Part shown: positions 1 to 48,097 of the stretch, in pieces
Numbering within the stretch: position 1 is the first letter of the stretch
How the letters are laid out: each line of letters opens with the position of its first letter
Assembly: GCA_902825995.1 (NCBI GenBank)
Contig: CADEDE010000011.1
Span: 1 to 48,097, forward strand
From: an uncultured Burkholderiales bacterium
Lineage (GTDB): Bacteria; Pseudomonadota; Gammaproteobacteria; Burkholderiales; Burkholderiaceae_C
Length of the DNA: 48,097 bases
Direction of reading: 5' to 3'
Position numbers and translations under genes: made by a program
The notes under the pieces: generated by a model
Database searches by the model: none
Told to the model about the DNA's origin: nothing
The model's input: only the letters and a program-made list of their open reading frames with translations

Positions 1-293
1 CGTGGCGGTGCGGAGCATAGCAGGATGAGTCATACTAAGTTAGCTCTTATGCCCCGAGGGGGTCAAGGAAACTTGGGAGCGGTCCGGCGTTTCCTTGTGA
101 GCGGGCATGGCCAATGACGGAGCGTAAGACGCGCTACAGGTCATCCTTACGGCAAATTTCGCTGCAATTGGCTTGTCAACGCGCCAGGCAATGAAAGGCG
201 TAACTCAGGCGCTACGCATCGAATCCGACAGAACGATGACGTCAAGTCTTCGACGATCAACCAATGAACTTCACCAGCACCGGGGCCACGCAC
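1..293. other. Unassigned left-edge region with an inverted repeat
   Basis: No gene could be assigned. The stretch is visibly more AT-rich than the rest of the window. It contains a 9-bp perfect inverted repeat, CAAGGAAAC at 64-72 and GTTTCCTTG at 89-97, separated by 16 nt. On the minus strand an ATG at 33-31 opens a frame that runs off the left edge after 11 codons, too short to identify. On the plus strand a frame is open from position 1 to a stop at 115-117, also unrecognised. It could be an intergenic region, the end of a mobile element, or the tail of an unknown gene. Confidence 0.3.
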
Positions 294-1025
294 TCAATCC
301 GCCACCCACACCCGGCCCACCGCCCGCCAGCCGCAGCCATACACCCGCTCGAGCAGTCCCGCGTCGAGCATTGCCGCCACCGCCCCCTGCTGGCAGCGCC
401 CATCGGGCAGCAGCGCCAGCACATGCGTCGCGGTGCGCGCGATCCAGTTCACATCGTGCGCGGAGATCACCAGCGCCTGATCGCGCGGCAATGAGGACGA
501 CAGCCAGCGCGCCACCAGCGCCTGGTGCGCCGGATCCTGAAAGGCCACCGGTTCGTCGAGCAACAACAGCGGCGCGCCTTGCAGCGCGCATTGTGCCAAG
601 GCCACGCGCTGACGCTCGCCGCCCGAGAGTTGCAGCACCGGCCGCGTGGCGAGGGCTTCGATATCGAGGCCGGCGAGGACTTCACCGGCGCTGTGCCGCG
701 CGCGCACGACGCTGAGTTCGAGCAGCCGCGCCACGCTGATCGGGAAGCGGTCCGCCACATGCTGCGGCATGAAGGCGCGCAGCGCGGCGGCGTCGATCGC
801 CGGCCAGTGCCGCTGCGGTCGGCCTTGCCAGTGGATGTCGCCGCGTTGCGCGACGCCCACTTCGCCCACCCCTGCGAGCGCGCGCAACAGGGTGCTCTTG
901 CCGGCGGCGTTGCGGCCGATTACGCACCAGCGCTGGCCAGGCTCGACCTGCCAGTCGAGGCTGCGCACGAGTTCGCGGCCGGCGGCGGCGAGGGTGAGGG
1001 AACGGGTGGTGAGGAGCGTGCTCAT
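294..1025 (-). CDS. btuD: Cobalamin ABC transporter ATP-binding protein BtuD
   Basis: ATPase subunit of an iron-chelate/vitamin B12-type ABC importer, 243 aa, acting at the cytoplasmic face of the inner membrane. Visible motifs are Walker A GRNAAGKST (residues 37-45), the ABC signature LSGGERQ (133-139), Walker B LLLLDEP (153-159) and a switch histidine in VISAHD (about 190). The ATG overlaps the btuC stop in an ATGA arrangement, so the two are translationally coupled. Sequence alone would only say FecE/HmuV/BtuD family. The B12 assignment rests on the riboswitch-controlled btuB upstream. No btuF binding-protein gene follows it within the window. Confidence 0.85.
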   Translation of the reverse strand: MSTLLTTRSLTLAAAGRELVRSLDWQVEPGQRWCVIGRNAAGKSTLLRALAGVGEVGVAQRGDIHWQGRPQRHWPAIDAAALRAFMPQHVADRFPISVARLLELSVVRARHSAGEVLAGLDIEALATRPVLQLSGGERQRVALAQCALQGAPLLLLDEPVAFQDPAHQALVARWLSSSLPRDQALVISAHDVNWIARTATHVLALLPDGRCQQGAVAAMLDAGLLERVYGCGWRAVGRVWVAD

Positions 1026-1951
1026 CGCTCGCCCCGCGCGAGGAAGCAGACAAAGACCGGCGCGCCGATGAGCGCCATCACCGCGCCCACCGGCAGCTCG
1101 ATCGGCAGCGCCACGGTGCGTGCCAGCAGGTCGGCCACGACGACGAGGGCCGCGCCGCCCAGCGGCGAGAGCAGCGCCAGATCGCGCGTGCGCTGCACGC
1201 CGGACAGGCGCAGCGCATGAGGGACCACCAGGCCGACGAAGCCGATCGCGCCGGCGCTGGCCACCGCCAGCGCAGCGGCCAGCGACGCGCCGAGCAGCAG
1301 CTCGAAGCGCAGGCGCCGCACCGGCTCGCCGAGCAGGTGCGCGGCCACGCTGCCGAGCAGCAGGCGGTCCAGCGCGCGCTCGCGGCCCACGAACCAGGCG
1401 GCGAAGGCAGCGGCGGCGGCCAGGCTCACACCGCCATCGTCGGCACCCGAGAGATCGCCGACGAGCCAAAAGATGGCACCGCGCAGGCGCTGGTCGGGCG
1501 TCAGCGCGAGCAGCAGCGAGGCCATCGCGCCGAACAGCGCCGCAAGCATCGCGCCGGCGAGGATCAGCCGCGGCGAGGCGTCGTCGGTGGTGGCCATCGC
1601 GCGCCTTGCGAGCCAGAGCAAGAGCGCGCCGGCCGCCAAGGCGCCGGCCGCGGCGCCGGCCGTGATGGTGATGCCCAACATCAGCGCCAGCAGCGCGCCC
1701 ACCGCGGCGCCGCCCGAGGTGCCGAGCACATAGGGGTCGGCGAGCGGGTTGCGCAAGAGCGTCTGCATCGCCAGGCCGGCCAGCGCGAGCAGCGCGCCAA
1801 TGCCGGCGGCAGCGGCCACACGCGGCGCGCGCAGGTTGCGGATCATGTCCAGATCGACCCCGGCGCTGCCGATCAGCAGCGCCGCGGCGGTGACTGCCAG
1901 CAACAGCGCCGGCAGCGCTACAAACAGCCAGCGTCGATCGGGCGCGTGCAT
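1022..1951 (-). CDS. btuC: Cobalamin ABC transporter permease BtuC (FecCD family)
   Basis: Inner-membrane permease of the FecCD/BtuC family, 309 aa, almost wholly hydrophobic with multiple transmembrane helices. Family hallmarks are LRAPRVAAAAGIGALLALAG, then QTLLRNPLADPYVLGTSGGAAVGA, and later GAIGFVGLVVPHALR. The start chosen is the ATG at 1951 (MHAPDRRWLFVALP), which puts the first helix near the N-terminus. A longer reading would run into btuB. It begins 5 nt after the btuB stop and overlaps btuD by 4 nt, so the three genes form one operon. Substrate is inferred from context. Confidence 0.85.
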   Translation of the reverse strand: MHAPDRRWLFVALPALLLAVTAAALLIGSAGVDLDMIRNLRAPRVAAAAGIGALLALAGLAMQTLLRNPLADPYVLGTSGGAAVGALLALMLGITITAGAAAGALAAGALLLWLARRAMATTDDASPRLILAGAMLAALFGAMASLLLALTPDQRLRGAIFWLVGDLSGADDGGVSLAAAAAFAAWFVGRERALDRLLLGSVAAHLLGEPVRRLRFELLLGASLAAALAVASAGAIGFVGLVVPHALRLSGVQRTRDLALLSPLGGAALVVVADLLARTVALPIELPVGAVMALIGAPVFVCFLARGER

Positions 1952-1956
1952 CGCAA

Positions 1957-3801
1957 TCAGGGCTGCGCTTGCCACACCAGGCTGACGAACACCGTGCGCG
2001 GCGCGCCGTTGTAGCCGGCGGTCGGCTGGTACGCACGATCGAAGAGATTGCCCAGCGATGCCGCCACGCTCCACTGTGGCGCCAGGCGCCAGCGCGCATT
2101 CAGATCGACGAGCGCATGCGAGGCCAGCGTCACATTGCCGAAGTCGGCCCGCGAACCGACGAGGCGCAAGGCCGCGCCGGCACCGAATGCGCCGCCGTCG
2201 TAGTCGGTGCGCACAGCCGCTTGTTGCCTCGGGCGGCGCAGGGCGCGTGCGCCGGTATCGGCATCGACCATATTTTGCAAGGTGGCTTCGCCGGCGATGG
2301 CCCAGCGGCCGAGCTGCGTGCGGGCGGCGACTTCGAGGCCGCTGTTCTTCAGCCGCACCAGGTTCCGCGGGATGAAGGCGGCGTCATTGGCGATCTTGTC
2401 GCGGTAGCGCGCCGCGAAGGCGGTGGCGCGCACGAGGCTCGCGCCCTCGGTCCACTGCAAGGCGAGGTCGGCGTTGCGCGATTTTTCCGGGCGCAGGTTC
2501 GGATTGCTGCAGGCGAAACCGAAGGGCGAACAATCGAAATAAAGGAAGTCGAGCGTCGGCGGCGTGAAGCTGTTGGCGACGCTGGCGATGGCGCTGAACG
2601 ACGGCGCGAAGCGCCAGGTGGCGCCGACGAGGCCGCTGGTGGCGCTGCCGAAATCGCTGGTCTTGTCGCGGCGCAGGTGGGCTTGCAATGAGCCCCAGTT
2701 GGCCTCGTGTTGCAGGCCCAGGCGCAGCACATCGGTATCGCGGTCGGGCCGCACATAGGTCGTGTTGTCGGTCGATTGGGCCAGGCGCTCGGCGCCGAGC
2801 GAGACGGTCCAGCCTTCCAGCACCGCGCCGCGCGCATCGACCGCGACGACGCGGTTGTGCAGGGTATTGCCGAAGCTCGATGCGCCGAAACCGGTGACCA
2901 CGTCGTCGCTGCGCACTTCGTCGCTGTCGGCGACATGCCAGGCCAGCGACCAGCGCTCGCCCAAGGCGTGATTGCCGCGCAAGGTCACGCCGCGTTGCAG
3001 GATGTGGCTCTGGTGGGTATCGGTCGGCGCCGCGAACGACGAAGCATCGTCGTAGGCGACGCGGCCCGAAGATACGCGCACGTCCAGGCCAAGCTGTTGG
3101 CCCTGGCCCGGCTTGAAGTCGAGCGCGAGCGCGCCGTGGCGGCGGCGGTGGCCATCGTCGTCGGGGTTGGCGGTGGGTGCGAGCGCCGGGTTCGCCGCGC
3201 TGAAGCCGCTGCTGCGCTCGGCGCCGAGCGTGATGCGCCCGTGCAGGCTTTGCGTACCGCCGGCCAAACTCGCGCTGGCGCTGCGTGTGCCCTGCGTACC
3301 GAAGCCGACCGCGACTTGCGCTTGCGGCGTTGCACTGCCACGCCGCGTGAAGATCTGGATCACGCCGCCGCTGGCGTTGGCGCCATACAGCGCCGAGAGG
3401 TTGCCGCGCACGACCTCGATGCGCTCGATCGCATCGGTGGAAAGTTGCGACAGCGAAGCCAGGCCCGAGGTCACATCGGTGAGCGGCACGCCGTCGATGA
3501 GCACCAGGGTATCGCGCGAATCGGCGCCGCGCAGGCGCACCACGGCGGCGGTGCCGGGGCCGCCCTGCTGCTCGACCAGCGCGGTGCCGAGCAGATTGAG
3601 CGCGGCAATCAGGTCGCGCGCGCCGCTGCGTTCGAGTTCGCCGCGCGTGAGGACGCTGGTGGCAGCGATTTCGCTGCCCAGGGTGCGCGGCAGGAGGGTG
3701 CCGGTGATGACGATCGAAGCCTGCTCTTGTGCCTGGGTTTGCGACTGAGCGACAGGCGCAAAGGCGCCCGCAACGGCCAGGAGGGTGCTGAAAATTTTCA
3801 T
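1957..3801 (-). CDS. btuB: TonB-dependent vitamin B12 outer-membrane receptor BtuB
   Basis: Outer-membrane TonB-dependent transporter, 614 aa. It starts with a signal peptide (MKIFSTLLAVAGAFAPVAQS). A candidate TonB box (SIVITGT, about residues 29-35) follows. Then comes the plug domain, with LIDGVPLTDVTSG, IERIEVVRG and GANASGGVIQIFT, and then a long beta-barrel region with the LRPEKS motif typical of BtuB-like receptors. The barrel ends in TVFVSLVWQAQP. The start is the ATG that gives the signal peptide; the open frame upstream covers the riboswitch and is not coding. A cobalamin riboswitch lies about 85 nt upstream, which strongly supports B12 or cobinamide as substrate. No strong Shine-Dalgarno sequence precedes the ATG. 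Confidence 0.9.
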   Translation of the reverse strand: MKIFSTLLAVAGAFAPVAQSQTQAQEQASIVITGTLLPRTLGSEIAATSVLTRGELERSGARDLIAALNLLGTALVEQQGGPGTAAVVRLRGADSRDTLVLIDGVPLTDVTSGLASLSQLSTDAIERIEVVRGNLSALYGANASGGVIQIFTRRGSATPQAQVAVGFGTQGTRSASASLAGGTQSLHGRITLGAERSSGFSAANPALAPTANPDDDGHRRRHGALALDFKPGQGQQLGLDVRVSSGRVAYDDASSFAAPTDTHQSHILQRGVTLRGNHALGERWSLAWHVADSDEVRSDDVVTGFGASSFGNTLHNRVVAVDARGAVLEGWTVSLGAERLAQSTDNTTYVRPDRDTDVLRLGLQHEANWGSLQAHLRRDKTSDFGSATSGLVGATWRFAPSFSAIASVANSFTPPTLDFLYFDCSPFGFACSNPNLRPEKSRNADLALQWTEGASLVRATAFAARYRDKIANDAAFIPRNLVRLKNSGLEVAARTQLGRWAIAGEATLQNMVDADTGARALRRPRQQAAVRTDYDGGAFGAGAALRLVGSRADFGNVTLASHALVDLNARWRLAPQWSVAASLGNLFDRAYQPTAGYNGAPRTVFVSLVWQAQP

Positions 3802-3829
3802 GGGGTGATGAGAAACGAACGATGGCGCC

Positions 3830-3849
3830 GGCCCGCTTCCCCGCGGGCC
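3830..3849 (-). promoter_or_regulatory. Second hairpin in the btuB leader
   Basis: Inverted repeat with a 7-bp GC stem (GGCCCGC/GCGGGCC) and a 6-nt loop, about 30 nt upstream of the btuB ATG. Together with the palindrome at 3861-3880 it may be part of the riboswitch expression platform, for example by controlling access to the ribosome. The sequence shows only the complementarity. Confidence 0.35.
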
Positions 3850-3860
3850 AGAGCGATATC

Positions 3861-3880
3861 GGCCCCGAAATTTCGGGGCC
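3861..3880 (-). promoter_or_regulatory. Perfect palindrome in the btuB leader
   Basis: GGCCCCGAAATTTCGGGGCC is a 20-nt perfect palindrome lying between the B12 box of the riboswitch and the btuB start codon, about 60 nt upstream of the ATG. It could fold as a GC-rich hairpin in the leader RNA, or bind a dimeric protein as DNA. No run of U follows it on the minus strand, so a classical intrinsic terminator is not supported. Confidence 0.45.
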
Positions 3881-3884
3881 GCCG

Positions 3885-4112
3885 TGTTGGCCGGTATCCG
3901 GGCTGGCACTGTTACCGGTGCGGCCTTCCCAGAGCGAGGTTCGATGCTCCAGTGGCCGAAGTGCACAGGCAGGGCAACGGCGGCAAAGCCACCGGCGCCC
4001 AAGCGCTTACCGTTGCGGGGGCAGCTCGGGTCGGCTCGGCTGCGTGGCAGCTTTGCGTCCCGATTCCCGTTTACCCCGCGCCCCATGAATTTGTGGCGCA
4101 GGCACCAACGCC
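3885..4112 (-). ncRNA. Cobalamin riboswitch
   Basis: Leader RNA of the btuBCD operon. Reading on the minus strand, the conserved blocks appear in the expected order: GGTGCC near 4106, GGTAAACGGGAAT at 4075-4063, CTGCCCCCGCAACGGTAA at 4024-4007, CCACTGG at 3955-3949, GGGAAGGC at 3930-3923 and the B12-box block GCCAGCCCGGATACCGGCC at 3907-3889. This is the canonical layout of the adenosylcobalamin-binding riboswitch, which lowers expression when B12 is abundant. End coordinates are approximate. No U-tract follows the aptamer, so the expression platform is not obvious. Confidence 0.93.
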
Positions 4113-4183
4113 GGCCATGCTAACAGGCCGATATGCGCACCCGGCCACCGCATAATTCGCCACCCCCCGCCAGACCTCGATTC

Positions 4184-4393
4184 ATGGCCACGCTGCAAGA
4201 CCTCGCCGAGCACCTCGACCGCCTGCTGCTGCGGCACCAGGAACTGGCGCGCACCAACGCGCTGTTGCTGGAGCAACTGGCGGGCGTGAGCGGCGAGCGC
4301 GACAACCTGAAATCGCGCCTCACGGCCGCGCGAGCGCGCATCGACGCCCTGCTCGAACGCCTGCCCGCCAACTCCGACGGGAGCGGCGCATGA
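4184..4393 (+). CDS. Small coiled-coil protein, ZapB-like (TIGR02449-type)
   Basis: Predicted 69-aa protein with a strong heptad-like pattern (LAEHLDRLLLRHQELARTNALLLEQLAGVSGERDNLKSRL is read here in parts only), hence a likely short coiled coil. Small proteins of this kind are commonly encoded directly before zapA in beta- and gammaproteobacteria and resemble the division factor ZapB. The start is the ATG at 4184; an upstream in-frame start would add a proline-rich tail without family support. Its TGA overlaps the zapA ATG (ATGA), so the two are coupled. A role at the Z-ring is an inference from position and shape. Confidence 0.7.
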   Translation: MATLQDLAEHLDRLLLRHQELARTNALLLEQLAGVSGERDNLKSRLTAARARIDALLERLPANSDGSGA

Positions 4394-4692
4394 AGCAGAT
4401 GGAAGTCACGATCCTGGGCCAGAGCTATATCCTGGCCTGCCCCGATGGCGGCGAGGCTTCGCTGCTGGCGGCGGTGGCCACCGTCGATACCGAGATGAGC
4501 GCGATCCGCGACGCCGGCAAGGTCAAGGCGCGCGAACGCATGGCGGTGCTGGCCGCGCTGAACCTGGCCTACCAGCTCGCCGAGCGGCCCGCCGCGCAGG
4601 CCAAGGCTTCAGCGCCCGACAACAGCGTGCAGATCGACACATTGCTGAAGAAAATCGATGCCGCGTTGGGCAGCGACGGCCAGCTCCTGTAG
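4390..4692 (+). CDS. zapA: Cell division protein ZapA
   Basis: 100-aa ZapA family protein. It binds FtsZ in the cytoplasm and promotes bundling of protofilaments in the Z-ring. The N-terminal segment MEVTILGQSYILACPDGGEASLLAAV is the typical ZapA globular head (usually I-LG-x-Y). The middle (ERMAVLAALNLAYQL) is the conserved dimerisation helix, and the C-terminal part (DTLLKKIDAAL) continues as a helix. It overlaps the preceding coiled-coil gene by 4 nt. The 6S RNA gene lies immediately downstream, the arrangement usual in proteobacteria. Confidence 0.9.
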   Translation: MKQMEVTILGQSYILACPDGGEASLLAAVATVDTEMSAIRDAGKVKARERMAVLAALNLAYQLAERPAAQAKASAPDNSVQIDTLLKKIDAALGSDGQLL

Positions 4693-4695
4693 CCG

Positions 4696-4701
4696 TAGAA
4701 T
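4696..4701 (+). promoter_or_regulatory. Candidate -10 box of the 6S RNA promoter
   Basis: TAGAAT lies about 10 nt before the base-paired 5' end of the 6S RNA. No good -35 hexamer at 16-18 nt was found, since the region upstream is still zapA coding sequence. Transcription of 6S together with zapA followed by processing is also possible. Confidence 0.35.
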
Positions 4702-4708
4702 CTTCAGC

Positions 4709-4885
4709 GTCTGCCGCGTTCGCGCGGGTTTTAATTTCCTTGAACCGATGCTCTATGAGCAAGGGCTTGGAATATTGCTTGGCTGGTGTGAGCGTCTCGC
4801 GTCAGATGAACCCGAAGCCTGGCTGACCTCGCCCACCTGAACTTCCCTTGGGTTCAGGAATGATGGCTCGCGGGGCGCGGCAGAC
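4709..4885 (+). ncRNA. ssrS: 6S RNA
   Basis: About 175-nt RNA between zapA and the EVE gene, the standard place for ssrS. The two ends pair perfectly: CTGCCGCG at 4711-4718 with CGCGGCAG at 4876-4883, with a further CGCG/CGCG pairing inside. Next inwards, CCTTGAACC near 4738 pairs with GGGTTCAGG near 4853. The long imperfect rod with a central single-stranded region (around TTGGAATATTGCTTGGC and ACCTCGCCCACC) is the 6S fold. 6S RNA binds sigma-70 RNA polymerase by mimicking an open promoter and is most active in stationary phase. Ends are approximate to a few nucleotides. Confidence 0.88.
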
Positions 4886-4916
4886 ACCTCCCCTCCACAT
4901 TCGATTGGCGCACAGC

Positions 4917-5378
4917 GTGGCTTACTGGCTGATGAAGAGCGAGCCCGGCGAGTGCTCGATCGACGACCTGGTGCGGCTGGGGCAGGTGCCCTGGGTCGGC
5001 GTGCGCAACTACCAGTCGCGCAATTTCATGCGCGACGAGATGCGCATCGGCGACGGCGTCCTGTTCTATCACTCGTCGTGCCCCGAACCCGGTGTGGCGG
5101 GCCTGGCTGAGGTATCTTCGGCGGCCTATGCCGATGCGACGCAATTCGATCGCCAGAGCCCCTACTTCGACGCCAAATCCTCGCCCGACGCGCCGCGCTG
5201 GCAGCATGTCGATGTGAGGCTGGTGGAGAAGACCGAGCTCCTGTCCTTGGCTGCAATGCGCGAACGCCCCGAGCTGGCCACGATGCGCGTCCTGCAACGC
5301 GGCAACCGCCTGTCGATCACGCCCGTGACGCCAGCGCAGTGGCGCGCCGTGAAGGCCCTGCTCGCGCGCGCGCGATGA
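4917..5378 (+). CDS. EVE domain-containing protein
   Basis: 153-aa single-domain EVE protein (PUA-like fold, proposed to recognise modified nucleobases). Family features are AYWLMKSEPGECSIDDL at the start, WVGVRNYQSRNFMRDEMRIGDGVLFYHSSC, GLAEV, and DPxSPYFDAKS-like DRQSPYFDAKSSPDAPRW. The start chosen is GTG at 4917 (V-A-Y-W-L-M-K), because family members begin at this point and because an upstream ATG at 4848 would lie inside the 6S RNA. It overlaps the following permease gene by ATGA. The biological role of bacterial EVE proteins is poorly known. Confidence 0.88.
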   Translation: MAYWLMKSEPGECSIDDLVRLGQVPWVGVRNYQSRNFMRDEMRIGDGVLFYHSSCPEPGVAGLAEVSSAAYADATQFDRQSPYFDAKSSPDAPRWQHVDVRLVEKTELLSLAAMRERPELATMRVLQRGNRLSITPVTPAQWRAVKALLARAR

Positions 5379-6196
5379 CACTCGCGGGCGTCGAGCCGCT
5401 GTTGATCCTCGAGCTGGCGCTGCTCGGCATCGGCACCGGCTTCCTCGCCGGGCTGCTGGGCATCGGCGGCGGCATGGTGATGGTGCCTTTCTTGACGCGG
5501 ATCCTGGCCCAACGCGGCGTATCGAGCGACCTGGCGGTGAAGATGGCGATCGCCACCGCGATGGCGACGATCCTATTCACCTCGCTCTCGACGATGCGCG
5601 CGCACCAGCGCCGCGGTGCCATTCGCTGGGACATCGTGCGCGGCATGGCGCCGGGCATCGCGCTCGGTGGCTTGGCGGCAGGTGCGGGCGTGTTCGGATG
5701 GGTCAACGGCCAGGCACTGGCGCTGTTCTTTGCTGCGTTTGTCGGCTACACGGCGACGCAGATGCTGTACGCCAGTTCGCCCAAAGCCAGCCGCCAGCTG
5801 CCCGGACGCGGTGGCCAGGCCGCGGTCGGCGGCGGCATCGGCTTTCTTTCGGGCCTGGTCGGTGCCGGTGGCGCTTTCATCGCGGTTCCCTTCATGACTC
5901 GCTGCAACCTGCCGATCCACAACGCCGTGGCCACCGGCGCGGCGCTCGGCTTCCCGGTCGCCCTGGCCAATACCGCGGGCTATGTCATCGGCGGCTGGTC
6001 GCAGCCGGCGCCGCTGCCCGATGCATTGGGCTTTCTGTACCTGCCGGCGCTGACGGTGATCGCGCTGGCGAGCGTGTTGGTCGCGCCACTGGGCGCCCGC
6101 ACGGCACATGCGCTCGATGTGCGCCAGTTGCGCCGCATCTTTGCCGTGATGCTCTACGCGCTCGCCGCCGACATGTTGTGGCGCAGTCTCAACTGA
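5375..6196 (+). CDS. TauE/SafE family sulfite exporter-like permease
   Basis: 273-aa inner-membrane protein of the TauE/SafE (DUF81) family with about eight hydrophobic segments. The two duplicated family motifs are clear: GTGFLAGLLGIGGGMVMVPFL near the N-terminus and GGGIGFLSGLVGAGGAFIAVPFM in the middle. Members export sulfite, sulfoacetate or other organosulfur anions, but the substrate cannot be told here. The ATG overlaps the EVE stop by 4 nt, so the pair is probably co-transcribed. It converges on the mutT-like gene, 19 nt away. Confidence 0.88.
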   Translation: MTLAGVEPLLILELALLGIGTGFLAGLLGIGGGMVMVPFLTRILAQRGVSSDLAVKMAIATAMATILFTSLSTMRAHQRRGAIRWDIVRGMAPGIALGGLAAGAGVFGWVNGQALALFFAAFVGYTATQMLYASSPKASRQLPGRGGQAAVGGGIGFLSGLVGAGGAFIAVPFMTRCNLPIHNAVATGAALGFPVALANTAGYVIGGWSQPAPLPDALGFLYLPALTVIALASVLVAPLGARTAHALDVRQLRRIFAVMLYALAADMLWRSLN

Positions 6197-6215
6197 TGCT
6201 CTCGAGTCGCGCGCC

Positions 6216-6635
6216 CTAATGGGTCGCGCCGAGAAATCCCCGCTCTTCGGCCAGCCAGGCCAGCACCGGCAGCGTGCCGGGCAACAGCGGTGCGAGCGCA
6301 ACCGGCAGCCCCTGCCAGGCCATCTGCTGGGCTTCGCGCATCTCGAATTCACCGCGCCAGTCGAAGACCTTGCAAAAGTGCAGGCGCACCCGTGCGTGGG
6401 GGTAGTCGTGCAGCGTGGTTTTCCAGGGCTGCGCAGCGCCGATCGTGATGCCAAGTTCTTCGTGCAGTTCGCGCTGCAGGGCGGCCTCGATGCTCTCGCC
6501 AGGCTCGATCTTGCCGCCGGGGAACTCCCAGTGGCCGGCATAGACCTTGCCCGCCGGGCGCGAGGTGATCAGGAAGCGGCCGTCGGGGTCGATCAGCACG
6601 CCCACGGCCACGTCCACCGCAACCCGCTCAAGCAT
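6216..6635 (-). CDS. mutT: Nudix hydrolase, MutT-like (8-oxo-dGTP diphosphatase)
   Basis: 139-aa Nudix enzyme. The complete Nudix box Gx5Ex7REUxEExGU is present at residues 41-63 (ending RELHEELGI), and WEFPGGK precedes it as in MutT. MutT removes 8-oxo-dGTP from the nucleotide pool and so prevents A:T to C:G mutations. Length (about 130 aa) fits plain MutT without the thiamine-phosphate-synthase fusion found in some relatives. The start overlaps the end of the upstream DUF815 ATPase gene by 8 nt, so the two form an operon. Other Nudix substrates cannot be excluded. Confidence 0.82.
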   Translation of the reverse strand: MLERVAVDVAVGVLIDPDGRFLITSRPAGKVYAGHWEFPGGKIEPGESIEAALQRELHEELGITIGAAQPWKTTLHDYPHARVRLHFCKVFDWRGEFEMREAQQMAWQGLPVALAPLLPGTLPVLAWLAEERGFLGATH

Positions 6636-7500
6636 CCTCGTGGCCGGAAAAATCGCGCGCGAACTGGTACGCCACGCGGCCCGAGCGCGAGCCGCGCTCG
6701 AGCGCCCAAATCAGCGCTTCGGGCCGAGCGGCTTCGATGCGTGCCGCATCGGCAATGCCGAAATGGCGAAGCCACTGGGCCACGATCGCCAGGTACTCGG
6801 TCTGCGTAAACGGATAGAAGCTGACCCACAACCCAAAGCGCTCCGACAGCGAAATCTTCTCCTCGACGACCTCGCCCGGATGCACTTCGCCGTCTTCGGT
6901 GTGCGTGTAGCTCAGGTTCTCACGCATGTACTCGGGCAGCAGGTGGCGGCGGTTGCTGGTGGCATAGATCAACACGTTGTCGCTGGTCTGGGAGACCGAG
7001 CCGTCGAGCATCGACTTCATGGCCTTGTAGCCGGGCTCGCCTTCGTCGAACGACAGATCGTCGCAATAGACGATGAAGCGCTCGGGCCGCTCGGCGACTC
7101 GATCGACGATGTCGGGCAGATCGACCAGCTCGGTCTTGTCAACCTCGATCAGGCGCAGGCCTTGTGGCGAAAACTCATTCAGGCAGGCCTTGATCAGCGA
7201 GCTTTTGCCGGTGCCGCGCGCCCCCGTCAGCAGCACGTTGTTGGCCGCACGGCCGGCGACGAACTGGCGCGTATTGCGCACGAGACGCTCTTTCTGCGGC
7301 TCGACTTCCTTCAAATCCGACAGACGGATCGTGGCCACATGGCGCACCGGTTCGATCGCACCGCTGTGGCCCCGCTTGCGATAGCGAAAGGCGATCGACG
7401 CCTGCCAATCGGTGCTGGCCGGTGGACGCGGCAACACAGTCTCCAGTCGGGCCAGCAGGGTTTCGGCGCGGGCGATCAGGGTTTCGAGCGTGGGCTTCAT
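6628..7500 (-). CDS. DUF815 family ATP-binding protein
   Basis: 290-aa P-loop ATPase of the DUF815 group (AAA+-like). Walker A is GARGTGKSS (residues 93-101) in the context NNVLLTGARGTGKSSL. Walker B is RFIVYCDDLSF (DD at 147-148). Sensor-like IYATSNRRHLLPE and an arginine-rich C-terminus follow. The start is the ATG at 7500 (MKPTLETL); the open frame upstream looks non-coding. Its function is not established. Family members often sit next to mutT in Burkholderiales, as here. It overlaps mutT by 8 nt. Confidence 0.85.
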   Translation of the reverse strand: MKPTLETLIARAETLLARLETVLPRPPASTDWQASIAFRYRKRGHSGAIEPVRHVATIRLSDLKEVEPQKERLVRNTRQFVAGRAANNVLLTGARGTGKSSLIKACLNEFSPQGLRLIEVDKTELVDLPDIVDRVAERPERFIVYCDDLSFDEGEPGYKAMKSMLDGSVSQTSDNVLIYATSNRRHLLPEYMRENLSYTHTEDGEVHPGEVVEEKISLSERFGLWVSFYPFTQTEYLAIVAQWLRHFGIADAARIEAARPEALIWALERGSRSGRVAYQFARDFSGHEDA

Positions 7501-7594
7501 CACGGGGCCATGGGCGCAGGCAAGGCGTACGTCGCATTGTCGGCGACGACGAAAATACGGCCAGGCTCGAGGCGGCTCACAGCCACGGCGCCGG

Positions 7595-8272
7595 TCAGGC
7601 AAACAGGCGCAGCGCGGCGTCCAGGTGCTCGGTCGGGTTGCGCTTGAAGCCCGAGCGCGCGTAGCGCTGCAAGCGGCCGACGGCAAACGCGGTCAGCGCC
7701 GAAGCCTGGCCGTTGCCATCGACGGTCGGCTGTGGCGAACCCGCCGCTTCGGCCGCGGTGCGCAGGCTCTGGCGCAATTGCGACTCGACGCGGTCGAAGA
7801 ACTGGTTCATACGCGCAATCAGGCGCTCGTGCTCGAAGACCAGCGCATCGCCGACCATCACCCGCGTCATGCCCGGATTTTTTTCGCCGAATTGCAGCAC
7901 CACGGCGAGAATCTTGGCCGCCTGCTGCGTGCCCGAGGCTTCGCGTTCGACGATCTGGTTGATCAACGTGAAGACGCTCGACTCGATAAATTCGATCAGG
8001 CCCTCGAACATCTGCGCCTTGCTGGCGAAGTGGCGGTACAGCGCGGCCTCGCTCACCGACAGCCGGGCCGCCAGCGCCGCGGTGGTGATGCGCTCGGCGC
8101 CGGGCTGTTCGAGCATCTGCGCCAGGGTCTGCAAGATCTGGATCCGGCGCTCGCCCGGCTTGGGGCGCTTGCGCACGCGCTCGGGCTTGGCGTCGGCAAC
8201 AACGCCGCCTGCGCCCGCGGCCGCTTCGTCATCGTCGGCATCGGCCGGTGCATCGGGCAGGTCGGGGATCAC
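7595..8272 (-). CDS. slmA: Nucleoid occlusion factor SlmA (TetR-like)
   Basis: 225-aa TetR-fold DNA-binding protein. The HTH region is RRIQILQTLAQMLE...RITTAALAARLSVSEAALYRHFASKAQMFEGL, with the SEAALYRHF recognition helix characteristic of SlmA. Bound to chromosomal sites, SlmA inhibits FtsZ assembly over the nucleoid. The start chosen is GTG at 8272, which overlaps the stop of the upstream nucleotidase (GTGA). There is no ATG between this point and the conserved domain. The first 45 residues are an acidic, low-complexity tail that is longer than in E. coli (198 aa). It is the last gene of an argB - nucleotidase - slmA operon. Confidence 0.87.
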   Translation of the reverse strand: MIPDLPDAPADADDDEAAAGAGGVVADAKPERVRKRPKPGERRIQILQTLAQMLEQPGAERITTAALAARLSVSEAALYRHFASKAQMFEGLIEFIESSVFTLINQIVEREASGTQQAAKILAVVLQFGEKNPGMTRVMVGDALVFEHERLIARMNQFFDRVESQLRQSLRTAAEAAGSPQPTVDGNGQASALTAFAVGRLQRYARSGFKRNPTEHLDAALRLFA

Positions 8273-8973
8273 GGCAGGCGAATCTCCAGCAACTGTTGTA
8301 GCGAAGAGATTCTGGCACACACATATGCAGGCTTTCGGTGCAGGTAAACACCAACTTTCGACAGCGGCGTGATGGGCTTCGCGGCTTGCCGCACCCAGCG
8401 CTGCATCCACACCGTGGCCATGCCGATGCGCCGCGCGACCTTCTGGTGGGCCAGGGTGTCTTCGACCAGCACGCAGCGGGTCGGCAGCGCGCCAAGTTTC
8501 ACGGCCACGCGGCGCAACGTGCGCGCATCGGGTTTGGGCCGCAGTTGGCCAAACATGGCCATGTCCTCGATCGACAGCACGTCATCGAACAGCGCACCGA
8601 TGCCCAACACGCCGAGTACGCGGTCGGTGTAGGCCCGCGGGGCATTGGTCAGGATGTACTTGCGCCCGTGCAGCCGAGCCAGCGCGTCGAAGTCGTGCGG
8701 GTGACCATGAACCCGGCCCTCCAGTCCCGGCAGCAGGTGGGTGTGGTGCAGAAAATGCGCGGCCTGGATGCCGTGGTGGCGCACCAGGCCGAGCAGCGTG
8801 GCGCCGTAGCGATGCCAGTATTCCCGGCGCAGCGCATCGGCCTCGCTGCGCCCGAGGGCCAATTCACGAACCATGTAGTCGGTCATGCCTTGGCTGATGC
8901 CGCCGAACGCGGCGCACGAAGCGTTGTGCAGGGTGTTGTCGAGGTCGAACAGCCAGACCCGATGCCGCACCAT
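8269..8973 (-). CDS. HAD-family pyrimidine 5'-nucleotidase
   Basis: 234-aa HAD hydrolase. Motif I is VWLFDLDNTL with both aspartates, motif II is ILTNAP, the motif III lysine lies in LRPKPD, and motif IV is CVLVEDT. The pattern (FDLDNTLH, YHR-like helical cap, LTNA) matches SDT1/PHM8-type pyrimidine 5'-nucleotidases that dephosphorylate UMP/CMP. The ATG at 8973 lies 2 nt beyond the argB stop; a TTG at 8979 would overlap that stop. The C-terminal end overlaps the slmA GTG. Substrate is inferred from the family. Confidence 0.83.
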   Translation of the reverse strand: MVRHRVWLFDLDNTLHNASCAAFGGISQGMTDYMVRELALGRSEADALRREYWHRYGATLLGLVRHHGIQAAHFLHHTHLLPGLEGRVHGHPHDFDALARLHGRKYILTNAPRAYTDRVLGVLGIGALFDDVLSIEDMAMFGQLRPKPDARTLRRVAVKLGALPTRCVLVEDTLAHQKVARRIGMATVWMQRWVRQAAKPITPLSKVGVYLHRKPAYVCARISSLQQLLEIRLP

Positions 8974-8975
8974 GC

Positions 8976-10560
<1,585 letters not shown>

Positions 10561-10694
10561 GCGACGCCCTCTGACGATCCTGTGCATTCATTTTCGCCTG
10601 CGCCGCGGCGGCGGCGCCGGTTTGGCGAATTCGGCCTCGGCCTCGACGAGGATTCTTGCCGGCAGCACGCCGCTCGGTGCCGGACAATCGCGCC

Positions 10695-11306
10695 ATGCAC
10701 GGTCCCGATCGCGATTTCTGGCAACAGCGCTTTGCGCAACGGCAAATGCCGTGGGATCGCGGCGCACCCGGCCCGCAGATCGAACCCTGGATCGCCGACG
10801 GCACGCTGACGCCGGGTCTGCGCATCGCGGTGCCCGGCTGCGGCAGCGGCCACGACGTGCTCGCGTTGGCCGAGGCCGGCTGCAAGGTTACGGCCATCGA
10901 CTATGCCGAGGCGGCACTGACGCTGACCCGCGAACGCCTGGCCGCGGCCGCTGCGACTGCCGACCTCGAACAAGCCGATGTCCTCACCTGGCAGCCGGCT
11001 CGGCCCTTCGACGCGCTGTACGAACAAACCTGCTGGTGCGCGCTGCACCCGGACCATTGGCAGGCCTACGCACTGCAATTGCAGCGCTGGCTGCGCCCCG
11101 GTGGCCGCCTGCTGATGTTGGCCATGCAGTGCCAACGCCCGAGCGCGGCCGAGGGCCGCGTCGAAGGGCCGCCGTACCACATGGACATCCAGATGCTGCG
11201 TGCGCTGCTGCCGGCAACGCAGTGGTCATGGCCGGCAGCGCCGTACGAGCGCGTAGCGCACCCGATCGGTTGGACTGAACTGGCGATCGTGCTGACGCGG
11301 CGGTAA
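10695..11306 (+). CDS. TPMT-family SAM-dependent methyltransferase
   Basis: 203-aa class I methyltransferase of the thiopurine S-methyltransferase family. The N-terminus FWQQRFAQRQMPWDRGAPGPQIEPWI is the TPMT entry motif. The SAM-binding motif I follows as IAVPGCGSGHDVLALAEAGCKVTAIDYAEAAL, then YEQTCWCALHPDHWQAYALQLQRWLRPGG. Bacterial relatives act on thiols, selenium or tellurium compounds or other small nucleophiles. The true substrate is unknown. The start is the ATG at 10695, with GACAAT close upstream. It is divergent from the nuclease gene and convergent with the hydrolase gene, and probably monocistronic. Confidence 0.82.
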   Translation: MHGPDRDFWQQRFAQRQMPWDRGAPGPQIEPWIADGTLTPGLRIAVPGCGSGHDVLALAEAGCKVTAIDYAEAALTLTRERLAAAAATADLEQADVLTWQPARPFDALYEQTCWCALHPDHWQAYALQLQRWLRPGGRLLMLAMQCQRPSAAEGRVEGPPYHMDIQMLRALLPATQWSWPAAPYERVAHPIGWTELAIVLTRR

Positions 11307-11374
11307 CAGGGGTAGGGCTCGGCGCAGGTCTTGAAGGTCTCGGGCAGCGCCTTGCGGGCCGATGGGCGCTGGGT

Positions 11375-12175
11375 TCAGGCCAGCGCGGTGCGCAGCGCGT
11401 TCAACGTACCGTCGGGGCATTCCTGCATCGGGAAATGGCCGGCCGGCACGCTGTACACGGCAGCCTTCAAGATCTTGGCGACGGCTTGCGCATCCCTGGG
11501 CAGGGTCATCCGATCGAACACGCCCAGCACTAGGTGCGCGGGACAGCCGATGTTTTTCGCCGCATCGAGCCCGTTGACATAGGCGTTGCATGCGGCGAAA
11601 TCGGTGTGGAACAGCAGCGGGTCGCGACCGTGCGCCAGCACCTGGCGCATCAGTGCGCGCGCGCCGCCGCGCAGCCACACGCCGGGGCCGGGGTACGAGG
11701 GCTTGGCGGCAAGGGTCGAAAACGAAAGCCTGACCACGCGGTCGATCGCGGCCAGCGTATCGGCCTGGCCCAGTTCGAGCAGTGCGGCGGGCACCGGCAT
11801 GGGCACCGCGGTGGCGAGCATGACCAGCCGTGTGATCCGCCCGGGCGCGCGCGATGTGGCTTCGAGCGCCGCCAGCGAACCCATGCTGTGGCCCGCCAGC
11901 GCAGCCTGCTCGACGCCGGCGGCGTCGAGCAGCGCGAGCAGCCAGTCGGCCATCGCTTCGATGCTTTTCAGCGCCGGCGCTGCGCTGCGCATGTGGCCCG
12001 GCAGGTCGGGCGCCAGCACGCGCCAGCCATGGTGTGCGAACCAGCGCGCCAACAGCGTGAAGTTGCCGTGGTCGTTCATCGCGCCATGCACGAAGACGAC
12101 GCAAGGCAGGCTGGCGTCGAAGGCCTTGCCGCCGGTATAACAGTAGGTCTCATGGCCCTGGACTTGCGGCTTCAT
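11375..12175 (-). CDS. Alpha/beta hydrolase
   Basis: 266-aa alpha/beta-hydrolase fold enzyme. It shows the oxyanion-hole motif VVFVHGAMNDHGNF, the nucleophile elbow AGHSMGS (Ser97), an acid region LVLGVFDRMT and the catalytic histidine in PAGHFPMQE. There is no signal peptide, so it is cytoplasmic. The ATG overlaps the metY stop in ATGA fashion, so it is translated with metY. One possible reading is an acyl-homoserine or ester hydrolase in the same pathway, but nothing in the sequence fixes the substrate. Confidence 0.82.
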   Translation of the reverse strand: MKPQVQGHETYCYTGGKAFDASLPCVVFVHGAMNDHGNFTLLARWFAHHGWRVLAPDLPGHMRSAAPALKSIEAMADWLLALLDAAGVEQAALAGHSMGSLAALEATSRAPGRITRLVMLATAVPMPVPAALLELGQADTLAAIDRVVRLSFSTLAAKPSYPGPGVWLRGGARALMRQVLAHGRDPLLFHTDFAACNAYVNGLDAAKNIGCPAHLVLGVFDRMTLPRDAQAVAKILKAAVYSVPAGHFPMQECPDGTLNALRTALA

Positions 12176-13470
12176 GCGGCCTTCTCCGCGGCCTTCAAGG
12201 CGTGCTTCAAGTCGTCGATCAGGTCATCCGCATCTTCGAGCCCGATCGACAAGCGGATCGTGCCCGGCCCGATGCCGGCCGAGGCCAGCGCCGCATCGTC
12301 CATGCGGAAATGCGTGGTCGAAGCCGGGTGGATCACCAGCGAGCGGCAGTCGCCGACGTTGGCCAGGTGCGAGAAAATTTTCAGCGCTTCGATGAAAGCC
12401 ACGCCCTGCTTGCGCGAGCCCTTCAGGTCGAAGCTGAAGACCGCCCCGCAGCCCTTGGGCAGCAGGCGTTGCGCCAGTGCATGGCTGGGGTGACCGTCGA
12501 GCTCGGGGTAGCCGACGCCGGCCACCATCGGCTGCGCCACCAGGAAGGCCACCAGCCTGCGCGTATTTTCGACATGCCGCGCCATGCGCAGCGACAGCGT
12601 TTCGATACCCTGCAACATCAACCAGGCGGTGTGCGGGCTCATGCAGGCCCCGAAGTCACGCAGGCCCTCGCGGCGCGCGCGCAACAGGAATGCGCCCTCG
12701 CTCGACTCTTCGGAAAACACCATGCCGTGAAAGCCGGCATAGGGCTGGTTCAATTCGGGGAATCGCGCCGCTTCACTCCAATCGAAGCGGCCGCCATCGA
12801 CCAGTACGCCGCCGACGACGGTGCCGTGGCCGCAAAGGAATTTGGTGGCCGAATGAAAAATCAGGTCGGCGCCATGTTCGAACGGCCGCATCAGGTAAGG
12901 CGTGGTGAAGGTCGAATCGACCAGCAGGGGCAGGCCAGCCTCGTGCGCAATCGCCGCCACGCTCGGGCAATCGAGCACGTCCAGCCCCGGGTTGCCCAGC
13001 GTTTCGCCGAATAACAGCCTGGTCTCGGGCCGGATTGCCGCGCGCCAGCCATCGACGTCGCCGGGCTTGACGAAGGTGGTCGCGATGCCGAAGCGCGCCA
13101 GCGTGTAGCTGAGCAGGTTGTGCGAGCCGCCGTACAGCGCCGAGCTGGACACGATGTGCGAACCGGCGCCCGCCAGCGTCGTGATCGCCAGGTGCAAAGC
13201 CGCCTGCCCGCTGGCCGTGGCGACCCCACCCACGCCGCCTTCGAGCGCCGCCATGCGCTCCTCGAAGACCGCATTCGTCGGGTTGCTGATGCGGCTATAG
13301 ACATGGCCCGCGCGCTCGAGGTTGAACAGCGACGCCGCGTGCTCGCTGGACTCGAAGACGAACGAGGTGGACAGGTGGATCGGCAGCGCCCGGGCGCCCG
13401 TGGCGGGGTCGGGCGCGGCGCCGGCATGCAGCGCCAGGGTGTCGAATCCGGGGTCGGCGGGGCCGGGCAT
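12172..13470 (-). CDS. metY: O-acetylhomoserine sulfhydrylase (MetY)
   Basis: 432-aa PLP enzyme of the Cys/Met metabolism family. The pyridoxal lysine is in HSATKFLCGHG (K210). Other hallmarks are YSRISNPTNAVFEERMAALEGG, ATASGQAALHLA, PLLVDSTFTTPYL and SLVIHPASTTH. Length near 430 aa and the STTH segment favour O-acetylhomoserine aminocarboxypropyltransferase (homocysteine from O-acetylhomoserine and sulfide) over the shorter MetZ or MetB. A good ribosome-binding site (AGGGAG) stands 7 nt before the ATG. It forms a two-gene unit with the hydrolase and is divergent from the CBS gene. Confidence 0.9.
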   Translation of the reverse strand: MPGPADPGFDTLALHAGAAPDPATGARALPIHLSTSFVFESSEHAASLFNLERAGHVYSRISNPTNAVFEERMAALEGGVGGVATASGQAALHLAITTLAGAGSHIVSSSALYGGSHNLLSYTLARFGIATTFVKPGDVDGWRAAIRPETRLLFGETLGNPGLDVLDCPSVAAIAHEAGLPLLVDSTFTTPYLMRPFEHGADLIFHSATKFLCGHGTVVGGVLVDGGRFDWSEAARFPELNQPYAGFHGMVFSEESSEGAFLLRARREGLRDFGACMSPHTAWLMLQGIETLSLRMARHVENTRRLVAFLVAQPMVAGVGYPELDGHPSHALAQRLLPKGCGAVFSFDLKGSRKQGVAFIEALKIFSHLANVGDCRSLVIHPASTTHFRMDDAALASAGIGPGTIRLSIGLEDADDLIDDLKHALKAAEKAA

Positions 13471-13562
13471 GGGCTGCTCCCTAGGCAGATGGGCTGTTGG
13501 CTGCGCGGATTGTGTGCTATGTTTTTCGTATCCCCACGGTCATTCAGCAAGCGGAGCCAAGC

Positions 13563-14024
13563 ATGAAAGTCAGCGACATTTTGCACGTCAAGGGCAGCAC
13601 GCTCTACACCATCACCCCGGAAGAACCACTGGCCGACGCGCTGCGCACGATGGCCGGGCTGGACATCGGCTCGCTGGTGGTCATGAACCACGGCGAGCTG
13701 GCCGGCATACTGACCTTTCGGGAAGTGATCCAGGCCGTGGTACGCAACGGCGGCACCATCGGCACGACCGTCGTGCATAGCGTGATGGACGACTTTCCGC
13801 TCACCTGCACACCCGAAACCGAGCTCGACGAAGTGCGCCGCATGATGCTGCAGCGCCACGCGCGCTACCTGCCGGTGATGAACCAGCGCACGCTGATGGG
13901 CGTAATCTCCTTCTACGACGTCGCCAAGGCGGTCGTCGATTCGCAGGACTTCGAGAACCGCATGCTGAAGGCCTACATCCGCGACTGGCCGGTCGAGGAC
14001 ACCGAAGCAGCCAAGGCGGGCTGA
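13563..14024 (+). CDS. CBS-domain-pair protein
   Basis: 153-aa stand-alone protein made of two CBS motifs (residues about 1-60 and 75-135), with MKVSDILHVKG at the start, GSLVVMNHGELAGILTFREVI closing the first repeat and ARYLPVMNQRTLMGVISFYDVAKAVV closing the second. CBS pairs bind adenine nucleotides such as AMP or ATP and usually regulate a partner. The partner is not evident. GGAG stands 7 nt before the ATG. The gene is divergent from metY with a 92-nt spacer and is followed 47 nt later by otnK, which may be a separate unit. Confidence 0.88.
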   Translation: MKVSDILHVKGSTLYTITPEEPLADALRTMAGLDIGSLVVMNHGELAGILTFREVIQAVVRNGGTIGTTVVHSVMDDFPLTCTPETELDEVRRMMLQRHARYLPVMNQRTLMGVISFYDVAKAVVDSQDFENRMLKAYIRDWPVEDTEAAKAG

Positions 14025-14071
14025 ATCGTTCTCGCCCTGCGCGGGGGTAGGGCACCCATGTCAGCGGTCAT

Positions 14072-15373
14072 TTGCCTGCTCGATCTTTGAAAACAACAAC
14101 TTCACTGAAACAAGCTGTTCTGGGCGTCATCGCCGACGACTTCACCGGCGCCACCGACGTGGCCGGCATGCTGGTGCAGGCCGGCATGGACACGCTGCTC
14201 ACCATCGGCGTGCCCGAAGTCGGCGCCGCACTTGACGCCGACGCGGTCGTGGTGGCGCTGAAATCGCGCACCGTGGCCCCGGCCGAGGCGGTACGCGACT
14301 CGCTGGCCGCGCTCGATCGCCTGCGTGCGGCCGGCTGCCGGCGGTACTATTTCAAAGTCTGCTCGACCTTCGACTCGACGCCGCGCGGCAACATCGGACC
14401 GGTGGCCCAGGCCCTGATGGCGGCACTGAACGCCGATTTCGCGATCGCCTGCCCGGCATTTCCGGAGAACGGCCGCAGCGTCTATTGCGGGCATTTGTTC
14501 GTCGGCGATCTGCTGCTGTCGGACTCGGGCATGAGGCACCACCCGCTGACGCCGATGACCGATGCCAATCTGGTGCGCTGGCTGCAGGCGCAGACGGCGT
14601 TGCAGGTCGGCCTGTTGCGGCAGGATGCGGTGGCCGCGGGTGTCGATGCGGTGACTTCGCGCATCGCTGCCCTGCGTACCGCGAACGTGCGTATCGCGAT
14701 CGCCGACGCCATCGACAACGCCGACCTGCGCACCCTGGGCGCGGCCTGCGCCGACCTGCCTTTGTTGATCGCCGGCTCCGGCCTCGCGCTGGGCTTGCCC
14801 GCGGCCTACGTCGCACGCGGCTGGATGCTGCCCGATGCGCAGGCAGCGCGGTTGCCGGCGGTCGGCGGCCATGCTGCCGTGCTGTCAGGCTCGTGCTCGA
14901 CGGCGAGCAATGCGCAGGTCGCGCATTGGCTGCAAAGCGGCCGGCCCGCGCTGCCCATCGACGCGCTGCAACTCGCCGCCGGTGCGCCCGTCGCCGCGCA
15001 GGCGCTGGCCTGGGCCGAGGCGCGCTTGGCGCAAGGCCCGGTGCTGGTCTATGCCACGGCCGGCGCCGATGCGGTGAAGGCCGCGCAACAGCAGCTCGGC
15101 GTCGAGCGCGCCGGCGCGCTGGTCGAAGACTGCCTGGCCGAAATCGCGGCCGGCCTGCACGAGCGCGGTGTGCGCCGCCTGGTCGTCGCCGGCGGCGAAA
15201 CCTCGGGCGCGGTCGTGCAAGCGCTACGGGTGCAGCGCCTGCGCGTCGGCGCACCGATCGACCCCGGCGTGCCGTGGACGCAGGCCGAAGGCCGGCCGCT
15301 GCTGCTGGCGCTCAAGTCGGGCAATTTCGGCAGCATCGATTTCTTTGCCAAGGCGCTGGCGTCGGTGCAGTAA
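14072..15373 (+). CDS. otnK: 3-oxo-tetronate kinase OtnK (DUF1537 family)
   Basis: About 433-aa kinase of the four-carbon acid sugar kinase family. The N-terminal signature is LGVIADDFTGATDVAGMLVQAGM. YYFKVCSTFDSTPRGNIGPV and the C-terminal nucleotide-binding part LVVAGGETSGAVVQAL follow, with LALKSGNFGS near the end. OtnK phosphorylates 3-oxo-tetronate to its 4-phosphate in L-threonate/D-erythronate breakdown. There is no ATG before the domain. TTG at 14072 is used here; TTG at 14087 is also possible. OtnC and OtnI genes follow in order, which supports the call. Confidence 0.87.
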   Translation: MPARSLKTTTSLKQAVLGVIADDFTGATDVAGMLVQAGMDTLLTIGVPEVGAALDADAVVVALKSRTVAPAEAVRDSLAALDRLRAAGCRRYYFKVCSTFDSTPRGNIGPVAQALMAALNADFAIACPAFPENGRSVYCGHLFVGDLLLSDSGMRHHPLTPMTDANLVRWLQAQTALQVGLLRQDAVAAGVDAVTSRIAALRTANVRIAIADAIDNADLRTLGAACADLPLLIAGSGLALGLPAAYVARGWMLPDAQAARLPAVGGHAAVLSGSCSTASNAQVAHWLQSGRPALPIDALQLAAGAPVAAQALAWAEARLAQGPVLVYATAGADAVKAAQQQLGVERAGALVEDCLAEIAAGLHERGVRRLVVAGGETSGAVVQALRVQRLRVGAPIDPGVPWTQAEGRPLLLALKSGNFGSIDFFAKALASVQ

Positions 15374-15408
15374 GGCCATAGGCATCGCATGCTTTCGATA
15401 TTGGCGCC

Positions 15409-16095
15409 ATGACAAGACTGACTGCCGGCGGATCCGACATGGCGCATGGCGATTCGCGAGCCGAACTCTGCCGCGTCGGCGCATCGCTGTTCGCCCGCGG
15501 CTACGTACACGCCAGCGCCGGCAATATCAGCGCGCGCACCGACAGCGGCTACCTCATCACCCCCACCGACGCCTGCCTGGGTTTTCTCGACCCCGCGCAA
15601 CTGGCCTTCGTCGATAAGGCCGGTGTGCAGCAATCCGGCGACCGCGCGAGCAAGACGCTCACGCTGCACCGCGCGATCTACGCCGCGGATCCTGCCGCGC
15701 GCTGCGTGATTCACACGCACAGCACGCACCTGGTGGCGCTGACGCTGGCCGGGGTGTGGAGCGCTGTGGATGTGCTGCCGCCGATCACGCCCTACTTCGT
15801 GATGAAGGTCGGCCATGTGCCGCTGGTGGCCTACCGCCGGCCGGGCGACCCCGAGGTGGCGCAGACCGTAGTGACGCTGATCGCCGCCGGCCGCCAAGGC
15901 GGCACGCCGATCCGTGCGGTGCTGCTCGATCGCCTCGGCCCGGTCTGCTGGCACGAGACGCCGGCCGCGGCAATGGCGGTGCTCGAGGAACTCGAAGAGA
16001 CCGCCCGGCTCTGGCTGATGTCGAACCCGAAGCCGCTGCCGCTCAGCGAACCCCAGCTCGCCGAACTGCGCACCCGGTTCGGTGCGGCTTGGTAA
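15409..16095 (+). CDS. otnC: 3-oxo-tetronate 4-phosphate decarboxylase OtnC (class II aldolase family)
   Basis: 228-aa class II aldolase/adducin-family enzyme. Family motifs are [22 protein letters not shown], the zinc-binding histidines in [13 protein letters not shown] and a third histidine region further on ([14 protein letters not shown]). With OtnK it converts 3-oxo-tetronate phosphate to dihydroxyacetone phosphate and CO2. The start is the ATG at 15409, although [11 protein letters not shown] at 15439 would match shorter family members. It lies 35 nt after otnK. Confidence 0.87.
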
Positions 16096-16105
16096 GGCCG
16101 CCGCC

Positions 16106-16912
16106 ATGCTGCGCTTTGCCGCCAACCTGTCGATGCTCTACAACGAGCACGCCTTTGTCGATCGCTTCGCCGCCGCCGCAGCCGATGGGTTCAGCGCCGT
16201 CGAGTACCTGTTCCCCTACGCCTTTGCGGCCAGCGATCTGGCTGCCCGGCTGCGCGACCACGGCCTCGAACAGGTGCTGTTCAACGCCCCGCCCGGCGAC
16301 TGGGACCACGGCGAGCGTGGCACGGCCTGCCTGCCCGGCCGCGAAGACGAATTCAAGCGCAGCATCGACCAGGCGCTCGGCTACGCGGCCACCCTGCGCT
16401 GCCCGCGCGTGCATGTGATGGCCGGCCTGGCGCCGCCGGGCACCGAGCGCGCGACGCTGCGCGCCACCTATATCGCCAACCTGGCCTGGGCCGCGGCGCA
16501 GGCCGCAGCCCAGGGCGTCGAGATCCTGATCGAGCCGATCAACACGCGCGACGTTCCCGGCTTCTTCCTGAACCGCCAGGACCACGCGCACGAAGTCGTC
16601 GCCGCTGTCGGCGCAGCCAACCTGAAGGTGCAGATGGACCTGTACCACTGCCAGATCGTCGAGGGCGACCTGGCCACGAAGATCGGGAAGTACCTGCCCA
16701 CCGGCGCCGTCGGCCACCTGCAGATCGCCGGCGTGCCCGAACGATACGAACCCGACCTCGGCGAGGTCAACCACCCCTACCTGTTCGAGCTGATCGACCG
16801 TTTGGGCTATGGCGGCTGGATCGGCTGCGAGTACCGCCCTCGCATCGCAACACCCGGCGGCACCTCGGCTGGCCTCGGCTGGCTCCATGCCTGCCGCACA
16901 GGACAAATATAA
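16106..16912 (+). CDS. otnI: 2-oxo-tetronate isomerase OtnI (hydroxypyruvate isomerase family)
   Basis: 268-aa TIM-barrel isomerase of the Hyi/OtnI group. Characteristic segments are [39 protein letters not shown] at the start, [21 protein letters not shown] with a metal-binding glutamate, [15 protein letters not shown] and WIGCEYRPR. It interconverts 2-oxo- and 3-oxo-tetronate, so it feeds OtnK. The ATG at 16106 is 10 nt after the otnC stop. The usual dehydrogenase partner (OtnD/LtnD) and a DeoR-type regulator are not in the window. Confidence 0.87.
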
Positions 16913-16942
16913 AACGCCCCATCGCCGACGGGTCGATGCAGC

Positions 16943-18829
16943 TCAAACGCACGGCGCCGCGCGGTACTCCGGCACCAGCCCGGCGAGCGCCTGTTGCGCC
17001 GCCAGGGGGTCGGGGGCCATGCCCGGCGCGGCACGTACCGCCGCCAGCAGCGCCTCGAGCGGCACGCCGCGCGATTCGAGACGGGCCACGCGCAGCGCCG
17101 CCACCGACGTGGGCAGCGTGGTGTCGGCGTCGGCCAGCAACTCCTCGTACAACTTTTCTCCCGGCCGCAGCCCCGAGAATTCGATCGCGATCTCGTCCTC
17201 GCTATGTCCCGACAACCGTATCAACTGCCGCGCCAGATCGACGATCTTCACCGGCTCACCCATGTCGAGCACCAGTACCTGCCCGCTTTGCCCGATGGCC
17301 GCGGCCTGCAGCACCAGCCGTGCAGCCTCGGGGATGGTCATGAAGTAGCGAATGATGTCCGGGTGGGTCACGGTCACCGGGCCGCCCTTTTCGATCTGCT
17401 CCTTGAATTTCGGGATCACGCTGCCGGATGAGCCGAGCACGTTACCGAAACGCACGGCCATGAATTTGGTGCCGGCGTGCTCGGCGGCGAGCGCCGAGAC
17501 GGCCATCTCGGCGGCGCGCTTGGTGGCGCCCATCACGTTGGTCGGGTTGACGGCCTTGTCGGTGCTGATGAGCACGAAACGCTCGGCGCCGTGCTCGGCG
17601 GCAGCCAGTGCGGCGTGGTAGGTACCGAGCGTGTTGTTGCGCAGGCAGGCCCAGGCGTTTTCTTCTTCCATCAGCGGCACGTGCTTGTAGGCCGCGGCAT
17701 GGAACACAACCTGGGGTTGCCATTTGGCGAAGGTGGCGCGCAGGTGCTCGAGATCCTTCACATCGCCGATCAGCTTCACCAACGGCAGCTGCGGGTGGCG
17801 CTCGGCCAGATCCTGCTCGATGGCGTAGAGGTTGAACTCGCTCAACTCGTAGAGCACCAGCCGCGCCGGCCTGTAGAGCGCCACCTGGCGGCACAGCTCG
17901 CTGCCGATGCTGCCGCCGGCGCCGCTGATCAGCACCGTCTTGCCGTGCAGGCATTCGCCGATGCCGGCTTCGTCGAGCTGCACGGGCTCGCGGCCGAGCA
18001 GGTCTTCGGGCTCGATATCGCGCACCCGGTTGACCTGCGTGCCCGCCTGCAGCTCTCGCGCCGACGGCACCGTCAGCACCGGCAGGCCGGTCTGCGCGCA
18101 CAGCTCGAACAGGCGCTTGCGCTGGCTGCCGCGCAGCGATGGCAGCGCGATCACCAGGTGCGTGGCCGCGCCGCGTACCGCCTTGTCCTGCACCGCGACC
18201 AGCGGCCCGAGTACCGGCACCCCGGCGATGCGTGCGCCGCGCTTGGCGGGGTCGTCGTCGAGCAGTCCGAGCACCGTCCAGCCCTGTTGGTGGATGCCGG
18301 CCAGCAGGCGCTTGGCCGCCTCCCCGGCGCCGAGCACCAGCGCGCGGCGGATCTCGGCGTCGCTGCCGGTGATTTGATTGCGCGCGTGCTCGTAGAGCAT
18401 GCGATAGGCGATACGGATCACGCACACGCCCATCAGCGTGACGATGGGATGCAAGGCCAGCACGGCGCGCGGCACCTTGATCAGGCCCAGGCCGAGCACC
18501 ACGGCTGCGCTAACGGCGCCGGCCACGGCGCACGCCAACGTCAGCCGCTTGACCTCACCGAAGCCCGAGAAGCGCCACATGCCTTGCGGCACCCGCAGTG
18601 CCGCAAAGGCAATCAGATAGGCCGCGATGACGCCCAGCATCACCCCAAGGTCATAACCGGGACGCGCCGCGATCCAGCGCTCGAAGCCGAGGCGAAACAG
18701 GTAGGTCAGGTTCCAGCAAACGGCGATCACCAGGCCGTCAACGACCAGCGACAGCGGCTCGCGATGCGGGCGCAGGCGGGCCAGGAAACGATCGAGGCGG
18801 TGCCAGAGCGTCAACGCGGGTTCGCTCAT
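16943..18829 (-). CDS. Membrane UDP-sugar 4,6-dehydratase (CapD/WbpM/PglF family)
   Basis: 628-aa protein. About four transmembrane helices (residues about 25-150) precede a CoA-binding-like Rossmann domain (ALVLGAGEAAKRLL) and a C-terminal SDR dehydratase domain with the NAD motif VLISGAGGSIGSELCRQ. The active site reads STDKAVNPTNVMGATKRAAEM, so the usual tyrosine of YxxxK is methionine, as in WbpM and PglF UDP-GlcNAc 4,6-dehydratases. It should make the UDP-4-keto-6-deoxy sugar used by the adjacent aminotransferase. The ATG overlaps the upstream sugar transferase stop (ATGA). It is the last gene of the glycan cluster and converges on otnI. Confidence 0.9.
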   Translation of the reverse strand: MSEPALTLWHRLDRFLARLRPHREPLSLVVDGLVIAVCWNLTYLFRLGFERWIAARPGYDLGVMLGVIAAYLIAFAALRVPQGMWRFSGFGEVKRLTLACAVAGAVSAAVVLGLGLIKVPRAVLALHPIVTLMGVCVIRIAYRMLYEHARNQITGSDAEIRRALVLGAGEAAKRLLAGIHQQGWTVLGLLDDDPAKRGARIAGVPVLGPLVAVQDKAVRGAATHLVIALPSLRGSQRKRLFELCAQTGLPVLTVPSARELQAGTQVNRVRDIEPEDLLGREPVQLDEAGIGECLHGKTVLISGAGGSIGSELCRQVALYRPARLVLYELSEFNLYAIEQDLAERHPQLPLVKLIGDVKDLEHLRATFAKWQPQVVFHAAAYKHVPLMEEENAWACLRNNTLGTYHAALAAAEHGAERFVLISTDKAVNPTNVMGATKRAAEMAVSALAAEHAGTKFMAVRFGNVLGSSGSVIPKFKEQIEKGGPVTVTHPDIIRYFMTIPEAARLVLQAAAIGQSGQVLVLDMGEPVKIVDLARQLIRLSGHSEDEIAIEFSGLRPGEKLYEELLADADTTLPTSVAALRVARLESRGVPLEALLAAVRAAPGMAPDPLAAQQALAGLVPEYRAAPCV

Positions 18830-19443
18830 GGGGTGCCTTGGGCCAACGCGCGCGCCCACAGCACGCGCAAGGTGCGGCCGATCACGCGCAAATCGGTGGC
18901 CAGCGTGGCCTGCTCGGCATAGGCCACCGCGGCACGCAGTTTCCTGGGCAGCAAGACCTCGACGTACTCGCGCTCGGGATCGCCGGCCCGCGCCAGCAGT
19001 TCGTTCTCGTCGGCCAGATCCAGCGACACCGGATCGGTGATGCCGGGGCGCACGGCGAGCACTTTGTCGCGCAACTCGGCAGGGTACTGCGCCACGTAGG
19101 CGGGCAACTCGGGCCGCGGGCCGACCAGGCTCATGTGCCCGGCCAGCACGTCGATGAGTTGCGGCAATTCGTCGAACTTGCTGCGGCGCAGGAAGGCGCC
19201 GGCGCGCGTGATGCGCGGGTCGTTGCCGACGGTGATCGGCGGCCCGCGCCGGGACGCATCGGCCACCATCGTGCGGAACTTGCGAATGGCGAAGGGCCGG
19301 CCGTGGCGGCCGACGCGCTGCTGGCGAAACAGCGCCGGCCCCGGCGAATCGAGCTTGATCCACAGCGCGATGAAGACCAGCAGTGGCGCCAGCAGCACCA
19401 GCGCGACGGCGGCGCCGAACAGGTCGAACATGCGCTTGGCCAT
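18826..19443 (-). CDS. Initiating phosphosugar transferase (PglC/WcaJ-like)
   Basis: 205-aa monotopic sugar-phosphate transferase that loads the first sugar phosphate onto undecaprenyl phosphate. It has one N-terminal hydrophobic hairpin (RMFDLFGAAVALVLLAPLLVFIALWI). The family core FRQQRVGRHGRPFAIRKFRTM follows, then the catalytic Asp-Glu pair in SKFDELPQLIDVL and the closing GHMSLVGPRPELP. The short length matches the minimal PglC form rather than the longer WbaP. The start is the ATG at 19443, 10 nt after the aminotransferase stop. Confidence 0.9.
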   Translation of the reverse strand: MAKRMFDLFGAAVALVLLAPLLVFIALWIKLDSPGPALFRQQRVGRHGRPFAIRKFRTMVADASRRGPPITVGNDPRITRAGAFLRRSKFDELPQLIDVLAGHMSLVGPRPELPAYVAQYPAELRDKVLAVRPGITDPVSLDLADENELLARAGDPEREYVEVLLPRKLRAAVAYAEQATLATDLRVIGRTLRVLWARALAQGTP

Positions 19444-19453
19444 CGGACCGGGC

Positions 19454-20617
19454 TCAAGCCAGTGCGGCGCGAACCGCATCGACCACACGCTGGACGTCGG
19501 CATCCGTCATCCGCGTGTACAGCGGCAGACTGAGCATTCGTTCATAGGCTTGCTGGCTGTGCGGGAACATCGCCGCATCGAGCGCGTAGCGCTCGCGCCA
19601 ATAGGGGTGCAAGTGCAGCGGGATGTAGTGCACGCTGCAGCCGACGCCGGCAGCGAAAAGGCGATCGATGAAGGTATCGCGGTCGATGCCGGCGCCATCG
19701 GCGAGGCGCAAGACGTACAGGTGCCAGGCGTGCAGGTCTCCCGGCCGCGGCTGCGATGGCAGGGTGACGGGCAGGCCCGCCAGCGCCGCGTCATACAGCG
19801 CGGCCAACGCTGCACGGCGCTGCTGAAACACCCGCGCCTTCTTCAATTGGTGCAAACCGAGAGCGGCGGCCATATCGGTCAGGTTGTATTTGAAGCCGGG
19901 GGCGACGATCTCGTAGTACCAGCTCGGCGCCGTGGCGGTGAAGCGGTCGAAGGCGTCGCGGCTCATGCCATGCAGGCGCATGACCCTGGCGCGTGCGGCC
20001 AGCGCCGCATCGCGCGTGACCAGCATGCCGCCCTCGCCGGTGGTGATGGTCTTGTTGGCGTAGAAGCTGAACACCGTGGCGTCGCTGGCCAGCGTACCGA
20101 CCAGTTGCCCGCCGATCGTTGTGGGCAGCGCATGAGCAGCGTCTTCGACCACTTTCAGACCGTGCTGACGCGCAAGCGCCAGGATCGCCGGCATGTCCGC
20201 CGCGAGTCCGGCGTAATGCACCGGCAGGATCGCCTTGGTACGCGGCCCGATCGCCGCTTCGATGGCCCGCGCGTCGATATTCAGCGTGGCCGGGTCGATA
20301 TCGACCAGCTTCACATCCGCGCCGAGATAGCGCACGACTTCGGCGGTGGCGGTGAAGGTGTGCGTCGTCGTGATGACCTCGTCGCCCGGGCCGATGCCGA
20401 TGGCTTCGAGCGCCAGATGCAGGCCGGCGGTGGCCGAATTCACCGCAATGCAGTGCAGCGACTCGTCGCCGAGGAAGACCGCGAAATCGCACTCGAAGCG
20501 CTTGGCCTTCGGGCCGGTGGTGAGCCAGCCCGAGCGCAGCGTATCGACGACTTCGGCGATTTCTTCTTCGCCAATGTCGGGCAGCGCGAAGGGCAGGAAA
20601 GGCAGCGATGAACTCAT
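19454..20617 (-). CDS. DegT/DnrJ/EryC1/StrS aminotransferase (PglE-like)
   Basis: 387-aa PLP sugar aminotransferase. The N-terminus [36 protein letters not shown] is typical. [12 protein letters not shown] carries the cofactor-binding aspartate, and the pyridoxal lysine is in [19 protein letters not shown]. Given the adjacent WbpM/PglF-like dehydratase, the likely reaction is amination at C4 of a UDP-4-keto-6-deoxy-HexNAc. Product stereochemistry (Qui or Fuc series) cannot be told. The ATG overlaps the methyltransferase stop (ATGA). Confidence 0.88.
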
Positions 20618-21312
20618 AACGGTTTTTCGATCCAGGCCAGCATATGCGTGCGCAACGGCGGCATGGCGTTAAGCAGAGGATAAAGCCGCGGGTGAAGGCG
20701 GCAGGCCGCGCGCGCCAGCGGCGGCGCCAGCGTGACGCGCCGAGCCGCGACGCGCGCCTGCGGGAACAGCGCACGCAGCTCGGCCAGCGGCACGCCGCGC
20801 ACATCGGGGTTGCGCGGGTTATCGACGCGCAGGTCGTACCACAGCACCGCACCGCCGGGAGCCAGCCAACGCCACATCGCAGCGGCCAGTTCGGATCGCG
20901 TCTGATGGCCCTGCAGCGAGCTGAAGACCGTGGCTTGCAGCACCAGATCCTGGCTGCCGGCCTCGATCGGCACCTGCCTTGCATCGCCTTCGATCAGGCG
21001 CAGCGCCACCGGCAGCACCTGCCTGGCGTGCGCCGCGCGATCGGGCAGCAGCTCGATACCGGTGAGGCGCTCGGGCATGAAGCCCAGTCGCAGCAGCTCT
21101 TGCAGATTGCCTCCGGCGCCGCAGCCGACCTCGACCGCGCGCTTGTCGGACAGTGATGTCCAGCCCGCGCGTTTGAAGAACCCGAGCATCGCGCGCTGGC
21201 GCTCCTGCACCGCCTGCCACACATCGGGCTGCAGGATGCTGTAGCGTTCGGGCGCGCCGCGGCGGGCGTAGCGCGCGGCCATTGCCTCGCGGTCGTCGGA
21301 CGGCTGGTTCAT
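20614..21312 (-). CDS. Class I SAM-dependent methyltransferase of the glycan cluster
   Basis: 232-aa methyltransferase with motif [22 protein letters not shown], an acidic residue after strand 2 (GIELL), and motif [27 protein letters not shown]. No signal peptide or membrane segment. Its place next to the 4-aminotransferase suggests methylation of a sugar amine or hydroxyl, as in the N-methylated FucNAc4N of Bordetella band A. That is inference from context only. The ATG overlaps the GT4 stop (ATGA). Confidence 0.82.
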
Positions 21313-22547
21313 GGTCGGCGTGCGGCCTGCACCGCGTCGAGAAAGCGCTGCGCCAGCACCGGGTAGGTGTGATGCGCCTGCACGAAGACCCGGCCGCGTT
21401 GGCCCATGGCGTGGCGCTCGGCGGCGGGCAATCCGGCCAGCCGCTTCAACCCGTTGGCAACGGCGAGCGCGTCGCCCGGCGGCACCGAGAGGCCGCAGCC
21501 GGCCTCGGCCACCGGGTCATTGCCGGCCTCGACCGCGTGCAGCACCGCGCAGCCGGCCATCATGTAATCCATCAATTTGTTCGGCGCGATGCCGAAGCGG
21601 TAGATCGGTACGCGCTGCCAGCCGATATAGGCGATATCGAGCTGCGCCAGCAGCGAAGGCACCTGCGCCTTCGGGATCGGCGCCAGCAGCGAGATATTCG
21701 TCAGGCCTTCGGCGGCGATGCGCGCCGCCAGGTGCTCACGCAAATGGCCATCGCCGACGAGGACCAAGCGCAGCGGCGCATTGCGCAGCAGGGCCGCCGC
21801 GTCGAGCAGGGTATCGAGGGCGTTGGGCTCACCCATCGAACCCGCATAGCCGACCACGGCTTGACCGGCAGCGCGCGCAGCGTCGAGAACCGCCTGCACA
21901 TCGCCCTGCAGCGCTGCCGGCGCCGCTGCCCAATCGTCGGGCGCGATGCCGTTGGGCACGATCGTCAGCTTGCGCAAATCCAGGCCCTGCGCGGCCATGT
22001 GATCGTGCACCTTGGGCAGCATCGACACGACCGCGTCGGCATGGCGGTAGGCGCTGTTCTCGGCGGCCTGGCACAGCAGCGCGAACGGGTGCCAGCGCGA
22101 CATGCCCGACAGCTCGATCGGCGACAGCGGCCACAGATCGTGCACCTCATGCACCAGCACCGCGTCGGCCCGCCGCGCGATGCGCCGCGCGACCCAGCAG
22201 TCCATCGGGTAGGTGCTGGAGCCAATCACCACATCGGGCCGTGGCGATGTGGCCAGCGTCGGCGCCAGCCCCCACGCCTGGCGCAGGAACGACGCGATAT
22301 TGGCCAGGCGCGCGAGGCCATTGCCGCGGTAGCGCGGCGTGGGCAGCCAGCGGTAGACGATGCCGTCGATATTTTCCTCGCCCGTGGCACCCGCAACAGG
22401 CTGGCGCGCACGCACATGCGAGAAATCGGCGGCGACGATCTGCACGCTGTGCCCGGCGCGCACCCATTCGCGCGCCAGGTAATACGGCCGGTATTCCATG
22501 CCCAGCGCAGGCGCGCCAGCGTAGTGGTTGATGAGCAGGATATTCAC
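21309..22547 (-). CDS. Glycosyltransferase family 4 (WbuB-like)
   Basis: 412-aa GT-B glycosyltransferase. The N-terminal acceptor domain begins NILLINHYAGAPALGMEYRPYYLAREWVRAGHSVQIVAADFSHVR, a segment common in surface-polysaccharide GT4 enzymes. The donor domain has AVVGYAGSMGEPNALDTLLDAA, LVLVGDGHLREHL and the EX7E-like region PNKLMDYMMAGCAVLHAVEAGNDPVAEAGCG. The start is GTG at 22547, overlapping the stop of the neighbouring GT (GTGA). The open frame further upstream is that neighbour in another frame. Donor and acceptor are unknown. Confidence 0.87.
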   Translation of the reverse strand: MNILLINHYAGAPALGMEYRPYYLAREWVRAGHSVQIVAADFSHVRARQPVAGATGEENIDGIVYRWLPTPRYRGNGLARLANIASFLRQAWGLAPTLATSPRPDVVIGSSTYPMDCWVARRIARRADAVLVHEVHDLWPLSPIELSGMSRWHPFALLCQAAENSAYRHADAVVSMLPKVHDHMAAQGLDLRKLTIVPNGIAPDDWAAAPAALQGDVQAVLDAARAAGQAVVGYAGSMGEPNALDTLLDAAALLRNAPLRLVLVGDGHLREHLAARIAAEGLTNISLLAPIPKAQVPSLLAQLDIAYIGWQRVPIYRFGIAPNKLMDYMMAGCAVLHAVEAGNDPVAEAGCGLSVPPGDALAVANGLKRLAGLPAAERHAMGQRGRVFVQAHHTYPVLAQRFLDAVQAARRP

Positions 22548-23638
22548 GACGCGAGCTGCTTCAGGCGTTCGAGAAAGCCGCGCACGGCCGGCGCGAACAG
22601 CGCATGCTTGGCGATCCAGGCGCGGTTTTCGGCCGCGATAGCGGCGGCGCGGCGCTGCAATGCATCGAGCTGCGCCGCGCTGGGCATAGCACCGTCGGCT
22701 AGCAGCAAACCATTGCGCCCGCTCTGGACCAACTCGCGGTTGGCCGGCAGATCGGAGAGGATCGGGATGCAGCCCTGCGCCATCGCTTCGAGCACCGAGA
22801 CCGAGACCGAATCGCTGGTCGGCAGGCTCAGATACCACTGCGCCTGGGCGTAACGCCGCTCCTGCGCGGCCGGGTCGAGCCGGCCGGTAAATTGCACGCT
22901 CTCGGTCAGGCCCATCTCGCCCACCAAGGCGCCGAGTTGTTCGCGCATTGCGCCGTCGTTGGCGACGACCAGGCGCGCATCGGGCCACCGGGCGCGAATG
23001 CCAGCGAAGACGTGCAGCACACGCTGCGGTGCATACGGCCGCTCCAGGCCACGGTTGGCGAAGAACAGATGCGCGCTCTTTTCGCCCGCCAGCGCCGGCA
23101 GCGCCTCCAGGCCGAAGGGAAAAGTCATCACCTCGCCGGCGCCCAGCGCCTGCATGCGCGCGGCCATGTGCAGCGAGTCGCTGGTGGTGAGCGTGCATGC
23201 GCCGAGCACGCGGCGGATCAGCGCGCGCTGCACGGCGCTGCGCTCGGGCGTATGCAGGATATCCGAGCCCCAGGCCGAGCCGACGATCGGCGCGTGCACG
23301 CCGAAGAGGCGCCGCGCCAACCAGGCCAGCGTGCCGTGCGACGTCAGGTAATGCGCGTGGACCCACGCCGGCTGCACCTGCTTCAGCCAATGCACGAAGC
23401 GCGGCAGTTTGCGCAGCAGCGCCGCATTGCCGCCCGCGAAGGCCGGCGTCGTTTGCAGCGCCAGGCGGTGCGCTTGCGGCACCAGCACATCGAAGCTCGG
23501 CGCGAAGCCGCGGCTGGATGCCGCCCACAATTCGAAACCGTCGAAAACCTGCGGACCGACGGCGGCCAGCGCACGCGCCCATTTCAGAAGGTGCGGGCTT
23601 TCGCCGTCGCCCCACAGCACATACCTCACGACCATCAT
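22544..23638 (-). CDS. Glycosyltransferase family 4
   Basis: 364-aa GT-B glycosyltransferase. It starts MMVVRYVLWGDGESPHLLKWARALAAVG and has HAHYLTSHGTLAWLARRLFG in the acceptor domain. The donor domain contains HVFAGIRARWPDARLVVANDG, ESVQFTGRLDPAAQERRYAQAQWYLSLPTSDSVSVSVLEAMAQGCIPILSDLPANRELV, with the EX7E motif within that stretch. The pattern SDSVSVSVLEAMA is usual for capsule and O-antigen transferases. Two adjacent ATG codons are available at the start, the first overlapping the acyltransferase stop by 4 nt. Confidence 0.86.
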   Translation of the reverse strand: MMVVRYVLWGDGESPHLLKWARALAAVGPQVFDGFELWAASSRGFAPSFDVLVPQAHRLALQTTPAFAGGNAALLRKLPRFVHWLKQVQPAWVHAHYLTSHGTLAWLARRLFGVHAPIVGSAWGSDILHTPERSAVQRALIRRVLGACTLTTSDSLHMAARMQALGAGEVMTFPFGLEALPALAGEKSAHLFFANRGLERPYAPQRVLHVFAGIRARWPDARLVVANDGAMREQLGALVGEMGLTESVQFTGRLDPAAQERRYAQAQWYLSLPTSDSVSVSVLEAMAQGCIPILSDLPANRELVQSGRNGLLLADGAMPSAAQLDALQRRAAAIAAENRAWIAKHALFAPAVRGFLERLKQLAS

Positions 23639-24225
23639 TGCCGGCGCGCGGCCCAGGCTGCGTACGCCGCAAGCAGCTCGGGGTATTGCGCGAGCAGCTT
23701 ATCGTCGCCGTCGCGCGCATCGCCCACCACGCGCGCGGGGCGGCCATCGAGGACCGCGAAATCGGGGAACTCGCCGCGCACCTGGCTGCCGGCGCAAACG
23801 ATCGTGCCGCGGCCCAGGCGCGTATCGGCCTCGATCAGCACCTGCGGGCCGATAAAGCTCCAGGCGCCGATATGCACCGGGCCGGCAATCCAGCCCGGGC
23901 GCGCGGCTTCGTGGCTAGTGGGCCAGGCCACATAGCGCTCGCGCAGCAGGCGCATCGCGCGGTGCGAGCTGTGCGTGACGATGCTGACATGACTGGTGAG
24001 CTGCACACCGTCGTCGAGCGTGATGCCGCCGCTGGCCTCGATGAAATTGAAGGGGCCGATGAAGACGTGATCGCCCAGTGTGAGCCGTTCTTCGTGTTCG
24101 ATACAGGCTGCCGGCGAGATGCGCGTGTTGGGCAAAGCGCGGCCCTGCGAACGCTCGCCGAAGACCACGCGGTAGAGCAGCGCGCGCACAGCCCGGCGGC
24201 GCAGGCGGTTGAACCAGGCGCGCAT
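23635..24225 (-). CDS. Left-handed beta-helix acyltransferase (O-acetyltransferase-like)
   Basis: 196-aa protein with hexapeptide-repeat features (RLTLGDHVFIGPFNFIEA, GITLDDGVQLTSHVSIVTHSS, GAWSFIGPQVLIEADTRLGRGTIVCAGSQV), so a left-handed parallel beta-helix acetyltransferase of the LacA/CysE/WcaF type. The catalytic histidine is probably in SIVTHSSHR. It may O-acetylate the repeat unit or N-acetylate the 4-amino sugar made by the downstream aminotransferase. The start ATG shares one base with the flippase stop (TGATG). Confidence 0.82.
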   Translation of the reverse strand: MRAWFNRLRRRAVRALLYRVVFGERSQGRALPNTRISPAACIEHEERLTLGDHVFIGPFNFIEASGGITLDDGVQLTSHVSIVTHSSHRAMRLLRERYVAWPTSHEAARPGWIAGPVHIGAWSFIGPQVLIEADTRLGRGTIVCAGSQVRGEFPDFAVLDGRPARVVGDARDGDDKLLAQYPELLAAYAAWAARRQ

Positions 24226-25454
24226 CACGCCAGCCCCTCTGCCGTGACCGGCCAGTGGGCCAGGCGCCAGAAATACCAGCCGAAAAAGAGCGCCATCGCC
24301 GCCGAGACCGCCCAGCCCGCGCCTTGCAGGCCGCGCCACCACAGGCCCGCCGCCAGCGCGGCGACGAAGACGCCCTGGCCCAGCAGCGCGACCTTGAGCG
24401 CCCAGGCCTGTGCATTCCAGGCCATCGTCACCACGGCCAATGGCGAGGCGATGAAATGCATGCCGATATACACAGCCAGCGCGCGCGCGACAGCGCCGGC
24501 ATCGCGCCACGCCGCGCCGAAGGCCGTCTCGAAGGCCCAGGGGCCGAGCGCCCACAACAACAGCACCAGCGGGGCGGCGAGCACCGCGAGCGTCGCCATC
24601 GTTCGGCGCACATCGCCGCGCCCGCTGGCCACGCCCTGCCCGGCCAGGCGCGGGTACAGGGCCTGCGATACCGCGCCACCGACGAGCGTGGCGGGGGCTT
24701 TCAGGTAGCGCATCACCAGGCCCCAGAAGCCGGCGGCGGCCACGCCCTGCGAGGCGGCCACCAGGCTCAGCGCCAGCGCATCGAGCAGGGTGCCGGCGAA
24801 AGCGTGCGGTGTATTCAGCAGCGGGAAATCGCGGTGCTTGCAGGCTGCCGACGCAAGCTGAGATCGCGGCACGCGCAGCCAGCCCGCCAGGCGCAAGCGC
24901 AGCAGCGCCAGCGCCGCCAGCGCCGCCACCAGCGGGGCCGCGATCAAACCCGCGACGCCCGCCTGCGCCATACCCGCCAGGCCCTGCGCCAGCGCGCCGC
25001 CGCCATGCTGCACGACGCGCGCTGCCGCCAGCGCCTTGAAGCGCTGGGCGCGCGTGGCCAGCAAGGTCGCCAGCGACAGGGCACCCAGGGCCATCACCGC
25101 GAGCGGCAGCCACAGCGGCCACGTTGCCGCGACGGACCAGGCCCACAGCGCGCCGACGAGCGCCGCGATCAGGCTGCTGCCGGCGAGCAGCCACAGCGAC
25201 AAGGCGCGCAGGGTCTGAGCCTCGCTTTCGTCGGCCGCCAGCGGCAGCGCGAATTCATAGCGTGCGCAGGCCACGACGGCGAAGGTCGCGGCCACCGCCG
25301 CGAACAGGTGGTAGATGCCGAACTCGGCCGGCGAATACAGGCGCGTCAGCCAGGGCCCGAGGGCCAGCGGCAGCAATTGCGCCAGCGCCCCGCCGGCCAG
25401 CAGGGTGAATACGGCGCGCAGCAGGCCCGTGCGCGGCGCAATGACGCCGCTCAT
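24225..25454 (-). CDS. Oligosaccharide flippase (Wzx/MOP family)
   Basis: 409-aa integral membrane protein with about twelve hydrophobic stretches. The N-terminal segment LLAGGALAQLLPLALGPWLTRLYSPAEFGIYHLFAAVAATFAVVACARYEFALPLA is the polysaccharide-biosynthesis/MOP flippase signature. It should move undecaprenyl-linked oligosaccharide across the inner membrane. No Wzy polymerase gene is present nearby. The ATG at 25454 overlaps the upstream aminotransferase stop by 4 nt. Confidence 0.87.
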   Translation of the reverse strand: MSGVIAPRTGLLRAVFTLLAGGALAQLLPLALGPWLTRLYSPAEFGIYHLFAAVAATFAVVACARYEFALPLAADESEAQTLRALSLWLLAGSSLIAALVGALWAWSVAATWPLWLPLAVMALGALSLATLLATRAQRFKALAAARVVQHGGGALAQGLAGMAQAGVAGLIAAPLVAALAALALLRLRLAGWLRVPRSQLASAACKHRDFPLLNTPHAFAGTLLDALALSLVAASQGVAAAGFWGLVMRYLKAPATLVGGAVSQALYPRLAGQGVASGRGDVRRTMATLAVLAAPLVLLLWALGPWAFETAFGAAWRDAGAVARALAVYIGMHFIASPLAVVTMAWNAQAWALKVALLGQGVFVAALAAGLWWRGLQGAGWAVSAAMALFFGWYFWRLAHWPVTAEGLA

Positions 25455-26551
25455 GCCGCCAGCGCTGCGCGCAAGGCGGCCACCACGCGGTCCTGGTCGG
25501 CTTGCGTCAAGTCCGCGCTCATCGGCAGACTGAGCACCTGCTGCGATGCCGCCCCGCTGCGCGGGCAGCCGTCGTGGCGGCCATGCGCGGCGTAGGCGGG
25601 TTGCTGGTGCAACGGCAGCGGGTAGTGCACGGCGGTCGGCACGCCGGCTGCCTTCAAGGCCGACTGCACGGCGTCGCGATCGTGTTCGATGAAGACCGTG
25701 TATTGGCCCCAGACGCAATCGCGGCCGGGCCGCACGGCCAATGTGCGCAGGCCCTCGATGCCTTGCAGCTGCCGCGTATAGCGCACGCCGATCGCATGCC
25801 GCTGCGCCAGCTCCCACTCGAAGCGCGGCCATTTCGCCAGCAGGATCGCCGCTTGCAGGGTATCGAGGCGGCCGCCGACGCCCAGGCGCGTGTGCTTGTA
25901 GCGCGCGCTCTGGCCGTGGACGCGAATCTCGCGCGCGGCCTGGGCCAGCGCGGCGTCGTCGGTGAACAGCGCGCCGCCGTCGCCGTAGCAACCCAGCGGC
26001 TTGCTCGGGAAAAAACTGGTGGCGCCGAAGGTTGAGAGCGCCGTGCTGCGCTGTCCCTTGTAGGTGGCGCCGAAACTCTGCGCCGCATCCTCGATCACCG
26101 CCAGCCTGTGTTGCGCGGCGACGGCATTGATGGCGTCCATATCGGCGCATTGGCCGTACAGGCTGACCGGCATGATGGCGCGCGTGCGCGGCGTAACCGC
26201 GGCCTCGATCAGCGCGGCGTCGATATTCGCCGTATCGGCTTCGATATCGACGAAGACCGGCTTGCCGCCGGCCAGCACGATCGTCTCGGCCGTGGCGGCG
26301 AAGGTGAACGGGCTGGTGATGACTTCATCGCCGGGCTTCAACTCGATCGCCATCAACGCGATCAGCAGCGCCTCGGTGCCGCTGGCGACAGTGATGCAGT
26401 GCTTCGCGCCGGTGAACGCTGCGAGGGCCGCCTCCAGCTCGCCGATTTCGGGGCCCATGATGTACTGGCCGTGGTCGAGCACGCGGCGGATGCGTGCATC
26501 GATGGCCGGCTTCAGGGCCGCATACTGGGCCTTCAGATCGCTAAATTGCAT
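25451..26551 (-). CDS. wlbC: UDP-2-acetamido-3-keto-glucuronate aminotransferase (WlbC/WbpE)
   Basis: 366-aa DegT-type PLP aminotransferase, very close in pattern to WbpE/Wlb[92 protein letters not shown] (pyridoxal lysine), [13 protein letters not shown] and [20 protein letters not shown]. It aminates UDP-3-keto-GlcNAcA at C3 with glutamate as donor, the second step of UDP-diacetamido-uronate synthesis. Its start overlaps the end of wlbB by 11 nt. Confidence 0.92.
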
Positions 26552-27128
26552 GGTCTTTGCAGGTCAGCGTTTCGCCGTCGAGAACATAGCGCTCGCCGGT
26601 GGCCGGGCACCGCGCCTCGCCCAGGCCGCGGGCCGGCAGCGCCAGGCGCTCACCGTGCTTGCTCATCCAGCCGACGCGCCGCGCCGGCACGCCGACCATC
26701 AGCGCGAAATCGGGCACGTCGGCGGTGATGACGGCACCGGCGCCGACAAACGCATAGGCGCCGACCGTATGGCCGCAGACCACGCTGCAATTGGCGCCCA
26801 GCGTCGCGCCGCGCTGCACATGCGTGCGCCGGTACTCGCTCTTGCGCTGGACCGCGGCGCGCGGGTTGAGCACATTGGTGAAGACCATGCTCGGGCCGCA
26901 GAAGACATCGTCTTCGAGCGTCACCGCGTCATAGACCGAGACGTTGTTCTGGATCCGCACGTTGTCGCCGATGAGCACATCGTTGCCGACGAAAACGCCT
27001 TGGCCGAGCGAGCAACGCGCGCCGATCCTGGCGCCGGCGCAGACATGCGCGAAGTGCCAGACCGCCGTGCCGTCGCCCAGCGTGGCGCCGGCATCGACGA
27101 CGGCGCTGGGATGAATTTGTACCGGCAT
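26541..27128 (-). CDS. wlbB: UDP-3-amino-GlcNAcA 3-N-acetyltransferase (WlbB/WbpD)
   Basis: 195-aa left-handed beta-helix acetyltransferase. Repeats include [65 protein letters not shown] (read in parts), then [52 protein letters not shown]. Length and the FTNVLNPRA segment match WbpD/WlbB. It acetylates the 3-amino group to give UDP-2,3-diacetamido-glucuronate. The C-terminal part ([24 protein letters not shown]) adds a short Cys-containing tail. The ATG shares one base with the wlbA stop (TGATG). Confidence 0.92.
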
Positions 27129-28189
27129 CAGAAAACCAGCGGCAGGCCCACGCGCACGCCATCGCGCGCACTGCGGTAGGCGGCAATCACGACTTCGAGC
27201 GAGCGCAGGCCCTCGTAACCATCGACCTCGGCATGCGCATCGCCGCGCAGGGTGTCGATGACATTGGCGTAATACAACGGGTGGCCGTGGCCATAGACAG
27301 AGGGCGGCGCGTAATTGGCGCTCTTCACCGCTGCGTCCTCGGGCCGCGCTTCGTCGAACTGCCAATGCTGGATTTCATTCACCGCCACGCCGCCGATGCG
27401 CACCGTGCCGCGCTCGCCGAGGAGGGTGATGCTGCCCTCGAAATTCCTGCCGTGCGTGAGCATCGTGACGTTGATCGAGGCCAGCCCGCCCGAGCGCAGG
27501 CGCAGGCTCATCACGCCGGTGTCTTCGGCCTCGATGTCGCGCGCCAGGGTGGCGGTATAGGCGTGCACGTTGTCCACCGGGCCGACCAGCCAATCGACCA
27601 TATCGACATAGTGGCTGGCCTGGTTCATGAACGCGCCACCGTCCAGATCCCAGCGCCCGCGCCAGGGCGCTTCGTCGTAATAGCTTTGCGGCCGGGTCCA
27701 GAAGACATTCACATTGACCATGTAGATGCGGCCGAAGCGCCCGCCATCGACGGCCTGCTTCAGCAACTGCATCGTCGCGTTGAGGCGGTTCTGCTTGACC
27801 ACGAAGAGCTTGACATTCGCATCGCGGCAGGCGCGCACCATGGCCATGCCCTCGCCCCATTTCGTGGCCATCGGCTTTTCGCTGAGCACATGGCGGCCGG
27901 CGCGGGCGGCCTCGATCGCCTGCTGCGGGTGCAGGCCGCTGGGCGTGGCCAGGATCACGATATCGGCAGCGCTGGCGGCCAGCAATTCGGCCAGCGACGC
28001 GAAGCCCTTCGCGCCGGTGCGCGATACAGCGGCATCGAGCGCCGCGGCCCGGTTGTCGCACACCGCCACCAGTTCGGCGCGCTCGGCATGGCGCGCCAGC
28101 GCCTCGATATGGTTGCCGCTGATGCGGCCACAGCCGACCAGCGCGAAGCGCAGCTTGCGGTCGAGGATCGGAAGGCGCGCAGCAGGCAC
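27128..28189 (-). CDS. wlbA: UDP-N-acetylglucosaminuronate 3-dehydrogenase (WlbA/WbpB)
   Basis: 353-aa Gfo/Idh/MocA oxidoreductase, matching WlbA in pattern: [20 protein letters not shown] (NAD motif), [35 protein letters not shown] with the EKP lysine, [40 protein letters not shown] and [29 protein letters not shown]. It oxidises C3 of UDP-GlcNAcA, opening the diacetamido-uronate pathway. The start is uncertain because no ATG precedes the domain. GTG at 28189 is used; TTG at 28219 would add ten residues. It is the first gene of the glycan cluster and divergent from lysS. Confidence 0.92.
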
Positions 28190-28256
28190 GTAATGGGCCG
28201 CGGCAGGCGGCAGGGCCAAGGACGGTGGATTTTAAGGGCCGCCCCCGGCATGCACC

Positions 28257-28262
28257 TAAAAT
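28257..28262 (+). promoter_or_regulatory. Candidate -10 box of lysS
   Basis: TAAAAT lies 24 nt upstream of the lysS ATG in the 97-nt divergent spacer shared with wlbA. No clear -35 hexamer was seen. Confidence 0.35.
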
Positions 28263-28286
28263 TGCAGCGAATTCAACGAGTTGCCG

Positions 28287-29801
<1,515 letters not shown>

Positions 29802-29835
29802 TGGCGCCGGCCCTGCGCCGCGAAGCTTGACGACC

Positions 29836-30385
29836 ATGGCCGAGCGGCTCGATTCGTTCGACGCCATCGAAGATGCACTATGGCGCGAACTGGCCGCGGC
29901 GGCGCATGATCCATTGCATCCCTGGCGCACGCAGGTGCTGGCCACCGCCGATGGCCAGATCGCCGATGCGCGCACGGTCGTGCTGCGCCATACCGACATC
30001 GCGCAACGCGAGCTGACATTTTTCACCGACGCTCGCGCACCCAAGGTGGCCCAGATCGAGACGCACCCGATCGGCACCCTGGTGGCGTGGTCGCCGGCGC
30101 TCGGCTGGCAGCTTCGGCTGCGCGTGCGACTCGAAGCACAGCATGACGGCCTGGCCGTCTCGTCGCACTGGGCACGGCTGAAGCTCGCGCCCGCCGCGCA
30201 CGACTATTTGAGCGCGCTGGCCCCGGGGCAGCGTTCTCGACCACGCGCTCGGCGTGCGTGGCGAGCGCAACCATTTCGCGCTGATCGTGGCCCGCATCCT
30301 GTCGATCGACTGGCTCGAACTGCACGCCCAGGGCCACCGCTGCGCCCGCTTTGCCGACGGCCAGGCGCACTGGCTACAAGCCTGA
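29836..30385 (+). pseudogene. Frameshifted pyridoxamine 5'-phosphate oxidase-like flavoprotein
   Basis: The first 130 or so codons from the ATG at 29836 encode an FMN-binding split-barrel protein of the PNPOx-like group (PWRTQVLATADGQIADARTVVLRH, LTFFTDARAPKVAQI, LVAWSPALGWQLRLRVRLEA). At the G run 30225-30228 the frame breaks. Removing one G restores LAPGSVLDHALGVRGERNHFALIVARILSIDWLEL, ending at the TGA at 30383-30385, a normal family C-terminus and a 182-aa product. As given, the reading frame instead runs on as a low-complexity Arg/Pro tail. It is either a real recent frameshift or a base-calling error in a homopolymer. Confidence 0.82.
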
Positions 30386-30406
30386 GCGAGGGCGCGCGCT
30401 AAACGC

Positions 30407-31141
30407 CTAGAACTTTCCGGGCCGCGCCGCTTCGGCCAGGCGCTTCTCGACCTCGGCGGCGGGCATGGCGCCGGCCACGCGCCTGCCGTCTTCGAACAGG
30501 ATCGCCGGGGTGCCGTTGATGCGGTATTTGCGGCCGAAGGCGCTGTTGCGCTCGATCGCTGCGGTATCGCAGGCGCCCATTGCCTTGGGCGGCGTCACGC
30601 CGTCGATCATCCAGGCGCGCCAGGTTTTCATCGCGTCCTTGGAGCACCAGATCGAGCGCGCCTTGTCGTTCGAATCGGGCCCCAGCACGGGGTAAAGAAA
30701 AGTGTAGATCGTCACGTCTTTCACCGCCAGCAAGTCGCGCTCAAAGCGCTTGCAGTAGCCACAGTTCGGGTCGCCAAAGACCGCCAGCTTGCGCGCGCCA
30801 CTGCCCTGCTTGACAAGCATCGCATCCTTGAGCGGCAACTGGTCGAAATCGATGGCGGTCAGCTTCTCGATGCGCCTCTCGGTCAGGTTGACCTTGGCCC
30901 GGGTATCGAACAGCGTGCCCTGGATCACATGGTTGCCCTGCTCGTCGGTATAGAGCAGCTCGTTGCCGATGCGCAGCTCCCACAGGCCCGGGATCGGCGT
31001 CTTGCTGAGCTCGTCGATCTTCGGGAAATCGGGCAGGCGCTCGGCCAGGTTCTTGCGGATCTGTGCCTCCTGGGCCAGCACCGGCCAGGCCAGCGTAGCG
31101 CTCAGGGCCAGGGCAAAAAGGGACAGCGAGCGGATCGTCAT
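30407..31141 (-). CDS. dsbC: Periplasmic thiol:disulfide isomerase DsbC
   Basis: 244-aa DsbC/DsbG-family protein with a signal peptide (MTIRSLSLFALALSATLAWPVLA), an N-terminal dimerisation domain and a thioredoxin-fold domain with active site NCGYC (C127, C130). A second cysteine pair (SIWCSKD, GACDTA) fits the structural disulfide of DsbC, and the cis-proline region is RINGTPAILFEDGRR. It reshuffles wrong disulfides in the periplasm and is kept reduced by DsbD. It lies 14 nt after the ubiquinone hydroxylase gene in the same direction and converges on the frameshifted oxidase-like gene. Confidence 0.92.
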   Translation of the reverse strand: MTIRSLSLFALALSATLAWPVLAQEAQIRKNLAERLPDFPKIDELSKTPIPGLWELRIGNELLYTDEQGNHVIQGTLFDTRAKVNLTERRIEKLTAIDFDQLPLKDAMLVKQGSGARKLAVFGDPNCGYCKRFERDLLAVKDVTIYTFLYPVLGPDSNDKARSIWCSKDAMKTWRAWMIDGVTPPKAMGACDTAAIERNSAFGRKYRINGTPAILFEDGRRVAGAMPAAEVEKRLAEAARPGKF

Positions 31142-31155
31142 ACAGGGCTCCGAAT

Positions 31156-32262
31156 TCAAAGACCAAGCGCGCGGCCGGTGAACCAGCGTTTGAGCGGCGT
31201 GGCCGCGTTGACCAGACCCAGGCCGCGGTTGCGAAGTTCCTTGGCCCAGGGTGACGGGTGTGAAAAAAGCTGCAAGAGCGCGTCGGTCACCCCGAGCATC
31301 GCACGCGTGGGCGTCTCGCGCTCGCAGGCATGGCGTTCGAGCAGGCGAATGTCACCCAGGCTGCGCCAGGGTTCACGTTCGGCCATCACGCGCGCCAGCG
31401 TGGCCACATCGGCCAGGCCCAGGTTCAGGCCCTGGCCGGCCAGCGGGTGCATCAGGTGCGCGGCGTCGCCCACCAGCACCCAGCCCGGCCCGCAGACGCG
31501 CTCGGCGCGCGCCAGTGCCAACGGCCACGCGGCGCGTGCGCTGGCCAGGCGCAGTTCGCCCGCCGCGCTGTGCGTGGCTTGCATCAGCTCGGCCTCGAAG
31601 GCACGCTCGTCCAGCGCCAGCAGCGCGGCGGCACGCTCGGACGGCAGCGACCAGACCAGGGCCAGTCCGTGCCCGGGCTGCGGGCGATCGAGCGGCAACA
31701 GCGCCAAGATATCGGGCGCACGAAACCATTGCCGCGCCAGCCCCTGGTGCGGCTCGCTGGCGACCAGCCGCGCGGCGATCGCGCGCTGGCCATAGTCGTG
31801 GCGCTCGAAGACCACACCGAGCAGCTCGCGTGTCGCCGAAGCCTTGCCTTCGGCCACCACCTGCAAGCCGGCCGGCACCGGCTCGGCCGTGAACTCGACA
31901 TGCGACGCGTAGCGCAGCGCGGCGGCCAAGCCGGCTTCGAGCGCGGCGGCATCGACGATCCAGGCCAGTTCGCGCACCTGCTGTTGCCAGGCCGAAAAGC
32001 GCAGCGCGCTGGCCATGCCGGCGTCGCCCTCGATGCGCATGTCATAGACAGGGGTGCGCGCATCGGCGGGCAAGGCAGACCAGACCTTCAGCGAATCGAG
32101 CAGCGCGACCGAGGCCGCGTTGAGCGCATAGGCGCGCAGATCCGCCTCGCGCGCTGCAGCAGGCGGCGTCATGGCCACCGTCAAGCCTTGCCGCGACAGG
32201 GCCAACGCCGCGGCCATGCCGACGATGCCGCTGCCGTGAACCTGGATCGCGAAGGGTTTCAT
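31156..32262 (-). CDS. UbiH/UbiF-family FAD-dependent hydroxylase
   Basis: 368-aa flavin monooxygenase of the UbiH/UbiF/Coq6 group. The FAD motif near the N-terminus is IQVHGSGIVGMAAALALSRQGLTVAM. The second FAD motif is GWVLVGDAAHLMHPLAGQGLNLGLADVATLARVM, the strongest family marker. Such enzymes hydroxylate the ubiquinone ring; which carbon this one acts on cannot be told. The inner part is more diverged than in E. coli UbiH. It heads a two-gene unit with dsbC and is divergent from the AsmA gene with a 41-nt spacer. Confidence 0.84.
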   Translation of the reverse strand: MKPFAIQVHGSGIVGMAAALALSRQGLTVAMTPPAAAREADLRAYALNAASVALLDSLKVWSALPADARTPVYDMRIEGDAGMASALRFSAWQQQVRELAWIVDAAALEAGLAAALRYASHVEFTAEPVPAGLQVVAEGKASATRELLGVVFERHDYGQRAIAARLVASEPHQGLARQWFRAPDILALLPLDRPQPGHGLALVWSLPSERAAALLALDERAFEAELMQATHSAAGELRLASARAAWPLALARAERVCGPGWVLVGDAAHLMHPLAGQGLNLGLADVATLARVMAEREPWRSLGDIRLLERHACERETPTRAMLGVTDALLQLFSHPSPWAKELRNRGLGLVNAATPLKRWFTGRALGL

Positions 32263-32303
32263 CGGCTTGCATTCTAGTTTTCGCGGGCGGCGAGAATCGC
32301 ACC

Positions 32304-34592
32304 ATGAATAAGCCCTGGATTCGCCGCACCGCCCTGGCCCTGGGCGCCCTGCTGTTGCTGCTCGCGGTCGCCGCGGGCGTGTTCGTCGCCACCTTCGACG
32401 CCAACCGCTACAAGGGCCTGGCCATCGACTGGATGAAAAACCAGCGCCAGCGCACGCTGGCCATCGACGGGCCGATCGAGCTGTCGGTCTTTCCGCGGCT
32501 GGCGCTCAAGGTGTCGAAACTGCGCCTGTCGGAGCCCGAGCGGGCACGCGGCAGTGAATTTGCGTCGGTCGATGAAGCCTCGCTGGCAGTGCAGGTCTGG
32601 CCGCTGTTGAGCAAGCAGCTGGTCATCGACCGCGTCAGCGCCAAGGGCGTGCGCGCGATCTACCGCCGCGACGCCAAGGGCGTGCGCAATATCGACGACC
32701 TGGTGGCCGGCGACACGAGCGCACCGAGCGGCCCGCCCCTGCGCTTCGATATCAGCGCGGTGCAACTCGACGATGTGCAACTGCGCATTCGCGACGATCT
32801 CGCGAAGCTGGCCGGCGACATCACGTTGCAGTCCTTCACGTCGGGGCGCCTGGCCAACCAGGCCGAAACGCCGGTGACGCTGCGCGCCAGCGTCAACCTG
32901 AGCCAGCCGCAGCCGCTGAAGCTCACGCTGGACGGCGGCACGACCCTGAAACTCGATCTCGACAAGAACGCGCTCACTCTGAGCCGCCTCAAGCTCGACG
33001 TGCAAGGCGATGCGGCCGGCGTCAAGGGCGCGTCGCTGGCGCTGGACGTGAAAAAGCTGTTCTTCGACTCGAGCGGGCAGCAGCTCGAACTCGATAGTCT
33101 GAAGCTGGCTGTCTTGGGTAAATTCGCCGGCAAGCAAGGCACCAACTCCTTCGAGCTGGCGCTGGACTGGCCGCAGTTGGCAGTGACGGCGCAGCAGATC
33201 AAAGGCAGTGCCCTGACCGGCCGCTACCAGCTCGGCGGGCCCACGCTACTCGCCGGCACTTTGCGCTCGGGCGCCCCGAGCGGCAACTTCGAAGCACTGC
33301 GCCTGCCGGGCATGACGCTCACGCTGGCCGGCAACGCCGGGCCGCGCAAGATCGACGGCACGGCCAAGGCCGACGTGCTGCTGCGCATGGACCGCGGCGC
33401 GGTCGCATTCGAGCGCCTGGACGTCGCGGCGACGATTGCCGAGCCGGGCCTGCAGCCGCTGCAGCTTGCCCTGCGCGGCAACGCCGGCATCGACGCCAAG
33501 GGCGCGCAATGGACGCTGGCCGGTGGGCTCAACAGCAACCGTTTCGAGAGCCACGGCAGCGCTGCCTTGGGTGGTGCGGTTCCCCACATCAAGGCCAGCG
33601 CGCGCTTCGACAACCTCGACCTGAACAAGCTGCTCGGCCCTGACAAGGCAACGCCCACCGCGACGGCACCGGCCGACGCGGTGGTGCCGCTCGATGGGCT
33701 GCGCGCGGTCAATGGCCAGTTCTCGTTCAGCGCCGGTGCGCTGGCCTTGCGCCAGTACAAGGTGGCTGATGCGACGATCGACGCCACGCTCGACAACGGC
33801 CTGCTGCGCATTGCCCGCCTGGCCGGACGCGCCTGGGGCGGCAGCCTCGACGGCAGCGGCAGCGCCGATGCGCGCAGCCAGCGCATCGCCGTCAAGCTCG
33901 CCGCCAGCGGCGTCAATGTCAACGCCCTGCTCAAGGACGTGTCCGGCAAGGATTTGCTCGAAGGCAGCGGCCGCGTCACGGCCGATCTGAATACAAGCGG
34001 CGCCAGCCTCGGCGCCCTGCGCGCCAACCTGGCCGGCACGGCCGCGTTGCAGCTGCGTGACGGCGCCGTCAAGGGCATCAACCTGGCGCGCACGCTGCGC
34101 CAGGCCAGGGCCGCGCTGTCGATGAAGCAGGACGCGGTGGCCAAGGCGCGCGCAACCGAGAAGACCGATTTCTCCGAGTTGAGCGCCAGCGCACGCATTG
34201 CCAACGGCGTCGCGCAAAGCGACGACCTCGATGTGAAGAGCCCTTTCCTGCGCATCGGCGGCGCCGGCCGCTTCGACATCGGCCGCGGCAGCATCGACTA
34301 CACCGCACGCGCCAGCGTGATCCCTGCCGCCGCCGGCCAGGACGCCGGCGAATTGGCCGCGCTGCGCGGCGTGACGGTGCCGGTGCATCTGAGCGGCCCG
34401 TTCGAGGCCATCGACTGGAAGATCCAATGGTCGGGTGTGGCGGCGGCGGCGGTCGAGAACAAGCTCAAGGAAAAGCTGAGCGAGAAGTTGGGGGCGAAAC
34501 TCGGCATCGCACCCGCCCCGGACGGCACGGCATCGGCCCCCGCCACGCCCAAGGACAAGCTCAAAGAAAAACTCAAGGGATTCTTCAAATGA
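32304..34592 (+). CDS. AsmA family protein
   Basis: 762-aa AsmA-like protein. One N-terminal transmembrane helix (RTALALGALLLLLAVAAGVFVATF) is followed by FDANRYKGLAIDWMKNQRQRTLAIDGPIELSVFPRLALKVSKLRLSEP (read in parts), the AsmA entry motif, then a long beta-rich periplasmic region. The C-terminal AsmA_2 region includes GSGRVTADLNTSGASLGALRANLAGTAALQLRDGAVKGINLARTLRQAR (in parts). Its end is lysine-rich ([21 protein letters not shown]). AsmA proteins are thought to affect outer-membrane lipid or protein assembly, perhaps as bridge-like lipid carriers. The stop overlaps the MOSC start (ATGA). Confidence 0.9.
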   Translation: MNKPWIRRTALALGALLLLLAVAAGVFVATFDANRYKGLAIDWMKNQRQRTLAIDGPIELSVFPRLALKVSKLRLSEPERARGSEFASVDEASLAVQVWPLLSKQLVIDRVSAKGVRAIYRRDAKGVRNIDDLVAGDTSAPSGPPLRFDISAVQLDDVQLRIRDDLAKLAGDITLQSFTSGRLANQAETPVTLRASVNLSQPQPLKLTLDGGTTLKLDLDKNALTLSRLKLDVQGDAAGVKGASLALDVKKLFFDSSGQQLELDSLKLAVLGKFAGKQGTNSFELALDWPQLAVTAQQIKGSALTGRYQLGGPTLLAGTLRSGAPSGNFEALRLPGMTLTLAGNAGPRKIDGTAKADVLLRMDRGAVAFERLDVAATIAEPGLQPLQLALRGNAGIDAKGAQWTLAGGLNSNRFESHGSAALGGAVPHIKASARFDNLDLNKLLGPDKATPTATAPADAVVPLDGLRAVNGQFSFSAGALALRQYKVADATIDATLDNGLLRIARLAGRAWGGSLDGSGSADARSQRIAVKLAASGVNVNALLKDVSGKDLLEGSGRVTADLNTSGASLGALRANLAGTAALQLRDGAVKGINLARTLRQARAALSMKQDAVAKARATEKTDFSELSASARIANGVAQSDDLDVKSPFLRIGGAGRFDIGRGSIDYTARASVIPAAAGQDAGELAALRGVTVPVHLSGPFEAIDWKIQWSGVAAAAVENKLKEKLSEKLGAKLGIAPAPDGTASAPATPKDKLKEKLKGFFK

Positions 34593-35464
34593 GCAGCGCC
34601 GCCCTCCCGGCGCAAGACGACGATCTGCTGCTCTCCGGCCTGTATGTGCACCCGGTCAAGTCCTGCGCCGGCATAGCGGTCGATGAGGCGCTGCTGATCG
34701 AGACCGGCTTTGAGTTCGACCGCGCCTGGATGGTGGTCGATGCCAACGGCGAGTTCGTCAGCCAGCGCGCATTGCCGCGCATGGCGCTGATCGAGCCGAC
34801 CCTGCGCGCCAGCGATGTCGTGCTGCGCGCGCCCGGCATGCTGGCCCTGCACCTGCAGCTCGACACAGTCGAGGCCGCCTGCCGCGTCAAGGTCTGGAAC
34901 GACACGGTGGCGGCCTACGACATGGGCGACCTGGCCGCGCAGTGGTTCAGCGATTTTCTCGGCCAGCGGGTGCGTCTGGCGCGCTTCGACCCCGCCGGTC
35001 GGCGCCTGTGCGACAAGGCGTGGACCGGCGAATTCGAGGCCGAGGCCGCCTTCGCCGACGCCTTTCCGCTGCTGGTCGTCTCCACCGCGTCGCTGGCCGA
35101 GCTGAACCGCCGCCTGCTGGCCGCCGGCCACGACGCGGTCTCGATGCAGCGTTTTCGGCCCAACCTCGTGCTCGACGGATTGCCCGATGCGCACGGCGAG
35201 GATTTCATCGACGAGCTGACGATCGAATCGCCCGACGGCCCGGTGCTGTTGAAGCTGGTCAAACCCTGCGCCCGCTGCACGATTCCCGATGTCGATCCGG
35301 CCACGGCCGCACAGGGCCACGCCGTCACCGATACGCTCGCCGCCTACCGTGCCGAGCCGCGCATCAAGGGGGCGCTGGCCTTCGGCATGAATGCGATCGT
35401 GGTCTCGGGCGTCGAACACCGGCTGCGCGTCGGTGCGCGTGTGCGCGCCAGCCTGAATTTCTGA
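34589..35464 (+). CDS. MOSC-domain protein (YcbX/mARC-like)
   Basis: 291-aa protein with an N-terminal MOSC beta-barrel domain ([46 protein letters not shown], in parts) and a MOSC core ([38 protein letters not shown]) holding the conserved cysteine expected to ligate molybdenum cofactor. It lacks the C-terminal 2Fe-2S ferredoxin domain of E. coli YcbX, so it would need a separate electron donor. It likely reduces N-hydroxylated compounds. It is translationally coupled to the AsmA gene. Confidence 0.87.
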
Positions 35465-35508
35465 CCAGGCACCAACCTGGCAACGGCTCGCGGTCGCGGT
35501 CGCGGTCG

Positions 35509-35540
35509 TTGACGCTTCGCCGATCCCGACCCCCTACAAT
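35509..35540 (+). promoter_or_regulatory. ychF: Candidate ychF promoter
   Basis: TTGACG (35509-35514) and TACAAT (35535-35540) stand 28 nt upstream of the ychF ATG. The spacer is 20 nt, longer than the ideal 17, so the -35 assignment is weak while the -10 is convincing. Confidence 0.4.
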
Positions 35541-35567
35541 CCACGGCCCGCTTCCCGAGAGAGACCC

Positions 35568-36662
35568 ATGAGCCTGCAATGCGGCATCGTCGGCCTGCCC
35601 AATGTCGGCAAATCGACTCTCTTCAACGCCCTGACCAAAGCCGGCATCGCGGCCGAGAACTACCCCTTCTGCACCATCGAACCGAATGTCGGCGTGGTCG
35701 AGCTGCCGGATCCGCGGCTGGCGCAACTCGCCGCCATCGTCAAGCCCGAGCGCGTGGTACCGGCCATCGTCGAATTCGTCGATATCGCCGGCCTGGTGGC
35801 CGGTGCGAGCCAGGGCGAAGGCCTGGGCAACCAGTTCCTGTCGCACATCCGCGAAACCGACGCCATCGTCAATGTGGTGCGCTGTTTCGATGACGAGAAT
35901 GTGATCCATGTGGCGGGCAAGATCGATCCGGTCGCCGATATCGAAGTCATCCAGACCGAGCTGTGTCTGGCCGATCTGGCCACGGTCGAAAAGAGCCTGA
36001 TCCGCTGTACCAAGGCGGCCAAGGCCGGCGGCGACAAGGAAGCGCAGCGCCTGGTCGATGTCTTGCGCAAATGCGAAGCCGCGCTCGACCAGGGCCTGCC
36101 GGTGCGCGGCATCGATTTCAGCAAGGAAGAGCGCGCGGTCCTGAAGCCGATGTGCCTGATCACCGCCAAGCCAGCGATGTTCGTCGGCAACGTGGCCGAG
36201 GACGGCTTCGACGCCAACCCCTACCTGGAGCGGCTGCGCGAAGTCGCGGCCAAGCAGAATGCGCCGGTGGTGGCGATCTGCGCCAAGACCGAGGCCGAAC
36301 TCGCCGATATGGGCGACGAGGACCGCGCGCTGTTCCTGGCCGAAATGGGCCAGACCGAGCCCGGACTGGCGCGCCTGGTCCGCGCCGCCTTCAAGCTGCT
36401 GGGCCTGCAGACCTATTTCACCGCCGGCGTCAAGGAAGTGCGCGCCTGGACGATCCACATCGGCGATACCGCGCCGCAGGCCGCGGGCGTGATCCACACC
36501 GATTTCGAGCGCGGCTTCATCCGCGCGCAGACCATCGCCTTCGATGATTTCATCGCGAACAAGGGCGAACAAGGCGCCAAGGACCACGGCAAGATGCGCA
36601 GCGAAGGCAAGGAGTACGTGGTCAAGGATGGCGATGTGTTGAACTTCCTGTTCAACGTCTAG
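35568..36662 (+). CDS. ychF: Ribosome-binding ATPase YchF
   Basis: 364-aa Obg-family P-loop protein. G1 is [16 protein letters not shown]3 lies in [26 protein letters not shown], and the altered G4 is NVAED (NxxE instead of NKxD), the change that makes YchF prefer ATP. The C-terminal TGS domain is complete ([41 protein letters not shown], in parts, ending [13 protein letters not shown]). It binds 70S ribosomes and is linked to oxidative stress control. A Shine-Dalgarno-like GAGAGA precedes the ATG by 4 nt. Probably monocistronic or followed by the kinase gene 21 nt downstream. Confidence 0.97.
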
Positions 36663-36683
36663 CCTCGCGCAAGGCGCTTGCGC

Positions 36684-39600
36684 ATGGCCTTTGCCGCCGA
36701 CCGCCTGCTGGCAGCGCCGCGCCCCTGGCAGGCGTTCGCGATCACGCTGGCGGCCTATCTGCTGGCGGCGCGGCTGTCGCTGTTGCTGACCATTCCGCCA
36801 GGCATCGCTTCGCCGCTGTTCCCGGCGGCCGGGATCGGCCTGGTCGCGACCCTGGTCTGGGGCCGCGCGGCCTTGCCGGCGGTGCTGCTGGGCTCGGCCG
36901 GAGCCAACCTGTGGCACGCCGCATCGATGGCGCCCGTGGGCATGACGAATGGGGTGGTATCCGCGGTCATCGGCCTCGGGGCCGCGCTGCAGGCTGGGGT
37001 CGGCGCGGCGCTGATCAGGCGCTTCGTCGGCCGGCCCTTGTTGCTGGCCGAGCCCTTGCAGTTGTGGCGCTTCTTCACCCTGGGCGCTTTTCTCGCCAGT
37101 TGCATCAGTGCCAGCGTCGGCCTGGCGGCGCTCTGGGCCGCCGGCATCGTGAGCGCCGCCCAGGCCCTGCCGCATTGGGCGGCCTGGTGGGTCGGCGATA
37201 CGCTGGGCGTGCTGATCTTCGCGCCGCTGACGCTAACCCTGATCGGCCAGCCGCGTGAAGAATGGGCGCCACGCCGCGGACCGGTGGCGCTGCCGCTGCT
37301 GATGGTCACGCTGTTGATGGGCCTGGGCATTCGCCAGGTAATTCAGCTCGACGCACAACGCCAACGCCAGGCCTTCGAGCGCGAGGCCGAGGCTGCGGCC
37401 AACGCAGTGCAGGCGCGCTTGCTGCAACCCTTGCACGCGCTCGAAGCGATGCGCGGCCTGGTCAGCGAAACCGGGGTTCCCGATCGCGATGCCTTTCGGC
37501 GCGCCAGCGCACCCTGGCTGGTCGATCGCGGCGGCTTGCGCGCCCTGGGCTGGAACGAGCGGGTGGCGCGCCCCGATATCGCCGCCTTCGAGGCCCGCGA
37601 GCAGGCCCGTGGTCAGCCCGGCTTTCGCGTCTTCGATCGCCGTGACGCCGGCGTTCCTGTGGTCGGCGATGGCGATGCCCAGGTGATCCGCTTCATCGAA
37701 CCGCTGCAAGGCAACGCACAGGCCCTGGGTGTGAATGTGCAGTCGATTGCCAGCGGGCGCGCCGCCATCGCCCAGGCGGCGCGCAGCGGCGCGCCGGTGG
37801 CCAGCGCCGGCTTCAAGCTGACCCAGGGCGGTACCGGTGTGGTGCTGTACCAGGCGGTTTACCAAGGCCAGCCCACCACGGCCGCCGATCGCGTACCGGC
37901 ACAGCACGGGCTGGTCTTCGCCGCCTTGCAACTCGATGAGCTGCTGCGCAGCACTTCGGCCACGCGCTTGTCCTCGCTGCACCTGTGCCTTCTCGACAAC
38001 GATGCCTCTGCCGCAACGCGAATCCTGGCTGGCCCGCCGGGTTGCGACCAATTGAGCCCGTTCACACCCTTGCGTGTGGTGCCGATCGCGATCGCCGGCC
38101 GGCAATGGGATCTGCGTGTCTATTCGACCGCAGCGCTGGCGCCGAGCGCGGGCGCGACCTGGCCCTTTGCCTTGGTCGGGTTGCTGGGGGCGGCGCTGCT
38201 CGGCACGCTGCTGCTGATCGTCACCGGCCGCGCGCAACGCATCGAGGCGGCCGTGGCGCAGCGCACGGCCGAGCTGCAGCAGCGCAGCAGCGAACTGCAG
38301 GCCGAAATAGCCGAGCGCCAGCGCACCACCACGGCCTTGAGCGAAAGCCAGCAACGGCTGCGCAATATCCTCGACCATGTGCCGATCGGCGTGGCCTACA
38401 CCGACACCTGTGGGCGCATTCGCGAGGCCAACCCGAAGCTGCGCGAAATGCTCGACCGGCTCGACGGCCGGCTCGACGGCAGCCACATCGCCGATTGGCT
38501 GCACCTCGACGACCGCCAGGCCGAGGCCGATGCGCGCCAGCGCCTGCTGGCCGGCGATGTGCCGATGGCGCGCTGGCGCCTGCGCTGCCTGACTGCCGAC
38601 GGCCGCACCTTGTGGACCCAGGTCGGCGTCAGCGTGCTGCGCGACGCGCAGGGCGAGGCCCAGCGCATGGTCTGGGTGGTCGAAGACATCACCGAACACC
38701 TGGCCCTGGAAGAAGCGCAGCGTGCGCAGCGCGGCGCCGAAGCGGCGAACAAAGCCAAGAGCGAGTTCCTGTCGCGCATGAGCCATGAGCTGCGCACGCC
38801 GCTGAACGCGATGCTCGGGTTCTCGCAGTTGCTCGAACTCGACCGCCGCCAGCCGCTGGCGCCACACCAGATGGAGTGGACCGGGCAGATCCGCCACGCC
38901 GGCTGGCACCTGCTGCACATGATCAACGATACGCTGGATCTGGCGCGCATCGAGTCCGGCCACATCGAGCTCGACCCGCGCACGCTGGATCTGGCCGAAC
39001 TGGTGGCCGCCTCGGTGGCGCTGCTCGAGCACAACGCCGAAAAACGCGGCGTGCGCATCGACGTTCGTTTGGCCGATCGCGCCCGCAGCGCGGTCGGCGA
39101 TGCCACGCGCGTGAAGCAGATCCTGACCAACCTGCTGTCCAACGCCATCAAATACAACGTCGATGGCGGCCAGGTGAGCATCGCCAGCCGCCTGGCCGAC
39201 GACGCTCGCGTGGCGGTCGAAATCAGCGACACCGGCGCGGGCATGAGCTCGGCGCAACTGGCGCAGTTGTTCCAGCCCTTCAACCGCCTCGGCCGCGAGG
39301 GCGGGCCCGTCGAAGGCACCGGTATCGGCCTGGTCATCAGCCTGCGCCTGGCCGAACTGATGGCCGGCACGCTGTATGCCCAAAGCAGCCCCGGCACCGG
39401 CTCGACCTTCACCCTCGAGCTGCCGCGTGCAGCCGCACCGCTGCCGAGGGCGAGCCAAGACGACGACAACGAACAGGCGCTGCCCGCCGCCCATTACCGC
39501 CAGCGCGTCGTGCAGTACGTCGAAGACAACGAGACCAATGCCGAAGTCATGCGCGGCATCCTGGCGCTGCGTCCGCAGGTCAAGCTCGAGATCTCGGCGC

Positions 39601-39887
39601 TGGGCCTGGACGGCCTGTCGGCGATCCGCCAACGGCGGCCGAGCTTGATCCTGCTCGACATGCACCTGCCCGATATCGACGGGCTCGAGCTGCTGCGCCA
39701 TTTGCAGGCCGACCCCGAAACCGCCGACATTCCGGTGATGGTTGTCTCGGCCGACGCCACCGAGGCTCGCATCGCCGAGGCCATTGCCGCCGGCGCCACG
39801 CATTACCTGACCAAGCCGGTCAATGTGCCGCAGTTCCTGGCCGCCTTGGACGAGGCGCTTGAACAGCTCGACACCCTGTTCGGATAA
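36684..39887 (+). CDS. Hybrid sensor histidine kinase (MASE1-CHASE-PAS-HisKA-HATPase-REC)
   Basis: 1067-aa membrane kinase. Domain order by residue: MASE1-like membrane sensor (about 10-200); CHASE-type extracellular domain (about 217-485, with GNAQALGVNVQSIASGRAAIAQA); transmembrane helix (about 493-513); coiled coil; PAS (about 552-672, NILDHVPIGVAYTDTCGRIREAN); HisKA with H701 in FLSRMSHELRTPLNAMLG; HATPase (NLLSNAIKYN, DTGAGMS, GTGIGLVIS, to about 915); REC (about 942-1066) with D992 in LILLDMHLPD, and VVSAD and TKPV intact. All phosphorelay residues are present. No response regulator or phosphotransfer gene is adjacent. The start is the ATG at 36684, 21 nt after ychF. Ligand and output are unknown. 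Confidence 0.9.
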   Translation: MAFAADRLLAAPRPWQAFAITLAAYLLAARLSLLLTIPPGIASPLFPAAGIGLVATLVWGRAALPAVLLGSAGANLWHAASMAPVGMTNGVVSAVIGLGAALQAGVGAALIRRFVGRPLLLAEPLQLWRFFTLGAFLASCISASVGLAALWAAGIVSAAQALPHWAAWWVGDTLGVLIFAPLTLTLIGQPREEWAPRRGPVALPLLMVTLLMGLGIRQVIQLDAQRQRQAFEREAEAAANAVQARLLQPLHALEAMRGLVSETGVPDRDAFRRASAPWLVDRGGLRALGWNERVARPDIAAFEAREQARGQPGFRVFDRRDAGVPVVGDGDAQVIRFIEPLQGNAQALGVNVQSIASGRAAIAQAARSGAPVASAGFKLTQGGTGVVLYQAVYQGQPTTAADRVPAQHGLVFAALQLDELLRSTSATRLSSLHLCLLDNDASAATRILAGPPGCDQLSPFTPLRVVPIAIAGRQWDLRVYSTAALAPSAGATWPFALVGLLGAALLGTLLLIVTGRAQRIEAAVAQRTAELQQRSSELQAEIAERQRTTTALSESQQRLRNILDHVPIGVAYTDTCGRIREANPKLREMLDRLDGRLDGSHIADWLHLDDRQAEADARQRLLAGDVPMARWRLRCLTADGRTLWTQVGVSVLRDAQGEAQRMVWVVEDITEHLALEEAQRAQRGAEAANKAKSEFLSRMSHELRTPLNAMLGFSQLLELDRRQPLAPHQMEWTGQIRHAGWHLLHMINDTLDLARIESGHIELDPRTLDLAELVAASVALLEHNAEKRGVRIDVRLADRARSAVGDATRVKQILTNLLSNAIKYNVDGGQVSIASRLADDARVAVEISDTGAGMSSAQLAQLFQPFNRLGREGGPVEGTGIGLVISLRLAELMAGTLYAQSSPGTGSTFTLELPRAAAPLPRASQDDDNEQALPAAHYRQRVVQYVEDNETNAEVMRGILALRPQVKLEISALGLDGLSAIRQRRPSLILLDMHLPDIDGLELLRHLQADPETADIPVMVVSADATEARIAEAIAAGATHYLTKPVNVPQFLAALDEALEQLDTLFG

Positions 39888-40026
39888 GTTTGTACATACT
39901 ATCTTAAAATATAAGGCCAGATCGTTACACTCTGTCAGTGAGCCTTGGGGGACACTGTTGTCAGCACTCTTGCCATGAGAGTGCTAATATTTCGGAACTC
40001 CAGCTCACCGAGCCCGTCCAAAAGCT
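39888..40026 (+). promoter_or_regulatory. rpoH leader and promoter region
   Basis: 139-nt AT-rich island in an otherwise GC-rich window. It holds TTGTAC and TAAAAT/TATAAG-like elements near 39890-39915 and, nearer the gene, the CIRCE-like repeat with TAATAT beside it. Individual promoters could not be fixed with proper spacing, so only the regulatory region as a whole is called. Confidence 0.5.
39961..39987 (+). promoter_or_regulatory. CIRCE-like HrcA operator upstream of rpoH
   Basis: TCAGCACTC (39961-39969), a 9-nt spacer, then GAGTGCTAA (39979-39987). The CIRCE consensus is TTAGCACTC-N9-GAGTGCTAA, so the right arm is exact, the left arm differs at one base, and the spacer length is exact. 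CIRCE is bound by the heat-shock repressor HrcA. It ends 39 nt before the rpoH ATG, so HrcA would repress rpoH transcription. HrcA itself is not encoded in the window. Confidence 0.85.
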
Positions 40027-40965
40027 ATGAATGCCACTGCCATACCTGTCGCTTCCTCCGGACTGACCCTGCGCAATCCTTGGGCGTTGGTGCCGCCGAT
40101 CGGCAACCTCGAGGCCTACATTTCGGCGGCGCATCGGATTCCGCTGCTGACGCCGCAGGAAGAGGCCGATTTGGCACGCCGCCTGCGCCAGAGCGGCGAC
40201 CTCGAAGCCGCTGGCCGCATGGTGTTGTCGCATCTGCGCCTGGTGGTCTCGGTTTCGCGCCAGTACCTGGGCTACGGCTTGCCGCAGGGGGATCTGATCC
40301 AGGAAGGCAATGTCGGCCTGATGAAGGCCGTCAAGCGCTTCGACCCGGAACAAGGCGTGCGCCTGGTGAGCTATGCCCTGCACTGGATCCGCGCCGAAAT
40401 CCATGAGTACATCCTGAAAAACTGGCGCATGGTCAAGGTGGCCACGACCAAAGCCCAGCGCAAGCTGTTCTTCAACCTGCGCTCGATGAAGCAGGGTCTG
40501 AAGGCCGCTGCGGCCGAGGGCGATACCCACCGCGGCACGCTGAGCCCGAGCGAGGTCGATACGGTCGCGCACGCGCTCAATGTCAAGCGCGAAGAAGTGC
40601 TGGAGATGGAAATGCGCATGTCCGGCGGCGATGTGGCGCTCGAGCCGCAGACCGACAGCGACGGCGAAGAGAGCTACGCCCCGATCGCCTTCCTGGCCGA
40701 TGAGGCCAGCGAGCCCACGCGCGTGCTCGAAGCGCGCCACCGCGATGCCTTGTCGGGCGACGGCATCGGCCGCGCGCTCGAAGTGCTCGACGCACGCAGC
40801 CGGCGCATCGTCGAGGAGCGTTGGCTGAAGGTCAACGACGACAGTTCGGGCGGCATGACCCTGCACGAGCTGGCGGCCGAATACGGCGTCAGCGCCGAAC
40901 GCATCCGCCAGATCGAAGCGGCGGCGATGAAGAAGATGCGCGGCGCACTGCAAGAAGCGCGCTGA
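40027..40965 (+). CDS. rpoH: RNA polymerase heat-shock sigma factor RpoH (sigma-32)
   Basis: 312-aa sigma-70-family factor. Region 1.2/2.1 begins IGNLEAYISAAHRIPLLTPQEEADLARRL. Regions 2.2-2.4 are GDLIQEGNVGLMKAVKRFDPEQGVRLVSYALHWIRAEIHEYILKNWRMVKVATTKAQ (in parts), followed by the RpoH box QRKLFFNLR, the marker that separates sigma-32 from other group-3 factors. Region 4.2 carries the helix-turn-helix LHELAAEYGVSAERIRQIEAAAMKKMR. It directs transcription of chaperone and protease genes. The ATG follows a CIRCE-like operator, so transcriptional repression by HrcA may add to translational and proteolytic control. Confidence 0.97.
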   Translation: MNATAIPVASSGLTLRNPWALVPPIGNLEAYISAAHRIPLLTPQEEADLARRLRQSGDLEAAGRMVLSHLRLVVSVSRQYLGYGLPQGDLIQEGNVGLMKAVKRFDPEQGVRLVSYALHWIRAEIHEYILKNWRMVKVATTKAQRKLFFNLRSMKQGLKAAAAEGDTHRGTLSPSEVDTVAHALNVKREEVLEMEMRMSGGDVALEPQTDSDGEESYAPIAFLADEASEPTRVLEARHRDALSGDGIGRALEVLDARSRRIVEERWLKVNDDSSGGMTLHELAAEYGVSAERIRQIEAAAMKKMRGALQEAR

Positions 40966-40977
40966 AGGGCGCGCGGC

Positions 40978-41565
40978 CTACGCGCCCGCCAGCAGCAGCT
41001 TGATATCGCTGGCCAGGGCCTCGGCACCACCGCCGTGGCGGATGAAGAGCCGCACGCGGCCTTGCGCGTCGAAGACAAAGGAGCCGGCCGTGTGGTCGAT
41101 GGTGTAACTGCCTTCGGTCTTGCCCGGCACCTTGGCGAAGAAAACCTTGAACTCCTTGGCCGTCGCCCTGGTTTGCTCCAGCGAGCCGCGCAGAGCCACG
41201 AAATCGCGGCCGAAGCCGGCCACGTAAGCGCCGATGACCGCGGGCGTATCGCGCTCGGGATCGACGGTCACGAAGACGGGCTGCAATTTGTCACCGTCGG
41301 GCCCCAGCTTTTGCTTGACCTCGGCCAACTCGGCCAGCGCGGTCGGGCACACGTCGGGGCATTGCGTGAAGCCGAAGAACACCACCGTCACCTTGCCCTT
41401 GAAGTCGGCCAGCGTGCGCGGCTTGCCGCTGGCGTCGGGCAGCGTCAGCTGGCGGGCGTATTCGGCACCGGTGATATCGATGCCCTTGAAGGCCGGTTTC
41501 TCGGCGCTGCAGGCCGCCAGCGCGGCAATGGCGAAAAGTGCGAGACGTCGATTCAGTTTCGTCAT
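40978..41565 (-). CDS. sco: SCO1/SenC family copper chaperone
   Basis: 195-aa lipoprotein with a lipobox ending LAAC (C19), so it is anchored to the membrane facing the periplasm. The SCO motif FTQCPDVCP (C69, C73) and the distal histidine in [11 protein letters not shown] form the copper site. Sco delivers copper to the CuA centre of cytochrome oxidase subunit II, or keeps its thiols reduced. It overlaps ctaB by 4 nt (ATGA) and is the end gene of the oxidase assembly block, convergent with rpoH. Confidence 0.94.
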
Positions 41566-42497
41566 CGGGAGAATATCCAGGGCGAGAGGTAATGGTCGAG
41601 CAGCAGCGCCGCAAACAACAGCGACAGGTGCCAGATCGAAAAACGAAAGGTCTGGCGTGCCAGCGCTTCGCTGTAGCGGCGCCAGAGCTGCCAGGCCAGC
41701 GCGATAAACCCCGCGCCGAGCAGCAGCGCAGCGCCGAGGTAGATCGGACCGCTCATGCCATGCACATAGGGCAGCAGCGTGGCCGCGAAGAGCACCAAGG
41801 TATAGAGCAGGATCTGCAGTCGCGTATATTCATTGCCATGCGTCACCGGAAGCATCGGCAGGCCAGCGCGGGCGTAGTCTTCGCTGCGGTACAGGGCCAG
41901 GGCCCAGAAGTGCGGCGGCGTCCACAGAAAAATAATCAGCACCAGCAGCCAGGCTTCGGCGCCGATATCGCCGCGCATCGCGGCCCAACCCAGCAACGGC
42001 GGCATCGCGCCCGAGGCGCCGCCAATGACGATATTCTGCGGCGTGGCCGGTTTCAGCACCACGGTGTAGATGACGGCATAGCCGACGAAGGTGGCGAAAG
42101 TCAGCGCCATCGTCAGCGGGTTCACCAGCCAATACAGCAGCGCGCTGCCGGCGCCACACAACAGCACCGAAAAGAGCAGCGTGTGGGCCTTGCTCAGCTC
42201 GCCCTTGGCGGTCGGCCGCCACGCGGTGCGCGTCATCTTGGCGTCGATGCGCTGCTCGACCAGGCAGTTGAACGCCGCCGCGGCTGCGGCCACCAGCCAG
42301 ATGCCGATGGTCGCCGGCACGAGCAGGCGCCACTCAGGCCAGTTTGGCGCGGCCAGCAGCATGCCGATGACGGCGCAGAAAACGATCAACTGCACCACGC
42401 GCGGCTTGGTCAAGGCGTAGAACTGGCGCGCGCGCGATACGCCGGATCGCGGCGCGTCGGCATTTTGAGACGCGGTGGAGGTGGGGGGCGATGACAT
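41562..42497 (-). CDS. ctaB: Protoheme IX farnesyltransferase (heme O synthase) CtaB
   Basis: 311-aa UbiA-superfamily prenyltransferase with about nine membrane helices. The aspartate-rich prenyl-binding motif is [20 protein letters not shown], and [32 protein letters not shown] is the second conserved loop. It attaches a farnesyl group to heme b to make heme O, the substrate of CtaA. The start is the ATG at 42497; a TTG nine bases upstream is less likely. It lies 22 nt after the ctaA stop. Confidence 0.95.
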
Positions 42498-42519
42498 CGT
42501 ATGCAAGCTGCCGATTCTC

Positions 42520-43656
42520 TTATACGCCCAGCACTTGCACGCGCTGCGCTGACGCCGCGACGCGCAGGTGAGCCCGTGCGAGCAGCGAAGCCAACGCCAT
42601 AGTCAGCACCGCCGCGCCACCGGTATGCGCCACGGCGGCCACCATCGGCCAGCCGAGCACGACGTTGGACAAGCCGCTCGCCAACTGCCACAGCCCGAGC
42701 AGCGCCAGCCCGACGGCATAGCGGCGCGGTCCGGCATCGCCCGATCCATGCAGGCGCCAGGTCAGCAGCGCCAGCGCGACCAGCACGACGACAGCCACCA
42801 TACGGTGTGCGACATGGATCGCCGTCAAGGCCGCGAACGGCAGGTAGGCGCCCGCGGCGGTCACGCCCAGTTCGCGGCGCAGCGTGAAGGCGTGGGGAAA
42901 ATCCATCGCCGGCCACCACTGGCCCTGGCAGGTGGGAAAGTCGCCGCAAGCCAGCACGGCATAGTTGGTGCTGACCCAGCCGCCGAGAGCAACCTGCGCC
43001 AGCATGAGGCCGGCAACGACCCAAACGCCGGCGAGCAAGCCGCGCGACAGCCGCATCGGGCGCGGCGCGAAAGCCTGGTCCTGCAGCGCCAGCAGCGCCA
43101 GCAGCCCAAGCCCGCCGAGCAGGTGCAGCGTGACGATGGCCGGGTAGAGTTTCATCGTCACCGTCAGGGCCCCGAAGGCACCCTGCGCGACGACCCAGGC
43201 CAAGGTCAGCGTAGCCCACCACGGCGACGGTGCGTGCGCAGGCTGGCGCCGCAGCCACCAGCTCATCGCGGCCATCACGGTGATCAAGACGCCGACTGCG
43301 GTGGCCACGTAGCGGTGCAGCATCTCGACCCAGGCCTTGCCCTGCGTGACCGGCCCGCTCGGCTGCGCGCTCTGTGCGGCGTGGATCTCGTCGCGCGCAC
43401 CGAGCGGGCTGGCGCTGCCGTAGCAGCCCGGCCAATCGGGGCAGCCCAGGCCCGAGTCGGTCAGCCGCGTAAAGGCGCCGAACAGCACCAGGTCGAAGGT
43501 CAGGAACAGGGTCAGCAAGGTCAGCGCATGCAGGCGCCGTGTCGGTGACGCACCGCGGTGGCGCAGCCAAAGCCAGGCCAAGGGACCGAGGGCGATAACG
43601 CTGCCCAGCAGCGCCATGTGCGCCAGCGGCGCCAGATCGATCAGGTCGGTACTCAT
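42520..43656 (-). CDS. ctaA: Heme A synthase (COX15/CtaA)
   Basis: 378-aa membrane protein with about eight helices in two homologous halves. Histidines expected to bind heme lie in [36 protein letters not shown] and [12 protein letters not shown]. Conserved cysteine pairs are in the periplasmic loops ([11 protein letters not shown] and [11 protein letters not shown]). It oxidises the C8 methyl of heme O to formyl, giving heme A. The start is the ATG at 43656 ([18 protein letters not shown]). Upstream is a 225-nt hairpin-rich spacer, so it may have its own promoter. Confidence 0.94.
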
Positions 43657-43881
43657 GTCAGTTGCCCACGGCACAGCGCGCCACCCGCGACGCATCAAAC
43701 GCAAGGCCTATCCAAGCGACCGCCGCGGATCCGGCTCTGCCGGTCCGCCAGCGTGCCTTGCAGGCCGCATGGCCGCGAGACGCGGCCATTCCTCGGCCCG
43801 TCCAAGCCGACGCAGGTCGGCTTGGAGCCGCGGGCCTCGGCCCCCTCGAGGGGGAGCGGCGCAGCCGCTTCGGCGGTGGAC
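43657..43881. repeat. Hairpin-rich spacer upstream of ctaA
   Basis: 225 nt without a gene. It contains an 11-bp perfect inverted repeat with a 4-nt loop (TCCAAGCCGAC at 43801-43811, GTCGGCTTGGA at 43816-43826) and, 14 nt on, the 14-nt perfect palindrome CCCCCTCGAGGGGG (43841-43854) followed by AGCGGCGCAGCCGCTTCGGCGG. It looks like a dispersed intergenic repeat of the kind common in Burkholderiales, but copy number cannot be tested here. No other copy was noticed in the window. Confidence 0.45.
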
Positions 43882-44598
43882 TCATCTGCCAGGTCGGTCC
43901 CAGAATGAAGAAGCGCGCAGCAGCTTGTCGATATCGCGCTTGAACTTTTCCGGATGCGCCTGCAGCGGCGCGCGCATCATCCACTGGCCCATCGGATCGA
44001 CGACGTACAGATGCGACTCGAGCGATTCACCGGGCGCCGGCACGAGCCACTGCTGCAGGGCCGCCGGTGGCACGCGCAGCACCTGCGTGGCCGGCACGGC
44101 AGCGAGTGCCGCACGCAGCTTGGGCGCGATCGACGCGTCGTCGATCACCAGCCAGAGCTTGTCGATGCGATCGCGCTCGCGGCCGGTCATCTCGCGCAAC
44201 TGGCGCTGCATGAACAGGCGCTGCTCGCAATCGCTGTCGCAGGCGCCGCGCCCGACGACGACCAGCAGCCACTGGCCCCGCAGGGAAGCCGCGCTGACGG
44301 AGCGGCCCTCGAGGTCGGTCAGCGGCAGCTCGGTCGGCATGGCTCTCGATGGCTCGATCAGCGTGGCGTAGTTGCTGCGGCCCTCAGGGCGCAGGATATA
44401 GAAGGTCAGGTACGACGCGATTACTGGCGCGGCGCAGGCCAACAGCACCAGCAGCATCTTGATGCGCCCGCGCGCGGTGCGGCGCTGCGCTTCGTCGCCG
44501 GCCATATCGGCGCGCGGCATCGCATGCACCGTCAGGTGCAGGGGCTCAGCCTTGGGCGTTGCGGCGTCGGTAGGGTTGGACAAGTTGGAACCAGACAT
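43882..44598 (-). CDS. SCO-like thioredoxin-fold membrane protein of the oxidase cluster
   Basis: 238-aa protein with one transmembrane helix (MLLVLLACAAPVIASYLTFYIL, about residues 48-69) and a periplasmic domain. LPLTDLEGRSVSAASLRGQWLLVVVGRGACDSDCEQRLFMQRQLREM has the SCO layout and keeps a CxxxC motif (C120, C124), but the FTxCPDVCP context is lost and no clear distal histidine like that of Sco is seen. Commonly found beside SURF1 in Burkholderiales and usually annotated only as hypothetical. The start is uncertain: ATG 44598 overlaps SURF1 by 53 nt, ATG 44520 would not. Confidence 0.75.
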   Translation of the reverse strand: MSGSNLSNPTDAATPKAEPLHLTVHAMPRADMAGDEAQRRTARGRIKMLLVLLACAAPVIASYLTFYILRPEGRSNYATLIEPSRAMPTELPLTDLEGRSVSAASLRGQWLLVVVGRGACDSDCEQRLFMQRQLREMTGRERDRIDKLWLVIDDASIAPKLRAALAAVPATQVLRVPPAALQQWLVPAPGESLESHLYVVDPMGQWMMRAPLQAHPEKFKRDIDKLLRASSFWDRPGR

Positions 44599-45292
44599 AG
44601 AGGACAAGTATCAGCGCCGACAAGGCGAACCACTGGACCGCGTAGCCGCGGTTCTTGGCCATGCCGGCAGACGGCACCGGCCAATCGCGCTGCAAGCCGT
44701 CGCCAGCACTGGCCGGCGACTCGGCCAGCAACAGCGACAGTGGCCGCAGCCTGAGCCCGGTTTCACGCGCAAAGACGGCAAGGTCGAGATTTTGTCGGAT
44801 GCGCCCACCCTCGCCCGCGCTGAATTCATACAGCCGAGTCGGCGGCGGGGCAATGCGGCCTGACACGCTCACGTCGCCGTCGGGCGTGGGCACGTCGGCG
44901 ACGCGGCTGCGGTCCTGGAAGTCGCGCGGCAGCCAGCCGCGCTGCACCAGCAGCGCGCTGCCATCGGCCAGCAGCAGCGGCGTGACGGCATAGAAGCCGG
45001 GTCGGCCGTTCATTGGCCGGTTGTCGAGATAGACCGTGTGGGCCGCCGACCAGCGCCCGGCCAAGCGCAGCAGGCGGTGGTGCTGCGCGGGTGCGGCGTC
45101 TGCGCTGTCGGCCAAGCTTGCAAGCTGGTCGATCACCGGCAGCCGCGCGCGCGCTTCGATCGCAGCCTGCACGGCGAGCTTGCGCGCCGCGCGGTCGAGC
45201 TGCCAAAGACCGAGCCGCGCCGTCAGTAACGATATCGCGAGCGCGGCCACCGCCACCAGCCAGCGACGCTGCCAGGCACTCAGCACGCCCAC
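44546..45292 (-). CDS. SURF1 family cytochrome oxidase assembly protein
   Basis: 248-aa protein with two transmembrane helices, one near residues 10-27 and one near 220-240, flanking a periplasmic domain, as in SURF1/Shy1. Conserved features are RLGLWQLDRAARKLA, LRLAGRWSAAHTVYLDNRPMNGRPGFYAVTPLLLADGSALLVQRGWLPRDFQDRS (in parts) and KNRGYAVQWFALSAL. SURF1 assists insertion of heme a into subunit I. The start is GTG at 45292. The 3' end probably overlaps the SCO-like gene. Confidence 0.88.
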   Translation of the reverse strand: MGVLSAWQRRWLVAVAALAISLLTARLGLWQLDRAARKLAVQAAIEARARLPVIDQLASLADSADAAPAQHHRLLRLAGRWSAAHTVYLDNRPMNGRPGFYAVTPLLLADGSALLVQRGWLPRDFQDRSRVADVPTPDGDVSVSGRIAPPPTRLYEFSAGEGGRIRQNLDLAVFARETGLRLRPLSLLLAESPASAGDGLQRDWPVPSAGMAKNRGYAVQWFALSALILVLYVWFQLVQPYRRRNAQG

Positions 45293-45313
45293 CTCGGGGT
45301 GCGAGAATCGAGC

Positions 45314-45538
45314 ATGAAATTCATCATCGTCGCGGCCTTGATCAGCGTGCTGGTCGCCTTGGCCAGCGCCGGCGTTTTCATGCTGCGCAAGTCGTCTGAC
45401 GATAACCCGGCGCGTGACAAGCGCATGGCGCGCGCCCTGGCCGTGCGCGTGGGGCTGTCGATTGCCCTCTTCGTATTCATCCTGGTAGCCTGGAAAGTGG
45501 GCTGGATTTCACCGAGCGGCATCCCGACCGGACGCTGA
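45314..45538 (+). CDS. Twin-transmembrane protein (DUF2909)
   Basis: 74-aa protein with two membrane helices (FIIVAALISVLVALASAGVFML and ALAVRVGLSIALFVFILVAWKV) joined by a charged loop RKSSDDNPARDKRMAR. This matches the DUF2909 family, which regularly sits in the oxidase cluster of betaproteobacteria. Function unknown. It is on the opposite strand to its neighbours, 21 nt from the SURF1 start. A strong hairpin terminator follows. Confidence 0.82.
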   Translation: MKFIIVAALISVLVALASAGVFMLRKSSDDNPARDKRMARALAVRVGLSIALFVFILVAWKVGWISPSGIPTGR

Positions 45539-45546
45539 CAGCGCAC

Positions 45547-45590
45547 CGCCCAAAACAAAGAGCGCCGCGAGGCGCTCTTTGTTTTGGGCG
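45547..45590 (+). terminator. Bidirectional intrinsic terminator
   Basis: Perfect 20-bp stem (45547-45566 with 45571-45590) closed by a GCGA tetraloop. The outer stem contains AAAACAAAG on one arm and CTTTGTTTT on the other, so a U-rich stretch is transcribed in either direction. It separates the DUF2909 gene (plus) from ctaE (minus). Confidence 0.85.
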
Positions 45591-45605
45591 CGTGAAAGCG
45601 CCGCA

Positions 45606-46493
45606 TCACATCCAATAAACGACGATATACAGGCCCAGCCAGACCACATCGACGAAGTGCCAATACCAGGCCGCGCCCTCGAAACCGAAGTGGCGCTGCG
45701 GTGTGAAGTGGCCCTTCATGATGCGCAGCGTGATGAACAGCAACATCAGCATGCCGACAAAAACGTGAAAGCCGTGAAAACCGGTGAGCATGAAAAAAGT
45801 CGAGCCGAAGATGCCGCTGGACAGCTTCAGATTCAGGTCGCGGTAAGCGTGCGCATACTCGTAAGCCTGCACGCCGAGGAAGGTCGCGCCCAGGATCACG
45901 GTGATCCACATCCACAGGATCGTCTTGCCGCGCTGGCCGGCGATCAGCGCGTGGTGGGCGATCGTCAGCGTCACGCCCGAGCTCAGCAACAGCGCGGTGT
46001 TGACGGTCGGCAGCGGCCACGGGCCGACGGTCGTGAACGGCTCGACAGTACCGGCCGGTGAGGCGGTGATGCCCGGCCCGGCGCTCGGCCACACCGCCTT
46101 GAAATCCGGCCACAGGATCTGGTGGTCGAGGTTGCCTAGCATCGGCAATGCATGGGCGCGGGCCCAGTACAAGGCGCCGAAGAAGGCGGCGAAAAACATC
46201 ACCTCCGAGAAGATGAACCAGCTCATGCTCCAGCGGAACGAGGCGTCGATACGCTGGCCGTAGCGGCCGCCTTCGCTCTCGCCGATGGCGTCGCGGAACC
46301 ACTGGAACAGGACCACGGCCCACATCGCCAAGCCGAACAGCACGAACCATTTGGCCCAGTCGGCGCCATTGACCCACTGTCCGGCACCGAAGATGACCAG
46401 CAGCAGCGCCGTCGCCGTCAACGCCGGGTGGCGCGATGGCGCGGGTACGAAGTAATAGGGCGCGGCCCCGGAATGATGTGTCGCTGCGGACAT
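45606..46493 (-). CDS. ctaE: Cytochrome c oxidase subunit III
   Basis: 295-aa integral membrane subunit with seven helices. Typical stretches are APYYFVPAPSRHPALTATALLLVIFGAG, RWSMSWFIFSEVMFFAAFFGALYWAR with the conserved glutamate, NTALLLSSGVTLTIAHHAL, and FFMLTGFHGFHVFVGMLMLLFITLR ending EGAAWYWHFVDVVWLGLYIVVYW. Insertions in the loop after LGNLDHQILWPDFKAVW are usual for the proteobacterial form. Start at the ATG 46493 (MSAATHHSG). It lies about 50 nt after the DUF2970 gene. Confidence 0.97.
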   Translation of the reverse strand: MSAATHHSGAAPYYFVPAPSRHPALTATALLLVIFGAGQWVNGADWAKWFVLFGLAMWAVVLFQWFRDAIGESEGGRYGQRIDASFRWSMSWFIFSEVMFFAAFFGALYWARAHALPMLGNLDHQILWPDFKAVWPSAGPGITASPAGTVEPFTTVGPWPLPTVNTALLLSSGVTLTIAHHALIAGQRGKTILWMWITVILGATFLGVQAYEYAHAYRDLNLKLSSGIFGSTFFMLTGFHGFHVFVGMLMLLFITLRIMKGHFTPQRHFGFEGAAWYWHFVDVVWLGLYIVVYWM

Positions 46494-46546
46494 GATGTGT
46501 GCTCTCCTCGAACCTAGATCAAGAAAACGATTGTTCTCATCGCACG

Positions 46547-46756
46547 TCAGCCGGCCACGCCGCTGCCCACGACCCATTGCACCAAAATCACCAGCGCCAG
46601 CACGAACAGCGCCGCGGCCACGACGCCGGCCGCGACGACATGCACGGGATTGAGCTGGCGGACATCTTTTTCGTACTCGCTGGCTTGGCGTACGCCGAAA
46701 AACGACCAGGCCACGGCCTTGAATGTGCGCAGGATCGAGACGCGCTGATCGGTCAC
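46547..46756 (-). CDS. DUF2970 membrane protein
   Basis: 69-aa protein. The N-terminal half (ILRTFKAVAWSFFGVRQASEYEKDVRQLNPVHVV) is the DUF2970 motif and the C-terminal half is one transmembrane helix (AAGVVAAALFVLALVILVQWVV). Found between ctaG and ctaE in betaproteobacteria; function unknown but probably in oxidase assembly. The start is GTG at 46756, overlapping the ctaG stop (GTGA). The frame upstream of it is ctaG in another phase. Confidence 0.82.
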   Translation of the reverse strand: MTDQRVSILRTFKAVAWSFFGVRQASEYEKDVRQLNPVHVVAAGVVAAALFVLALVILVQWVVGSGVAG

Positions 46757-47355
46757 AGCGCGTTCCCCTGCGGCAGCGTGGCGGCCAGCTTGCCCTTGAC
46801 TTCGAAGAAGGTGTAGGACAGCGTGATCGTGCTCACGTCCTTGGGCAGCTTTGGGTCGATGACAAAAACCACCGGCCACTGCTTGCTTTGGCCCGGTGCC
46901 AGGGTGTATTCATTGAAGCAAAAACATTCGAGCTTATTGAAGTGCGCGGTGGCCTGCTTGGGGGCGTAGCTGGGGATCGCCTGCGCCGCCAGTGTGCGGC
47001 TCTGCACGTTGCGAAACTCGTACATCACCGTGGCCAGCTCACCCGGATGCACTTGCAGCGAGCGCTGTGCAGGCTTGAAATCGAACGGGCCGCGGGCGTT
47101 GGCATCGAACTCGACGGTGATCGTGCGCGAGCGATCGACCTGGGTGTTGCCGCTGTTGGCCGGTTTGCCGACGCCGGTAACCTGGCGCTCCGACAAGGAC
47201 AGCACATTGATGCCCAGCGCCTCGCAGATCGCCCTGTACAGCGGTACCAGCGCGTAGCCGAAGCCGAACATCAGCACGGCAATAAAGGCGAGCTTGCGCA
47301 GCAACACGCGGTTGTCGCGCTGCAAGGCTCGGTTGTTGGGCTGCGGGCCATTCAT
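46753..47355 (-). CDS. ctaG: Cytochrome c oxidase assembly protein CtaG (Cox11)
   Basis: 200-aa Cox11-family copper chaperone. One N-terminal helix (KLAFIAVLMFGFGYALVPLYRAICEALGIN) is followed by an immunoglobulin-like periplasmic domain. The copper-binding motif is LECFCFNEYTL, and the upstream TVEFDANARG and QVHPGELATVMYEFRN are conserved. It inserts CuB into subunit I. The ATG at 47355 lies 7 nt after the stop of the preceding 38-codon gene, and the stop overlaps the DUF2970 start. Confidence 0.95.
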   Translation of the reverse strand: MNGPQPNNRALQRDNRVLLRKLAFIAVLMFGFGYALVPLYRAICEALGINVLSLSERQVTGVGKPANSGNTQVDRSRTITVEFDANARGPFDFKPAQRSLQVHPGELATVMYEFRNVQSRTLAAQAIPSYAPKQATAHFNKLECFCFNEYTLAPGQSKQWPVVFVIDPKLPKDVSTITLSYTFFEVKGKLAATLPQGNAL

Positions 47356-47362
47356 GCCTAGT

Positions 47363-47479
47363 TCAACCGCCGATCAAGACGATCTTGAGCACGAAGCTGC
47401 CCGCGAACGCCAGCGCCAGCGCGGCCAGCGTCCAGCCCAGGCGGCGGTTGGCTTTGTGTTGCCGTTCGGTCACGGGCAT
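47363..47479 (-). CDS. Cytochrome oxidase small assembly protein
   Basis: A 38-aa reading frame between ctaD and ctaG, starting ATG at 47479: MPVTERQHKANRRLGWTLAA, then a single transmembrane helix LALAFAGSFVLKIVLIGG. It has a basic N-terminus and one helix, the shape of the small proteins annotated as cytochrome oxidase small assembly protein in this exact position in Burkholderiales. It is 4 nt from the ctaD stop and 7 nt before ctaG, so clearly in the operon. Confidence 0.78.
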   Translation of the reverse strand: MPVTERQHKANRRLGWTLAALALAFAGSFVLKIVLIGG

Positions 47480-47483
47480 CGCG

Positions 47484-48097
47484 TCAGCCGATCACCCGCG
47501 TGGCAGTCACGTCGAGCTTGGGCGGCGCCTCAAAGGTGTGGAAAGGTGCGGGCGAGGGGATTTCCCACTCCAGGCCCTCGGCGCCTTCCCAGGGCTTTTG
47601 TGGCGCCTTCTCGCCTTGGCCGCGCATCACCGGCACGACGACGAAGAAGAAGAAGAACACCTGCGTCAAACCGAAACCGAAGGCGCCGACCGACGCGATC
47701 GCATTGAAGTCGGCAAACTGCATCGGGTAGTCAGCATAGCGGCGTGGCATACCAGCAAGACCCAAGAAGTGCATCGGGAAAAAGGTGATGTTGAAGAAGA
47801 TCAATGACAGCCAGAAGTGCAGCTTGCCGCGGAATTCGTTGTACATCACGCCCGTCCACTTCGGCGACCAGTAGTAGAAGCCGGAGAAAAGCCCATACAG
47901 CGAGCCAGCGACGAGCACATAGTGGAAGTGCGCGACGACGTAGTAGGTGTCCTGCAACTGGATGTCGACTGGCGCCATCGCCAGGATCAGGCCGGTGAAG
48001 CCGCCCATCGTGAAGACGAAGAGGAAGCCGACCGCGAACAGCATCGGCGTCTCGAAGGTCATCGAGCCGCGCCACATCGTCGCGATCCAGTTGAAGA
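47484..48097 (-). CDS. ctaD: Cytochrome c oxidase subunit I, C-terminal part (runs off the right edge)
   Basis: The last 204 or so codons of an aa3-type subunit I; the gene continues beyond 48097. The frame is open to the edge and reads FNWIATMWRGSMTFETPMLFAVGFLFVFTMGGFTGLILA. Then VDIQLQDTYYVVAHFHYVL has the HxH pair that ligates heme a3 and heme a. GSLYGLFSGFYYWSPKWTGVMYNEF, MHFLGLAGMPRRYADYP and a hydrophilic tail (SPAPFHTFEAPPKLD) follow, all standard for proteobacterial CtaD. It heads the oxidase gene order seen here. Confidence 0.96.
   Translation of the reverse strand, partial: FNWIATMWRGSMTFETPMLFAVGFLFVFTMGGFTGLILAMAPVDIQLQDTYYVVAHFHYVLVAGSLYGLFSGFYYWSPKWTGVMYNEFRGKLHFWLSLIFFNITFFPMHFLGLAGMPRRYADYPMQFADFNAIASVGAFGFGLTQVFFFFFVVVPVMRGQGEKAPQKPWEGAEGLEWEIPSPAPFHTFEAPPKLDVTATRVIG

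Follow-up and report, generated by a model that had tools for sequence, protein, structure and literature searches.

The window analysed here, a stretch of 48,097 nucleotides from an uncultured Burkholderiales bacterium, carries an open reading frame (40027-40965, + strand) encoding the heat-shock sigma factor sigma-32 (RpoH) of 312 amino acids, which was identified with the TIGR02392 profile (389.4 bits against a cut-off of 323.1). Upstream of it, at 39961-39987 on the + strand, an inverted repeat reads TCAGCACTC-TTGCCATGA-GAGTGCTAA. Compared with the CIRCE consensus used here, TTAGCACTC-N9-GAGTGCTAA, this operator (TCAGCACTC-N9-GAGTGCTAA) has a single mismatch, located in the left half, and a spacer of exactly 9 nt. 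The consensus scan of the window thereby bore out the preliminary description, which had reported a CIRCE with one mismatch and this spacer at the same position, ending 39 nt before the rpoH start codon; the ATG is indeed at 40027. No other match with up to three mismatches was present in the whole window, and 100 shuffles of it gave a mean of 0.02 matches.

The surroundings of the repeat were also inspected. A large hybrid histidine kinase with a receiver domain is encoded directly 5' of rpoH (36678-39887), and a related kinase ORF occupies this place in two other genomes of the genus (L046 and L054) and in a few named relatives, while FtsX-like or different neighbours were observed in other relatives. 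Grouping of the upstream ORFs at 125 rpoH loci gave many groups, the largest with 11 members, although this grouping is rough because some ORF calls are visibly in the wrong frame. The upstream gene was ruled out as the target of CIRCE, since the operator stays with rpoH while the upstream neighbours vary. A near-palindrome, AGTTTGTACATACT, is located at 39887-39900, about 60-75 bp upstream of CIRCE, and in L046, L054, L041 and L024, of the same genus, the corresponding place holds different near-palindromes, such as GTGTGCACAC (L046) and GTGCGCACAC (L054); such an element could be a further operator. Between the repeat and the start codon (39991-40026), no clear Shine-Dalgarno sequence was found ahead of the ATG, and the presumed leader holds a short GCTC/GAGC hairpin, whose folding is no better than that of shuffles.

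The right half of the repeat runs into a probable -10 element, TAATAT (39985-39990, + strand), which is preceded by TGC and would therefore be an extended -10; transcription of rpoH is thus predicted to start near 39997. The preliminary description had placed TAATAT beside the operator. The hexamer is present, but it shares the last three bases of CIRCE (TAA) and so overlaps the operator rather than adjoining it. A candidate weak -35 element, TCAGCA (39961-39966, + strand), lies inside the left CIRCE half, 18 bp before TAATAT, and agrees with TTGACA at three of six positions. A strict sigma-70 promoter scan of positions 39700-40200 returned nothing.

The preliminary description had proposed a search of the genome for hrcA and for other CIRCE sites, and both were found. 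The own assembly (2.82 Mb, 140 contigs) contains one hrcA match, with 304.4 bits against a curated cut-off of 197.2, and its product has both Pfam HrcA domains, PF01628 and PF03444, over the cut-off. Two CIRCE sites with up to two mismatches were detected in this genome, the one at rpoH and a second on another contig (C29) that precedes a GroES gene (Cpn10, 125.4 bits), whereas a third match (L003) has three mismatches. At this threshold, the whole-genome scan showed no CIRCE at hrcA itself. Since operators of this quality occur only before rpoH and groES, the predicted direct HrcA regulon consists of rpoH and groES(L). The hrcA profile search gave no match in the E. coli control genome, and to our knowledge E. 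coli has no HrcA.

Conservation of the repeat was analysed in 60 Burkholderiales genomes, the own included, of which 5 belong to the genus, 31 to the rest of the family and 24 to the rest of the order. An hrcA gene was detected in 59 of the 60 genomes and an rpoH gene over the cut-off in 58, the exceptions (G012 and G041) being left out of the locus comparison. CIRCE with up to two mismatches is present in 58 of the 60 genomes, and exactly two sites were found in 53. The rpoH regions of the 57 other genomes were taken; two loci that lie at contig ends with almost no upstream DNA (L038 and L265) were left out, and without L038 there were 56 readable upstream regions. In the alignment across the order that had been suggested for the repeat, CIRCE (up to four mismatches) was kept before rpoH in 55 of these 56 relatives, with no mismatch in 33 sites, one in 17, two in 4 and four in 1; L009 has one mismatch. 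The sole miss, genome G054 (L063), showed no CIRCE before rpoH, no hrcA match and no RpoE match. No CIRCE with up to two mismatches was detected anywhere in this genome, which has thus lost the HrcA and the RpoE input to rpoH together. Among the named relatives, represented by the best 80 rpoH loci of a longer list, of which one has almost no upstream DNA, CIRCE with up to two mismatches precedes rpoH in 78 of 79 loci; Allofranklinella schreckenbergeri (L297) is the single named locus of these 79 in which it does not.

The distribution extends well past the order. A sample of 140 genomes of the GTDB class Gammaproteobacteria (former Beta- included), nearly one per family, yielded 130 rpoH loci in 129 genomes, the own excluded; the locus of G172 scored below the curated cut-off, and 12 loci absent from the tblastn results were placed via known coordinates. 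CIRCE (up to three mismatches, within 450 bp upstream) was found at 94 of the 130 loci, and in the remaining 36 upstream regions the best match has at least six mismatches. Of the 98 class genomes in which hrcA was matched, a set that includes partial matches (4 of 106 hrcA hits were below the cut-off), 90 carry the operator at rpoH, as do 4 of the 31 in which it was not (Fisher p 1.1e-16). Against a perfect rule, eight of the 98 hrcA-positive genomes have no site at rpoH, and four of the 31 without detected hrcA have one. Some of the misses look like re-spaced or decayed operators, judging from an 8-nt spacer in G156 and a one-base loss in G126; the latter genome has no hrcA. The four sites without detected hrcA are those of L187 (G177, no mismatch), L189 (G073, one), L141 (G170, one) and L103 (G124, three), which may reflect either an hrcA gene absent from the assembly or a relic operator.

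In a phylum sample of 80 genomes (20 in the class and 60 outside), coordinates were compared by eye for sites with up to two mismatches. Of the genomes outside the class, 19 belong to a single family (f173). Among the matches listed, CIRCE adjoins an RpoH-family match in 8 of these, and no such pair was seen in the remaining 41 outside-class genomes. In 28 of those 41, CIRCE occurs elsewhere in the genome, and the link with rpoH is therefore not automatic where CIRCE exists. The preliminary description had mentioned a suggestion linking HrcA to rpoH in betaproteobacteria; the predicted link is not confined to that group and spans the GTDB class Gammaproteobacteria.

The overlap of operator and promoter was examined in an alignment of 227 rpoH CIRCE sites (1 from the window, 54 from the relatives, 78 from the named loci and 94 from the class; L009 is not in it). 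The window's CIRCE overlaps TAATAT, and in 183 of the 227 sites, bases past the right CIRCE half likewise form TAANAT, even though the strict scan lists no promoter in the window; this motif is kept at 124 of 133 Burkholderiales sites and 59 of 94 class sites. In contrast, TAANAT follows CIRCE at none of 22 non-rpoH comparison sites, which were hand-picked and all turned out to precede groES. The hexamer of the left half at an 18-bp spacer matches TTGACA at four of six positions in 174 and at five of six in 37 of the 227 sites. At 46 of the 227 rpoH sites the third base of the left half is changed from A to G, which raises the match to TTGACA, while the mirror change in the right half, which would break TAANAT, occurs at only 2. 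Taken alone, this asymmetry is weak evidence, because two groES sites with the right-half change also have the left one.

The classical groESL system has the same operator, presumably bound by the same repressor, and it is present before the own groES. At most of the groES sites shown, the left edge of CIRCE lies close to the end of a CTTGAAA- or CTTGACT-type promoter, as judged by eye; in loci L066-L077 and L208-L217 the promoter -10 usually lies just before the left half, unlike the rpoH layout. As an operator, the repeat in the window is by its sequence an ordinary CIRCE, and its location in the predicted rpoH promoter is what sets it apart. The fusion of CIRCE to promoters at rpoH, unlike the arrangement at groES, is apparently a new feature.

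A second promoter type was found at the operator in many relatives. The P3 promoter of E. coli rpoH depends on sigma-E. In Vibrio alginolyticus, RpoE is described as binding at rpoH in the available part of the report (PMC4890791). Using the motif GAACTT-N15-17-TCTNA with a threshold of at least 8 of 10 positions, a sigma-E-type match overlapping CIRCE was likewise detected at 64 of the 94 CIRCE-bearing class sites, against 4.4% of shuffles in which flanks and spacer were shuffled and the CIRCE halves kept, and at 75 of 133 Burkholderiales sites (the window counted in the total), against 3.6%. In the commonest class form TCTNA begins within the final two bases of the left half; the commonest Burkholderiales form is shifted 4 nt downstream and has an identical spacer length of 16 nt. 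At class sites the motif is found in 63 of 82 cases with RpoE over the cut-off and in 1 of the 12 remaining (p 7.5e-6), whereas none of the 22 groES CIRCE sites has a match of at least 8 of 10. These predicted promoters differ from the known sigma-E promoters of rpoH in overlapping CIRCE. The own genome has RpoE (262.1 bits), but a sigma-E promoter in the window, which has no such motif, was rejected (best 6 of 10 near CIRCE), and the remaining four members of the genus reach only 5 or 6 of 10 near CIRCE; the sigma-E part therefore describes relatives and not the window. The idea that each genome uses either the sigma-E motif or TAANAT was discarded, as no association was detected (Fisher p 0.49 for the class and 0.50 for Burkholderiales).

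Taken together, it is very probable that the repeat serves as an operator through which HrcA represses rpoH transcription, so that a shortage of GroE releases sigma-32 synthesis. The observations comprise the operator and its position, the hrcA gene, the conservation of the site, its covariation with hrcA and the conserved -10 that it overlaps; from them we infer HrcA binding, repression and the role of GroE as sensor. At normal temperature, active HrcA folded by GroE would sit on CIRCE and cover the TAATAT -10 element, so that little rpoH mRNA would be made. Misfolded protein would occupy GroE and leave HrcA inactive, and the two predicted targets, groES(L) and rpoH, would be derepressed together; sigma-32 would then activate the remaining regulon and increase the supply of other chaperones, and newly made GroE would restore HrcA and close the loop. 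The preliminary description had misfolded protein titrating HrcA, which departs from the Bacillus model, where GroE keeps HrcA active and is itself what misfolded protein titrates. The HrcA of Campylobacter jejuni is, going by a paper title, reportedly an intrinsic thermosensor (PMC8533110), and the sensing step may therefore differ.

Other explanations of the repeat were weighed against this model. A chance match has a negligible probability and was rejected, in view of the window shuffles, of dinucleotide shuffles of the class rpoH upstream regions, none of which (0/2600) reached three or fewer mismatches, and of the conservation in 55 of 56 relatives. It is also very improbable that the repeat works at the RNA level, through a leader hairpin that governs the stability of the rpoH mRNA or responds to temperature. 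The repeat can form a 9-bp RNA hairpin, and a transcription start upstream of CIRCE would place it in the leader, but a start after TAATAT would leave it untranscribed; moreover, the half sequences are conserved beyond their pairing and match the HrcA operator, and the presence of CIRCE tracks hrcA. The hairpin or thermometer was rejected because the repeat-bearing leader did not stand out in folding: 51 of 200 shuffles folded at least as well.

Somewhat less improbable, but still unlikely, is that HrcA binds the site and acts as a minor tuner, with sigma-32 mainly under translational and proteolytic control. Such post-transcriptional control by translation and proteolysis is well established for sigma-32 in E. 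coli. CIRCE also need not confer strong heat induction, since the accessible part of a rhizobial study describes some CIRCE-bearing groESL operons that respond weakly to heat (PMC3989490). However, selection for an effect is indicated by the persistence of CIRCE, with its overlapping -10, in many families and by its loss together with hrcA.

A wider reading, whose chance of being right we put slightly below even, is that throughout the class CIRCE and promoters form a single fused control element at rpoH, with dual input from HrcA and sigma-E. CIRCE would overlap the -10 of a sigma-E promoter, with TCTNA beginning in the left half, and both CIRCE halves would make up a housekeeping promoter of the form TT[A/G]GCA-N18-TAANAT, so that chaperonin shortage, via HrcA, and envelope stress, via sigma-E, would both act on rpoH at a single site. 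Such wiring would be ancestral to the GTDB class Gammaproteobacteria, and the derived state of E. coli would follow the loss of hrcA.

A study by Permina and Gelfand (2003) is said to deal with the HrcA/CIRCE and sigma-32 regulons of beta-, gamma- and epsilon-proteobacteria. In the portion of the open literature searched, no statement of an HrcA-rpoH link for beta- or gammaproteobacteria was found, and that study or regulon databases may list rpoH. Rodionov et al. (2004, PMC545781) had, in the part of the source available, already predicted CIRCE before rpoH as such for Geobacter sulfurreducens, at position -51 relative to the start codon. The operator, the target gene and the similar distance agree with the window, although G. 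sulfurreducens belongs to another phylum-level group and its hrcA-grpE-dnaKJ genes also have CIRCE, whereas the own genome has it only at rpoH and groES; the available part of that paper (PMC545781) mentions no overlap with a promoter. We thus tentatively regard the breadth of the CIRCE-rpoH link, its covariation with hrcA and the fusion with promoters as new.

These sequence comparisons support control of rpoH by HrcA in the window, and they suggest that cells use chaperonin supply to time the making of their main heat-shock factor. Textbook accounts of sigma-32 control derive from E. coli. Should most of the hrcA-retaining families of the class gate rpoH through HrcA, the gene of the main heat-shock sigma factor would there be under HrcA control itself, and GroE supply would rank above sigma-32. 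In many relatives the fusion of a sigma-E-type promoter with CIRCE would give envelope stress and cytoplasmic stress a concrete, testable point of convergence.
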